DNA of 64,000 bases from Eunapius fragilis (lineage: Eukaryota > Porifera > Demospongiae > Spongillida > Spongillidae), in NCBI GenBank assembly GCA_963681505.1, contig OY811974.1:9798547-9862546 (forward strand), in the 5' to 3' direction. Positions 1-64,000 of the stretch are shown one piece after another. Numbering within the stretch: the stretch's first letter is position 1; the number at the start of each line of letters is the position of its first letter. Both the position numbers and the translations under genes were made by a program. The notes beneath the pieces are model-generated. The model did not search any database and was not told where the DNA came from. It saw only the letters and a list, made by a program, of their open reading frames with translations.

Positions 1-540
1 CTGCGACAAAGCACACTATAGCCATTAAAATCCGCAAAACCACAATAGCCTGGAAACCAGAACATAACGGAGTGGCACGCATTTATTGGTTATATGATTA
101 CCTCCGTTTCTAATCCCCCTACATGTACAATATGTGGAATGTGTACAAAAAAATTATCGCGCGCGAATGTTATGCTGAATTATACTATTCATTGCTAGAA
201 GTAGGTCATCTACCGGAGTGTGATGGTAAATTTTAAGTGGCTCAAATAGCAAAGGAAAGCGTATGCATGTAACAACACAGCCATTTAAATCTATAAGACT
301 ACAATAGCCTGGAAACCCGGCAGAATGTAACGGAGTGTCACTCATTTTTGGCGTTGATTGCCTTAGTTTCCAATCCCCTGCCCCCTTACATGTGGAAAAA
401 TTGGAATGCGCACCACAAAATTTTTCGCGCGCTTCGCGCGCGCCCATCCTCTTCATCAATTAATTTATGTCGGACCCCCCCCTCCCCCCTCGCCAAAATT
501 CTGCATCCGCCCCTGGATTGGGTTAAATCTATCTAGTTGT

Positions 541-591
<51 letters not shown>

Positions 592-1320
592 CAAAGAGTT
601 GGACATCTAACCGCGAATCAATTCCATCTACTATGCCTCATTATCAAAAGGTGCTGCCAATCGCCTCCAGCGCCCAGTTAAGAGCCATTATCGTTTTATT
701 TGGGGAATAAATATAGGCCCTATATAGGTGTCGATTGTTGTGCGCGGCTATACCTGAAAGGCAAGTTACATGCTACTGGGAAATCTTCTGTGCTCTTAGC
801 TCATAATATCAGGGGCGGATGCAGGATTTTGGCGAGGGGCCGGGGGCGTCCGACATGAATAACTGATGAAGAGGATGGGCGCGCACGAAGCGCGCGAAAA
901 ATTTTGTGGTGCGCATTCCAATTTTTCCACATGTAAGGGGGCTGGGGATTGGAAAAGAAGGCAATCAACGCCAAAAATGAGTGACACTCCGTTACATTCT
1001 GCCGGGTTTCCAGGCTATTGTAGTCTTATAGATTTAAATGGCTGTGTTGTTACATGCATACGCTTTCCTTTGCTATTTGAGCCACTTAAAATTTACCATC
1101 ACACTCCGGTAGATGACCTACTTCTAGCAATGAATAGTATAATTCAGCATAACATTCGCGCGCGAAAATTTTTTTTGTACACATTCCACATATTGTACAT
1201 GTAGGGGGATTTGAAACGGAGGCAATCATATAACCAATAAATGCGTGCCACTCCGTTACGTTCTGGTTTCCAGGCTATTGTGGTTTTGCGGATTTTAATG
1301 GCTAGTGTGTTTTGTCGCAG
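1..1320. repeat. Large inverted-repeat (foldback-like) element
   Basis: The first ~480 bases are nearly the reverse complement of ~838-1320; for example the first bases CTGCGACAAAGCACAC pair with the end GTGTTTTGTCGCAG. The ~360-bp centre holds a GT microsatellite and unique sequence. Each arm contains two diverged copies of one sub-repeat (about 24-165 and 281-430 in the left arm), both with CAATAGCCTGGAAACC and GGAGTG. The element touches the window edge, so its true end and any target duplication cannot be seen. Short open frames here lie in both arms symmetrically and are not credible genes. Confidence 0.85.
541..592. repeat. (GT)n microsatellite
   Basis: An almost pure GT run in the spacer between the arms of the 1-1320 inverted repeat. 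Confidence 0.95.
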
Positions 1321-3700
1321 ATTTGCATTGTACGTTACATGCGCCGGCTTAGTTTCACTGCTATGTTAAAATTTAAAATTGCAATGGTCTTGCATTCAAC
1401 CTTGATGGGTACTAATAATAGAGCACGAATCAAAATAACTGCGGAAGAATGCTCTATATTACTACCGTGGGTTAGCATTTTGGAATACATTTACCTTACG
1501 TATAAATATCAGCCTACTACGTATCTCGCAATTTACAGAACTAAAATATAGTACTAACCAATGAATAAGCAATAAGAATAAGCTATTTAGCAACTTCACG
1601 ACGTAGAAATGTATATCTCACGTGTGACACGTCATGCGCTAATCATATTCATATTCAGGTTCGAGGGGGGGGGGGGTCCAGACACCCTGGACCCCCACAC
1701 TGGATCCGCCACTGCTGACATATAGGATTGACTAACCTGCCCTTTACCATCGAACAATTCGCCGTAAGAGCTAATCACGTGATAATGAAAACAATTATTT
1801 TCAGAGTCAAATACATATAGGCCTACATGTACCTTGAATGCACGAAGCCTTCTGGCTCCTATATGTGCAAAAGACAGCTTATCGTATGGAAAGGGCTGTC
1901 ATTAGGTAACGCGCCATGCATGTTACTGCTCTGGTTTGTATATTAATCAGTATTGGTTATCTAGTCGACCGTACGCATACCTTTGTCAAATTGCATGGAT
2001 TCACCAACATCAAAATATATGAAGCGATGCACATGAACCAGTGCAAAGTAGAAGTAAAAAGTGAACTGATCGCGTCTCACTCTTAATATACATAGCTAAA
2101 GGAGCAGTGACGTAGCACGACGATGATATGAAAAATGAGCGAACGCAACGAATACGTGCTGAATTAACAGTAAATAGCGGCTGCATGGAGCTTCGTCCTC
2201 CACTTTATTACGTGTTTCATTAGTTAGCCACGCCCAACGCATGAGCCCCCCCCCCCCCCCCCCCCCCGCCCCATAGCCCCGTCACAAAATGATGTCTGGA
2301 GTGTTGTAAAGTGAAAGGTGTGGCATGGAAGTTAACCCCACTCCACAGTTATCTCCTGAATGATGAATTATTAACTATTATTAACTAAGATCAAAACTGA
2401 GCTTACTATGCTTAGCCTAGAGACTCTACCCCTTTAGCCCCACCCCCTCTGCACTCAAGAGTGTGTGATGGCAGTGATGATGATGGTAGAAATATTGAAG
2501 TGGCATATACCCCAACTCATGCATTACATGTATGCTATATACCTACTCAATGTTGCTGACCATTGCAGTAGGTAGGTGACAAGCCCCTCCCCTCCCCCCC
2601 ACTCCCTCCTTCCCCACCTGAGCTACCTACACTTCAGAGTAGGGGGTCGATCCAGAAATTTTTTTGCAAGAAGGGGAGGGGGGGCAAAGAGGAGGAAGGG
2701 GTGCATAATAGTAATGCTTTGGGCATGGGTAACTTATAGTTGGGAGGGATGTGGGTAAAGCCTGAGCCACTTTATACTTTGCACATGTTCGTAGCATCAG
2801 CAAGACATACATCAGCTGCGAATATTTAATTCTTACTTGGCGAGGGGGTGGGGGTGGGGGGGGTGGAGGGGTATACTACTGTATCGGTGGTATCCATGTT
2901 CCTGAGAGGGAAACCTTTCACTGTCCACACAAAAGCCAGTTGGCATGGATAATCCCTCCCTCCCCCCCCCCCCCCCCACCTATAACATATGCATATTACG
3001 TACCATGCTACAACATTATTTCTATTCCTCCAGCAATAATATTTTCTCATAGTCTGTGATGTTTAGCTAGCAATATGCAGCAGGGCAGGGGGAGGGGATA
3101 CTGACTTAAAATTGCTATTACCTGATCCCAGCAATGGACAGTGAATGTTTACCCACAGCCTCTGGTGCAAAGGTAGCATGGCAATATATGGTAGAGGGGA
3201 AGAGGGGGGGGGGAACTGTTCAATCTATGTCCCTGAGTACGGTAAACCCTTCATCATGGTTGAAGCCATGTTTAATAGTAACACAATTGTGTGCCCCACC
3301 CCCTATATCTACTATAGCTACATTGCCATCCTGCCAACTCCAGATACGGTTGCAGTGTAGTTAATTCTTAGTGGTTGGCATGAGCCACAACCCCTAAGGC
3401 TGTTCTGATATGACATTGCCGAAGTCACTGAGAGTGCCAGAAAAGATCTGCCTGTGCTAACCTAGCTCAAAAATGCAGCATGTCACTATGTCATTTAAAC
3501 TTGTCAGTGCATATGCCTTTAAGATAATTATCAATAACAACTTTTAATTAGTCAATAACCATACAACTATATAAAATAAGTGTGTTCACAAGAAGGCAAT
3601 ATGAATGGAACTACAGAGTTCACAATGCAAACACTCATAGCTTCTAATAACAGCTGCACAGGATTTCTCATTTCTTCATTGCCATAGTGGATGATAATCT
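1321..3700. other. Non-coding stretch with low-complexity tracts
   Basis: I see no recognisable gene. It holds a G-run fragment ending in TGGATCCGCCACTG (about 1655-1716, resembling the GGATGCAGGATTTTGG-type tail at 821-840), a run of 22 C at 2246-2267, mixed G/C-rich runs at 2590-2990 and a G run near 3204. Short open frames lack domain similarity I can recognise. Confidence 0.6.
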
Positions 3701-3786
3701 ATTGAATGGGAAAAGAGGGTTAATGAAATGGTTCCCAATGGCATGGCAACATGTCAAACCACACACACATGCACACACGCGCAAAT

Positions 3787-3837
<51 letters not shown>

Positions 3838-3842
3838 TACAC
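3787..3842. repeat. (CA)n microsatellite
   Basis: CA dinucleotide array with a few CG-containing variants. It produces spurious Thr/His-rich reading frames on both strands. Confidence 0.95.
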
Positions 3843-4540
3843 ACAACCCCAAGTAGGTATCAATGTCAAGCTGGAGTGATTGTGGGGGACGGAGAAGGAA
3901 CACACACACCTTACTCATTCTTTCAGTGCAGAAAACTAATAGATACTGGGGGGGTCAACAGGTTTGCAAAATGGTCAATGCCCTTCCCTTGCAGGGCTGA
4001 AGGATTGAGTAGAAGATTGGTGTGTGTACGAGTGTGTGTGGACATCTGGGAACGAATGGTGGTGTATAGTGCAGAATGGATTATCTTATAGTTCCACTCC
4101 TACATGCACACATCAGCATGTCAGCATTGCCACCGTACCCTGGGCTTACAAGAGTATAGGGAGTAGGAAGTTGATTTAAAGGCGTGGCATGGGACAAATA
4201 CATAGGCATGCCTTATAGCCAAGAAGGGGGGGGGGGGGGAAGATATCTGAGATCTGACCTCAATTTTTAATCTATGCACAAACTTTCCACAGATGTTAAC
4301 ATACAAGAGGGGTCTGGGTACTAGACTACTTCCTCCCAAAGGTTAGGGGGCAATGGCTCCTACCGATAAACATGTGGGGGGCCCTGTGCTGCCTAAACCA
4401 CTGCACATTTATCCTGAGGTTTCCAAATCTGAACAACCAGGAGACCTGGGTGCTGTATTTGTAAACCCAGTTTGGCTGCTGTCACTGGTCATGCATGTGC
4501 AGCAGGTGTCAGTACGATGTTTTGGGTGGACTGGTACCAC

Positions 4541-4632
4541 CACACACACTCGCACGAGCACGCACACACACACACACACACACACATACACACACACAAG
4601 CGCGCATGCACGCACGCACGCACACACACAAG
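4541..4632. repeat. (CA)n microsatellite, imperfect
   Basis: CA array grading into GCAC/GCGC variants. The flanking 3850-4540 sequence has no gene that I recognise. Confidence 0.95.
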
Positions 4633-4839
4633 AAAGTACATAGAGGTGGAACACATTCAATAGCCATCACGATAAAACAAATGTAAGATGCAAATATAAA
4701 AGCATAATTATGAAAGGTACTATTACTATTTTAACCAAAGTGTTTTCTCAGACTAGCTGCCAAAGGTGAACTCCCACGACCTCATTCTTATTCATTACAA
4801 TCACAATGCCTTTACACCTCCTGTATTCCTGTATATTTA

Positions 4840-5420
4840 TATGTCCTAACCTCCACCCCACCCCCCACTAGTCGTATCGGTCCAGACGCGGACAGCACAC
4901 TACTCCCCATTTTGCATATGAATCCGCCCCTGGTACGATAGCAGCGAATGGGTAAAGGGAGGGGGGGGGGGCGCCATGGCCAGAATAGTATTACAGCTTT
5001 TGATCTATTTATGTGGATAAAGCGTAAGCGTAAGCGTAGTGTTTGCGTAGGTATGATAAAGCGTGAGCGTGAGCGTAGCGTTTGCGTTCCTAATACTTTC
5101 TTCTGCCTCGGCGTCACGACGCAGAATGGATGCAACTTCCCCAGCGCTTTTCGGTTTTGTTTTAATATTTTCGTTATTAAACGATGGAACAGAGGCACTC
5201 GCCGCAGGTATGTCTTTGTGCTTTTTATACATTTGATTATTTGGACGCGAAACTGTGCAAGTATGGGGATTTGAATTAGTGGAAATGGTTGCATGTGTGC
5301 GTACTCGTGTGTGTGCGCGTCAGTCCAAGGACCGCGGAGGGTATTATAAAGTGAGGGGGGGGGGGGGGGGGGGGGGGGGTGGCGGGGGGGAGGGCAGATT
5401 TCGGCACTAGACTCCTCCAT
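4840..5420. repeat. Repeat debris: GCGTAA/GCGTGA short repeats and poly-G
   Basis: Between 5018 and 5090 two blocks of repeated AAGCGTAAGCGTA / AGCGTGAGCGTG occur. Another fragment ending ATCCGCCCCTGG lies near 4922-4933, and an uninterrupted G run lies at about 5355-5380. Reading frames across this block are low-complexity. Nothing recognisable follows until the retrotransposon at ~5.9 kb. Confidence 0.6.
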
Positions 5421-5920
5421 GTTAGCAAATAAGTTTGGTTGTAAATTCCTTCGCAGTTACTCGTAGAAACGCAAAAATGCACAATTATATCCCATATCGT
5501 CTATATATCTATGGTTTCGGTTATTATTTCTAGAAGCGAACTCAGAGGAGCGTCGTCCAGTCAATGTTCTTATCGCTATGAATCATGAGAGTAGCTAACT
5601 CAGAGTTATTGAATCTAATTTGTTCATGCTGGACGGAAGCCAATTTTTCAAGCGACAAGCGTCGAAAAGGGTCCTCCCAACGTCATATAATCCGCCATGC
5701 ATGAATTCTATATGCCAATCTCATATATCTTTCAATATTAATTGGTGCTGCATCCCTTGTGCACGCCATCAGCACTAGCTGAAAAAGATTCAATACTGGA
5801 CAAGATTGTCGTAGAATAAATGCTCTCTAGAACGCACACCCAATATCTCGAACTCACTCAAAAACGAATAATTAATAACACGCATCACACGTATATTAAT
5901 AGTTATTACAATAATTGATA

Positions 5921-5930
5921 TCCTCCCCCG
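5921..5930 (-). promoter_or_regulatory. Candidate polypurine tract of the BEL element
   Basis: On the minus strand CGGGGGAGGA lies about 40 bases past the integrase stop, where the plus-strand priming tract should sit. A 3' LTR would begin just beyond (towards lower coordinates, possibly near 5910), but without a 5' LTR its limits cannot be defined. Confidence 0.5.
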
Positions 5931-5970
5931 TTGACTGGTAGAGCCAGTCAACTTCTAATTGTAGCCTAAT

Positions 5971-7302
5971 TTAGTTCTCAGATAATAGCTCAATCTTTCT
6001 TCTTGCTACTTCAGCTGCTATTCTTCTTGGACGTGTGTGAGCAGGTTGAGGCTGTTCTAATCCAGCAATGTCATATTCATCCTTGTCTTCTAGTTGATAA
6101 GATTCCAAATAATACAGGTGCTGTATTGGCCTCGTCCAGACAGTAGAGCTATTTCTGCTTTTCACCCGAATAAATGCTCCCCTAATTTCTCCATCAGTAC
6201 CCTTTATCAACTTCTCAACCCTTGCAAGCCGCCAGAATGTTCTTGGGAGACTAGACTCATACACCAAAACAATATCTCCAATCGCAATCACCTTGTTCTG
6301 AGCTACTCTTGTGTTTGCATAACGATGCGTTTCCCTGAGCTCTAGCAAATACTCCATCCGCCATCGTCTCCAAAAGTTGTCCAGGACAGTCTTGAGATAC
6401 CTTGCTCTTTGTGAGAGTTGTTCAGTGGAGAGCTTTGGGTTGAATTCTGTGTCGTCTGAGCTTTCAGTAATATCGGGAAGATTACATATCCTTCTGCCAA
6501 TGATTAGATGTGATGGAGCTAATGGTTCCTCAATGTCTTCAGTGGAGATGTACGATATTGGCCTAGTGTTGAGGATTGCCTCTACCTCAATTATTGTGGT
6601 CAATAATTCATCCTGTGTTAGTACATCTCGTCCTACTATCTTCTTCAAACATTTCTTCATTAAACCAACCATCCGCTCAAATACACCTCCCCACCATGGA
6701 GCTCTTTCCAAATTATAGGTCCACTCAACACGATTTCCTGAAAAATACTTCTGCACCTCACTGGAGTTCATCACATCCTTGATAATCCGTCCAGCTGCCT
6801 TGAAAGTCTTCCCGTTGTCTGAAACAACCTTCTTGGGCAGCCCTCTATGAGCCACAAAACGCCTGAAACTCCGTAGGAAGGATTCTGTTGTCAAGTCCGG
6901 CACTAAGTCTAAATGGACAGCTCTGACGATGCAGCAAGTGTAAAGGCATACCCACACCTTTGCTGTGGTTCCCTTCACATAAAGCGGTCCAGCAAAATCA
7001 ACTCCAGTAAATGTGAAAGCAGGTGTTTCCTGTACCCTGAACTGTGGTAATGGTGGAGGAGGAGGAGCCTTGTAAGGTTTACTGTGAAACCTCTTACATA
7101 ATTTGCATTGCTGCAGACACTTTCTTACCAAACTCCTTCCCTTAATGATCCAATAACGTGCTCTAATCTCTGTAAGGGTGTCCTTCACACCACCATGAAA
7201 CACTCTTTCGTGACATTCCTGCACGATCAACAATGTGAGATAGTGCTTTCCATACAGCAGAACTGGATGTCTTGTATTCTCAGGAATATTAGCCTTTCCC
7301 AA
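5971..7302 (-). pseudogene. BEL/Pao integrase
   Basis: About 443 residues. It opens with an HHCC zinc-binding region (KHYLTLLIV, HERVFHGG, then CLQQCKLC), followed by the DDE core: first Asp in GVDFAGPL, second in VVSDNGKTF, and Glu in the WWGGVFERMVG segment. The C-terminal part has the SYISTEDIEEPLAPSHLIIG signature typical of BEL integrases. The frame connects badly to upstream sequence: a short frame at 7227-7418 (LVKDERFDNWHRQFDLF) carries the preceding conserved segment one frame away, so a frameshift lies near 7290-7310. It would catalyse element insertion. All catalytic residues are present, but the polyprotein is broken. Confidence 0.9.
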
Positions 7303-7419
7303 TCACCCTCTGCATCTCCAGAGCCTTGCTCATCCTTAAACAAGTCAAACTGCCGGTGCCAATTGTCGAACCGCTCATCCTTTACAAGCGCCTGCTGTAT
7401 TATTATAATCCAGTACACT

Positions 7420-8556
7420 TCAGCCCTGTTGATATCTAAATTGTTGATCGCACTTGGTTTTCAGAATTTCTATGAACTTCATTACCCAACCTGTGATCCG
7501 ATCTCTGTCATCACTGTTCGCAGAATACCATCTTGGAATGGAGATGAGTGGCACCCCTTCTAGTGAAACTACTAGCTCATTCCACTGTTTCAATGGTTCT
7601 CCAGTGAGAGGTTCATCCCAACCAATTTTTAATTGCCACAAACTCTGAGCCATCATTTTTAGTTGAACAGTAATGGGTGATATTATGCCCAATGGATCAT
7701 AGAACTTTGCCGCAATACTCACGACAGATCTCTTTGTGACATGTATCTTCTTGGCTAGATCAACGACAGGCATCACATTGAACAGAAGTTCATTCCTTGC
7801 AGTATCCCAGCAAACCCCAAGAATCCTTTTCTCGTAGTTGTCATCTTCCAATTTGCAGCCAAGCACATCCTTTGCATATGTGGCATCATCTTTCGTTATC
7901 TTGTGTTCACCATTAAGTGCAGGGCTCTTCAGATGTTTTTCTTCCTCTTCAATTCTAGCCTGTAGCTGAAAATCGTTGGATACGAATTTCCTGATGTTAA
8001 ATCCACCCTCCAAGAGCCTCTTCTTTGTCTTCAAATACAGCTGGAAAACATCTTCTATGTCATTCCCTCCATACGTCACATCATCCACATATATTGCACG
8101 AAGAAACCTGGCCACAAACTCTGGATCCTTGGTTTCATATTTTTTAATGTGGTGATCGAACGTTGCGTTGAGCAGAAATGGAATTGCAGACACACCAAAC
8201 ACAACTCTGGTTAATCTCAACACCAATAACTCTGGGAAATCCTTCTCGATGTTGTCCACCCACAAGAACCGCAATACATCTCTGTCTTCATTCCACACCG
8301 ACACAATTAGGAATGCTTTCTCAATGTCCCCAATCAGGGTAATTTTGTGGCATCTAAATCGAAGAATGATATCAAAAATATTTTGGTCAAATGTTGGTCC
8401 ACTGTAGAGGCACTCGTTCTGAGACGGTCCATCCTGTCGAGCGGAGGCATCATATACAACTCTCAGTTTCGTCGTCTGTTTGTCCTTTCTGATAAAAGGA
8501 TGATGATGTAGATAGTGAACTCGTTCTGCCTTGCTATTCCATTGGATCTGAAACAA
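7420..8556 (-). pseudogene. BEL/Pao reverse transcriptase (RNase H missing)
   Basis: About 378 residues with RT hallmarks: LRVVYDASARQ, the GDIEKAFL segment, VVFGVSAIPFLL, and the active site IYVDDVTYGG. The thumb/connection region (ILGVCWDTARNELLF, AKFYDPLGIISP) follows. The frame stops at WYSANSDDRD..., where an RNase H domain of some 200 or more residues should continue before integrase, so an internal deletion is likely. The N-terminal RT residues are in the neighbouring frame (8534-9739), implying a frameshift near 8540. Confidence 0.9.
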
Positions 8557-9739
8557 TTTCTACAATCCCCTTGCGAATCTGTTCCTGAATAACTGCGTCA
8601 TACTCTTTCAGTATTTGCGGGTCATTCCGTAAACGCTTCAACAGTCCAAGAAACCTTTTGTGACACAACTGTAGGTTGTCAGATTGCAGAAAACATGCTT
8701 CTTTCCATGGCAAGCGAACTTCATACCTGTTCTCCTTAAAGTGCACAGTTTCAAAAAACTTCTCATAAGGTGAAGACTCTTCATCCTTGACTCCTAATGT
8801 TTCAACTTCCCAAAACAACTTCACTTGCTTTTCAAGCTCACTTTCTTCAGTTCTCGTGGACACAGCTGCATTCAAAGTGTGAGTAACCAGGAGACTGCAG
8901 GCTGAAGATATTTCACTATGTGATCCAGAAATAGGTCCAGACAGTACCCATCCAAACTTCGTAAACAAAGCTGTAGGGCCATTACCAGTACTTCTTTTGA
9001 TTTTGTTTGTTACAAAACTCCAGTATAGATCAGCACCTAGAAGTATGTTGATCTCAAGAATATGATCGTCAGGTTGAGTAGGGTCAGCCAGTTCAAGTCC
9101 TGAGAGATAAGAGTACTGATCAGCAGCATATGTGACATGTTGTCCTGTCAATGGTTCACATATCATAGGCACCTCCAGTAGAACCACAGTGGTTTCCTTT
9201 CCATCCTTGAGCTTCATTTTAACCTTGACCACATCACAAGTCTGCATTTTCTCTGTCTCGGAACCAAAGGTCTTTATAAGCAAAGTCTCTTTCTGCTCTG
9301 TTTTCAATGAAAGTGCTTCCCTCAACCTCAACTTGTGGGATATATATGAACGCTGACTTCCGCTATCCAGTATTGCTCTGGTTACCATGGCTGGCTTGGC
9401 TATGTCTGGGTTGTAGACTAATACCCTTGCTGTCTGCAGGAGTACTGAGGTTTTAGCATTGACGTACATCGATACAACAGCAGTTTCACCCCCTTTGGTT
9501 GTCTGATTACATGGAGTTCGTGTGGGTTGTACCTGTTGTGCTGCACCCTGGTCTTTGTTGCAGATAGTTGTATGGTGTCTTCCTTGACACTTGGAGCATC
9601 TCATGGAGGATTGACAGATTTTGCTCAAATGATGTTTCCGCAAGCAGAGGAAGCATCTTCCTGCCTTGATCAGTATCTGCTTTCGATGACCCACATCTGT
9701 GACCTTCGGACAAACTTCCAATGCTGTGTGACTGTCCAC
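8534..9739 (-). pseudogene. BEL/Pao zinc knuckles, aspartic protease and RT N-terminus
   Basis: About 401 residues. Two CCHC-like knuckles come first (CFLCLRKHHLSKIC and CSKCQGRHHTTIC), then the protease with catalytic AILDSGSQRSYIS in a DUF1758/A16-type context, then the pre-RT segment ending in EQIRKGIVEIVSDP. It overlaps the gag frame above it and the RT frame below it, showing frame breaks at both borders. Ancestrally it was part of a single gag-pol polyprotein. Confidence 0.88.
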
Positions 9740-10018
9740 AAAAACAGCAGTTGATGGTAGAATCTCCAGTCAGTAGTGAAGATGCTGTTGGTACATCCTT
9801 CACAGGTTTCTTCCCTTGAAAGGTAGACATAGTGCTCACCGCTGCTCTTTCACGCGCATCCAATTCTTTTTGGAATATTTCCATCACCTTTGCCAAGTTC
9901 CATTCTTCATCAGTGATCTCCCTTGTTACCATCACTCTCAGTTCAAGTGGCAATCTGTTAAGTAGAACCGATGCCAAGAGGCTGCCATAGGAATCAGAGG
10001 ATATGCCCAAAGAACGTA
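9507..10018 (-). pseudogene. BEL/Pao gag C-terminal fragment
   Basis: Sequence reading RNLRSLGISSDSYGSLL followed by LPLELRVMVTRE matches the conserved segment of BEL gag (DUF1759-like). The frame is closed by a stop immediately upstream (TGA around 10022-10024), where homology ends, so the gag N-terminus is absent. The distal half overlaps the zinc-knuckle frame. Confidence 0.75.
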
Positions 10019-10192
10019 GATTTCGCGGATCTCAGGGTTTCCGCCAGCGCCACGCATTTGCGCCACGCACCACTAGACCTGTGGTTGACCATGTTGATAT
10101 ATTCATGGATTGACAGTGGCGGTGTTAACATACAGTCCATGCCTCGCACTAAGGGAAAATTAACACTTCGCACAAAGGGAAAATAAGGGCTA

Positions 10193-10360
10193 CAAGTAAT
10201 AAAAACATTCTCTACACTATAGGAATCAAAGGTGATGGTGGTGTAAAAAGCAAGGGAACAAGGCTTCTGATTGAAAAGGAAAAATGAAATAGACCTATAT
10301 TAGCACGCACATTTAAATATGACAACATGTTGCTAATGTAGGTCTATTTCATTTTTGTTT
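10193..10360 (-). mobile_element. 3'-end stump of the TC...CTTG Helitron-like family
   Basis: The sequence begins CAAGTAATAAAAACATTCTC and continues through about half of the family's terminal palindrome (compare 49553-49839). The base before CAAG is A, i.e. T after CTTG in element orientation, as in the other copies. The remaining half is lost at ~10350, where a Gypsy fragment starts. Confidence 0.75.
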
Positions 10361-10745
10361 GTTTTGGTGGTTGTGATTCAGCCTCTGCTGGGGCAGGCTT
10401 TAAACGGATAAAATGCACCACTTTCTGCCTCCTTGGGTTAGCACATTCCGCTATTCTGTACACAGTTGACCCTAACATTTCTACAACATGGAATGGCCCT
10501 TGCCATGGCTTGTGGAACTTTTTGGAGTATCCTCAACCAACTGCTTGATTGTGGAGAAATACCAACTCATTAACTGCATATGTCTTCCCTCTCACTCCTT
10601 TATCATAACACTCCTGTCGTTACTGCTGAATTTCCATGTATTGCAGGACTCATGCATGAGCTTGCTGCATCCTATTCTTCAGTACCTCAGCATATTGTGA
10701 CGGATCTTCAACTGCACCTGAATAGAGAAGAAATGGCCCATACAT
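10345..10745 (-). pseudogene. Gypsy integrase C-terminal tail fragment
   Basis: The minus strand reads HKPWQGPFHVVEMLGSTVYR, then VVHFIRLKPAP, typical of the end of Ty3/Gypsy integrases after the DDE core. In-frame stops occur (in the MQQAHA and AVG regions). No LTR can be assigned. 10746-11000 holds nothing I recognise. Confidence 0.7.
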
Positions 10746-11004
10746 AGGCGGTCATCTTGCTTTTTTGTTCAATTTGAATTTTAACCAACTTTATAATGTA
10801 CTATAAGCAGGTCTGATTATGATATAAAAACTTCAAAAAATTATTCCATTAACCACTCTTTAACTATAATCAAGACAAAACCATATCCGTTATGTCATTA
10901 ATTCGTGGTTTTCGAATCAACGAATATCTTCCCATAGACATGTATGGGGCACTTCAATACCTAAATGGAACGAGGCATTTCCTTTGAAGGACACTGTACT
11001 ATAG

Positions 11005-11570
11005 CATCGTCAAATGAAAGCTTCACTGAAAGCATGCACGACAACCATTGGCTGGCTTGATTCACTACCTCTAGTCCTTCTTGGCTTGCGGACACTCTTA
11101 AACAAAATCTCGGTATGTACAGCGCAGCTTGTTTATGGAACTACACTGCGAGTACCGGGTGAGTTCTTTTCTCCAGGCACTGGCCCCTTCACTTCTGATC
11201 CGCAACCTATATGCTGCTCAATTGAAGTTGACTATGCGATCTTTGAAGGCCATGCTACCTTGTGCAGATTTCAACCGTCCATTTTTCGTTCCAAAGGATC
11301 TGATATGACTTGCATGCCCGTTTGTGATTGTCCGGCATGACGATGTGCGCAAACCACTGCAAGCCCCATACCCATATGATGGACCATTCAAGGTTTTATA
11401 CCGATCCGACGAACATTTCACTCTAGACATTAATGGGCGTGAAGAGGTAATTTCGATCAACCGACTCAAACCTGCTTACATGGATAATACTTCCCCTGCC
11501 GTTCACAGCCTGTTCACTGAGTGGGAGCTATATGATTGTAGCAGAACATTAGTATCATTTTATGTGTGAT
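11005..11570 (+). pseudogene. Second Gypsy integrase tail fragment (plus strand)
   Basis: Segments WLDSLPLVLLGLRTLLNK, AQLVYGTTLRVPGEFF, RKPLQAPYPYDGPFKVL and HFTLDINGREEVISINRLKP are the post-catalytic part of a Ty3/Gypsy integrase. The frame changes around 11230-11320, so at least one frameshift is present. The sequence differs from the minus-strand tail at 10345-10745, so this is a separate element. Confidence 0.8.
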
Positions 11571-11819
11571 TAATTACAATGATGTTATCACGTGATTTTG
11601 GATAAGAGATCCACAAGGCTGTGGCTGGTGGAGCGGAAGCCAAAGACGCGTGCATGCCTTCAGGTGGGCGAGTGGCACGATGAGTACGAGCAGACGAGGA
11701 GACAAGACGTCAGGCCTTTCAACAATTAGGGTTCTAGGAAAAGAACCCGATGATGGAGAGACAAAGATGCTACATGGTCCGAAAGAGTCCCAACCCGAGG
11801 AAAAGAACTTCCAGCGCCA

Positions 11820-12300
11820 CCTACCCAGATGATGTTATAATAGTCATAAGGTGGGCCATGTGGCGAGCAGTTGCCCGAAGAATGCGGCTATATACGTTCT
11901 ACGGAGGGAGATCAAAGCAGTCCAAAGTGAAGAGGGCCAACTCACTTCCAAGTAGGGCAGGCTACGTAGAAGGGAATGAAGCTATACGGACATCGTTCTA
12001 TAGACACCGGTGCAGCCAGACAATTAGTACAAGACAATCTAGTGCCTAGGAATAGATATTTAAATAAATTAGCTAGCCAAGTTGTAAGGGATTGTCAATG
12101 GCAAGAGCTACCTCGTGGAAGCAGCCGTGGTGAAAGAGCTACATTATACGTCCGTGCTACTTGGAAGAGCTGTCCCCGAGCTGGTGCGGATTGGTTCATC
12201 TGAACCTGCAGGAGAGGAAGCGTTGGCAGCGATGACGAGGGCTCAGGCCAAACGGAACAGGGAAGAGGAAGAGAGAGCATCCAAGAAGGAGAAGGGCTCT
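11820..12300 (+). pseudogene. Gypsy nucleocapsid remnant and aspartic protease
   Basis: The second half of a CCHC knuckle (HKVGHVASSCPKN) lies near 11847-11885. It is followed by the protease active site IDTGAARQLVQ starting at about 12000 and the flap-side conserved YTSVLLGRAVPELV near 12135-12180. Downstream, AAMTRAQAKRNREEEERA (12222-12278) is the charged linker often seen between protease and the next pol domain in such elements. Frames shift several times. Confidence 0.75.
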
Positions 12301-12639
12301 GGTATTACGTGTAGGGGCTTGTCACCAGCGCCAATTACGAAAGATCCCGTACAGGGAGGAATGTGGCCTCCCAGACCGGTGGACGACGTGGTTGAGAGAA
12401 ATGCTGACGCGGAACAAGAGATAACCGATGCTCCAGGTAGCGACGCGGAGGGGAAAACTATACCTTGGAGGGTGACAGTCTTGGTGGAGTCGATGGAAAG
12501 GAACTAAAGGAGTTGCAACTGGAGGACGAGACAATGAAAGCACACGAGAGTCCGCGAAGCAATTAACCGTCAAAAAGTGGGAACTACTGGTTTTATGAAG
12601 ATGGTCTTTATCGTCATTGGCACCCACGAGAGGAAGGAG

Positions 12640-13480
12640 AGGAGTTCAGTGTCGAGCAGCTAATCGTTCCGAAGCAACATCGAGAGACTTTTCCTAGGAT
12701 AGCTCACGAGGTACCACTGGCGGGGCACTTGGGAATTAAAAATGAGATCGAATCATGCAGAGATTCTATTGGCCAACGTTGTATCGAGATGTAGCTGAGT
12801 GGTGCAGGAGATGTGAGCAGTGCCAGAAACATTCTCCAATCAAAAACTTGCGAGTCCCCCTAGTTCTACTGCCGGTGATCAAGGAGCCATTTATACGTAT
12901 CGCCATGGATGTTGCATGTGATTGTCGGCCCTCTGCCGCGAAGTGGCTCTGGAAACAAGTACATACTGGATGTGTGCGATTATGCTACTCACTACCCCCA
13001 TGAAGACAGTCGATGCAGAGCATGTGGCTAAAGAGCTTCTTACCCTGTTCGCACGTGTGGGTGTTCCGAACGAAATCCTATAATGGATCAAGGAACGAAC
13101 ATCATGTCAAAGCTATATTAAGTGAGCTGTACCGCCTGCTTCACGTATGACCGATAAGGACCAGCCACAAACAGACGGCTTGGTCGAAAGGTTTAACGGG
13201 ATACTGAAGCCTATGCTCCGGAAGACGGCAGTGGAGGGAAAGGACTGGGACAAGCTGCTCCCATATCTACTGTTTGCATACCGTGAAGTACCTCAGGTTT
13301 TTCACCATTCGAACTGCATGATGTATGGCCGACATGCAAGAGGACCACTCCACTTGACATCCTGAGAGAAACCTGGAAGTCTAGTAAGCGAAAGTGTCGT
13401 ATCCTACGTTTTGACGGTGCAACAGAAAGTTGCAAGGATGTGAGAGCTTATGAGCGAGAACTGTAAGGAGGCACAGATGG
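12640..13480 (+). pseudogene. Gypsy integrase, located upstream of RT
   Basis: The HHCC module is visible as AHEVPLAGHLGI and then WCRRCEQCQKHSP. Catalytic residues appear in RIAMDV (first Asp), DQGTNIMSKLY (second Asp) and QTDGLVERFNGILKPM (Glu). The conserved WDKLLPYLLFAYREVPQ follows. At least two frameshifts and stops break the domain (near 12935, 13020 and 13080). The position between protease and RT is the unusual feature. Confidence 0.85.
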
Positions 13481-13499
13481 AGCAAAAAAAATGGTACGA

Positions 13500-14309
13500 T
13501 CGAAACGGAGTTCGAGGAAGATCAGGTGTTAGTCCTACTACCTACCGTAGTACCGTGACCAACAAGCTTACAGCAAAATGGTAAAAGTCTTTCTATGTCC
13601 AGGCGAAAGTCACACCCGTGACAGATGAGATTGACATGAGTGACAAGAAGAAGCGACAGCGCATCTTCCACGTCAACATGTTAAAGACGTGGAACACTCC
13701 TACGACGATGTGTCTGGCGGCCGAGGAGGTCGAGGCAGAAGAAGAGGTACCGTCGTGGAAGAATGACATTGAATAGCCCTCGCAGATCAACGGAACCTTA
13801 ACGCCGAAGCAGAGCTAAATGAGATGATGGCCGAGTTTGAAGACGTCATGAGCAAACTCCCCGGTGAGACCAAGCTTGTGGAAAACGAAGTCGAGACTGG
13901 AGTCGCAAGACCATTCAAGTTACCGCCATACCGTCTACCTCACGCCTATTGGGACATAGTAAGAAAGGAGCTCGCGAAGAGATGGAGAAACATGGTATCA
14001 TTGAGAAATCCATGAGCAATTGGTCCTCCCCGATAGTACTAGTAAAGAAGAAAGACGGAACACTGCGTTTCTGCGTCGATTTCAAAAGATTAATCAGCGT
14101 GTCCAAATATGATGCTTACCCAATGCCTCGGGTTGACGAGGTCGGGCAAGCAAGGTTGATTAGCACCTTGGACCTTACTAAGGGGCATTGTCAACCTTGT
14201 AAACCTTGGACCTTACTAAGGGATCCTGGCAGGTCCGGGTGGAAGAGTCAGTGCGACCGAAAACCGCTTTCAGCACTCGCTTCCGGGCTATACCAGTTTC
14301 GTAGGATAC
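13500..14309 (+). pseudogene. Gypsy post-integrase linker and RT N-terminal half
   Basis: A linker with RIFHVNMLKTW (~13660-13695) leads into FKLPPYRLPHAYWDIVRKEL, then SPIVLVKKKDGTLRFCVDFK and YPMPRVDEVGQARLISTLDL, the fingers and first catalytic Asp region of RT. A short direct duplication of ACCTTGGACCTTACTAAGGG (14161-14181 and 14201-14220) lies right after the catalytic segment. The coding sequence then runs to GLYQFRRIP, where the hairpin at 14310 begins. Confidence 0.85.
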
Positions 14310-14500
14310 CACAGGGGAAAAATGCGTGGAATCATCTAAGAAATCATTGTGCATGTGATTGAACACATAAATCATACGCTCGTGTGTGCTTTCTGTGTGT
14401 TTTCGGATAATCACATAAATAATCACACGCGAGCGTACGATTTATGTGTGCAATCACACAATGATTTCTATAAATGATTCCGCGCATTTTTTTACCTGTG
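14310..14500. mobile_element. 191-bp hairpin MITE inside the Gypsy RT
   Basis: Terminal CACAGGGGAAAAATGCG pairs with CGCATTTTTTTACCTGTG, and the inner arms GAAATCATTGTG / CACAATGATTTC and TAAATCATACGCTCG / CGAGCGTACGATTTA continue the palindrome. It has no coding capacity. It separates the RT segment GLYQFRRIP from the rest of RT. A target duplication is not evident. Confidence 0.75.
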
Positions 14501-14507
14501 AGCCCTA

Positions 14508-15424
14508 TCAGGAACTACGATAGTAGTTCCTATATAGGAATTGACCCGGGTCGTGAATATCATTAAAAAAACGCCACCCGCGTATAACTCGCGTACCAAG
14601 AAACGGATAGTTTAGCTCTTTGTTCCTATCGAACCAGAAGGCAAAGACGGTCATTTTAATGTTTTGTTCCAGTTTTCAAACTGTTTCCTTTAAGAGAACA
14701 AAAAAGTTCGTGTTTTACCTCGTCCCCAGGCCAAATCTTCTCCGCCGTCGTCGTCGTCGTCTTCTAATTCTCGGGTGAGTATAACTCCTGATAGGAATGG
14801 TTTTAAAGAGCGCCAATTATACCAATCGCTTTAGAATCTCCTGGAAGGCCATCTTCAAGTATCAGATGTATGAATAAAGCATAAAACTGACATACGTAAT
14901 CATTACGTAATGCGTAGTGTTAAATAGAAGCGTTCCCATGGCGACATTTACGTATATTTAGAATTGTGCAAACAAAAGAGGAGAGCAGACGACGTGTTTG
15001 AATTCTCCCGCGTTCCTTACAGTGATCCCAAACAAAAACTCGTGACGGTAATTGAAGCGGAGGGCGGGGGGGAGGGGGGGGGGGGCACTTGCCAGTATTA
15101 ATAATCGATAAAAAATGATAATTAAAAAATAGAGGAAACAAGTAAAGAAAAACATTCTCTAACGAGAAAGTTGGTGGGATATAGGAATTGGAGGCAATGG
15201 TGGTGTAAAAAGGAGGGGAACAAGGTTTTGAGAAAAGGGTAAATGAGATAAAAATCCTATATTTAGCACATGTACATGCAACAACCAAAAGAAGTGCTAA
15301 ATATAGGATTTTTATCTCATTTACCCTTTTCTCAAAACCTTGTTCCCCTCCTTTTTACACCACCATTGCCTCCAATTCCTATATCCCACCAACTTTCTCG
15401 TTAGAGAATGTTTTTCTTTACTTG
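14508..15424 (+). mobile_element. Helitron-like non-autonomous element, copy A
   Basis: It starts TCAGGAACTACGATAGTAGT, a short 5' hairpin, followed by ATATAGGAATTGACC. A GTC/GTCGTC tract lies at ~14741-14763. It ends in a 286-bp palindrome (15139-15424) whose last bases are TTTACTTG. The left flanking base is A and the right is T; the Gypsy RT reading GLKEAPSTFQ resumes immediately after the right end. A near-identical copy in reverse lies at 52373-53307. There is no credible ORF. Confidence 0.8.
15139..15424. repeat. Terminal palindrome of copy A
   Basis: CAAGTAAAGAAAAACATTCT at the left pairs with AGAATGTTTTTCTTTACTTG at the right, with near-perfect arms of ~130 bp and a small loop around 15275-15290. 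Single strands would fold into a very long hairpin. Confidence 0.9.
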
Positions 15425-15506
15425 TTTGGATTAAAGGAAGCTCCATCAACATTTCAGATGATGGACTACATTCTGGTTGGAATGCAAGACTTTGCATTGG
15501 CCTACC
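15425..15506 (+). pseudogene. Gypsy RT middle segment, stranded between insertions
   Basis: It reads GLKEAPSTFQ and DYILVGMQDFALAY, the RT motif region just before the YxDD-equivalent. It continues seamlessly across the next insertion into 16710 (LSGQSDH...), showing that the 15507-16709 element landed in this exon-like coding stretch. Confidence 0.8.
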
Positions 15507-16709
15507 CAGAGATCATATATAGAGGGATTGGAAACGAGGCCAATCAACACTAATTAACGCGGACAATGCTACCTATGACTTTTAAGGCTTCAGGTGCAGC
15601 TAACCTATGCAGAACTTGCTAAGATCTAAAACATTCACCAGATTCAGAACATCATCAGATACTGAGAATAGCTTGGGTGGAATGTTATTGACCATAGGAA
15701 AGTTGTTTACATCGAAGGTAGAATTGAGTATTCTCACAGCCCATACCATCTCGTCCTTCACCACCACAGACATCAGCACAATTGGCTTCATTACATCCTG
15801 GACTTGCATCTTGCACAGGGTAAGTGGTATCAGGGAGGAAATTACCCAGGATGGAGGAAAAGATAACATTTGTAGCCTCCTACCAAGCTCATTACTAGAA
15901 CTTGTCTTCAAATCCTTAAAAACCGACAAAGGGAATGATACAGGTTGGGATGCAGGTAGAGAAGGTTCAGGTGATTCATGCTTAGGAACTCTTTCATCGC
16001 ACACAAGCATGCCAACCACATGAATGATATGTCGAGGAACGGAGACAACGAGAGAGAGTTCTTCTTTCTTGGTTCTTCACGGGGCATAATCGGAATCGCC
16101 GTGTACTCATACCTACATGTACAAAACAAATCAGATATAAATAACAGAGATTGCATTACACGTAAAAGTACCCTCTTCGACTAAAATACACAATGCACAG
16201 TCGAAATCATGTGCAAGAGAATTTTTTTGGTATAGGATGGCGTAGATACGGTTCCACAAAGTTACGCTTGGTAAAACGAATTTCGCGGTCAAAAATCGAT
16301 ATAGCGGACGCGATAGACACGATGGCTTAATAAAAACCCCACGGTCGACTACAACAGACTATGCACTATCACATTTTATAAAGTTTGAGCAGAATACCCA
16401 CTGCGTTTAGGAACAGTACCCCCACAAATAAGTACACGCGCAAGTAAAGTACCTTACGAAGACTTGTTCGTAAATAAATAACTATATTTACTTAAGGCAA
16501 GTATTTTTGCGCATTTGCTGATACCGAAACACAGCTAACTCACCAAGGCTGATGCACACCAGCAGATTTTCTATCCTTCCCTCCAGAAATCCACCCCTTC
16601 CAACACATATAGAGGTGTGAATCGCACTATTGAGCATTGCCCGCGCACACAAGTACAGGAGTCTATGGCGCACGTGATTCGTTTCCAATCCCTCTATATA
16701 TGATCTCTG
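15507..16709. mobile_element. 1.2-kb TIR transposon with 7-bp target duplication
   Basis: The ends are CAGAGATCATATATAGAGGG and its reverse complement CCCTCTATATATGATCTCTG, flanked by GCCTACC on both sides. Removing the element and one duplicate restores the host Gypsy RT reading frame. Overlapping open frames on both strands at 15600-16023 show no domain that I recognise. It is probably non-autonomous. Confidence 0.85.
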
Positions 16710-17010
16710 GCCTACCTGAGTGGACAGTCTGATCATCCACAGTATAACAGTTGGATGGAACATGTATCCCACCTTACACGAGTGCTGCGGAAGCTAAGGG
16801 AGGCAGGGTTGACGGTAAAGCAGATAAAGTGCCAGTTCGCGATGTAAAGGGTCACGTTGTGGGGGAAGGGGGCTCGTGCGGCCTGAACTCTCCAAGAGGA
16901 ATGTGGTGAAGCAGTTTCAAGTACCAACAACCAAGACCGTACGTCGTGAGGACGTTCCTCTGATTCACCGGGTACTATAGAAAGTTTATCCTGGGTATGC
17001 TGAACTCGCC
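16710..17010 (+). pseudogene. Gypsy RT C-terminal segment
   Basis: It reads HLTRVLRKLREAGLTVKQIK and, after frameshifts, the GTIESLSW region (YYRKFI in another frame), the RT thumb/connection. It continues from 15506 once the TIR element is removed. Confidence 0.75.
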
Positions 17011-17869
17011 CCGGGCGCAGGGTTGAGGGGTCGCCGAAATAGACGAGTGATAATTTTTTTATCGAGTCAACGAGAACTCACGAACGCATGGGCAGATACT
17101 GGGGGCAGTTGTGAACCCGTTCATATAATATAAGTTTCCTCCCCTTCCCCCTTTTCAGCTAGGTTTCCTCACCCACCCACCCACGGGCGTCATTAGACTG
17201 ATTAGTGCATTATGTCCCCGCAGCCTGTACGGCAAAAGTGGTCCTACCTAAAAGTGGTCCGACGGACCACTTTTTGTCGCCAAAAAAGGTCCGGCGGACA
17301 ACATTTGTCCGCCAAAAGTGGTCCTACCTTGGCCCTTGCCAAAAACGGTCCGGCCGCTATTCGCTCACTGCAAAGTGTGTCCAAGCTTTCTTTTTTTCAG
17401 CTAGCTACTTACAACGTAAGTTTCTTTCAAGGCGCCTCGTACACATGCAAGTAACAAAGGGAGAGTGATGAATTATATAACGCTTGCGTGCTAGGGTAGC
17501 GTCAGGTATAGTCGTCAGGGGGGAGGAGTGTCCGCCACATTTCCTATCAAACGGTAAACTTGCGAAAGACCAACCGCACTGGCGACTATACCAGAAATCC
17601 ACTTAATTGGATAAAACAGTTGTTTTCCCTCGTACGGAGCATATTTTTGAATGAACAAAGCGGTATTTGTACAGAGTGAGGGCTGGCGATCTCTTAGAAT
17701 TTTGGTATGTTTATATAATTATCCCTCCTGTTTGCTGTATATTCAAGACAACCGACATCCGTACTAGTACTCGTGGGTGGCGAACATGCACTATCTATGC
17801 TACCCTATACTCTGGCACCTACAGGGTACACATTTCTTACCAAGTATTCATATGCTTCTACTAGGTTCC
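17011..17869. other. Unassigned insert between RT and RNase H
   Basis: About 850 bp with no homology to pol. It contains a cluster of short inverted and direct units AAAAGTGGTCC / GGACCACTTTTT between 17236 and 17350, and a C-rich stretch (CCCACCCACCCACC) at 17172-17184. It is presumably one or more further insertions, but I could not define ends. Confidence 0.5.
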
Positions 17870-18480
17870 CATTTTTGCCATCTCCCTCTTCACTCCACAG
17901 CCTGAAGGAATGCCTGTGTCGTGAACCTATCCTGAGATGCCCTGACTTCCCTCTGCCATTCATATTGCAAACGGATGCCTATGGATGAGCTATTATCACT
18001 GTGTTGAGCCAAGTCTGTGGAGCATCCAGTTGCTCACTACAGTAGGAAACGACTGCCTCGCGAAGAGAAGTACTATACTGTAGAGGAGTGTCTAGCGATC
18101 ATTCTGGGGTTCCAGACTTTTCGAGTGTGCCTCCTGGTCATCCGTTCACTATCCAGATCGACCACAGATCCCTCACTGTAAAAACGAATTGGTCCATGTT
18201 ACTAGAAATCATGAATAGGGCACTCTATTTCTTAAAATCGAGTGCCCAATTCACGATTTCTAGTAACATGCACCAATCCGTTTTACAGTGCTGGAATGGT
18301 TGGATTGCCTCAAAGATAACAATAGTAGACTAACCGGCTGGAGTCTGGCACTTCAACCCTACCAGTACTCCATCCAATACCGGACTGGTCAGAAGAACAG
18401 AAACGCTGATGCTCTTTCCCGGTACCTGGTTGAGACGACAAGTGTGTCGCAGGAGAAGATGGGAGGAGTGTCAGGGAAGC
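17870..18480 (+). pseudogene. Gypsy RNase H segment
   Basis: It reads SLKECLCREPILRCPDF, FILQTDAYG, EEKYYTVEECLAIILGFQTF, HPFTIQIDHRSL, then after a palindromic insertion EWLDCLKDNNSRLTGWSLAL and NADALSRYLVE. These are the standard RNase H landmarks of Gypsy pol, with a stop and frameshift near 17987. Downstream to ~18600 nothing further is recognisable. Confidence 0.85.
18174..18290. mobile_element. 117-bp CACTGTAAAA palindromic MITE
   Basis: The ends are CACTGTAAAAACGAATTGG and CCAATCCGTTTTACAGTG. The inner arms CATGTTACTAGAAATC / GATTTCTAGTAACATG pair. It sits inside the RNase H codons for HRSL|EWLD; removing it with one CT duplicate restores the expected reading. A relative lies at 41664-41782. 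Confidence 0.85.
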
Positions 18481-18956
18481 CAGTTGGTGCCTGAATCCAT
18501 AGGCTCTTCTGATGGGATAGGTGTTGAGGAGTCAAATGCAGCCTGTGGAAGTGCTAATAAAGGATTGAAGGACTGCCTGCACAGCATCATGTGATCGCGA
18601 CGAGTATACCTAACCAGTTTAGAACCGGTTTCCTATAGACCCAATAACCCTCCCCTCCCCCCTCCCCCCTCCCTTGTGTGTACACTACGTGGTTGGCTGG
18701 CATGTACTGCCGTAGTTTGGTGCATGCTAATGTCATACAGTTCAGTGATTTTGGCGTCGGTATGCCAGCGCTGTGGGGTTTATCAAAGGCCTAATATTCT
18801 CCTTCCCAACCAGACCGGAGTCTATACTCCAACTCTCCCGTTCATTATTGTTTAGACCATTGTGTTATCTAATCCATATTAATACGCACTCCACAAGCCT
18901 GTCATTCACTAAGCCACCTTTTTTTTTTGCAAAAAATATAAGTCGCACGCACACGC

Positions 18957-18998
<42 letters not shown>

Positions 18999-19195
18999 TA
19001 TATGCTACACACGTATAACCCTACAACATGATTCTCACCACAAATGCCAGTACGTACACATTAACAAATAGAAGTTTGCTTTGCTAACGGTTATTTTTTT
19101 TCATAATGAAGTTGATATGTACACACACTAAGTGATTGTAAACATGTAACTTCATATGAAGCCAATGATTTTAAAACTATTTACCTCACCCTTAG
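18481..19195. other. Pyrimidine tract, CA microsatellite and intronic-looking sequence
   Basis: A CCCTCCCCTCCCCC-type tract lies at 18647-18674 and a CA array at about 18951-18998. Otherwise there is nothing recognisable before the Ig-like exon, whose acceptor CCCTTAG ends at 19195. Confidence 0.7.
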
Positions 19196-19561
19196 GTCCT
19201 TGCCCACAGTTCACTCTCACTGACCCACCAGAAGGTACCTACTCGTGTCCTGGAAGGAACATTAGTTATACTTGTGTCATTGAATCAAGCGCTCAAACTG
19301 TTGTTACAACATGGAGTGGGTTGGCATTTCATTGCTCTCCAACGAATCAGATACCACTCATTCAGAGTATTCATAGAGTAACTCAACCATATACCCCAGT
19401 GACATGTGGGAGTCTCTCAGCTGTGACAACTAATGTTAACTCTTCGTGCTACACATCTGTTCTCACCATTCCTGCTGAACAGGCTCTGAATGGAACCACA
19501 GTTATGTGTGGTGATGCAAATACTCTCACTATAGTGGGTAGTGATACTCTGAAGATAATAA
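19196..19561 (+). CDS. Ig-like domain exon of a putative receptor gene
   Basis: An open 366-bp exon bounded by acceptor CACCCTTAG and donor A|GTGAGT, with intron phase 1 at both ends. It encodes a ~122-residue extracellular module: YSCPGRNISYTCVIES carries the first Cys and the C-terminal strand has NGTTVMCGDANTLTI with the partner Cys, an Ig-fold pattern. N-glycosylation sequons (NIS, NSS, NGT) are present. Phase 1-1 symmetry is typical of shuffled Ig/FN3 exons. The nearest similar exon downstream is 24 kb away beyond several transposons, so membership in the same gene is inference; it could be an orphan exon. Confidence 0.65.
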
Positions 19562-19593
19562 GTGAGTGCACATTACATTGAACACACTTTGCA

Positions 19594-20000
19594 TTGAAAA
19601 TAATATAATGTACAAAACTTTCTCTATACGAGAAGGTTGGTGGTATATACGAATGTGAAGGACTGATCGCGCGGCCCGACGCGTAATATATCCTCAGAGA
19701 CAGGGGTACGTCAACATTAATGCAACACTGCGCAAGAATGACTCAATACACAACTCTATGCACTTATATAAGCCAACACAATAATGCGGCACAAACAAAA
19801 GCGCCCACATTGCGTTCAGCGCAGGGCGCTTTCGGCCCGCGCACCAAACAACAATAGAGCCGAGGGGAAATCCCCCATTATCTCATAAACAATTAACAGT
19901 TCAGTCCGCCACAAGGAATCGAAGGTGCTTGTGGTGTAAAACGGAAGGCAACAAGGCTTGTGATTGAAAAGGACAAATGAACCTATATTAGCAACATGCA
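19594..20000 (-). mobile_element. Degenerate, interrupted 3' palindrome of the Helitron-like family
   Basis: 19594-19660 (CAAAACTTTCTCTATACGAG, then AAGGTTGGTGGTATATA) and 19905-19990 (GTGGTGTAAAACGGAAGG, CCTATATTAGCA) match one arm of the terminal palindrome, separated by ~240 bp of foreign sequence. The preceding base is A, as expected. Confidence 0.55.
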
Positions 20001-20359
20001 TAAAGGCTTTGAATGGTGTAAATTGTTGACCAACCAACTGCTTAATTTTCATTTTCGGACCATATATTGCAGCATAGTAATATGCAGCCATCGACATCGA
20101 TGTCTCCCAGTGTACATGGCATGTGCACCCTGGTTTCAGTCAACCTTTAAAGTAGGGCAGCCTACAGAGGGTTCTCACCGTGACGTCTTGACATAGCGTA
20201 CAATATATATTATTTATATATATAAAACGTAGCATCTTGAAAGAGAACTATGGCATGCAATGCACGGGTTACCATGATCACGTACCATTTCTGAAAACCC
20301 TCTTAAAAGATACGCCTATGCTGTTGTTCGCCCACGCAATATGCGTTGAATTAAATCAC

Positions 20360-20560
20360 ATCCCATAATGTTCGATCGATGATCAAAAGCTGTCGATTGT
20401 CGATCGATGTGTGATCGATCATGGATCGTCATCGATCAGTCAGCTATCGATAGTTGATGCATCAGTAGTCGATGCATTGATCATCGATCCACCTATCATC
20501 GATGGTCAAAGCTGTCGATCGACGACCAAAAGCTGTCAATAAAGTATTTTTGACTCATTT
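20360..20560. repeat. ATCGAT/GATCGATC-rich block
   Basis: A dense array of the short palindromes ATCGAT, CGATCG and TGATCGATCA, with AAAGCTGTCGAT repeated three times. Similar composition recurs at 25280-25470 and 32295-32480. Confidence 0.7.
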
Positions 20561-20571
20561 GTATGGAACAC

Positions 20572-21150
20572 CGTTGAGGTCAAAATCCGTCGTTTCTGTT
20601 TGGCAGTAATCCTCGATCGACGAAAGGCAATCATTGCAACAAATGACATCGTTGCGATTCGATGGATTACTTTTTCACGTCGATCGAACGCGATCGTGGT
20701 CAAATCTACTTTGATAGAAATCGCTTGAGGTCAAAACTAGTTCCGTGCGCTTGGATCGAGTGCAAATTTAAATTTTGTTCGATGGAGCATCGCACTAGAC
20801 ATCTCGACACAAATCGGGCATGCATTAACTTTAAAATTTATTCTACTTTTTGACGCTAAACTCGTATCGACGAAACTACATGTATGTCGATGTAGGAATC
20901 ACTTCGTTAGGCTCCGATTGGCCGCTTTTTCGCATCGATAGAACACAATTGATGTTTAATTATCTTAATTCCCCCTAACAAATGAGTCATAAAGATATTA
21001 TGCAAAAGCTTCGTTATGCAGCTGCAACATTAATATTTTTGTTTTAATAGTACCACCTGAGTAGTCGTACTATTAAAACAAATATTTATATTAGAAGGAG
21101 TAAATTGCATTGAAAACTAGAGTTGGATGCCCCAATTTTAGCACCATCTA
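20572..21150. repeat. Left arm of an inverted repeat enclosing the HECT segment
   Basis: 20572-20962 is the approximate reverse complement of 24885-25262 (for example GGCAGTAATCCTCGATCGAC against GTCGATCGAGGATTACTGCC). The inner piece at 21120-21150 (GTTGGATGCCCCAATTTTAG) pairs with 24803-24835 (CTAAAATTAGGGCATCCAAC). A separate small hairpin (GTTTTAATAGTAC / GTACTATTAAAAC) lies at 21042-21083. 21160-21870 contains no gene that I recognise. Confidence 0.8.
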
Positions 21151-21876
21151 TGCGCTGACAAAGGTTCGTTTGTGCATTGTGTATCTATCTATTAGAAGTC
21201 TATGCTACACTGATGATAGTCCGGATGAATAGTGAGATCCTTTTTCAATACTGTGATGTACTTCCTTCCTGTTTTACAGCAGTGTGCTGGCGATGGGTTT
21301 TGTCTGTCATATTTGGTTGAATGCTCTGAATTAACACTACTTACCAATAATTGCAAAGGGGTGTAGCAATACTGGTCCTGTGGTTATCCAATGAGCAAAA
21401 AGCCAAACGTAGACATCATCGCAGTGGAACTTGTGATAAATGAAAATACAAGGTCTACAATTTTCGAAGAACATCCTTGAAAGTGCACCAGACTAGACCC
21501 ACTATACAAAGTTTTTGCCCAGGCTAAGAATTCATTTTATATGTATAGCTAGCTCTTGTTCAAAGTCCAATAATCTTCCATAACACCGTTTTGAAATACC
21601 CCCGCGCGCAGTATGCTGCTTATGTACGAAAAGAATAACAGTGTACCGAAAGCACAACAAAGTACGATACACTAATTCAGGATGTGATCACCACTCTCCA
21701 ACAGAAATGACTAGAAGCCTTGCACTTGGTATAGGAAGCTATATAGCATAGAGGGGGCTATATTTCAAAAATGATGATACCTAGGGGGAGCATCCAGGAA
21801 TAATAAAAGGGGAGTTGGTATATACTACTAGGGGAGGGGGATGTCATAATGAAAGTGTCATAATTGTCCAAAACCA

Positions 21877-22107
21877 TCATGCATGGCCTTTAAAACCTAA
21901 CACTAACGATTTCTTGAAGGAAGTATAATTTTCACCATGCACAGTAGGGAGACGAATCTCCAATTCGCACGTAGAAGCTGTTGGTAATGGTGAATCATCA
22001 ACCAAAAAGGTGATTTGACATTTCTTCCCAAACCCTTGTGGAGGAATAAATGATGATCCTGTAAAAAAACGTCCAAATATCCCGCAGCGTACAGCCATCT
22101 GCGGTTC
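21877..22107 (-). CDS. HECT last exon with catalytic cysteine
   Basis: The acceptor CATTCACAG precedes the exon at 22107, and the frame ends at a stop at 21877 after SLVLGFKGHA. The C-lobe signature PTASTC contains the thioester cysteine and is followed by RLPTVHGENYTSFKKSL, the usual HECT ending. Reading from the previous exon requires dropping one base from the seven-A run at 22063-22069. Confidence 0.75.
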   Translation of the reverse strand, partial: EPQMAVRCGIFGRFFTGSSFIPPQGFGKKCQITFLVDDSPLPTASTCELEIRLPTVHGENYTSFKKSLVLGFKGHA

Positions 22108-22638
22108 CTGTGAATGTGTATGATGCACAATGAGATAAAAAAATAAATAAATACACGTACCTTCACTGCACTCCTCAATAAAGAGGTTGAAATTGGCGTA
22201 CGCTGCATATTCGGTTGAGTAGGTTGTAGAATTCCCACTGAACTTTATTTCCAATATGGACTGAAGAAGATCTTGTAACAAAACCATTAAGTGAATAATC
22301 ATATAGGTTAGGGTTAAGTCACAGCATGCATTATTACCAGCATCAATGTTTTGTTCAGAGTATAGAAAAAAATCTGTGAATAATGTCGGTTGCTTTTGTA
22401 CTTCACTCAGTACTCCTAGGGTGTCTAATCCCTCTAGGAATTGGTCCATCGCTGGTTTAACCTTGAACATTAGGTGGAAATCCAATAGCCAGGACAATAT
22501 ACGTGGTTTGAGGTCAAAGTGGTCTAGTGGACTCGCATTCCGATAGAAGTGTCCATGCAATGCCATCAGGAACAAATACCTCTTTGAATTCAGTTAAAGA
22601 CTTGGCATTAGTTACCTGTGCAATGCAAATATATATAT

Positions 22639-22888
22639 GGGACAGTGTCCAGCAGAATCACCCTTCTGGCTAGTTTTTCAAGTTTTCAAATTTTTTGATT
22701 TTCCTTGAACACCCATGAGCTTCTGTCAAATGGTCCTTACGCATCCTAAATCGGACTATCCATCACAAAGTTATTAGGCACTGAATTTATAATTAGCCAT
22801 ACATTTCAATGCGAGCGCTACTTTTCTTTTGCTTGTTCTGGAAATTTTGAAAAAGTACCATAAGGGTGATTTAGCTGGACACTGTCCC
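22639..22888. mobile_element. MITE with GGGACAGTGTCCAGC ends in a HECT intron
   Basis: The left end GGGACAGTGTCCAGCAGAAT is mirrored by the right end AGCTGGACACTGTCCC, with inner CACCCTT / AAGGGTG. It is flanked by TA repeats on both sides. It lies in the intron between the exons ending at 23371 and starting at 22615. Related termini occur at 27586 and 30250. Confidence 0.75.
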
Positions 22889-24185
22889 ATATATATATAT
22901 AATAATACATGTATGTATGCATATAACATAAGATAACAATTAAACGACTATTAAGTTAGGGATCAGATATGTTGCAATTAATATTTTACACATGCTCTTT
23001 TGTCCCCTCCACTTTGCATATTAGAAAACAAGGTTAGGTAAATAAAAATTAACATTCATAAGGATAAGTGTTGAAGATTGATAGACATCTCAATACTATG
23101 TACTTGATAAATCTGCATTCCATTAAAAACATTGCAGTATAAGAGTTATGCAGTGAACGAAGTGTATTATTGATATGTAATTGAGTTGTCCCTTGTAAAT
23201 ACTCGGTATGGATTATAGCCTGTGCACTATATACTAAGAAGATCCTCATGGTGAGTACTGATTGTGATTCCAAGTTGAACGGTTTAGTAATAGAAATCCA
23301 TAATTATCTGCATGCTTGTAAATGGAATTTGTGAATGATTTGGAAGAATGCAATAGAGGTAGCGGCTTACTCTTTCAACAGTGTTCCTTAGTGAAGTATC
23401 ACAGGGTCTTATGCTCACAGTACTGCATGTTCCATTGACAATGTAGTCAAAACAGGTGATGCCAGAAAGGGATTCCACAACCCCCTTGTGTTATGGACAT
23501 GGCCACAAACACCCCTAAATGATAGTACAATCGTTGCTGCAAAGTAGAAAAGTATCAAAAATAAGATCCCTACTCGACACAAAACTCAGCTGATGTGTTA
23601 GTACAAACATGCACCTTATTATACAGAACAATCAACAACATCAAAAGCAACAATCTGATAAAGCCTGTAAACGACATGTAGAAAAACGAATTTTGCTACA
23701 TTTAGTAATGCTTAGTACAATGGAACATACCACAATGGCAGGCACATTCGTAGAAAAGAACTTCACATTCTCTCCTCGAAGAAGAGTATCAGCTGCCTGG
23801 TGAACAAGCAGTCTGAAAAACTCCCTACGAGGACCACCCGCATCCACTGAATTCACCAAAAAATGTAACTGAGTTGATATGAATAATATTCTTAGCATCA
23901 AGCATTTCTAATTACCTTCAACAAAGAGGAGGGAGCAAATGCCTTTCGTTTTGCTTCGCGTATTGCACTGTCCACACGCAGTGACGGTGGACGGTGATTC
24001 GAAATGGGGTTTCCCAATTCTCATGTAAGGACATCTTCTTTCATACTTCTCCAACACTACAGTAGGAAATTAGTACAGTACACCGCAACCAGGGCATATG
24101 TACACTCCTGTATTAACAATGCATAAAAACCAGTTAATGAATATTTCTTTTTTTCATGGTATTAATTTGATTAAAAGTCCCTATG

Positions 24186-24790
24186 TAAAGTCTGGGTACC
24201 TTGTAGGCCTGTGTGACTCATCCCTTAACTGTAGTCCTAGTGAATGAGTATAGTTACAAAGTGGGTACGACACTGGGAGAAGCTTGGCTTCTATTATAAT
24301 AGTGGGGGACATGGGAGTCTCAAGGAAGGTCTGGGTACCTTGTTAGGCCTGTGTGACTCATCCCTTACCACTTGACAGGTACAATAAATCATTCCAAACT
24401 GTTGAATGAGTATAGTTACCAAGTGGATATGACATTGGGAGAAGCTTGGCTTCTATTATTGAAAGTGGGAGTCTCAGGGTACCTTGTTGGTTGTGTGACA
24501 CAGCCTTACCACTTGACTGTTATAATAAATCATTCCAAACTGTTAATGAGTACCAAAAAGTGGGTATGCCATTGGAAGAAGCTTGGCTTCTATTATAGTG
24601 GGGAACATGGGAGTCTCAAGTAAGGTCTCGCTCGGTCCCTTGCAGGCCTGTGTGACTCATCCCTTACCACTTGACAGTTACAATAAATCATTCCAAACTG
24701 TTGTCCTAGTGAATGAGTAGAGTTACCAAGTGGTATGACATTGGGAGAACCTTGGCTTCTATTATATTGTGGTACATAGGAGTCTCTAGA
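24186..24790. repeat. Tandem repeat, ~140-150 bp unit, about 4 copies
   Basis: Repeated landmarks are GGCCTGTGTGACTCATCCCT (24208, 24347, 24647 and a degenerate copy near 24490), AATCATTCCAAACTGTT and GAAGCTTGGCTTCTATTAT. Unit lengths vary through small indels. It is non-coding. Confidence 0.85.
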
Positions 24791-24799
24791 AGGTGTCAG

Positions 24800-25270
24800 G
24801 GCATGCATGGATGGTGCTAAAATTAGGGCATCCAACTCTAGTTTATAATAAATCATTCCAAACTGTTGTCTTAGTGAATTGAGTATAAATGCAATTGTGT
24901 TCTATCGATGCGAACAAGCGGCCAATTGGAGCGTAACGAAGTGATTCCTACATCGATATAGTTTCGTCGATACGAGTTTGGCGTCAAAAACGTAGAATAA
25001 ATTTTAAAGTTAATGGATACCCGATTTGTGTCGGGATGTCTAGTGCGATGCTCCATCGAACAAAATTTGCACTCGATCCAAACGCACGGAACTAGTTTTG
25101 ACCTCAAGCGATTTCTATCGAAGTAGATTTGACCACGATCGCGTTCGATCGACGTGAAAAAGCAATCGATCGAAACGCAACGATGTCATTTGTTGCAATG
25201 ATTGCCTTTCGTCGATCGAGGATTACTGCCAAACAGAAATGACGAATTTTGACCTCAACGGCGTTCCATG
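24800..25270. repeat. Right arm of the inverted repeat enclosing the HECT segment
   Basis: The reverse complement of 20572-21150, with the same order of blocks mirrored. Immediately after it (25272) the left arm of the giant palindrome begins. Confidence 0.8.
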
Positions 25271-25271
25271 C

Positions 25272-27735
25272 GTTTGGGTCAAAATTGATCACATTTGTAA
25301 TTCGATCACATTTTTTTAGATCGACGTAATTTTCTAATCGATCATTTGCATTCGACGCTATATCTCATTCGCTAATGCAGATTCGACACAAATTTTCTTT
25401 TGATGGAATTAAATCGATGGACAGCGATTAATGATCGATCATCGTCGATCGATCACCGATCTGGATCATTCGATGGGGAACGAGGTGATACGATAGGTAT
25501 ACCGAGACTTGGACTGGAGTAATTATAGTCTTCTTCGTTGCACAGGAATGGGCTTTTGCATCTGTGAAACCAGTGGGGCAGCAGAGAAGCTTTCTTAAGC
25601 GGAACATCCCTAGACTTATATAAGCGCCTCGTTTCGATGAAGAATGGTATGGAGGAGGTGTGAGCATATAGTTCAGCGTAGCTGTAGAGCTCTACGTGTT
25701 TTTGTGTGCGCATTCAAGTGGTGTAGGTCAAAATGTGTGTACAGGTTTAAGGTCTGTAATTTAGGGGTACGTGTGTGTGTGTATGTGTGTGTCTGTGTGT
25801 GCGTGTGTGTGTGTGTCGTGTGTGTGACTGTGCGTGTGTATATGCTCGCGCACGTGCGTGTGTGAGTGCGTGTGCGTATGTCTGTGTGTATGTGTATGTG
25901 TGTGTGCCTGTGTGTTGGTACCTCAAGGTATGTGTATTTTCTCTGTGTGCATTTTAATGGGAGCCATAACATGTAGAGCCTATTGAAGCATGTGTTCAAA
26001 ATGTCCTATGGGAGGTGTTGTTCATTTGATTGCCAAAGCTGAAAGCACAATATTTTGTGTGAGTTGTCTCTGCTTGTAATTTCGGAGAGGGTTATGCCCA
26101 GCTAGGAATATACATGTTTATGTGGTTCAGGTGTCCACTACTGAGTGGAGGGTAAGATTAGACAGTCCATGATTAGTGCTTTTAGAAAACCTGTCGAGCT
26201 GCTGTAAAACCAGGCATACCCTGATTTGCGTGCTCTAAAGGCATGTGGCTGTAATAGAGGGCGACTCATACAACAGGTCATGGATTAGAAACCTAAATAT
26301 GGAATGATCTCACCTTCGTTGATGTGCTATTCTGCAATGCATGAAAGCATCCATGGAAGTCAGTTTGAGCCTATCATTTTAATATTGATCTCCACCTATA
26401 TCCTTGGGTGTATGTTCAGGGCTCTCCTCCCCTCAACGTTTGGGCAGAGAATCCATCATATATGAAAGCTTCTAACAAGCAGACTGTACCCCATCCAGAC
26501 AATGGGTATAATCAGAGGTTACACGCATGCTGCCAAATACTGATCCAAACACAAAGTTCCTCTCTGATTATTAATAGTCAACTCACACAACATCACATGT
26601 TGCACAGATTCCAGACATGCACCAGGAAGAGCTATACCTTTTGGAGGTACTTTAAGTTTTATTCCTGTCAAGTTATTAGGGTTAGGGTTAGTGAAAAATA
26701 TACCCTTTGTGTCAGGAGATGATAGATGTGTTAGCTATACATGAACCTGCCTATATGGAATGGGTGTGGCAATCATCATGCAGACATTTGAGAAAGACCA
26801 ATACAAAATACCCTTAGATTATTGTGCCACGCGTCTTCATATTGGGTCTTTGTTGCAATACTGTCCATCTTTCAACTCATACATGATACTGTAATATTGT
26901 TGTAGGCCATATTCTATTAACCTCCCAATTCTCACCATGGAAACATTTAGCATACTCTGTATGCTTGTCTGTGCAATAGATGTCCTTCCAATATTTCATT
27001 TATTACCATACATATTGTACACTAACTGAAATTCAGTGGAAAACAATATAAGCTATGTTAACTAATTTTAAATAATTAGCATCATACATTTGCAACAGCA
27101 CAAATATTCAGGTATACAAGCAACTAAATTGTTCTTTTGGATGACTGATATAATCACAAGATATATCAGCCCACAGATTGCACTGATGAGTTCTGCTAAA
27201 AGGACCAACAAGGTATCCCTTTCCCCTGGCACAAGAAAACCACAGAGATGTACATTTCACATCAAGGTTACAAACCGGCTACATTAAGTGGTTCAAACTT
27301 CTAACCTGCAGTAGGTATTGAATTTTTTTACCCAAACTCTGAGTTTATTCTTTCTACCATCATGAAACAGAATGAATGGGCAATTGCAGGTAGCAGTGGT
27401 GCCTCACCTGCTCCTCCTACATCATTATCTGTGCATGCAACATTAACAATTGCAACTTAAATACATGTAAGTAGACATAATCTAACAAATAATTATTTAT
27501 TGTAACATATAGTTAGTTGGTTGTCACAATGCTGAACTTTATTGGTATTTGGAGAAAGCCTTATAAGAATATAACTGCATTTTAAAGTGTCCAGCAAAAT
27601 CACCTTTATGGGGGTTAAAAATTTATCATCTAAAGACAACAAGCTAAACGATGAGATCTTTAAAAATGGGTAAATTGTTAATTTAATTTCACATGCCGTT
27701 TATATAGTTAGCACAATCATGCTACAAGATAATCG
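25272..27735. repeat. Left arm of a giant inverted repeat
   Basis: It matches the reverse complement of 30095-32502 along its whole length. Landmarks are GGTCAAAATTGATCACAT (25277) against ATGTGATCAATTTTGACC (32469), the GT-rich block at 25770-25920 against CA at 31895-31978, the GGCTCTCCTCCCCTCAACGT segment near 26420 against 31385-31405, and GATAATGATGTAG-type sequence near the inner end. The inner limit is around ATCATGCTACA at 27726-27736. Confidence 0.88.
25770..25920. repeat. Imperfect (GT)n microsatellite
   Basis: GT array with C and A interruptions inside the left arm of the giant palindrome; its mirror is the CA block at 31895-31978. Val/Cys-rich open frames here are artefacts. Confidence 0.9.
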
Positions 27736-30250
27736 TTATTGAACGGTCGAACATATATGTATAATGAGGTACACAACCACTGAGTGGTCCATTGCGGATA
27801 TCGTGTGGTCCCCAGTTCATTGTGAATCGATTGTTGTGCCGTTCAATAGCAAAGCACATGTTACAGGATATAGTAGGTCTGGCCATAGATAATTACTCTA
27901 ATGTCTATGGTCTGGCAAGCGAGACTGAAGCTAGTAATATGCGCAAATAATGCTAGGTTTTGTGACTTCAAAAGTGCTGAAGTTGCGGGGCTCTGCCCCA
28001 GACCACATTGACGGGGGGAGGGGGGGTGGTATATTGATATACGTATTGGCAGATCAACTATCTTTGTAGCATTGAGGGTGGCTGGGGAGGGAGGGAGGAG
28101 GGGCAGCTTGTGCTAGACGCTTATATTTGCCCCCACCCCTTCCCATATAATAGCCCATGCACCTTGACAATTATGTAGTAATTTTGTACATTTTGAAATA
28201 GAAAGACAAACTGTTGATTTTCAAAGCTTCATTGCAAGAATGAAATGAAGATTATAATAATTGATCTTGGCCCATACCTTATAAGAAACCTTATAAGAAA
28301 CCGGCATGCAAAACAAAACAATCCCACTACCCAGCTCAAATACATGCATTCCAATGTTATAATCAGTGTATCAAAATTGTCAACACAAAGCCACTCATGC
28401 CACTAATCTCAAAAGTAGGAATAGTATTAAAATCTAGAAATACCTTACAAAGAAACACAGTTAATTGACATTAATATTTTGTTATGCATATAAATTTTGT
28501 ATTAGCATTCATTACATTGTAAATTTAAATAAAAAATTAAATAAATTGATGATCGTATAGTGAAATTGTGTTTTATGGTTTGTGCTAACATAATTTCTAC
28601 AATCAGTATTGGGTGTTTAAAAGTACAACTATGCAGCTACACTTACGTTTAAAACAATAAAGAAATATATATTTAACTCCATTAACTTTGCTCTTTAGGT
28701 CATTCAAACTTGATTAGTTGTTTTAGGGCAAACGTATAATAGAATTCAGTCAGTAGGTGAAGAGATAAATAATACACACTGCTCAGTTCAATTAATAGCC
28801 TCTTGACAACGTTGTTTGTGCGTTTTGCCATCTGATAGATACATGAAGCATAGGAGACGTACAACAGCGTACTGCCTTTGCAGCTCCACTATGTCTTCAG
28901 TTACAAATAAAAACTTCTGCATGCCATACCTCAGCATTCTGAATTAATATTTCGAGTGCTACTGCTGTGCTTAATGAGATGGTGATGACGTTTTTGACGT
29001 AGTGACAGCCATAAGTCTCAAGCAAAGTGATTGGAGCATCTGAAGGAACTGTGTGCGCTTAATGCACGGACATATAGTCTGATGGGATTGCGACCGTTTC
29101 GCTACTAAATTCACTTCCATGCAACCTCTCCGTCATGGCGCCAACATTTGATGATGCTTCTCTTGCCAAATACACCACCGGACTGCTACATTCAAATCAA
29201 CTAATTTTCCGTTTTTTTTTTTTTTTGGCAAAGTAATTTGGGCCGAGAAACAACTAATTGAGTTTGAATGGTCTTCGTGGAGAAGTGGTTAGTTGAGCCA
29301 TTTGCAAATTAAAGGGGTTAGTTGAGCTAACTGCAATCTTATATGGCATTAAAACAATGTTTTTGTACTCATCTAACAGAAATATAGTAAGCGGGGCTTA
29401 TTTGGCTATGCAGCAATCTCAGAGGCATTCTGTTTTTATTTGTAATATAAAACGGAGCTGTGAATCATGTTAAAACACTTCTTGTTGGTGAGGTGTCATG
29501 AATTACAATGTAATGTATGAATTTGCTTCGATCATAGTTTGACAATACCTAGCAATTGGACAAGAGATGGGAAGGCATAGACCTACCCATGCTAGCATAT
29601 GCACCAAAACTTGGCTTAAGACAGCATGTGGCTCCAACTGACCCACTTGGCTGGGTTAGTTGTGCAATTTGACACCTGTTGATTTTTTAAATAATGTTCT
29701 ATGTATATCCTCAGTCTCTAACATACCTATGACATGTCACATGTGTCAAGTGATGCCCCTTTATATCAGACTATAAACCTTTCCGTCAAACCAAACCCCA
29801 GAGGTATAAATCCAACCCTAAAAATTGACTCAAATAACCCACTTCTCCTCTACTCGTTATACGTTTTTTTCCCCCCTACCCTGCGAATTATGTGTTTTTC
29901 ATTTTTACTTTGTTAAAATCAAAAAATGGCACATACTTTAGAATTCTGCAATGTGCAGTGCAAAATAGCATAAAGTACACTCATTACAGCATTGGGTCAG
30001 TTATCAAAATCACTACCAAAGTCGGCCTAGGCCAGATGTCTATTTAAAACTAACCGAAAATATAAATAATTTAATTTGTCTGTCTGATAGAAGACAGATC
30101 TTTGTAGCATGATTGTATTTTTTGCTTACTATACAAATGGCATGTGAAATGAAATTTATAATTTACCCATTATTAAAGATTTCATCTTTTAGCTTGTTGT
30201 CTTTAGATGATAAATTTATAACCCCCATAAGGGTGATTTTGCTGGACACT
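27586..30250. mobile_element. Possible TIR element forming the centre of the giant palindrome
   Basis: AGTGTCCAGCAAAATCACC at 27586 and GGTGATTTTGCTGGACACT at 30232-30250 form terminal inverted repeats like those of the MITE at 22639-22888. The interior 27736-30094 is AT-rich, with a run of T at 29213-29226 and no recognisable gene. The TIRs also belong to the palindrome arms, so this may be the core around which the larger repeat formed. Confidence 0.5.
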
Positions 30251-32502
30251 TTAAAATGCAATTATATTCTTATAAGGCTTTTTCCTAATACCAATAAAGT
30301 TCAGCATTGTGACAACCAACTAACAATTTGTTAATAATTTTATGTTAGATTTTGTCTACTTACATGTATGTAAATTGCAATTATTAATGTTGCATGCACA
30401 GATAATGATGTAGGTCGAGCAGGTGAGGTACCACTGCTACCTGCAATTGCCCATTTATTCTGTTTCATGAGGGTAAGGTTGACAAAATAAACTCAGAGTT
30501 TGGGTAAAAAAATTCAATACCCTACTGCAGATCAGTAGTTTGAATCACTTCATTTAGCAGGTTTATAACCTTGATGTGACATGTACATCTGCTGCACTGC
30601 CATGTCTGTGGTTTTCTTGTGCGTGGGGAAAGAGATACCTTGTTGGTCCTTGTAGCAGAACTCATCAGTGCAATCTGTGGGCTGATATATCTTGTGATTA
30701 TGTCAGTCACATCCAAAAAAACTGTATAGTTTGTATACCTGAAATTTTGTGCTATTTCAATTATATGATGCTAATTATTTAAATTAGTTAACATAGCTTA
30801 AATTATTTTCAGTTAGTCTGGTAATAAATGAAATATTGGAATATTGCACAGACAGGCATACAGAATATGCTAAATGTTTCCATGGTGAGAATTGGGATGT
30901 TAATTGAATATGGCCTACAACATTACAGTTTGTATTGTGTATGAGTTGAAAGATGGACAGTATTGCAACAAAGACCCAATATGAAGAGGCGTGGCACAAT
31001 AATCTTAGGATATTTTGTATTGGTCTTTCTCAAATGTCTGCATGATGATTGCCACACCCATTCCATATAGGCAGATTCATGTATAGCTAACACATCTATC
31101 ATCTCCTGACACAAAGGGTATATTTTTCGCTAACCCTAACCCTAATAACTTGACAGGAATAAAACTTAAAGTACCTCCAAAAGGTATAGCTCTTCCTGGT
31201 GCATGTCTGGAATCTGTGCAACATGTGATGTTGTGTGAGTTGACTATTAATAATCAGAGAGGAACTTTGTGTTTGGATCAGTATTTGGCAGCATGCGTGT
31301 AACCTCTGATTATACCCATTGTCTGGATGGGGTACAGTCTGCTAGTTAGAAGCTTTCATATATGATGGATTCTCTGCCCAAACGTTGAGGGGAGGAGAGC
31401 CCTGAACATACAACCATGGATATAGGTGGAGATCAATATTAAAATGATAAGCTCGAACCGACTTCCATGGATGCTTTCATGCATTGCACAAGGTTTCTAA
31501 TCCATGACCCATTGTATGAGTCGCCCTCTATTACAGCCACATTCCTTAGGAGCATGCAAATCAGGGTATGCCTGGTTTTACAGCAGCTCGATAAGCGTTA
31601 TAAAAGCAATAACCTTGCTACTCAAATCATGGACTGTCTAATCTTGCCCTTCACTCAGTAGTGGACACCTGAACCACATAAACATGTATGTTCCTAGCTG
31701 TGCATAACACCTCTCCGAAATTACAAAGCAGAGGCAACTCACACAAAATATTATGCTTTCAATCAAATGAACAACACCTCCCATGGGAAATTTTGAACAC
31801 ATGCTCCAATAGGCTCTACATGTTATGGCTCCCATTAAAATGCACACAGAGCTTTATACACTAATATACACATACCTAGAGGTACCAACACACAGGCACA
31901 CACACACACACACGCACACGCACGCGCACGCACACACACGCACACACGCACACACGCACACGCACACACGCGCGCGCGCTTGCAACCCTAAATTACAGAC
32001 CTTTCATTTGTACACACATTTTGGCCTACAACACTTGAATGCGCACACACAGAAACACGTAGAGCTCTACAGCTACGCTAAACTATATGCTCACACCTCC
32101 TCCATACCATTCTTCATCAAAACGAGGCGCTTATATAAGTCTAGGGATGTTCCGCTTAAAAAAGCTTCTCTGCGGCCCCACGGTTGCATAGATGCAAAAT
32201 CCTATTCCTGTGCAACGAAGAAAACTATTATTACTCCAGTCTAAGTCTCGGTATACCTATACTGGTAACAGCCTATCCTCGTACCACCTCGTTCCCCATC
32301 AAATGATCCAGATCGGTGATCGATCGACGAATGTCGATCGATCATCAATGTCCATCGATTTAATCCCATCAAAAAGAATTTTGCCGTATGATCGAATGAG
32401 ATATAGCGTCGAATGCAAATGATCGATTAGAAAAGTACGTCGATCTATAAATTTTGATCGAATTACAGATGTGATCAATTTTGACCCAAACGGCGTTCCA
32501 TA
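30095..32502. repeat. Right arm of the giant inverted repeat
   Basis: Reverse complement of 25272-27735 with small indels. It includes the imperfect CA array at 31895-31978 and an ATCGAT-rich outer end at 32300-32480. Confidence 0.88.
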
Positions 32503-32959
32503 CATTTGGCGTTCCATACATAGTATGGTTGTTCCTTCGGTAGAGCGCTCGACTTGCACTCGTTTGGCTGATCTCGCAGCATTTGGATCTTTCCACTTTT
32601 AGATGCTCGAGTGGAATCAGAATTGTCCTTGAGATTGCATAGTTAATTACACCATCAAATTTGATTTTGATTGGTTATTTTATAAGTGCGTCTTGAACAT
32701 TGTGATAGCTGATGTAATGTGCTATTTGTAGATCAACACCAAATAAGGAACTACTCGCTTTGGTTGATAGCCCGATCGGTTAGGCGTCTAACAGACCCCT
32801 GAAGATACCTGCGGACACATCCTGAAGCGATTGGTACACTTGGCGTTCTTTACAAACGTTCCTGTCGTGAGATATGCTATCCCGAAGGAAGAAGAATAAG
32901 AAAACGACGACGGAGGAGAAATTTTAGGTACGGACGATGGTTTTTTGTTCTTCTCTTAA

Positions 32960-33639
32960 CAGAGCGTCTCCGTAATTTCAGGTCCAAAAGGGCAATTATT
33001 TTGGGCGCATTGTCAAAAACGAAAAATCAGGAGAAGCGATTAATAAGACTCTGAGACCGTAGGAATAGACCTGATTGAGAGCAGAGTTGGTTCCCATGTT
33101 TGGGATATCATACAATTGTATTGCTACTAAGAAGTAGGCTGCCGAAGTTAAGCGGTCGGCATCCGTGAAATAGCAGTTTGCGACCTAAATAAAAGGTTTT
33201 TATATGCGTATTATTCCGTTTGACAAGTCCATCAATGGTGATAGGCAAGTGGGCTTTTATTACTGACACAAGCGTTTTAAGCGATTTTTCTTTCATAGTT
33301 CGCACTAAACCCGAATTGCGTCAGACCCCCGAACCACTCGTCTATGACAATGGATTGCTCTTCGTCTCTCCATAGATAATAGAGTAGAGTACTCTATTAT
33401 CTATGGTCCTCTACTCTATTATCTATGGTCCTCTACTCTATTATCTATGGTCCTCTACTCTATTATCTATGGTCTCTCCCAGTAGAATTGCAAAAATAAA
33501 TTGTTTCTTAGCTTATCACAGATTTATCTAATACAATTTAGCTACAGGATGCTTATATCTATTCTTTCCTATTTTATGACACGCTACAACTGCCTACAAG
33601 CGCCCAAAATTTTGGGACTGAAATTACGGAGACGCTCTT
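32960..33639. mobile_element. 680-bp TIR element with TTAA target duplication inside copy B
   Basis: TTAA at 32956-32959 and 33640-33643 flank inverted ends containing AGAGCGTCTCCGTAATTTCA. Copy G (near 46930-46950) shows the uninterrupted sequence CTCTAAAAGTACAC, supporting insertion there. TTAA duplications are typical of piggyBac and Kolobok superfamilies. No ORF is recognised. Confidence 0.75.
33366..33478. repeat. Tandem CTCTACTCTATTATCTATGG repeats beside their inverted copy
   Basis: One inverted CCATAGATAATAGAGTAGAG unit is followed by four direct CTCTATTATCTATGGTC units. The leading CATAGATA resembles the terminus of the 47222-50189 element (CATAGATAGTATAG). Confidence 0.85.
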
Positions 33640-34121
33640 TTAAAGTACACAGTCTTATGAGATGGAAACAACGCAGAAGTGTTTTCCTTTTTGATATCGC
33701 TCGATTGCCACTAAAAGCGAAGTGACCCGACTCTTGGCTGTCCTGCCAGACGTGAGTGACGTTTTAATGACATTCATGATACTGCTGGATTTCTGTATGG
33801 AACCTACTCGCGTCGGTTTTCAGCATGCGTTCAGGGTCAAAGGTAATTGCATTCTGAAATTGCTCACACTAATAGCCATATCAGTGCACTTAGACATTGC
33901 ATTCTTTTTTGTTTTCAATTGTCTCACAGAAATTGACCCATATTTTATAGTATATTGACTGTATATTAAGTGCAAGCAAAATAATCGACTTGACGTCTGA
34001 ACCAAAACGGTCGTTCTGGGATTCTAAATATTGCAATCTGGTCTTATTCAAGTGGAGTAGTCTTATGACCCGATTTATCTAGTGCTAATAATATCATGTT
34101 TCCACTCATTAATAACTTGAA

Positions 34122-35176
34122 TCGAGAGTTACGTTAACTCTCATATAGGATTTGACCCCGATTATGAAGTCATTAAAAAAAACGCGACCCGCTTCTGTAT
34201 GGCTTACCTTATTGTCGTCATCGTAAGAAAGGCAACAATAAGCAGTTTCGTGTTTGTTTAATGTCACAAAACCGCGTGGTTGTAGAGAACAAAACTATTT
34301 TCTAAACTCGTACCCGGTCCCACGTATTTCTCGTTATTCTTCTTCTTGACCACGCATAACTCGGGATAGAAACATTTTAAAGAAATGAAAATGACACCAA
34401 TGGCTTCAGAATTTGTTGGCATTCTCGCTTCTGTGGTCAAAACGTCTCGAGGCTACATGACATATATCGGTGGTTGTGTTAGCAAATCACGTATGAAAAT
34501 TTCGCTAATAGCTTCTGAATAGGCTGGAAGAGCCGCTTTCATATAAAATAGCCGATGTTATGTTTGGTTAAACAATCAACTATACGGTACATCTAAGACA
34601 CATAATTAAATAACTTGTAAGACGTCAGACCCAAAATTAGAAACGGTCCGCTGAACGCGAGCGGTATCAAGAAGAGAAACGGTCCGCTTAAAGGCAACGT
34701 TCTTGGGAGAGTCCTGAACTGCTCGCTTGCGAGGAGAGTGCGGTACGGGAAGGCTAAGCGTACTAGTACCTGCAAAACCAAACGAGGCCATCGAAAGAGT
34801 ACTACCAATAAAGTTAGTCAAAGATATGTAAATGTAGCTAAGCTTGGTTTACAATATGACATAGGTGGCTGAACATTACGAATCAATTACGGATCAATTA
34901 CGACCATCAACTACATCAAATATGCATCGAAATAATGTGCATGAAAAAGAATGAACGAAACACTTAAATAAAAGCAAGGAAACAAGGGTTTGTAATAATA
35001 GTAAGGGAAAATGTCATAGTCCTATAATTAGAATATATGCTACAAACGTGCTAAATATGGGACTATGAGATTTTCTCTTACTATTACAGCCCATGTTTCC
35101 TTGCTTTTTACACCACCATTGCCTTCAAATCCTATATCCCACCATCTTTCTCATTGAGAAGGTTTTTATTTGCTTG
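34122..35176 (+). mobile_element. Helitron-like element, copy C
   Basis: It starts TCGAGAGTTACGTTAACTCT (a short hairpin), then CATATAGGATTTGACC. A short TTCTTCTTC tract lies near 34336. The core is CATAACTCGGGATAGAAAC, and the 3' palindrome is partly eroded, ending ATTTGCTTG. The flanking bases are A (34121) and T (35177). No ORF is credible. Confidence 0.75.
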
Positions 35177-35201
35177 TTAACTTTGATGCTAAAATACATA
35201 T

Positions 35202-35227
35202 ATGGGGGGGGGGGGGGGGGGGGGGGA
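35202..35227. repeat. Poly-G run
   Basis: An uninterrupted run of about 24 G just after copy C. 35230-35425 has nothing else recognisable. Confidence 0.95.
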
Positions 35228-35428
35228 ATTTAAAAGTCGCACAAAATCTTTGAATTGGTAGAACTGGTAAAACTTCAGAACTGAACATTGAAAAATTATG
35301 TATTAAAACCAAAAACATGCCAATGATTAACATGAAGTCATTATTTAGTACTTTTAAAAATTACTGCTCATGTTCAGTTTATTATGCTCTTTGTTTATTG
35401 TAAATTAAGTTGGCGTTATGTATATACA

Positions 35429-35510
35429 CAAGTTAAGAAAACCATTCTCTAACGAGAAAGTGGGTGGGATATAGGAATTGGATGTGTAAAAAGGAAGAGA
35501 ACAAATGTAG
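35429..35510 (-). mobile_element. 3'-end stump of the Helitron-like family
   Basis: CAAGTTAAGAAAACCATTCT followed by AACGAGAAAGTGGGTGGGATA matches the outer arm of the terminal palindrome. The preceding base is A. The rest is lost. 35511-36020 has nothing I recognise. Confidence 0.65.
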
Positions 35511-36438
35511 TTTAAGTGGGTCTGGGTTCGAGACTAAATCATGATTCATCAATAATCGAGCGATCGGACAACTTTTTTAAAACGATGCCGAGTCTTAAAT
35601 GGTATTGAAGTGTCTTTGTGGATGCCAATTGAATACAGACGTGTAGCTGAATCTTTGTGCAAATTTTAGGTAGCGAACATTTTCAGTTCTTTGTAGCATC
35701 CTCACGTGGTCCTTGTGCCTTCTGGTTTGTCTTTGTGTGTCATTGTGTGTCTTTGCAGTAAAAAGACGCGCCCGAATTCTCCACTATAGCGACCCTTCTA
35801 TAGCCATCCATGATCGTGCGGTCATTAACGTTCTATTAACTATATTCCAACAAACCGGCCAGTAATCAACTACAGCAAAATGAATACTATAACACAGAAC
35901 GAATTAACTCCTTTTCCCTCTTGACTTGGACAACCAATGCTTCCCCTATTCCAGCTTCAGGCAAGTCCAGCAGTTGAAATCCACTTCTTTTAATAAGATG
36001 ACGAAAGTTTCTATCCTCAATACATAGGCCCATCCTCGTACTCAGTCCCGAACATGGTCTTCTTCTTCTTCTCCCCCTCCCCTCCCCCTCCCTACCACCT
36101 CTTCCTCCCTCCTTCTCCTCCTCCTCCTCCTCCTCCTCCTCCTCCTCCTCCTCCTCCTCCTCCTCCTCCTCCTCCTCCTCCTCCTCCTCCTCCTCCATGT
36201 AAGACGCATAATTAGATACCTTGTAATACGTAATTCTTCTTCTCCTTGGCAACGCATAACGCGGGATAGGAACACTTTTAAACAATGAAAATTTCACACC
36301 AATAGCTTCAGAATAGGCTGGAAGAGCCGCTTTCATATAAAAGAAGTCCATGTTAGATTTTGGTAAACAATCGACTATACGGTCTATGTAAGACGCATAA
36401 TTAGATACTTGTAAGACGTAATTTTAGATTGACGCTTG

Positions 36439-36447
36439 TATAAATAG
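36439..36447 (+). promoter_or_regulatory. TATA box upstream of the copy D ORF start
   Basis: TATAAATAG stands 65 bases before the ATG at 36512, a good core-promoter match. It suggests that the element's 5' region carries its own promoter. Confidence 0.5.
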
Positions 36448-36511
36448 CGAACAACTCGCTTTGGAGCTTCAATCGTCGTTTGGTGTATTTAATCTCTTTG
36501 TTTTTCTCAAA

Positions 36512-36600
36512 ATGCCTTCACTTCAGGAAAAGAAACGACGTGCGAAATACCTTCAAGTTCGAGACGATATTTTAGAATCTGCACGGGCAGCAGGGCCCGC
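36512..36600 (+). pseudogene. Truncated ORF start MPSLQEKKRRAKYLQ...
   Basis: About 29 residues, Lys/Arg-rich at the start, then VRDDILESARA, before the sequence collapses into G/C runs. A second copy (MPSRQKKERVK, stop, RARYLEVRDDVLESA) is in copy E at 40749-40830. The shared start suggests the N-terminus of a protein once encoded by an autonomous relative. I do not recognise a function with confidence. Confidence 0.45.
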
Positions 36601-36659
36601 GGAGCCGGGGGGGGGGGGGGGGGGGGCAAGGCGGGCAGCTGCCCCCCCCCCCCACTTTT

Positions 36660-38290
36660 TTGGCCGATAATTTATCCATGCAGCATACATGTAATACGTT
36701 CATACAAGCATAGCCTTTTGTTCTTTTGTTATTGTGCAGTGCTTGACCTTGTATCCACCTTATAGTGATTTGATTGTTTGCTGGACGAAGGGAATTCTAT
36801 ATTTCATTGTGTTAGATAGCCTGCCAACCGATTGGATTGGAACTCTAATTGTCCAGCCGGTCGCTACACACGCAATGGGCAAATTTCCTTGTAAAAAGCT
36901 GTGTAGATAGCTAACGTTCTTCCAAGTAATCCAACCATGGCTAAAGATATCGGCAGAATCTTTTAATCAAGTTCAAGTAATGAAGCACGTGGTACTGCAG
37001 GTGTGCCAAACGAAGATGATGACCGTGTATTGGGTGACAATGTACTTTACCAGACGACATACCTGCACCTGAAATAGCCATACATTCAAAGACTTGGTCA
37101 ATGTGAAAAGTGCCTTGTTTCGGAAATTGTTACTATACTTTAATTAAACTGATCTTGGCTAAGTTAGTGAAAATACCATTTCTGTCGTCAGTTTGAGGAA
37201 CGAATTAGACACAAAATATGCTCCCTTGGCGTAGCCTACATGCAGTTTTTACGTTCAAGCACGCATGTATAGATGGATAAAGATACTAGTGTGGGAACTA
37301 TGCATGGCAGCATGTAGCACGTAGATCTTTTAGGATATGGTAGGGTAGGAACAGGGTTCCCAGGTGAGGTAATATCTGTAGACAGGGTCTGTAGCAGTGT
37401 GCGTGCGCAGAAGGTCTGATGGCCTTAACATATAAAGGTTGGTGAAGTCTAAGTGCATCGTGCACGACGACCACTGGCAGATCTATGACCCCGCTTTTAT
37501 TTTCACTGTGACTACATGATGTGTGAGTGCTGTTTGGAACCTGACGGTGGCTTAAACAAGTACAAGACTGATGATGATGTGGTGGCGAGAAAGTCTGCTG
37601 CACTTCATGAACGTTTTTCCCGTTTTAAGGGTTTTTCCAGGAGAAGGTGTGGGCCCACTTCCTCTAAATATAGGCACTGAAAATAGTTGGCCCCTGCTCA
37701 TGTGTTGGCAGTATGTGTAGTACATTGTATGAATGTATGGATGGATGAGGCTAGTGCTGATGGCGTGCACAATGGAAAGCAGCACCAACTAATATTAGGA
37801 TGTGAATTGGCAATAGAATGCATGCATGGCGGAGTATATGACGTTGGGAGGATCCTTTTCGACCGCGCGTCGCTTGAAAACTTGGCTTCCGTCAAGCATG
37901 ATCAAATTAGATTCAATAACTTAGCTACTCTCATGATTCACAGCGACAAGAACTTTGACTGGACGACGTTCGCTTCTAGAAATAATAACCGAAACTAGCA
38001 ACATTTTGATACATAGATATGAGATATTATTGTGCATTTTTCTAAGAGCGTTACTATGAATAACTGCTAAGATTATATTAGATTGCAACCAAACATAATA
38101 TTTGATTACAACCAAACTTAATTGCTAACATGGAGAGTCTTGTACTGAAATCTGCCCCCCCCCCCCCCCCCCCCCCCTCCCCCCCTCCCCCCTCTCATCC
38201 CACTTTATAATACCCTCCGCAGGCCCTGCCGGACATCCTACATAATTATTCACAGTGATTTCAGTGATTTGGGTATGACCGTATGAACAT
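36660..38290. other. No recognised gene
   Basis: Mixed unique sequence. A 103-residue frame at 37687-37998 has no family that I recognise. A C run of ~25 lies at 38153-38177. Confidence 0.5.
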
Positions 38291-38294
38291 AAAA

Positions 38295-38475
38295 CAAGTC
38301 TAACTAAAAATAATTTCTACAAGAAAGTTGGTGGTATATAGGATTTGAAGGCAATTGGTAGTGTAGAAAACAAGGAAACAAGGTCTTATCAGAAGAATAG
38401 TCCTATTTTGCACATTTCTAGCCACGTGTTGTTTGTGTGCTAAATATAGGACTAGGTACTTCAATAAATTGCGTT
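38295..38475 (-). mobile_element. Helitron-like 3'-end stump
   Basis: CAAGTCTAACTAAAAATAAT then AAAGTTGGTGGTATATAGG and a partial palindrome centred near 38425. The base before CAAG is A. Confidence 0.6.
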
Positions 38476-39039
38476 TGCGTGGGCGGAAGTTGGTGATCTA
38501 TATTACGTCAAAAATCGTGACAGTAATTTCGATTACTCGACGACTGGCTTAAGAAAACGAGCGCTTTGGAAAGTTGTTTGGAAGGTATTTAACACTTTGT
38601 TACTAGATTTCAGACTAAAAGGGGTTGCACAATACACTAATGGTGTCTAAATGTTAGCTAGCATACGGTGTTATTTTGTGTGCCTCGTTGATTTCTATAG
38701 TAATCTATCGCAATTAGTCATTCCCTAGTTTGTTAAGGCACTAACTTGAGGAAGAGTTTCCCATGATTACTAGGTCCTAGTTTACAATTTCATGAGCTTT
38801 GGATGGTGCACAAGGATTCATTTATCACCGCAGGCGTTTACTGTTGGATTGCTACAGCTTTACATAATGTTGCTTAACCTGGTATTTCTATGTTATTGCC
38901 CTGAGAATTAAACTTTTGTTTTGTATTTTCAATGCATAGACAATCTATTTCTGTTTATGTGGCAAAGATGTTTGAGATGTTCTATTTAATACACACAGAA
39001 TCCGTCAAGGCACGCGCTATACATAGAAAATATTTTACA

Positions 39040-40250
39040 GCATAGACCCTCATGTCATTAAAAACAGCTGTATCATCAATATGTGATGGTGCACACACAG
39101 CGTATTTTTCAAGACAGTATATTCATGTTAGTGTATCCTAGCTATACATTAACATTGAGAAATGCGTTCTACTTTGTATTGTTGTTTAGAATGAGAACTG
39201 CCAATGATCTGAGGAACCATCTTTTAATGTTCAAAAATGATATTGATGAGCATTACAAACTGCTTGCTCCTGAAATAAGGAATGGATTAGTGCTATACAT
39301 TAATATTGATCTGGCAAATCTTAACAAGCAGGAAACAGTGAGGTTGGTTTCAAAGCTGGTACCAAATGATGGTGCAAACTACAAGGCATTATTCCAGTCC
39401 ATTACACGTTTATTAGCATCAGTGAAGGATATGAAGAAATGTCTTAGTAGAACTTGGGATAACTTAGTATCATTTTTGAATCAGAAATTTACAGTGCCTT
39501 TGAACTCATCAAGTACTTTACATGTATTGTCATTGCCACACTATACTAGCGGTGAAAGTGTACACACTTCATGTCCCAGTGTGTAACACTTTAATTTCCG
39601 ATCGTTGTCATAAATGTGCTAACAGATGAATAGCTCTTAGAAGAATGTTTGCTTCTAAGGTTTGTCTTAAGGCGAAGCTTTTAAAAAAGAATAGCACTAA
39701 TAATAAACGACTAAATCAAGCCTTAAGTAGGAAGAAAGCAATTGAAGCTGTGATTCGTTCCGAATTAACAGCTGCAAGAAGGAGATAAATGCAAAAGATA
39801 TATTCATTAGGAAGTTAAAAAAGGATAATCTAGTATTGAAACATGGAAGCAGTCAATCCGAAGTAAGAAGTCTGAGAAGATTGCTGGTTGCTATAATGTC
39901 TAAATTCAGGACGTTTAAGATATCTCCTACACATTTGGTACAAGTATTGAAAAGAGAGAATAATGTATCAAGAAGTCAAGTGCACAATCTTAAAGCTGAT
40001 AATGATATACTACCTTCAATCAGAGTACAAGTCTGACGTTTAAGGCAAACAGAGACAAAATACATAGACACTAAATCTGATGGAAAATCCTATAGTACAT
40101 CATGTCACAAAGCCATTTACTACTGCCTGGAGTATCATGTACCCACAACCTGCATATGCTCTGTTATTGAAGTGATACTAGATCAAATGGCGGGTTTGAA
40201 AGTTACTGCTCTCCCTGAACCTTCTACGGTAAGTTATTTAACAAGATACT
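39040..40250 (+). pseudogene. Coiled-coil transposon-like ORF, copy 1
   Basis: The first open stretch encodes MRTANDLRNHLLMFKNDIDE and LVSKLVPNDGANYKALFQS, followed after frameshifts by KKNSTNNKRLNQALSRKKAI (coiled-coil-like), LRRLLVAIMSKFRTFKISPT, SDGKSYSTSCHKAIYYCLE and GLKVTALPEPSTVSYL. A diverged second copy at 44005-45385 plus 50306-50920 follows the same order, which marks it as a repeated, mobile-like gene. I do not know the family. Copy E of the Helitron-like family interrupts it at about 40250. Confidence 0.6.
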
Positions 40251-41115
40251 TCAGACTATGAATGTAATTAAAATCCCGCGACGCTACTGTAGCTTCGCTC
40301 CCGACGATCGGATCGTCTAACTTGTTGCGGCAATCGATCTGGAAGTCAAAACTGAGTAGTTTCGTTTTTGTTTCACGTCGTAGAACCGCGTGGTTGTCGG
40401 GAACGAAAAATACTGCTGTCCTCGTTCCCCTTCCAAAATATTGGGCGGGTCGTCTTCTGCTGCTTCTGCTTCTGCTTCTTGAGACTCATAACTCGGGACA
40501 TAAACACTTTTAAGCAATGAAAATTGCACCAATAGCTTTAGAATTTGCTGGAGGACTCGCTTTGATACACAAAAGCCTAAAAGCCTATATACGGTCTTAT
40601 CAAGTCTAATTAAGCAAAAGTACCTAGAAAATTTTCACAATACGTCTGGATTGAATTAAATCAGTTAAATGAAAAGGGGGGGGAACCTCGATGCAACAGG
40701 GATTTGGGTGTTAAAAAATTAAGGTTAGTGAAGTTGTTTTTATCAAAATGCCTTCACGTCAGAAAAAGGAACGAGTGAAATGACGTGCGAGATACCTTGA
40801 AGTTCGAGACGACGTTTTAGAATCGGCATACAAAAAAAAATCTATGAAGCAAGTAAATAAAAGATACAGGTTTTTCAGGCAAATAGTATACTGGTGTAAA
40901 AAGCAAGGAAACAAGTTTTATCAGAAGGGAAAAAGTAATAGTCCTATATTTTGCACAGAAACAGCATATGCCTTAGTCGAAGTGTGCTAAATATAGGACT
41001 ATTACATTTTCCCTTCTGATAAAACTTGTTTCCTTGCTTTTTACACCAGTATACTATTTGCCTGCAAAACCTATATCTCACCAACTTTCTCAGAGAGAAT
41101 GTTTTTATTTACTTG
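40251..41115 (+). mobile_element. Helitron-like element, copy E
   Basis: The start is eroded (no 5' hairpin). It has the family core CATAACTCGGGACATAAAC (40487-40505), a TTCTGC repeat tract at ~40455-40480, an ORF-start fragment at 40749-40830, and the full terminal palindrome at 40850-41115 ending TTTACTTG followed by T. The coiled-coil ORF resumes at 41116. Confidence 0.75.
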
Positions 41116-41360
41116 TAATATTAAGCGTTTTAGCAAATGTGTCTGTTTTAAATGGTTTGTATTTTGAATAGCTGTGGTACGTTGATAAGCAGAATGTGCT
41201 TTACAATGGACACATCATCCAAGAAGTCTCAAGTAGTTATTACATACTGGAAGAATGATGAATGCGAAGAAGGAGATAATGTTACATTAGCACTATACGG
41301 ACTATTGGCTGATTATATGATGGGAGACCTAAATTTAGATGTAATGTTAACCTAACCTTA
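41116..41360 (+). pseudogene. Coiled-coil ORF copy 1, C-terminal fragment
   Basis: TAATATTAAGCG and then YGLLADYMMGDLNLDV match 50684-50915 of the second copy (LADYMMGDLNLDLNV). The sequence between PEPSTVSYL and this point is absent, so copy E's arrival was accompanied by a deletion. 41361-41660 has nothing recognisable. Confidence 0.55.
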
Positions 41361-41663
41361 TTAACCTTGAAAAGTGTATATATCGTGTATTTATGCTATT
41401 ATGGCATCAATATCTTGAATACTTTCACGGGAACTGCATGGAGAAGTTAAGCGATCACAGTTTTTTTAAATCGCGGTCCATTGACATTGCGTACATTGTT
41501 AGTCAGTCACCTGTGACGCAATGTTTAATTGAAATGCTATAACTTTTTATTTAATTTGTTTATTTTATTTGCTTGGTTAGTCTATGTATAAAAGTTTAAG
41601 TTATATAAATTTTCAAAAATTTATTGAAGTACCTAATAGGACTATTAACTTCTAAGAAGACCT

Positions 41664-41782
41664 CACTGTAAAAATGGATGAGTGAATTTCACTCAAAACG
41701 GTTCAAAATAGCGCTCGTTTTCTCGAATCGAGTGCTATTTCGAACCGTTTTGAGTGAAATTCACCCATCCGTTTTTACAGTG
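41664..41782. mobile_element. 119-bp CACTGTAAAAA palindromic MITE
   Basis: The ends are CACTGTAAAAATGGATGAGT and ACCCATCCGTTTTTACAGTG, with long inner arms TGAATTTCACTCAAAACGG / CCGTTTTGAGTGAAATTCA. It is flanked by CT on both sides. It replaces most of a Helitron-like terminal palindrome whose right arm survives at 41783-41874. Confidence 0.88.
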
Positions 41783-41874
41783 CTTGTTTCCTTGCTTTTT
41801 ACACCACCATGGCCAATTGCCTTCAAATCCTATATACCACCAACTGTCTTGTATAGAATGTTTTTAGTTACTTG
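41783..41874 (+). mobile_element. Helitron-like 3'-end stump
   Basis: CTTGTTTCCTTGCTTTTTAC through TTTTTAGTTACTTG is the right arm of the terminal palindrome; the next base is T. Confidence 0.7.
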
Positions 41875-42544
41875 TCTATACTTGCGATTCTGATTAAGCA
41901 ACGCGTCACTGAGTGATGCGCGTTTTCAACTACACTGAAATTTATTTTACTAACATTGATTCTAATTCTTGCGATAACTGAGGTATATAATGCCACTTGG
42001 TACATGTGTAAACGATAATTTGTGTTAAAACCACTACTGTACTTTTTAAATATGTACATTAATTGTCAGTATGTCACCCTTCCTTATTGCTGACATTTTA
42101 AACGCCCTCCGTTTTTCATATCATCTGCATGGCTTGCACACCATCGATCTATAGGAACTCCCACTTGCAGCCATTTATAAACACACACACATGAACACAA
42201 TGACATGCACACACATGTACCTATGCACACTCCTTCCACCATAAGACACTATTCTTTTCCTGGAAATTGTTATGTTGTGTGCTACATAGATTCACTCATA
42301 AGCTTTGTCCATTTGAACTTTTATTTTCTTTGTCTTTGGTTACAGTGCTTTCATTGGTTTACTATACAACCTCTTTCTCAACTATTTTTTGTTTCAGATT
42401 TATGTTTGGTCCTAATGTGCAAATTAACCACATATTTCATTACCTTCTATCTCTTTAGTGCTCATAATCACATCAGCACAAATGGCAGTATGTCTTTTCA
42501 GGTCTCTTCTCATGTCCCAAAATTGTACTCATGCCTGCCACTGT

Positions 42545-42623
42545 ATGCTCATATCCAAATGCCACCACTTCACTGATGTGTGAAAAACACATCAGTGAAG
42601 TGGGAGCATTTGGATATGACCAT
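42545..42623. repeat. Compact near-perfect hairpin
   Basis: TCATATCCAAATGCCACCAC pairs with the mirrored AGTGGGAGCATTTGGATATGA, through CTTCACTGATGTGT / ACACATCAGTGAAG and a loop of about three bases. The size is like a small-RNA precursor, but the loop is too tight for a typical one. The flanks (41875-42540, 42624-43190) show no recognised gene; a poly-C run lies at 42754-42771. Confidence 0.8.
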
Positions 42624-43191
42624 GTAGAGGAGACCAAGGGATATGAGCCATGGCCCCCATGCTCTTACATCACTATGTATAGATAGTGGTGTAGGCGCAT
42701 GGGGACCGTGGGGGGCAAATTCCCCCACTCTTTTGTCAGAGGTAGGGCATTGGCCCCCCCCCCCCCCCCCCTCCATAGGTTCTATGTACTGGACTGATGT
42801 TTTGTATGTACTGGACTAGTTCCTGTGTAACAGCACCTACCACATCATGATGTACCATGACTCATGTCCCATATTCCATTTCATGCTTCCATTTACACAC
42901 TCACTCACACTCACACAGCCATACATAAACGCTCTAACTATCCCATGTCATTCACTCAAATTCAGAGTGTTTTTATCATTGAGAGGTTTAAAATGGCTTA
43001 GACCGTACTATTTATTACCTTCTCAGTCAGATTGTTATGTAAAATTTCCAGGGCCCAGATATTAATCTTTTTGTATACAGCAGGAATAATATTCCTGTGG
43101 GCTTATATAACAGTTAAAAGTAAGTCTACTTCAGTCCCTCTTACAGAGAGTATCACAAAGATAAATTGCACGGCTTCCTAGAAAGGTTTTC

Positions 43192-43202
43192 ACACACACA
43201 CG

Positions 43203-43244
<42 letters not shown>
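43192..43244. repeat. (CA)n microsatellite
   Basis: CA array just upstream of the FN3 exon acceptor. Confidence 0.95.
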
Positions 43245-43247
<3 letters not shown>

Positions 43248-43279
43248 ATATACTCCTTTCTACCTACTCTTCTCTCCAG

Positions 43280-43546
43280 CCTCTCCTGACCCTGTTCATT
43301 TCACAGTAAGCAGTATCTCTGTGGACCAGCTAACAGTAACCTGGACTCCTCTCACCACTGGTGATGTTACTATCAGTTACAATGTCAGTATCAACGATAC
43401 ATCTAACACTTGGGCCCTCATCACGTCTGATGGAGCACGCAAGATCACCTTCACGAATCTAATCAGTGACACACTTTACACTATCTCTGTGGTGGCCATC
43501 AACTGCGCTGGGACTAGCAATGTAATACCAGTATCAAGAAAAACTT
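43280..43546 (+). CDS. Fibronectin type III exon of a putative receptor gene
   Basis: An 89-codon exon between acceptor TTCTCTCCAG and donor CTT|GTAAGT, phase 1 at both ends. It encodes a whole FN3 fold: SVDQLTVTWTPL (B strand Trp), then ISYNVSIND, ITFTNLISDTLYTISVVAIN (the L...Y.I.V.A.N core) and GTSNVIPVS. It is extracellular by type. It may be joined to the two-exon FN3 at 53448 across a 10-kb intron full of transposons. Confidence 0.85.
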
Positions 43547-44004
43547 GTAAGTGGTCGGTTGGACTGGATTTACACTGGCCAGGCCTATCATATATAGATG
43601 TAAACGCAGATGGTATATTGTACCCGTATCCATATAGGATTGATGCAGTGTGTGATGAATGTACGCTACGATGCAATTTGCTGACATATAAACCATACCT
43701 ACTCTTTCAAAGAGCAAAAAGCAGTAAAACTTAATTATCTGTACAGTGTTACAGTTATAATCGATACTTGTGAAGTTGTTTTCTCTAAAACTGATATAAT
43801 CAGAAGTAGTGTCAAAATATCTCCAAAGAAAGATGATACTTTAAGCACAAAATCATTAAAAGAAAACAAGGCTAATGCCAGAACAGTTATGAAGATATTG
43901 AATCTCTCGCAGGGGTCTTTGAACTGTACCACTCAAAGCTATGTGTTAGCATGATCTATTGCACTAGCATCAAAAAGCCACGGGCCTGGTTAAGTATTTC
44001 ATTT

Positions 44005-45385
44005 TTAGACCCTCATATCATTAAAAACAGCTGCATCATCAAAATATGATGGCACCCACACAGCGTATTTTTCTTATTAATGTTAGTGAATCCTAGCTAT
44101 GCATTAACATGGAAAAATGCATTCTATTAGTTTGACGAGTATTAAAAACTGCTTGTTCCTGAAATAAGGAATGGTTTAGTGCTATACATTTATATAGACC
44201 AGGCAAATCTTAACATGCAGGAAATAAAACAGTGAAGTTGGTTTCAAAGCTGGTACCAAAGGGTGGTGCAAACTTAATTATCCCAGTCCATTGCACATTT
44301 ATTAACATTTAGTGAAGGATATTAAAAGACATCTAAATAGAACTTGCAATAATTTAATATCATACATGAATCATAGGTTCACAGTGCCTTTGTACTTTAG
44401 TGATGAAAGTGGACACATTTCATGTCCAGTATGTAACACTATAAATTCCGATTGTCATATAAATGTGCTAACAGAAGAATACCTCTTAGAAGTTCTAAGA
44501 TTGCTCTTAAAGCAATGCTTTTAAAAAAGGATAGGAAGATTAATAAACGACTTAAGGAGCCTTAAGTAGAGAGAAAACAATTAGAACTGTGATTCGTCCC
44601 TATTTTACAGCTGCTAAAAGGAGTAAATGCAAAGGATACACTCATTAGGAATTTACAAAACGAAACTCTAGTATTGAAACATGGAAATAATCAGTCTAAG
44701 TATGAGAAGATTGCTGGCTGTTATAAGATCTAATTTCAAGAAGATATTTCATAGACATTTGGCACAAATATTTGAAAAGGGAATAATGTAACAACTTCCC
44801 ATTTCACCGTAGAATTTACGATTACCGTTTTTGTTTTAACAAAATCTATGATCAGATGTATTTTATTCAAAATAATAACCCTTTCCCATTTCATCGTAGA
44901 TTTTCCCATTTAGCTATTATAAATTATGTGTTGTGTAACATTGCATGACACATTACAATTAAGTGTATTGAGTGAAGTTTCCTATCTTAATTTTTTTGTC
45001 CATATTCAACACTACGGTCACTTTGTCTCTTTGATGCTCTATTTGTTGCTCATCATCATCATTCACTTCAGTCTTCATTGTCGTGTTTGCACTCTTCACC
45101 CCTTTCTTCCTCTTTTCCTTCATTGTGTTTTATTGCAGTATACGAAATGGGAAATTCCACATTAACTTGGGATGTTGTTATGTATTTAAAAAATCAAGTG
45201 CGCAATCTCAAAACTGATAATTATGTACTTCGCTCAAAGTGCAATTCTGACGTATTAATGGCGACAGAGATAAATTACATAGACTCTAAATCTGATGGTA
45301 AATCGTATAGTACATCGTGCCGCAAAGCCATTTACTTCTGCCTGGAACATCATGTACCCATAGCCAGCATATGCCCATGCAATTA
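44005..45385 (+). pseudogene. Coiled-coil transposon-like ORF, copy 2 (5' part)
   Basis: It parallels copy 1: CTCATATCATTAAAAACAGC start region, KDIKRHLNRTCNNLISYMNH, then KNQVRNLKTDNYVLRSKC and SDGKSYSTSCRKAIYFCLEH. A ~370-bp block at 44795-45160 is absent from copy 1. The coding text stops at 45385, where the Helitron-like copy F begins, and resumes at 50306. Confidence 0.6.
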
Positions 45386-45811
45386 TCGGAACCTAAGCAA
45401 GTAGGTTCCATAGGAATCCTGCGGTATCATGAATGTAATTTTTTAAAAACGTCTAGCTGGACAACCCCAAGAATCGGGTCACTTTGCTCTTTGTGACAAT
45501 CGAGCGATATCTAAGAGGAGAACAGTTCTGCGTTGTGTCATAAAACTGTGTACCTTTATAGAACAAAAATATTTGTCCCCATCGTCCGTAGCCAATCCCA
45601 CCTAAAATTCGTCTTCTTCTTATTCTTCCTTCGGGATAGTATAACTCACGATAGGAACGTTCATAAAGCATGCCAAGTGTACCAATCACTTCAGGATGCG
45701 CCCGCAGGCTATCTTCAGGTGTCTGTTAATCGCCTAACTGATCGGGCAATTAGCTGAAGCGAGTAATACCTCATTTGGTGTTGATCTACAAATAGCACAT
45801 TACATCTGCTA

Positions 45812-47099
45812 AAAGAAATAAAAACATTCTTTACACGAGAAGGTTGGTGGTATATATAGGAATCAAAGGTGATGGTGTAAAAAAGCAATGTAACAAGACT
45901 TCTGATTGCAAAGGAAAAATGAAATAGACCTATATTAGCAAAATTATGTGTGTGCTAATATAGGTCTATTCCTTTTCAATCAGAAGCCTTGTTCCCTTGC
46001 TTTTTACATCACCATCACCTTTGATTCCTATATACCACCAACCTTCCCGTGTAGAGAATGTTTACTAGTTTCCTAAATTTTTCTGGTGGATTTTGTATTG
46101 TATGTAGTTCTTGAAACGTATAGAATCAACGTCAACTTGCGCGATCATGACAGGTTTATTTTCGAAATATTACACTAGTCCCCAGACTACCTCCATTGAG
46201 GACCAAAGGGTGATAAAGGTTAATAGCATGCAAAAGCTAAACTGATCTCACGCTATTATAAACCATGCACCGCAATACAGGGCCAAATTAATGTAACCAA
46301 CTTTGGCGTTATGCACACATTTCAAACAGCGCATACTAGTATAAAACGGAGAGAGACACAGTATATCTACCGCTGTAACTATTACAGAAACTATTCCTTC
46401 CATTTTAGCGATATACCATGCATGCTCATAATTTATCGACCCAGCATTTATCGATGCTGTAACGTACCTTTGGGTGGTCGTTTTGTTGGTCCATTCGGTA
46501 CCGCGCTTGACATAACTCGTTTGGCAGATGAGGTAGCATCTGGATCTTTCCACTTTTAGATGTTCGAGTGGAATCAGAATTGTCCTTCAGATTGCATGGT
46601 AAAACCATCGAATTTGATAACGCTGGTTATTTTATACCGGTGCGTCATGAACATTGTGATAGTTGACGTAATGTGCTATTTGTAGATCAACACCAAATAA
46701 GGTACTACTCGCTTCAGCTAATTGCCCGATCGGTTAGGCGTCTAACAGACACGTGAAGATAACATGCGGACACATCCTGAAGCGACTGGTACACATGGCG
46801 TGCTTTAAAAACTTCCTGTCGTGAGTTATGCTATCCCGAAGGAAGACGACGACGACGATGACGACGATGACGACGGAGGAGGAGAAATTTTAGGTGGGAC
46901 TGGGTACGAAGATGGGGACGAGTATCTTTTTTCTCTAAAAGTACACCGTCTTATGACATGGATACAATGCAGAACTGTTCCCTTTGATATCGCTTGATTG
47001 CCACTAAGAGCCGACTCTTGGCCGTCCCGCTAGAAATGAGAGTGACGTTTTTAATGACATTCATGATACTGCAGGAATCCTACATGGAACCTGTTCCGA
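45812..47099 (-). mobile_element. Helitron-like element, copy G, inserted in copy F
   Basis: In reverse it starts TCGGAACAGGTTCC, has the trinucleotide tract at ~46838-46875, a promoter/exon-like segment at ~46440-46560 and the terminal palindrome at 45812-46067 (end mutated to TTTCTTT). The flanks CTGCTA|TCACAATG reproduce the intact CAGCTATCACAATG of copy H at 48887-48900. Confidence 0.85.
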
Positions 47100-47329
47100 T
47101 CACAATGTTCATGACGCACCGGTAAAAAATAACCAGCATTATCAAATTCGATGGTTTTACCATACCAAAAATGTAATAGACCTATTTTAGCACATACAAA
47201 TATACATGTTGCTAATATAGGCATAGATAGTATAGTAAGGGGATTGGAAACGAGGCTAATCAAAACCGATTGACACCTCTACTCCTCGTTACAGCACTTA
47301 TAAGAATTCCTTCTGTGCCCGCGCAGCAC

Positions 47330-48165
47330 CAGAGATCATATATAGAGGGATTGGCAACAGGCCCACTTAACACTAATTAACGCGTGCCATCCGCACCTGA
47401 ATCCATAGAAATGGTACAATGCATTCCGATGTCACTGCTAACGGTATAGAAACAGGGAAGGCCAGCGGTGGCGGTAGAGGTAGAGCGGGAGTCAACGTTG
47501 GGGCGGTACAAAGATATTCAGAAACGGAGTAACAGAAACACTGACACTCTCGCGAGGAACAGACACGATTAGACACCGTCCGACGCGCTCTTCATTCTTC
47601 TGATGCTGCCCCAATCTAAATATTCTTTTTCGCATCCCCCTTCAAAAAAATACTTGCCGTGAACCAAACGCGTGGAGCACATAACAACACCTCAACAATA
47701 AATTATAACGAAAGAGCTACAAGCTAATGCCTTTTTACCACACTTATCTGCCCTGCTATGGCAAAACTGTCCCACAAGTTTTACATACCCAGTATGCTAT
47801 AGGGATCGCTACGAGGGCGCGTTGGACAAAGATCGTATACTTAAAAAACCAGCGGATGCCCAAGATACTGTCCCACAAAAAAACCACATTCGATTTTGAA
47901 AAATTTCTTCGAACTTACAGCAGTATAAAATCACGCGTAAAGCTTTAAATGCCCCTTTAAATGATTAAAAATACCTTTCGTTATAGCGCACTCGATAGCA
48001 GCTATTGAAAACTTCGTTGTAGCTTGGTTACAACAAGCAAGCGAATTTAGAGTCTTTTTCACACTTTTATACACGTGCGATTAACAACATATCGGGTGGC
48101 AGAAAAAATTGCGAATATCTATGGCTCACGTGACACGTTGCCAATCCCTCTATATATGATCTCTG
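47330..48165. mobile_element. 836-bp TIR transposon with 7-bp target duplication
   Basis: The ends CAGAGATCATATATAGAGGG / CCCTCTATATATGATCTCTG are identical over this length to those of 15507-16709. GCAGCAC is duplicated at 47323-47329 and 48166-48172. The interior differs from the 1.2-kb relative and shows no gene. Confidence 0.88.
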
Positions 48166-48991
48166 GCAGCACAGAAGGTACATTAATGGACTCCATATCC
48201 ACTCGAGGCGTATTTTGTGCGCGACACGTATCATAAAAGCAGCCAAGTACATACGAATAGGACTAACCAACAGCAAAACATGACAAACTGATCAATACGC
48301 ACAACTGCCCGCGCACAGAAAGTACACAAGTTAATGGACTCCATCCCCACTCGAGGCGTATTTTGTGCTTAGCACGTATCGAAAAAGGACGAAAAAAAGG
48401 AGCCAGATACATCGGAACCTACGCGAGTAGGTTCCATATAGGAATCCTGCAGTATCATGAATGTCATTAAAAAAACGTCACTCGCGTCTAGCGGGACAGC
48501 CAAGAGTCGGGTCACTTCGCTTTTAGTGGCAATCGAGCAATATCAAAAAGGAGAACAGTTCTGCGTTATACATATGTCATAAGACGGTGTACTTTTTGAG
48601 AACAAAAATACTCGTCCCCATCGTCCGTACCCAGTCCCACCTAAAATTTCTCCTCCGTCGTCGTCTTCTTCTTCTTCTTCTTCTTCTTCTTCTTCTTCTT
48701 CTTCTTCCTTCCGGAGAGTATAACTCACGACAGGAACGTTTGTAAAGCACGCCATGTGTACCAATCGCTTCAGGATGTGTCCGCATGTTATCTTCAGGTA
48801 TCTGTTAGACGCCTAACCGATCGGGCAATTGGCTGAAGCGAGTAGTACCTTATTTGGTGTTGATCTACAAATAGCACATTACATCAGCTATCACAATGTT
48901 CATGACGCACCAGTATAATATAACCAGCGTTATCAAATTCGATGGTTTTACCATATAATCTCATGAGGACAATTCTGATTCCACTCGAGCA

Positions 48992-48999
48992 TATAAAAG
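48992..48999 (+). promoter_or_regulatory. TATA box in copy H
   Basis: TATAAAAG, 41 bases before the ATG at 49040. The corresponding sequence in copy B (CATCTAAAAGTGG, reverse strand near 32600) is degenerate. Confidence 0.45.
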
Positions 49000-49039
49000 T
49001 GGAAAGATCCAGATGCTGCCAGATCTGCCAAACGTGCGT

Positions 49040-49085
49040 ATGTCAAGCGCGGTACCGAAAGGAACAACAAAACGACCACCCAAAG
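49040..49085 (+). CDS. Possible first coding exon carried by copy H
   Basis: The ATG opens MSSAVPKGTTKRPPK and the frame meets a donor AAAG|GTACGT. Copy G has the same arrangement in reverse (MSSAVPNGPTKRPPK, then GGTACGTTAC). Conservation of start, frame and donor in two copies suggests either the element's own first exon or a captured host 5' exon. Function is unknown. Confidence 0.4.
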
Positions 49086-50305
49086 GTACGTTTATACGGC
49101 ATCGATAAATGTTGGATCGATAAATTATAAGCATGCATATGGTATATCGCTAAAATGGAAGGAATAGTTTAGTTACAGCGGTAGAGATACTGCGTCTCTC
49201 CGTTTTACAGTAATATGCGCTGTTTGAAATGTGTGTATATAACGCCAAAGTTGCTTACGTCAATTTGGTCATGTATTGTGGTGCATGGTTTATCTGATTA
49301 TAGCGTGAGATCAGTTTACTTAGAGTGCATTTATTCTTTGTATTATATGGCTTCGTTTTTAACCTTTATCAATCCTTTGCTCCTCAATGGAGATAGTCTG
49401 GGGACTAGTGTAATATTTGGTACACACCTCAACAGAATTGCAGATTCTAATATAAACCTGTCATGATCGCGCAAGTTGACGTTTATGCTACCTTATTCTA
49501 TGCGTTTCAAGAACTAAGTACAATACCAAATGCACCAGAAAAATTTAGGAAACAAGTAATAAAAACATTCTCTACACGAGAAGGTTGGTGGTATATAGGA
49601 ATCAAAGGTGAGATGGTGGTGTAAAAAGCAAGGGAACAAGGCTTCTGATTGAAAAGGAAAAATGAAATAGACCTATATTAGCACGCACATTAAAATATGA
49701 CAACATGCTGCTAATATAGGTCTATTTCATTTTTCCTTTTCAATCAGAAGCCTTGTTCCCTTGCTTTTTACACCACCATCTCACCTTTGATTCCTATATA
49801 CCACCAACCTTCTCGTGTAGAGAATGTTTTTATTACTTGTACAAATAGGATTAACCAACAATAAAACACGACAAACTGATCAATACCCACGACAGCCCGC
49901 GCACAGAAGGTACATAAGTGCGATGCGTCCAGAATAAACAAAAAATTCAATTTTCGACCTTGCCCGTCATATTTTCCCCTCCTAAAACGCTTACAGATAT
50001 TCTCCTATGCATGTGAAACGCTTCAGAACAGGTAACAAGACACCAAAACCAACCGAACTAACGATGTGAACAATTTCGAACCTCTCTGTAGGTGTTAACG
50101 ATGTAACGCAACGATGTAACGCGGAGTGCCCACAGCCAGTGATGCGCTCACGTTACTCGTTTCCAATCCCCTTACTATACTATCTATGATATAGGTCTAT
50201 TTCATTTTTCCTTTTTAATCAGAAGCCTTGCTCCCTTGCTTTTTATACACCAACCTGGGATTCCTATTTACCACCAAACTTCAGAATGCATGTTTTTATT
50301 ACTTG

Positions 50306-50920
50306 TTGAAGTAGTTTTAGCCCAAATGACAGGTTTGGAAGTTACGACTCTTTCCGAACCTTCTGTGTAGGTTATTTAGCATATGATCTTGGAGTATTAA
50401 GTGATTTGCAAGTTGGTGAAATAATTGATATATAATTGTAAAGATATAACACTTTCTTCGGACTCCACGTTCGCAACGATCAATGGAGAACATATTTCTA
50501 TAGTACCACCAAACTCATATGAGTTAAGCTAAATCCAATGGTGACTACCTGGGAGGTACTTTAGCTCATCTATCACACTCCATTATTCACCAAGCATCAT
50601 CAGCACCAGTACACAATATGTTTGCAGAACTAACTTATAGAAAAGCATGTAGTATAGATATCAGAATGTAAAAAATGAACGTAATATTAATTAAGCGTTT
50701 TATCCAATGTGTCCCTGTAATTTGAACTTTTGTATACTATCTGCACGTATTATTATCAATTATCAATTGCCATATATATAATTATGTTAAAGCAATGAAA
50801 GAAGTCTTATTACATAATTAGAATGATGAATGGGAAGAAGAGAGGGAGAACATTACACTATTGGCAGATTATATGATGGGAGACCTAAATTTAGATCTGA
50901 ATGTGTGTACTTGACATCGT
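50306..50920 (+). pseudogene. Coiled-coil ORF copy 2 (3' part)
   Basis: It continues from 45385: VVLAQMTGLEVTTLSEPS, then after frame breaks FATINGEHISIVPPN and LADYMMGDLNLDLNV. It shows the region lost from copy 1. There are multiple stops. Confidence 0.55.
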
Positions 50921-51039
50921 GAACCTTGAAAATAGTATCTATGTTGTATTTTATGCAATCATGGCATAATCATCTGAATACATTTACGGATACCCCTGTG
51001 CATGGTGTACTAGTATACGCTGTTGTACGTATGTTCTGT

Positions 51040-51500
51040 ACACCATTGCAAAATCGTGCATCGCTAATGTGTGCTGCCTATTTTATACCAACCGTACTCC
51101 GATTTGTTAGGTCCAATAGGTTTTCGTTGACCGGAGTACGGTTTGAATCGGAACCGTACTTCGGTTAACTATCGAACCGGAGAGCAACCGTACTCCGTTT
51201 CCAGTACGGCTAAATTTTTTTGTCGAATACTGTATAGAGAAGTCAAGCGGTCACAGATTTTTATAGTGCGGTCCATTGACATTGCGCACATTGTTAGACA
51301 CCGGCGACGCAATGTTTGAGACTGATTTACGTGGTAAAAACATATTTTTAATGCATTCAATTTGCTCTGTTAGGTTATGGATAAAAGTTCTTGTTATGTT
51401 AATTTTCAAAAATTTCTTGAATTACCTAACTCTTTCATTCTCCACTCCATCTCTCTTCCTCCTATACAGTACCTCTCTATATATGAAACGTTCTACGGAT
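51040..51500. other. CCGTACTCCG short repeats and unassigned sequence
   Basis: ACCGTACTCCG and its inverse CGGAGTACGGT occur several times between 51081 and 51215. There is no gene here. Confidence 0.5.
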
Positions 51501-51629
51501 TATATATATATATAGCATCCAAATCGATGTATCTTCCGATATATTAAAGCTACCAGTTTCGTATTTTTAACATTACATGCCACACCACTGCTATATTTAA
51601 AATACATTTTGGTGCCGTACTTGTGCGGG

Positions 51630-51990
51630 GTACCGACCATTGGGTACCAAACGGCCACATCGTCTGGTAGGAGCATTCTAATCGCTTCAAATTTGGTACG
51701 TACGTAGAAGGGTCTTGTCGCTATTGTTCTGTTAAATGCGTTCACGGTTTCACGCTCCATTTGCGCCAATGATTTAGGCACCGCCCACATTCATTGAATT
51801 GCCTAAATCATTGGCGCAAATCTAGCGTGCACACACTTTGCACATGCAGCTATCTCTGTAACGCATGAAGTAACAATAACGGGATAGGTCAATACAATAG
51901 CGACAGGACCCCTCTATGTACGCACCAAATTTGAAGCAATTTGAATGTTCCTACCTGACGATGTGGCCGTTTGGAACGATATGAGGCATC
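51630..51990. repeat. Palindromic element
   Basis: AACGGCCACATCGTCTGGTA at the left pairs with the mirrored TACCTGACGATGTGGCCGTT at the right. The centre TGCCTAAATCATTGGCGCAA is mirrored near 51765-51815. Reading frames here are artefacts of the repeat. Confidence 0.8.
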
Positions 51991-52027
51991 GACCCTTAAC
52001 GTCGGCCGCATCAATAAGCCAGCCTCT

Positions 52028-52272
52028 TGATCCTATGCACCTATGTCTCAACAACCAATGGGATGCAAACCCATCCTAATTCACCACATTTGGCATCATT
52101 GCTGTTGTGATATAATTATTATTTGGAACGTTCTATGAAAAAATAGGTCTTGTGGATATTGTAATTATAATAATAATTATCACAACAGCAATGATGTCAA
52201 ATGTGGGGAATTAGGATGGGTTTGCATCCCATTGGTTGTTGAGAGATACGGTGCATGGGGTCAAGAGGCTGT
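52028..52272. repeat. Palindromic element
   Basis: AACAACCAATGGGATGCAAA pairs with TTTGCATCCCATTGGTTGTT, and GCATCATTGCTGTTGTGAT with ATCACAACAGCAATGATG. The spacer is ~55 bp. With the adjacent palindrome it may form one larger element. Confidence 0.85.
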
Positions 52273-52372
52273 CAAAAGTTTTGCTCAGTTGGCATCTAGG
52301 CTGGCAATCGCCTGCTTCAAGCCAAAGTCGGTCGTTAGAAATGATCTGATGGCAGGCTAATCATAAGATCAA

Positions 52373-53033
52373 CAAGTAAAGAAAAACATTCTCTAACGAG
52401 AAAGTTGGTGGGATATAGGTGTTGGAGGCAATTATGGTGTAAAAAGGAAGGGAACAAGATTTTGAGAAAAGGGTAATGAGACAAAAATCCTATATTTAGC
52501 ACTTCTTTTGCTTCTGTTACATTTACACGTGCTAAATATAGGATTTTTGTCTCATTACCCTTTTCTCAAAATCTTGTTCCCTTCCTTTTTACACCACCAT
52601 TGCCTCCAATTCCTATATCCCACCAACTTTCTCATAAGAGAATGTTTTTCTTTACTTGTTTCCTCTATTTTTTATTATCATTTTTATCGATTATTAAGAC
52701 TGGCAAGTGCCCCACCCCCCAACCCCCCCCCCCCCCCCCCCTCCGCTTCAATTACCGTCACGAGCAGACGCCCGCTTTTGTTTGGGATCACTGTAAGGAA
52801 CGCGGGAAAATTCTAACACGTCGTTTCGTTGTTTAGCTTTCCTCTTTGTTTGCACAATTCAACATAAATGTCGCCATGGGAACGCTTCACTACGCATTAC
52901 GTAATGATTACGTATGTCAGTTTTATGCATACATCTGATACTTGAAGATGTCCTTCCAGGAGATTCTAAAGCGATTGGTATAATTGGTACCTCTATAAAA
53001 CCATTCCTATCTGGAGTTATACTCACCCGAGAA

Positions 53034-53071
<38 letters not shown>

Positions 53072-53307
53072 AGAAGATTTGGCCTGGGGACGAGGTAAAA
53101 CACGAACTTTTTTTGTTCTCTTAAAGCAGACAGTTCGAAGACAGGAATAAAACATTAAAATGACCTTCTTTGCCTTCTGGTTCGATAGCAACAAAGAGCA
53201 ACACTGTCCGTTTCTTGGTACGCGAGTTATACGCGCGGCGCGTTTTTAAAAATGATATTCACGACCTGGGTCAATTCCTATATAGGAATTACTATCGTAG
53301 TTCCTGA
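52373..53307 (-). mobile_element. Helitron-like element, copy A' (reverse)
   Basis: A near-copy of 14508-15424 in the opposite direction: the 5' end is TCAGGAACTACGATAGTAAT on the minus strand, with a GAC/GTC tract at 53030-53071 and a terminal palindrome at 52373-52658. The flanks in element orientation are A at the start and T after CTTG. A C-run at 52705-52741 parallels the G-run at 15060-15085 in copy A. Confidence 0.85.
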
Positions 53308-53447
53308 TTTCATCTGCCACCCTTAGTAGGATGGTGTCCACATCAATTTTGCGTTTGTGTGTTATTTATGTATCAGTGTACTGTATACATTTAATAACTA
53401 TATTTATTTATTATTGTTTTTAAATATATACCCTCCCACCCCCACAG

Positions 53448-53539
53448 TGGCCTTCCCTCTCATGGATATACAGACGGTGTCAGTATTTAACTCTAACAAC
53501 AACACCGCCCACCATCTTGAGTTATCCTGGATACCTATA
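53448..53539 (+). CDS. FN3 exon, first half
   Basis: Acceptor CCCACCCCCACAG, donor TATA|GTAAGG. It reads VAFPLMDIQTVSVFN and HHLELSWIPI, strands A-B of an FN3 fold with the conserved Trp. It starts in phase 1 and ends in phase 0, joining the next exon across a 55-bp intron. Confidence 0.7.
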
Positions 53540-53594
53540 GTAAGGCAAAGATATAAACGTTTTCACGATCATGTAATACACCAAATTTTTGCAG

Positions 53595-53790
53595 GGAGAT
53601 AATGTAACTATCTATGTTGTGACGGTCGTTAGTGGTGGTGCCTTTGTTGGCCAAGGCTCCACTACCTGTACCACTACGCCATGTCTGTATGTTCAGCAAG
53701 TTGCATCCTTTGCTACCAATTACACTACCTTTGTAGCTTCCATAAATCAAATGGGCACTTTGGGTCCTGAGAAGAGCACTACAAAATATG
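53595..53790 (+). CDS. FN3 exon, second half
   Basis: After acceptor TTTTTGCAG it reads GDNVTIYVVTVVSGG, CLYVQQVASFATNYTTFVAS and INQMGTLGPEKS, the remaining FN3 strands, ending in phase 1 at TATG|GTGAGT. NVT and NYT are possible glycosylation sites. Confidence 0.75.
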
Positions 53791-54409
53791 GTGAGTTAAC
53801 AAGCCAGTTATTGTTGTAGCATGTACAGTGTAGATAGCCAACCTTAATTTATTAATCTTTTGACTTTACTGCTACATATGTAACAACAAATGATGTCATA
53901 ACCCCAAGGCAATACATTTACTGAGTAAAATTGAGCCCAGTGTCCTAACCACACCAGTTAAAGAGTGGTGGCATGGTAAATGATGAATAGAGAGGACCTT
54001 GATTTTTATTCCTAAAGCGAAGAGTGAAGACTCAAGCCTCATTGTTAGCTGCTCCCTATCTAAAACATGCATCACATGTACCTTGCTAAAATGAAAATAA
54101 AAACCCACATAGACACTCAAATGGGTGCTCAACAGATATTGTATAAATCAGCAATGAGTACCAATGATGTCATAAAAAGGCAAATTGCACACCGCTGTGG
54201 TGTAAAGCCATACCTGAGGGTAAGGAGGCATCCATGCAATATGCACAAAGATGCGAAGTGGTGTGGGTATTTTATGCAGTTAGTGTTTCATGTTACTTGG
54301 CAACAATTAATGTATACATGCATCTATACATCATGACAGTGTTCGTCTTATATGAGGGCTGCATGTTGTTGTACTGTACAGCTGGTTCATCCCTTCATCC
54401 TTTGTGAAG

Positions 54410-54685
54410 GCATAGCAACAACCAACCAGGTCCTCACTGCTACAATACAGTCAACATCTAAAACCATTGACTGCTCATTTATGAACAACCAGTCCTTCTA
54501 CTGTGTGGTGTGCTGTAGTACTGATCCCTCTGTTCCTCCTGACTCAAGTGTGTACAATGTCTCCTCTACCAGAGGCACAGTGGTGACTGTGTACCTTGAT
54601 GGCCTCTCCAGTGGTCAGATGTACTACTGCAAGGCAGCAGCTACCAACACTACCTCTGCTAACTGTAGTGATCCAGTAGTTGGTG
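54410..54685 (+). CDS. FN3-like extracellular exon
   Basis: It follows an acceptor TTTGTGAAG (phase 1). The text includes TIDCSFMNNQSFYCVVCCST, VVTVYLDGLSSGQMYYCKAA and ATNTTSANCSDPVVGG. The L.SGQ.YY..A.A pattern is the FN3 F-strand region; the many cysteines are unusual. A phase-1 donor G|GTGTGA at 54685 fits the next exon; a better consensus donor AAG|GTATAC at 54693 would give phase 0. 53791-54409 is intron. Confidence 0.7.
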
Positions 54686-55105
54686 GTGTGAAGGTATACT
54701 TCATTTTCATGATAAACAATCCAGAATCAGGTAATTGTATTCATAGTCAATCTTTATGGAATTGCAATTATCAGCCAAATGATATGATAATAATTTGTGG
54801 GAAAGCAAGCCATCTACATGTATGTAAACAGCACACATCAAAAATAATCATTTCACTCATCAATTTTAATGTAGCTTGTTGTTCAGTGCTACAGCATAAA
54901 ATTTAAATAATTGTGGGTAGGATCCTCAAACAAGCACAATACTACATCACTACAGAGCTCTTCATCATTTGCATAAGAGATAATGTCATATCTGATTCAT
55001 GTAAATGTACAATACATACACATGGTTTGTCTTTAAGTCACACAAATATGTCATTCGTGAATTATATGAGACATCAATAAATGTCAATTATATTTTCTGT
55101 TTCAG

Positions 55106-55242
55106 ATACTAGCTTTCCAATTTGGGCTTATCCCGTTATTGCTGTTGGTGCTGCTGCTGGTGTTGCTGTTATTGTTATAATAATAATAATATGTATATGT
55201 ATAAAATGCCAAACAGGAGGGATGAGTCCACCTAAAAACTGA
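55106..55242 (+). CDS. Transmembrane and short cytoplasmic tail exon, with stop
   Basis: Acceptor TTTTCTGTTTCAG, starting in phase 1. It encodes SFPIWAYPVIAVGAAAG and a long run of Val/Ile (VAVIVIIIIII), clearly a membrane helix, then the positively charged CIKCQTGGMSPPKN and TGA at 55240. The tail is only ~12 residues, so the product would be a type I membrane protein with no signalling domain. No strong AATAAA lies within 150 bp; AATATAAA occurs at 55349-55356. Confidence 0.85.
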
Positions 55243-55780
55243 AGTATGAGACCAGATTATTAAAACAGATGTGGCAACCTATACTTTAGGCAAATTATGC
55301 AAGCAGTCATGTGTGTCATGTAAATGTTGTATTCTGTTGCCTACAACAATATAAATATGAACATAAGGCTACGAAATGTCGAGTGTGGGCTTAAGCATGC
55401 ATTGATTGATCAGTATATGTTTGACGGGAGACACTCCCCCTTGGATCCCAATATCATGCACATAACCAATTCTAAAGGGTTAAATCTCTGGCAATTATAA
55501 TTTATGAAGTGGCAAAGTCAGTAACAGGTGGGAATGGGGAGGAGGAGGTTAGGCTGAAACATGTCTCTCCACTACAACAGGAGGTCCCTTTGAACTTTGA
55601 CCTCTTCTACCATTCATCAACTTGCCTTGAAGGGGAGGAGCCATGGTGACCACAAGGCTTTGAAGCATTGGACTGAACATGTTGGTGTCCATTTATGGTG
55701 GAGGCAGTCATGTGTACAGACTTGGGGTAGGTCTGACCACCACCAGAGGGATGGCTGCTTCCTGCTTGCTGCTCATCTGG

Positions 55781-55936
55781 TCAATGCACGTGAGCTTCTC
55801 GGGGACAGGAGACAGACATGGCTTCGAGGTTGAGGGCACACACACCCCTCATGAAAGCCTTCTTCATGTTCTCTTCACACAACTGCCTCTCTGCTTTCAG
55901 TTGGACCACCTCAGCACGTGACTCATCCAATGACCT
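55781..55936 (-). CDS. POC5: Probable POC5-like exon
   Basis: On the minus strand, after acceptor CCACTGGTACAG, the exon reads RSLDESRAEVVQLKAERQLC, EENMKKAFMRGVCALNLEAM, then a frame ending at 55781. The KKAFMRGVCALNLEAM stretch is, from memory of the family, the conserved segment of the centriolar protein POC5, which binds centrin and helps centriole elongation. Alternative frames stay open downstream (to ~55560), so the exon end or a frameshift is uncertain. The 3' part of this gene converges on the plus-strand receptor gene. Confidence 0.5.
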   Translation of the reverse strand, partial: RSLDESRAEVVQLKAERQLCEENMKKAFMRGVCALNLEAMSVSCPREAHVH

Positions 55937-56019
55937 CTGTACCAGTGGGGGTGGAGCCATTTGATGTTACAGGATAAGAGGAATCAATACACCTGCATGT
56001 TCATACATGAAGCCACACT

Positions 56020-57185
56020 GTGTGGTGAGAGCTACACTGTGTGGTGATAGCTACACTGTGTGGTGAGTGATAGCTACACTGTGTGGTGCTAGCTATACTG
56101 TGTGGTGATAGCTACACTGTGTGGTGGTAGCTACACTGTGTGGTGATAGCTACACTATGTGGTGGTAGCTACACTGTGTGGTGGTAGCTACACTGTGTGG
56201 TGACAGCTACACTGTGTGGTGGTAGCTACACTGTGTGGTGGTAGCTACACTGTGTGGTGGTAGCTACACTGTGTGGTGGTAGATACACTGTGTGGTGATA
56301 GCTACACTGTGTGGTGGTAGCTACACTGTGTGGTGATAGCTACACTGTGTGGTGGTAGCTACACTGTGTGGTGGTAGCTACACTGTGTGGTGATAGCTAC
56401 ACTATGTGGTGGTAGCTACACTGTGTGGTGGTAGCTACACTGTGTGGTGACAGCTACACTGTGTGGTGGTAGCTACACTGTGTGGTGGTAGCTACACTGT
56501 GTGGTGATAGCTACACTGTGTGGTGGTAGCTACACTGTGTGGTGGTAGCTACACTGTGTAGTGATAGCTACACTGTGTGGTGTGTGATAGCTACACTGTG
56601 TGGTGGTAGCTACACTGTGTGGTGATAGCTACACTGTGGTGATAGCCACACTGTGTGGTGATAGCTACACTGTGGTGATAGCTACACTGTGTGGTGATAG
56701 CTACACTGTGTGGTGACAGCTACACTGTGTGGTGACAGCTACACTGTGTGGTGATAGCTACACTGTGTGGTGGTAGCTACACTGTGTGGTGATAGATACA
56801 CTGTGTGGTGATAGATACACTGTGTGGTGGTAGCTAAACTGTGTGGTGGTAGCTACACTGTGTGGTGATAGATACACTGTGTGGTGATAGCTACACTGTG
56901 TGGTGATAGCTACACTGTGTGGTGATAGCTACACTGTGTGGTGGTAGCTACACTGTGTGGTGGTAGCTACACTGTGTGGTGATAGATACACTGTGTGGTG
57001 ATAGCTTCACTGTGTGGTGATAGCTACACTGTGTGGTGATAGCTGCACTGTGTGGTGACAGCTACACTGTGTGATGGTAGCTACACTGTGTGGTGATAGC
57101 TACACTGTGTGGTGACAGCTATACTGTGTGGTGATAGCTACACTGTGTGGTGATAGCTACACTGTGTGGTGGTAGCTACATTGTG
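56020..57185. repeat. 19-bp minisatellite, about 60 units
   Basis: The unit is GATAGCTACACTGTGTGGT with frequent GGTAGC and GACAGC variants and a few shortened units (ACACTGTGGTGATAGC). It sits in the intron between the two POC5-like exons. Confidence 0.95.
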
Positions 57186-57289
57186 CGATGGTATTGGAGT
57201 GACTGGTAATTAGCATGATTGCATCCATAGGAGTGATTATGGAGTGAGGGTGTGGAGGTGATATGATCACAATGTGATGACAAACATAC

Positions 57290-57349
57290 TGCATAAAGTT
57301 TCTTGTCATATTCATTGGTTAGCTGAACACATACTTCCTGGGCCTCAGC
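57290..57349 (-). CDS. POC5: Short upstream exon of the POC5-like gene
   Basis: Exactly 20 codons (AEAQEVCVQLTNEYDKKLYA) between acceptor CCTCCACAG and donor GCA|GTATGT, phase 0 on both sides, compatible with the next exon at 55936. The intron between them is largely the 19-bp minisatellite. More upstream exons should lie at higher coordinates but I could not identify them. Confidence 0.5.
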
Positions 57350-57995
57350 CTGTGGAGGGAAACATACAAATCCCTTTGTCGAATTTTAAATGTTGATGCT
57401 GCCATTGGCTATGGCGGGCACAGGGGAAAGAAAGGAGCACACCCCACAAGCAGGCAGTATTACTGGGGAAGACAGCAGCCAAGTAGATACACCATGTGCC
57501 CTGGACCAGTTATGTGCACATAATGATTTCCAATACTCACCATACTGACCTCATACATCTTTACATGTGTTGTATGTTTAGTTAAGAAATGTGTTAGACC
57601 AGACCATTTTAAATACACATCCTAATGCACATACAATATAATAGCAGACACCCCCAAGGGGGGGGGGGGGGGGGGTGGGGGGGTGGGGTTAGGTGGAACT
57701 TTAGTCTCCCATCATGCTGCTCTCAAACAACACCACTGCACCATGTTGGACATGACTGAGAGTTGAGCCCTGATCCCGAGGAAGCCATTGTCATGCGAGC
57801 AGGATTAAACCTCCATTTATTAAACGTAGTTAACAGGAAAATGTACATGGTAGTGAGCTAGTAGGCCTGAAAATATCACTAGCCATAGCATGACGGGAGA
57901 GCAGTTTGATGAAGTTGCAGTTCAATGATGAAACAGAGGCATCCCAATTATCTAATGGTGTATGCCACTACAATACACACGTCACAAGGGAGCAC
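57350..57995. other. Probable intronic sequence with poly-G
   Basis: A G run with few interruptions lies at 57658-57688. Otherwise nothing is recognised. Confidence 0.5.
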
Positions 57996-58728
57996 TAAAG
58001 TGGGGGACAGCATCGAGGAAGTATATTGCGATTTGACGGTCAAATTAAGTGGCAATATGGCGGTCCACGCATAAATAGAGAGCTTTTTTATCTGCAATGT
58101 TGAAGTGAAGTTTTTCCCTGATTTTATTAGTTTTTAGGGCTTCAATTTTTCAAGTTAAAAAAGGGTTAATTATTTAAATTCAATATTAAGGACGTAATTT
58201 GGTACCGTGTTGAATTTTTTTCACTGAAATCGGTTTCTATGGGATATGAGACATCCAACACAACTTTTCCCATAACTTTTCTATGTTCCGTTCTTAAACT
58301 ACACCGTATTTTAAGTTGTTTCACTTTTCTACATGGATTAGTGAGTTTAATGTTTCATAGTTAGTTTAGCAACCGCACACCAGATCTATCCACGTAAAAA
58401 GGGGGAAAACTTTAGGAACGTATATCTTAAGATCGCAACGCAGAAAAAATAAACTAAACGTGGTTTGGATGTCTCGTATCCCACAGAAACCGATTCCAGT
58501 GGGAAAAAAACAACGCAGTACGAAATTAAGTAGGTGGAATGTAAATATTTCAACCTTTTTTAACTTGAAAAATTTGAAGCCCTAAAGAGTTATAAAATCA
58601 GGTAAAAACTTCACTTCATCATTGCAGATAAAAAATCTCTCTACAAGTGCGTGTACCGCGATATTGCCGCTTAATTTGACCGTCAATTCAAATCGAAATA
58701 TCCTTCCTCGATGCTCTCGCGGACTTTA
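57996..58728. repeat. 730-bp palindromic element
   Basis: GTCAAATTAAGTGGCAATAT near 58039 pairs with ATATTGCCGCTTAATTTGAC near 58662, TGAAGTGAAGTTTTT with the mirrored AAAAACTTCACTTCA, and AAATCGGTTTCTATGGGATA with the mirrored ATCCCACAGAAACCGATT. The centre is ~58360. The arms are diverged, with no ORF. Confidence 0.85.
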
Positions 58729-59940
58729 ATACTACCACAGCAGTCGAGCAACAGACCATGGCCCCACATATTGAGTCTTCAACATACAACCTGAAAATAA
58801 AGAAAGAAAAACTCTTTAAACTTTACTTTGCTCTTAGCAGTCATTCAGGCTGCTACAACCTACATGTGCATTGAAGGTATTCAAAGTGTTTGGAACCATT
58901 ATGCTATCTGAATACTTCAATGAGTTTGCTGGAATGCATTAGTATGGATCCTGAGAAGAAATGCTGCAGAACTTAAAAGAGTCTTGTTACGGCATGTTAT
59001 GTAATATGTGAACAGTGTTAATTAAAGAGCTGGAATATTTCATGTGTTCTTTATATAGGCAGGATGAACACGTGTTCATTATTCATTCGTATTAGAGTGT
59101 CATTTATCCTTGTGAACAGTTCGTTCTGTTCGTACGTGCTCGAATGAAAACACAACAGATTTTGGCGTAGTCGGCAGGATTTCAGAATGTCAGAAGCTGA
59201 ACAACTCATTAAACTACTCCGGTAATTGCCGGAGTAGTTCATTGAGTTGTTCGGTTAATATTAATACAAAATGAATGTATACATTGACATTGGAAAGTGG
59301 TGTAAATTTATTGAATCTGAGAGGGACTGATATAAAATAAAAAAGTGCTCAGCCTACTAGATACTCTATACACTGAGGATGAGGTGAAAGCATCGTTTTT
59401 CCCAGTGGGAAAATCAACGATAAGTTTGAAACCACCATTGTCCCAATGCAGCTACTTGATGGTTTATATTTTTTGCATGGATGCATTTCATGCCCCACCT
59501 CGCCAGATATTTTACCCATTTCTGTTGCCTGCATAACACTCCACAGATTGCTTAAGAAATAAATTTGGAGAAAAAGACAATGCTACCAGCAAACGAAAAT
59601 CCTGCATGCAATGACAATGAGTGATGTGTGTTTCTTTTTGTTAAATATAATAACCTTGCCCATTTCTTGTGTCAAAGAGGGCAGGATTAAATTGTAGGTT
59701 AGATCTTAGCGCGAGATCGTGCCTAAAGGAGGCACGATCTTGGCCGGCACGATCTTGCACCTCCCCCCACCCCCATCATTCCCTCAGAAAGACAAAGTTG
59801 AGCTACAGAAGTGCTTCAGTACTTGGAAGGTCAGACATTATGGACAAGCAAGAGAGGTGGGTGTTAAATAGAATAAGCGCCACCTGCGTTCTATTAATAA
59901 TTCATATAAAAATCTTAGACCTGAACCTAAATAAGTATTT
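58729..59940. other. No recognised gene; one short hairpin
   Basis: A perfect-looking hairpin at 59203-59256 (ACTCATTAAACTACTCCGG / CCGGAGTAGTTCATTGAGT) is the only clear structure. The 59705-59790 segment is mirrored at the far end of the minisatellite. Confidence 0.6.
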
Positions 59941-59944
59941 TTAA

Positions 59945-60020
59945 GTGTGTGTGTGTTTCTGTGTGTTTGTGTGTGTGTGTGTATGTGTGTGTGTGTGTGT
60001 GTGTGTGTTTGTGTGTATGT
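59945..60020. repeat. (GT)n microsatellite
   Basis: GT array with GTTT and GTAT interruptions. Confidence 0.9.
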
Positions 60021-60167
60021 TTTGTATTGCTTAGATAATAATGTCATGCACCGTTTGCAGAGCGGCATATCCTTGTAAGATATCCTTTTAGCTTCAGAAT
60101 TATATATATATAGTTACCACTGCAATATGTTCCGTACTATAAAACTGATCTGCACTGATCTACATGC

Positions 60168-60420
60168 ATACTGCCACATCTCCTGGCCAGTGCCCTGACT
60201 TGCTCATCCCCAGGTCCTGTGCGTACTGCCACATCTTCTGGCCAGTGCCCAGACTGTCACCTTTCCAGGTCCCTGGAGTACTGCCACATCTCCTAGCCAG
60301 TGCCCTGACTGTTTCCTCCCCAGGTCACTGTGCATACCGCCACATCTCCTGGCCAGTGCCCTCACTGTCTCTTCCCCAGGTCCCTGTGAGTACTGATACC
60401 TCTCCTGGCCGCCAAATGAG
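60168..60420. repeat. Tandem repeat, ~54-bp unit, about 4.5 copies
   Basis: Repeated TACTGCCACATCTCCTGGCC, AGTGCCCTGACTG and CCCCAGGTCCCTGTG landmarks recur every 54-55 bases. Confidence 0.9.
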
Positions 60421-60587
60421 CGGGAGATACCAGGTAGCTTGGAAGGGCTCTTTCTCGTAACGAGAAGCTTACCTCCCCCTGTTTGGCCTGGTTATCATTT
60501 GTAGGCGAGTTGTATTATATGTCTAGGCTATTGGAGCGTCCCGAAACTACTTTTTAGGAACGCCGCCGTTGTCGTTGTATTGCATAC

Positions 60588-60773
60588 ATGTCGAGCATCG
60601 TCAACGACCTTGGCTACATCTTGAGCCAACGATCGAAGGTTGAGCACACGAAGGGACCATCGAGGGTTGCATTTCTAAAACATGACAGCGAAATTGCATG
60701 CCGTTACGACGGAACTTCTATTTCCGTGGAGGGTATTAAAAATGCACGGGCAAGCGTTTCTAGTACCGATTAG
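60588..60773 (+). CDS. Small ORF of unknown function, cut by a MITE
   Basis: 61 codons from MSSIVNDLGYILSQRSK to ARASVSSTD, hydrophilic, with no signal peptide. The stop TAG lies in the target duplication of the MITE that follows (60778), so the original protein may have continued or ended here. I do not recognise it. Confidence 0.3.
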   Translation: MSSIVNDLGYILSQRSKVEHTKGPSRVAFLKHDSEIACRYDGTSISVEGIKNARASVSSTD

Positions 60774-60777
60774 AAGC

Positions 60778-60872
60778 TAGTCTCGTACCCAGACCGTCTA
60801 TGACGTAACGTTATCGCTGTAAACACTACAGCGATAATCGCTTACGTCATAGACGGTCTGGGTACGAGACTA
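60778..60872. mobile_element. 95-bp hairpin MITE with 9-bp target duplication
   Basis: TAGTCTCGTACCCAGACCGT and its mirrored ACGGTCTGGGTACGAGACTA form the arms, and ATTAGAAGC flanks both sides (60769-60777, 60873-60881). A 9-bp duplication suggests a Mutator-like source. Confidence 0.88.
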
Positions 60873-61129
60873 ATTAGAAGCCGCGGCTTCTAATTGCGAG
60901 GTTACGGTACTTTGGTAACCCCTAAATCTATCGTTTTTGACTAAAGTACCATTAGGAATAAATGCAAACCTCTGTACTACGTGTTTGTATTGCAATAAGC
61001 ACGATCAGAAACGCGTTGTCTAGGCCACGATTCATATAGTTCTTAATATTGACGCGCGTAAAAATACGCTTACGGCCGTGACGTTACCTAATGTTTACGC
61101 GTATAAATACGCTTATGACCGTTATAGGG

Positions 61130-61440
61130 TTACTTCGGCGGTGACTGCTGTGCCGCGAGATTGAATAGCAACTTATATATGACTCTGGACTGGTTCGTGA
61201 GGAAAACCCGAGCTGTCTTATCGTCCGGAACCGAATTTGCGCCTATAAAGGTCTGAAACCGGGCCCAATAGTCATGCCAAAGCTCCGATGCGGAATCGAA
61301 GGGAACGAAACTGAGAATAGGAACAACCGTGGTCTGGCTAGTAGGAACAGGGTTTGTGGAGAGTCCTGATCCCACCGCCGAAAGGGCAGCGACCAAAGTC
61401 TCTGTTTGTTTCCGTTGGGTCTCGAGCTGTTCCCAGCGAA
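61130..61440 (-). pseudogene. Gypsy gag fragment
   Basis: The minus strand reads SFVPFDSASELWHDYWARFQ, FIGANSVPDDKTARVFLTNQ and YKLLFNLAAQQSPPK, the gag capsid-start pattern (ELW.DYW.RF..F..AN.). The upstream part (EQLETQRKQTETLVAAL) is followed by minisatellite-derived residues, so the N-terminus has been replaced. Confidence 0.7.
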
Positions 61441-61495
61441 AAAATCCTGGGCACGATCTTGACAAGATCATGCCCAAGGTCAAGATGGCAAGATT

Positions 61496-63945
61496 TTGGC
61501 GGCCAAATTCTTGGCATCTTGCCCCAAGATCTTTCCTCAAGATCTTGCTTTCTTGCCCCTAGATCTTGGCCACGATCTTGCCTCCTTGCCCCTAGATCTT
61601 GTCTCCTTGCCCCTAGATCTTGGCCATGATCTTGCCTCCTTGCCCCTAGATCTTGGCCACGATCTTGCCTCCTTGCCCCTAGATCTCAGCCATGATCTTG
61701 CCTCCTTGCCCCTAGATCTTGGCCACGATCTTGCCTCCTTGCCCCTAGATCTTGTCTCCTTGCCCCTAGATCTTGGCCATGATCTTGCCTCCTTGCCCCT
61801 AGATCTTGGCCACGATCTTGCCTCCTTGCCCCTAGATCTCAGCCATGATCTTGCCTCCTTGGCCCTAGATCTTGGCCATGATCTTGCCTCCTTGCCCCTA
61901 GATCTCGGCCATGATCTTGCCTCCTTGCCCCTAGATCTTGGCCATGATCTTGCCTCCTTGGCCCTAGATCTTGGCCACGATCTTGCCTCCTTGCCCCTAG
62001 ATCTTGGCCATGATCTTGCCTCCTTGCCCCTAGATCTTGTCTCCTTGCCCCTAGATCTTGGCCATGATCTTGCCTCCTTGCCCCTAGATCTTGTCTCCTT
62101 GCCCCTAGATCTTGGCCATGATCTTGCCTCCTTGCCCCTAGATCTTGTCTCCTTGCCCCTAGATCTTGGCCATGATCTTGCCTCCTTGCCCCTAGATCTT
62201 GTCTCCTTGCCCCTAGATCTTGGCCATGATCTTGCCTCCTTGCCCCTAGATCTTGTCTCCTTGCCCCTAGATCTTGGCCATGATCTTGCCTCCTTGCCCC
62301 TAGATCTTGGCCACGATCTTGCCTCCTTGCCCCTAGATCTCAGCCATGATCTTGCCTCCTTGGCCCTAGATCTTGGCCATGATCTTGCCTCCTTGCCCCT
62401 AGATCTCGGCCATGATCTTGCTTCCTTGCCCCTAGATCTTGGCCATGATCTTGCCTCCTTGCCCCTAGATCTTGGCCACGATCTTGCCTCCTTGCCCCTA
62501 GATCTTGGCCATGATCTTGCCTCCTTGCCCCTAGATCTTGTCTCCTTGCCCCTAGATCTTGGCCATGATCTTGCCTCCTTGCCCCTAGATCTTGGCCACG
62601 ATCTTGCCTCCTTGCCCCTAGATCTCAGCCATGATCTTGCCTCCTTGGCCCTAGATCTTGGCCACGATCTTGCCTCCTTGCCCCTAGATCTTGGCCATGA
62701 TCTTGCCTCCTTGCCCCTAGATCTTGGCCATGATCTTGCCTCCTTGCCCCTAGATCTTGGCCATGATCTTGCCTCCTTGGCCCTAGATCTTGGCCATGAT
62801 CTTGCCTCCTTGCCCCTAGATCTTGGCCATGATCTTGCCTCCTTGCCCTAGATCTTGGCCACGATCTTGCCTCCTTGCCCCTAGATCTTGGCCACGATCT
62901 TGCCTCCTTGCCCCTAGATCTTGGCCACGATCTTGCCTCCTTGCCCTAGATCTTGGCCATGATCTTGCCTCCTTGCCCCTAGATCTTGGCCACGATCTTG
63001 CCTCCTTGCCCCTAGATCTTGGCCACGATCTTGCCTCCTTGCCCCTAGATCTTGGTCATGATCTTGCCTCCTTGCCCTAGATCTTGGCCATGATCTTGCC
63101 TCCTTGGCCCTAGATCTTGGCCACGATCTTGCTTCCTTGCCCCTAGATCTTGGCCATGATCTTGCCTCCTTGCCCTAGATCTTGGCCATGATCTTGCCTC
63201 CTTGCCCCTAGATCTTGGCCATGATCTTGCCTCCTTGCCCCTAGATCTTGGCCATGATCTTGCCTCCTTGCCCCTAGATCTTGGCCATGATCTTGCCTCC
63301 TTGGCCCTAGATCTTGGCCATGATCTTGCCTCCTTGCCCCTAGATCTTGCCTCCTTGCCCCTAGATCTTGGCCATGATCTTGCCTCCTTGCCCTAGATCT
63401 TGGCCACGATCTTGCCTCCTTGCCCCTAGATCTTGGCCATGATCTTGCCTCCTTGGCCCTAGATCTTGGCCATGATCTTGCCTCCATGCCCTAGATCTTG
63501 GCCACGATCTTGCCTCCTTGCCCCTAGATCTTGGCCATGATCTTGCCTCCTTGGCCCTAGATCTTGGCCATGATCTTGCCTGCTTTCCCCTAGATCTTGG
63601 CCATGATCTTGCCTCCTTACCCCTAGATCTTGGCCATGATCTTGCCTGCTTTCCCCTAGATCTTGGCCATGATCTTGCCTCCTTGGCCCTAGATCTTGGC
63701 CATGATCTTGCCTCCTTGCCCCTAGATCTTGGCCATGATCTTGCCTCCTTGCCCCTAGACATTGGCCACGATCTTGCCTCCTTGCCCCTAGATCTTGGCC
63801 ATGATCTTGCCTCCTTGCCCCTAGATCTTGGCCATGATCTTGCCTGCTTTCCCCTAGATCTTGGCCATGATCTTGCCTCCTTGGCCCTAGATCTTGGCCA
63901 TGATCTTGCCTCCTTGCCCTAGATCTTGGCCAAGATCGTGCCTCC
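61496..63945. repeat. 33-bp (and 21-bp) minisatellite, ~75 units
   Basis: The unit is ATCTTGGCCATGATCTTGCC plus TCCTTGCCCCTAG (33 bp). A 21-bp short form (ATCTTGTCTCCTTGCCCC plus TAG) recurs, chiefly before 62560. Variants are CACGATC, CTCAGCC and TTGGCCC. Both unit sizes are multiples of three, so frames stay open: a 451-codon plus frame (61496-62851, DLGHDLASLPL repeats) and minus frames of RSWPRSRGKEA. After 62830 occasional 32-bp units break the frame. No start context or similarity supports a protein. Confidence 0.95.
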
Positions 63946-64000
63946 TTTTGGCCAGTGAAGTGGTATATGATGGGGGTGGGGGGAGGGGCAGTGCTATAGC

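Follow-up and report, generated by a model that had tools for sequence, protein, structure and literature searches.

The CTTG family in the window

The window, which is the whole stretch of 64,000 nucleotides from Eunapius fragilis analysed here, harbours a repeat family whose members start with TC and usually end in CTTG. Six copies with both ends and five additional 3' ends were located, together with the terminal structures of the copy at 48412:

48412-49839, plus strand: e48412-type copy, a non-autonomous Helitron (TC...CTTG, A|T insertion), judged by its ends and flanks and its origin from an autonomous element by colinear deletion
48414-48435, plus strand: 5' terminal hairpin of the 48412 copy, 9-bp stem, 4-nt loop, -9.0 kcal/mol (0 of 200 shuffles as stable)
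49553-49839, plus strand: 3' terminal palindrome of the 48412 copy with arms of about 130 bp and CTTG end, seen by self-complementarity and folding
49810-49824, plus strand: small subterminal hairpin of Helitron type, TTCTC-GTGTA-GAGAA, within the 3' arm, 15 nt from the 3' end
45386-50305, plus strand: older outer family member without the internal palindrome arm, interrupted by the 45812 and 48412 copies
45812-47099, minus strand: family member with decayed palindrome and mutated 3' end CTTT; empty site located
14508-15424, plus strand: e14508-type family member, arms 131 bp, 100% complementary
34122-35176, plus strand: family member in which a part of the palindrome has been deleted
52373-53307, minus strand: e14508-type family member, arms 130 bp, about 95% complementary (6 mismatches)
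10193-10356, minus strand: truncated family 3' end
35429-35504, minus strand: truncated family 3' end
38295-38422, minus strand: truncated family 3' end
40833-41115, plus strand: family 3' end with decayed palindrome
41775-41874, plus strand: truncated family 3' end

The six copies had been described in an earlier note made from the letters of this DNA, and all of the coordinates given there hold. In each copy an A precedes and a T follows the element, the TC start is followed by a TAGG segment, and the CTTG end has the one mutated exception that had been noticed, the CTTT of the 45812 copy. The five additional 3' ends (10193, 35429, 38295, 41115 and 41874) are likewise all followed by T. The short 5' hairpin that had been ascribed to all six copies was confirmed in the three that were folded (9-bp stem at 48412 and 14508, 8-bp stem at 34122) and is visibly shortened in the 45812 copy. 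However, the long terminal palindrome is intact in the copies at 14508, 48412 and 52373 but not in the other three.

The palindrome of about 285 bp that had been reported for the 48412 copy was found at 49553-49839. Its arms measure 132 bp if one flanking base per side is counted, and the strand 49552-49839 folds at -160 kcal/mol, compared with -23.5 kcal/mol (standard deviation 3.3) for 200 shuffles. Arm complementarity of the intact palindromes is 100% at 14508, 99.3% at 48412 and 95.4% at 52373. The small subterminal 3' hairpin has a 5-bp stem, is 13-15 nt long and lies 15-16 nt from the end, beside the 16-20 nt and the distance of about 11 nt that are characteristic of canonical Helitrons; taken alone it is weak (z -1.3 to -3.9 in three copies). 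The 34122 copy is devoid of a part of the internal arm, a gap that is specific to this copy because 13 of 14 near-full relatives sharing its last base show a near-full inverted arm match, the remaining one having a fragment. In the outer element at 45386-50305, a repeat that is also found elsewhere sits ahead of the 3' arm. Moreover, a second, unlike palindrome (CACTGTAAAAATGG... inverted) is present within 41545-41874, upstream of the truncated 3' end at 41874.

Insertion sites across the genome

The search was extended to the genome, comprising 219 Mb in 24 contigs. The exact pattern of the 5' end, TCGGAACCTAC-loop-GTAGGTTCC, is preceded by A in 570 of 584 cases and by another base in 14. 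The exact 3' end is followed by T in 845 of 879 cases and by another base in 34; of the 845 T-flanked ends, 305 carry the mark TTTCCT of the internal arm, and when internal-arm copies are subtracted, T follows CTTG in about 540 of 574 external ends, with possibly a few internal arms with changed flanks left in both classes. The reversed-pattern controls gave 0 in all five genome-wide end counts, and the pattern of ends and flanks is far beyond chance. There are at least 39 full-length matches to 48412-49839, including the 48412 copy itself, among the best 40 of 2,485 candidates scored.

The flanks were A|T in all 31 copies with both ends located, i.e. the six in the window and 25 of 27 fetched genome loci; L043_2119, for which the pattern had picked an internal arm end, is left out of this tally, and so are L056 and L057, which have the last one or two bases altered and A as the 5' flank in both. 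Joining the flanks into queries revealed a spanning site for 5 of 31 valid queries, three of them clear and two weak. For locus L043, the 240-bp joined flank is contiguous at 100% identity in 14 sequences, and contiguous empty sites were also found for the 45812 copy of the window (about 91% over 185 bp) and for L042 (about 89% over 240 bp). The weak matches concern the copies at 45386 (81%, small gaps) and 48412 (gapped, in a nearby repeat). At the three clear empty sites, neither a duplication nor a loss occurred at A|T. Thus, the insertion between A and T without duplication, which the earlier note had read from the window, is borne out by the 31 flanks, the genome-wide end counts and the three clear empty sites, and the genome-wide tabulation that had been proposed there gave neither target duplications nor random flanking bases.

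Autonomous elements with the same ends

A genome search with the Helitron Rep domain gave 91 matches. The best-scoring group (best PF14214 matches; L059-L062 were read) is a canonical Helitron, an example of which occupies L060:2214-8851 (6,638 bp, TCTAATTC...hairpin...CTAG, A|T). The Rep-bearing ORF of this element matches Helraiser with 906 bits over about 920 residues, and the CTAG family (L059-L062) is close to this bat element and has a GTACGTAC-rich 5' end. One of the CTAG copies has landed in an arm of a CTTG-family palindrome. The resident canonical Helitron was considered as partner of the CTTG family and rejected, its ends TCTAAT...CTAG|T being unrelated.

Roughly 80 matches score lower, some of them being pieces of one gene. 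Three loci of this group were read end to end, and all three carry the family ends on complete elements, each A|TC...CTTG|T:

C1:1774145-1784665: autonomous partner, 10,521 bp, 1977 aa
C2:13898179-13910107: autonomous partner, 11,929 bp, 1995 aa
C9:6657091-6666524: autonomous partner, 9,434 bp, 1976 aa

Helitron_like_N, PIF1 and Pif1_2B domains were recognised in the long ORF of the partners (about 1,980 aa), and OTU was matched weakly, over the cut-off in two of the three proteins. A domain scan, which also covered two further partner ORFs, found no endonuclease domain in the three Rep/Hel proteins. The Rep of the first partner, the one of the three proteins that was checked, matches Helraiser with an E-value of 1e-6 and has the HxH and Y-x3-Y residues in place. 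Positions 1-550 and 1031-1428 of the e48412 element match positions 1-518 and 10146-10521 of the first partner at 85-88%, and by this alignment the window element is a colinear deletion derivative of the first partner from which the gene is missing.

The earlier note had proposed to look for an autonomous Rep/Helicase member between the same ends and had named a partner with a DDE transposase among the outcomes that would speak against its reading. Three complete elements of the former kind were found, and the three partners that were read carry Rep/helicase and no DDE transposase. The long inverted repeat could also be that of a DNA transposon of the foldback or MITE type that relies on a DDE transposase; however, the repeat is present at one end only, the target is not duplicated and the partners with the same ends encode Rep and helicase, so that we regard such an origin as extremely improbable.

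All three autonomous elements have one or two lysine/arginine-rich tandem-repeat ORFs upstream of Rep/Hel (L063:1080-1724, L064:792-1830 and L065:1376-2059), with a unit of about 15 residues, e.g. ESYKANPEKKKASVR. A Pfam scan of two of these ORFs gave no match for L063 and only a sub-threshold match for L065. Family ends also occur near the Rep genes in L028-L031 and L035. The Rep domain is not enclosed by them, as they are placed downstream of it or outside it and in short ORFs; they are read as putative insertions.

Relationship to known Helitrons

The CTTG family belongs to the Helitron superfamily because a Rep/Helicase partner lies between the same ends and there are no duplications, no random flanks and, in the three partners read, no DDE transposase. 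Indeed, an HUH-type Rep with two tyrosines is fused to a PIF1-type helicase and target site duplications are absent, as is characteristic of this superfamily. With canonical Helitrons the family shares the A|T site and the 5' TC, but its 3' end is CTTG instead of CTRR, and its protein is not close to that of Helraiser. It could be argued that this is an ordinary canonical (Helitron1) family with nothing unusual about it, in line with the TC start, the A|T insertion and the small subterminal hairpin. Yet the partner Rep/Hel protein reaches 90 bits against Helraiser, whereas the Rep-bearing ORF of the resident canonical Helitron reaches 906, and the ends of the latter, TCTAAT...CTAG, are unrelated to those of the CTTG family, which makes this explanation very unlikely. 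Assignment to the Helentrons is contradicted by the A|T instead of T|T insertion and by Rep/Hel proteins that are not fused to an AP endonuclease.

The closest published type, by description, is the proto-Helentron of Phytophthora infestans, for which a Rep/Hel without endonuclease, Helitron-style ends and A|T insertion without duplication are described (PMC4067079); the CTTG family agrees with this description and is set beside the proto-Helentron on that basis, with differing exact end letters. The proto-Helentron is about 14 kb in size, compared with 9.4-11.9 kb here, and has a 5' TT, a 3' CTAG and a SET-domain ORF, and the section devoted to it does not mention a giant palindrome (PMC4067079), whereas the CTTG family has TC...CTTG ends, an OTU-like domain within the Rep/Hel ORF and a palindrome of about 285 bp. 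Helraiser is described with the same TC start, A|T insertion, 3' hairpin terminator and HUH Rep plus helicase, and with a palindrome of 19 bp located 11 nt from CTAG (PMC4778049); the corresponding hairpin of the CTTG family has a 5-bp stem, lies 15-16 nt from the end and is embedded in arms of about 130 bp, and the family also differs by its 5' hairpin and its distant protein. HELPO2 of Pleurotus ostreatus shares the CTTG end, and for both Pleurotus families A|T insertion, a subterminal hairpin and Rep/Hel are reported; the passages on HELPO2 do not mention a long palindrome (PMC4289320). Hairpins at both ends are reported for Helitron2/FoHeli and OTU protease ORFs for Helentrons, but these elements are set apart by terminal inverted repeats that are asymmetric, by target sites that are T-rich or TT, or by an AP endonuclease (PMC5148889; PMC4067079).

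The suggestion that the family is an undescribed rolling-circle variant therefore stands in part. It is a member of the Helitron superfamily with an unusual giant 3' palindrome, but the CTTG end makes no new type because CTTG ends have been reported for HELPO2 (PMC4289320) and for maize Helitrons (PMC4778049). In the published descriptions, there are precedents for hairpins at both ends, for A|T insertion and for an endonuclease-free divergent Rep/Hel, each taken separately. A Helitron with so long a palindrome was not found among the matches listed in the open-licence literature, judged by their titles, the openings of their abstracts and text passages. What was not encountered in print is thus the terminal palindrome, whose arms measure about 130 bp, and the way in which it behaves. 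Moreover, the family may extend the endonuclease-free, A|T-inserting Rep/Hel type reported from an oomycete to an animal-like genome.

Concerted evolution of the palindrome arms

The arms of the palindrome evolve in concert. In the three autonomous copies, which were not picked for arm identity, the arms are 128-131 bp long and show 0, 0 and 1 mismatches to their own partner arm. Between these copies, however, the 3' arms differ at 29/125, 40/120 and 47/124 ungapped columns (23-38%), and the same change is present in both arms at 29/29, 40/41 and 47/48 variable columns. If the arms of one ancient palindrome had evolved independently, the chance of a 29/29 coincidence of the same base would be about 1e-42. 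In a maximum-likelihood tree of 16 arms from eight elements, the two arms of an element pair with each other in seven of eight cases, with support of 100, 100 and 85 for the autonomous copies; the exception is e48412, for which a nearly identical copy in the tree keeps the two arms from pairing. The copy at 52373, with its six arm mismatches, mirrors 3/9 and 3/10 differences to its near relatives 14508 and n61, as expected from decay of an older copy after insertion, and adds no support.

One subfamily was analysed at the level of single variants. The set comprises 55 of 68 copies; of 40 palindrome regions collected, 9 that could not be oriented were left out, some of which do have palindromes, and 4 more were left out as having none. 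Arm identity in this set is biased upward because the 26 copies of the e48412 type were taken from the top of the full-length matches (from the best 40 of 2,485 candidates scored), 22 of the 40 fetched regions were selected for having both arm ends intact, and the segmental duplicates L070/L071 and L074/L075 are included. Of 70 private variants, 66 are in one arm and 4 in both. By contrast, of 20 copies with the commonest substitution 19 have it in both arms, and of 23 copies with a 2-bp indel 22-23 do; as the copies that have a two-arm variant in common are relatives, these counts represent few, non-independent events. Among the 21 variants seen in at least two copies, 12 are confined to one arm (two of these occur in the segmental duplicates L070/L071), 4 are always in both arms and 5 are mixed. 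The most economical interpretation is that changes start in one arm after insertion and, in spreading lineages, end up in both. The youth of the donor alone cannot explain the two-arm changes because each difference between lineages arose first in one arm.

Natural selection for a stable terminator hairpin might keep the arms identical with no copying between them, and pairing may indeed matter, given that the 3' hairpin of Helraiser is described as a terminator (PMC4778049). Selection may contribute to arm identity; as the sole cause it is unlikely, since in a stem of this length selection should let some mismatches pass, whereas arms of about 130 bp have 0, 0 and 1 mismatch in autonomous copies that differ at 23-38% of arm positions, and even the 2-bp indel is mirrored within the subfamily.

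All of 33 intact palindromes examined have the junction GAAA|CAAG next to the internal arm, which suggests that the same palindrome is refreshed and not made anew; among the copies added later, several (L080, L090 and L098-L100) have a changed flank. There are also copies with damaged palindromes, in which the damage may predate or postdate insertion. In L065, the sequence outside the internal arm end (CTTG|TTTCCTTGCTTTTT) resembles the stretch inside the arm after the inner CTTG, and beside the internal arm in L062 the outside sequence likewise resembles the in-arm stretch past the inner CTTG; judged from the letters, an earlier 3' end may have been read through.

The inverted CTTG|T site exactly at the internal arm boundary (33/33) and the combination of a terminal palindrome with an HUH nickase would also suit a parvovirus-like rolling-hairpin step, in which the 3' end uses the internal arm for self-priming and the palindrome is restored in each round by hairpin transfer. 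Parvovirus hairpin transfer should invert the loop in about half of the copies. Among 59 sequences, however, the central loop has one orientation in 54, many of which are closely related, and is inverted in 2 (3 unscorable), and the palindrome is confined to one end of the element; hairpin transfer of this kind is thus highly improbable. Inverted loops are rare; they were seen in L088 and L101 and in addition in the window 3' end at 10193, and suggest an occasional flip of the hairpin.

A model for mobilisation and arm correction

We favour, with a probability of about 0.82, the reading that the window copies are non-autonomous Helitrons and that a resident, proto-Helentron-like Rep-helicase-OTU lineage with the same ends mobilises them in trans, and we infer a correction of the arms in addition. 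Given the shared ends and the origin by deletion, mobilisation in trans would be the natural explanation. Rep would nick at A|TC, the PIF1-type helicase would peel off one strand, strand transfer would end where it meets the 3' hairpin and CTTG|T. The released strand would insert between A and T. The Helitron 3' terminator would have expanded to a palindrome whose arms, about 130 bp in length, in the single-stranded (or replicating) intermediate could fold into a duplex, whereupon mismatches would be corrected or copied from arm to arm. Spreading lineages would thus carry changes in both arms and settled copies would then gather one-arm mutations.

The specific idea of a self-correcting giant-hairpin terminator, in which in each round of movement one arm of the folded single strand rewrites the other, is tentative, and we give it slightly less than even odds. 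The hairpin-templated correction would take place in the single-stranded stage, and the step itself may consist in mismatch repair acting on the folded strand, in a template switch within the palindrome or in gene conversion of a donor locus. If the idea is correct, one-arm and two-arm mutations would form a genomic record of the changes before and after each transposition. To our knowledge, the role of the Helitron 3' hairpin and the single-stranded passage are known mainly from one rebuilt bat element. With several hundred copies (A precedes 570 exact 5' ends), three complete partners and co-evolving arms, the family provides evidence from nature that the single strand passes through a folded stage, and a near-perfect hairpin of about 130 bp with arms kept identical points to a copying or repair step during movement.

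Other sequences in the window

Domain matches in the window were of the fn3, HECT and Pao types, which suggest an animal genome. Remains of a Pao-type LTR retrotransposon with integrase zinc-binding, Pao peptidase and DUF1758 domains lie on the minus strand at 5971-9769, and tandem arrays with 19-bp and 33/66-bp units are located at 56011-57185 and 61595-63947.
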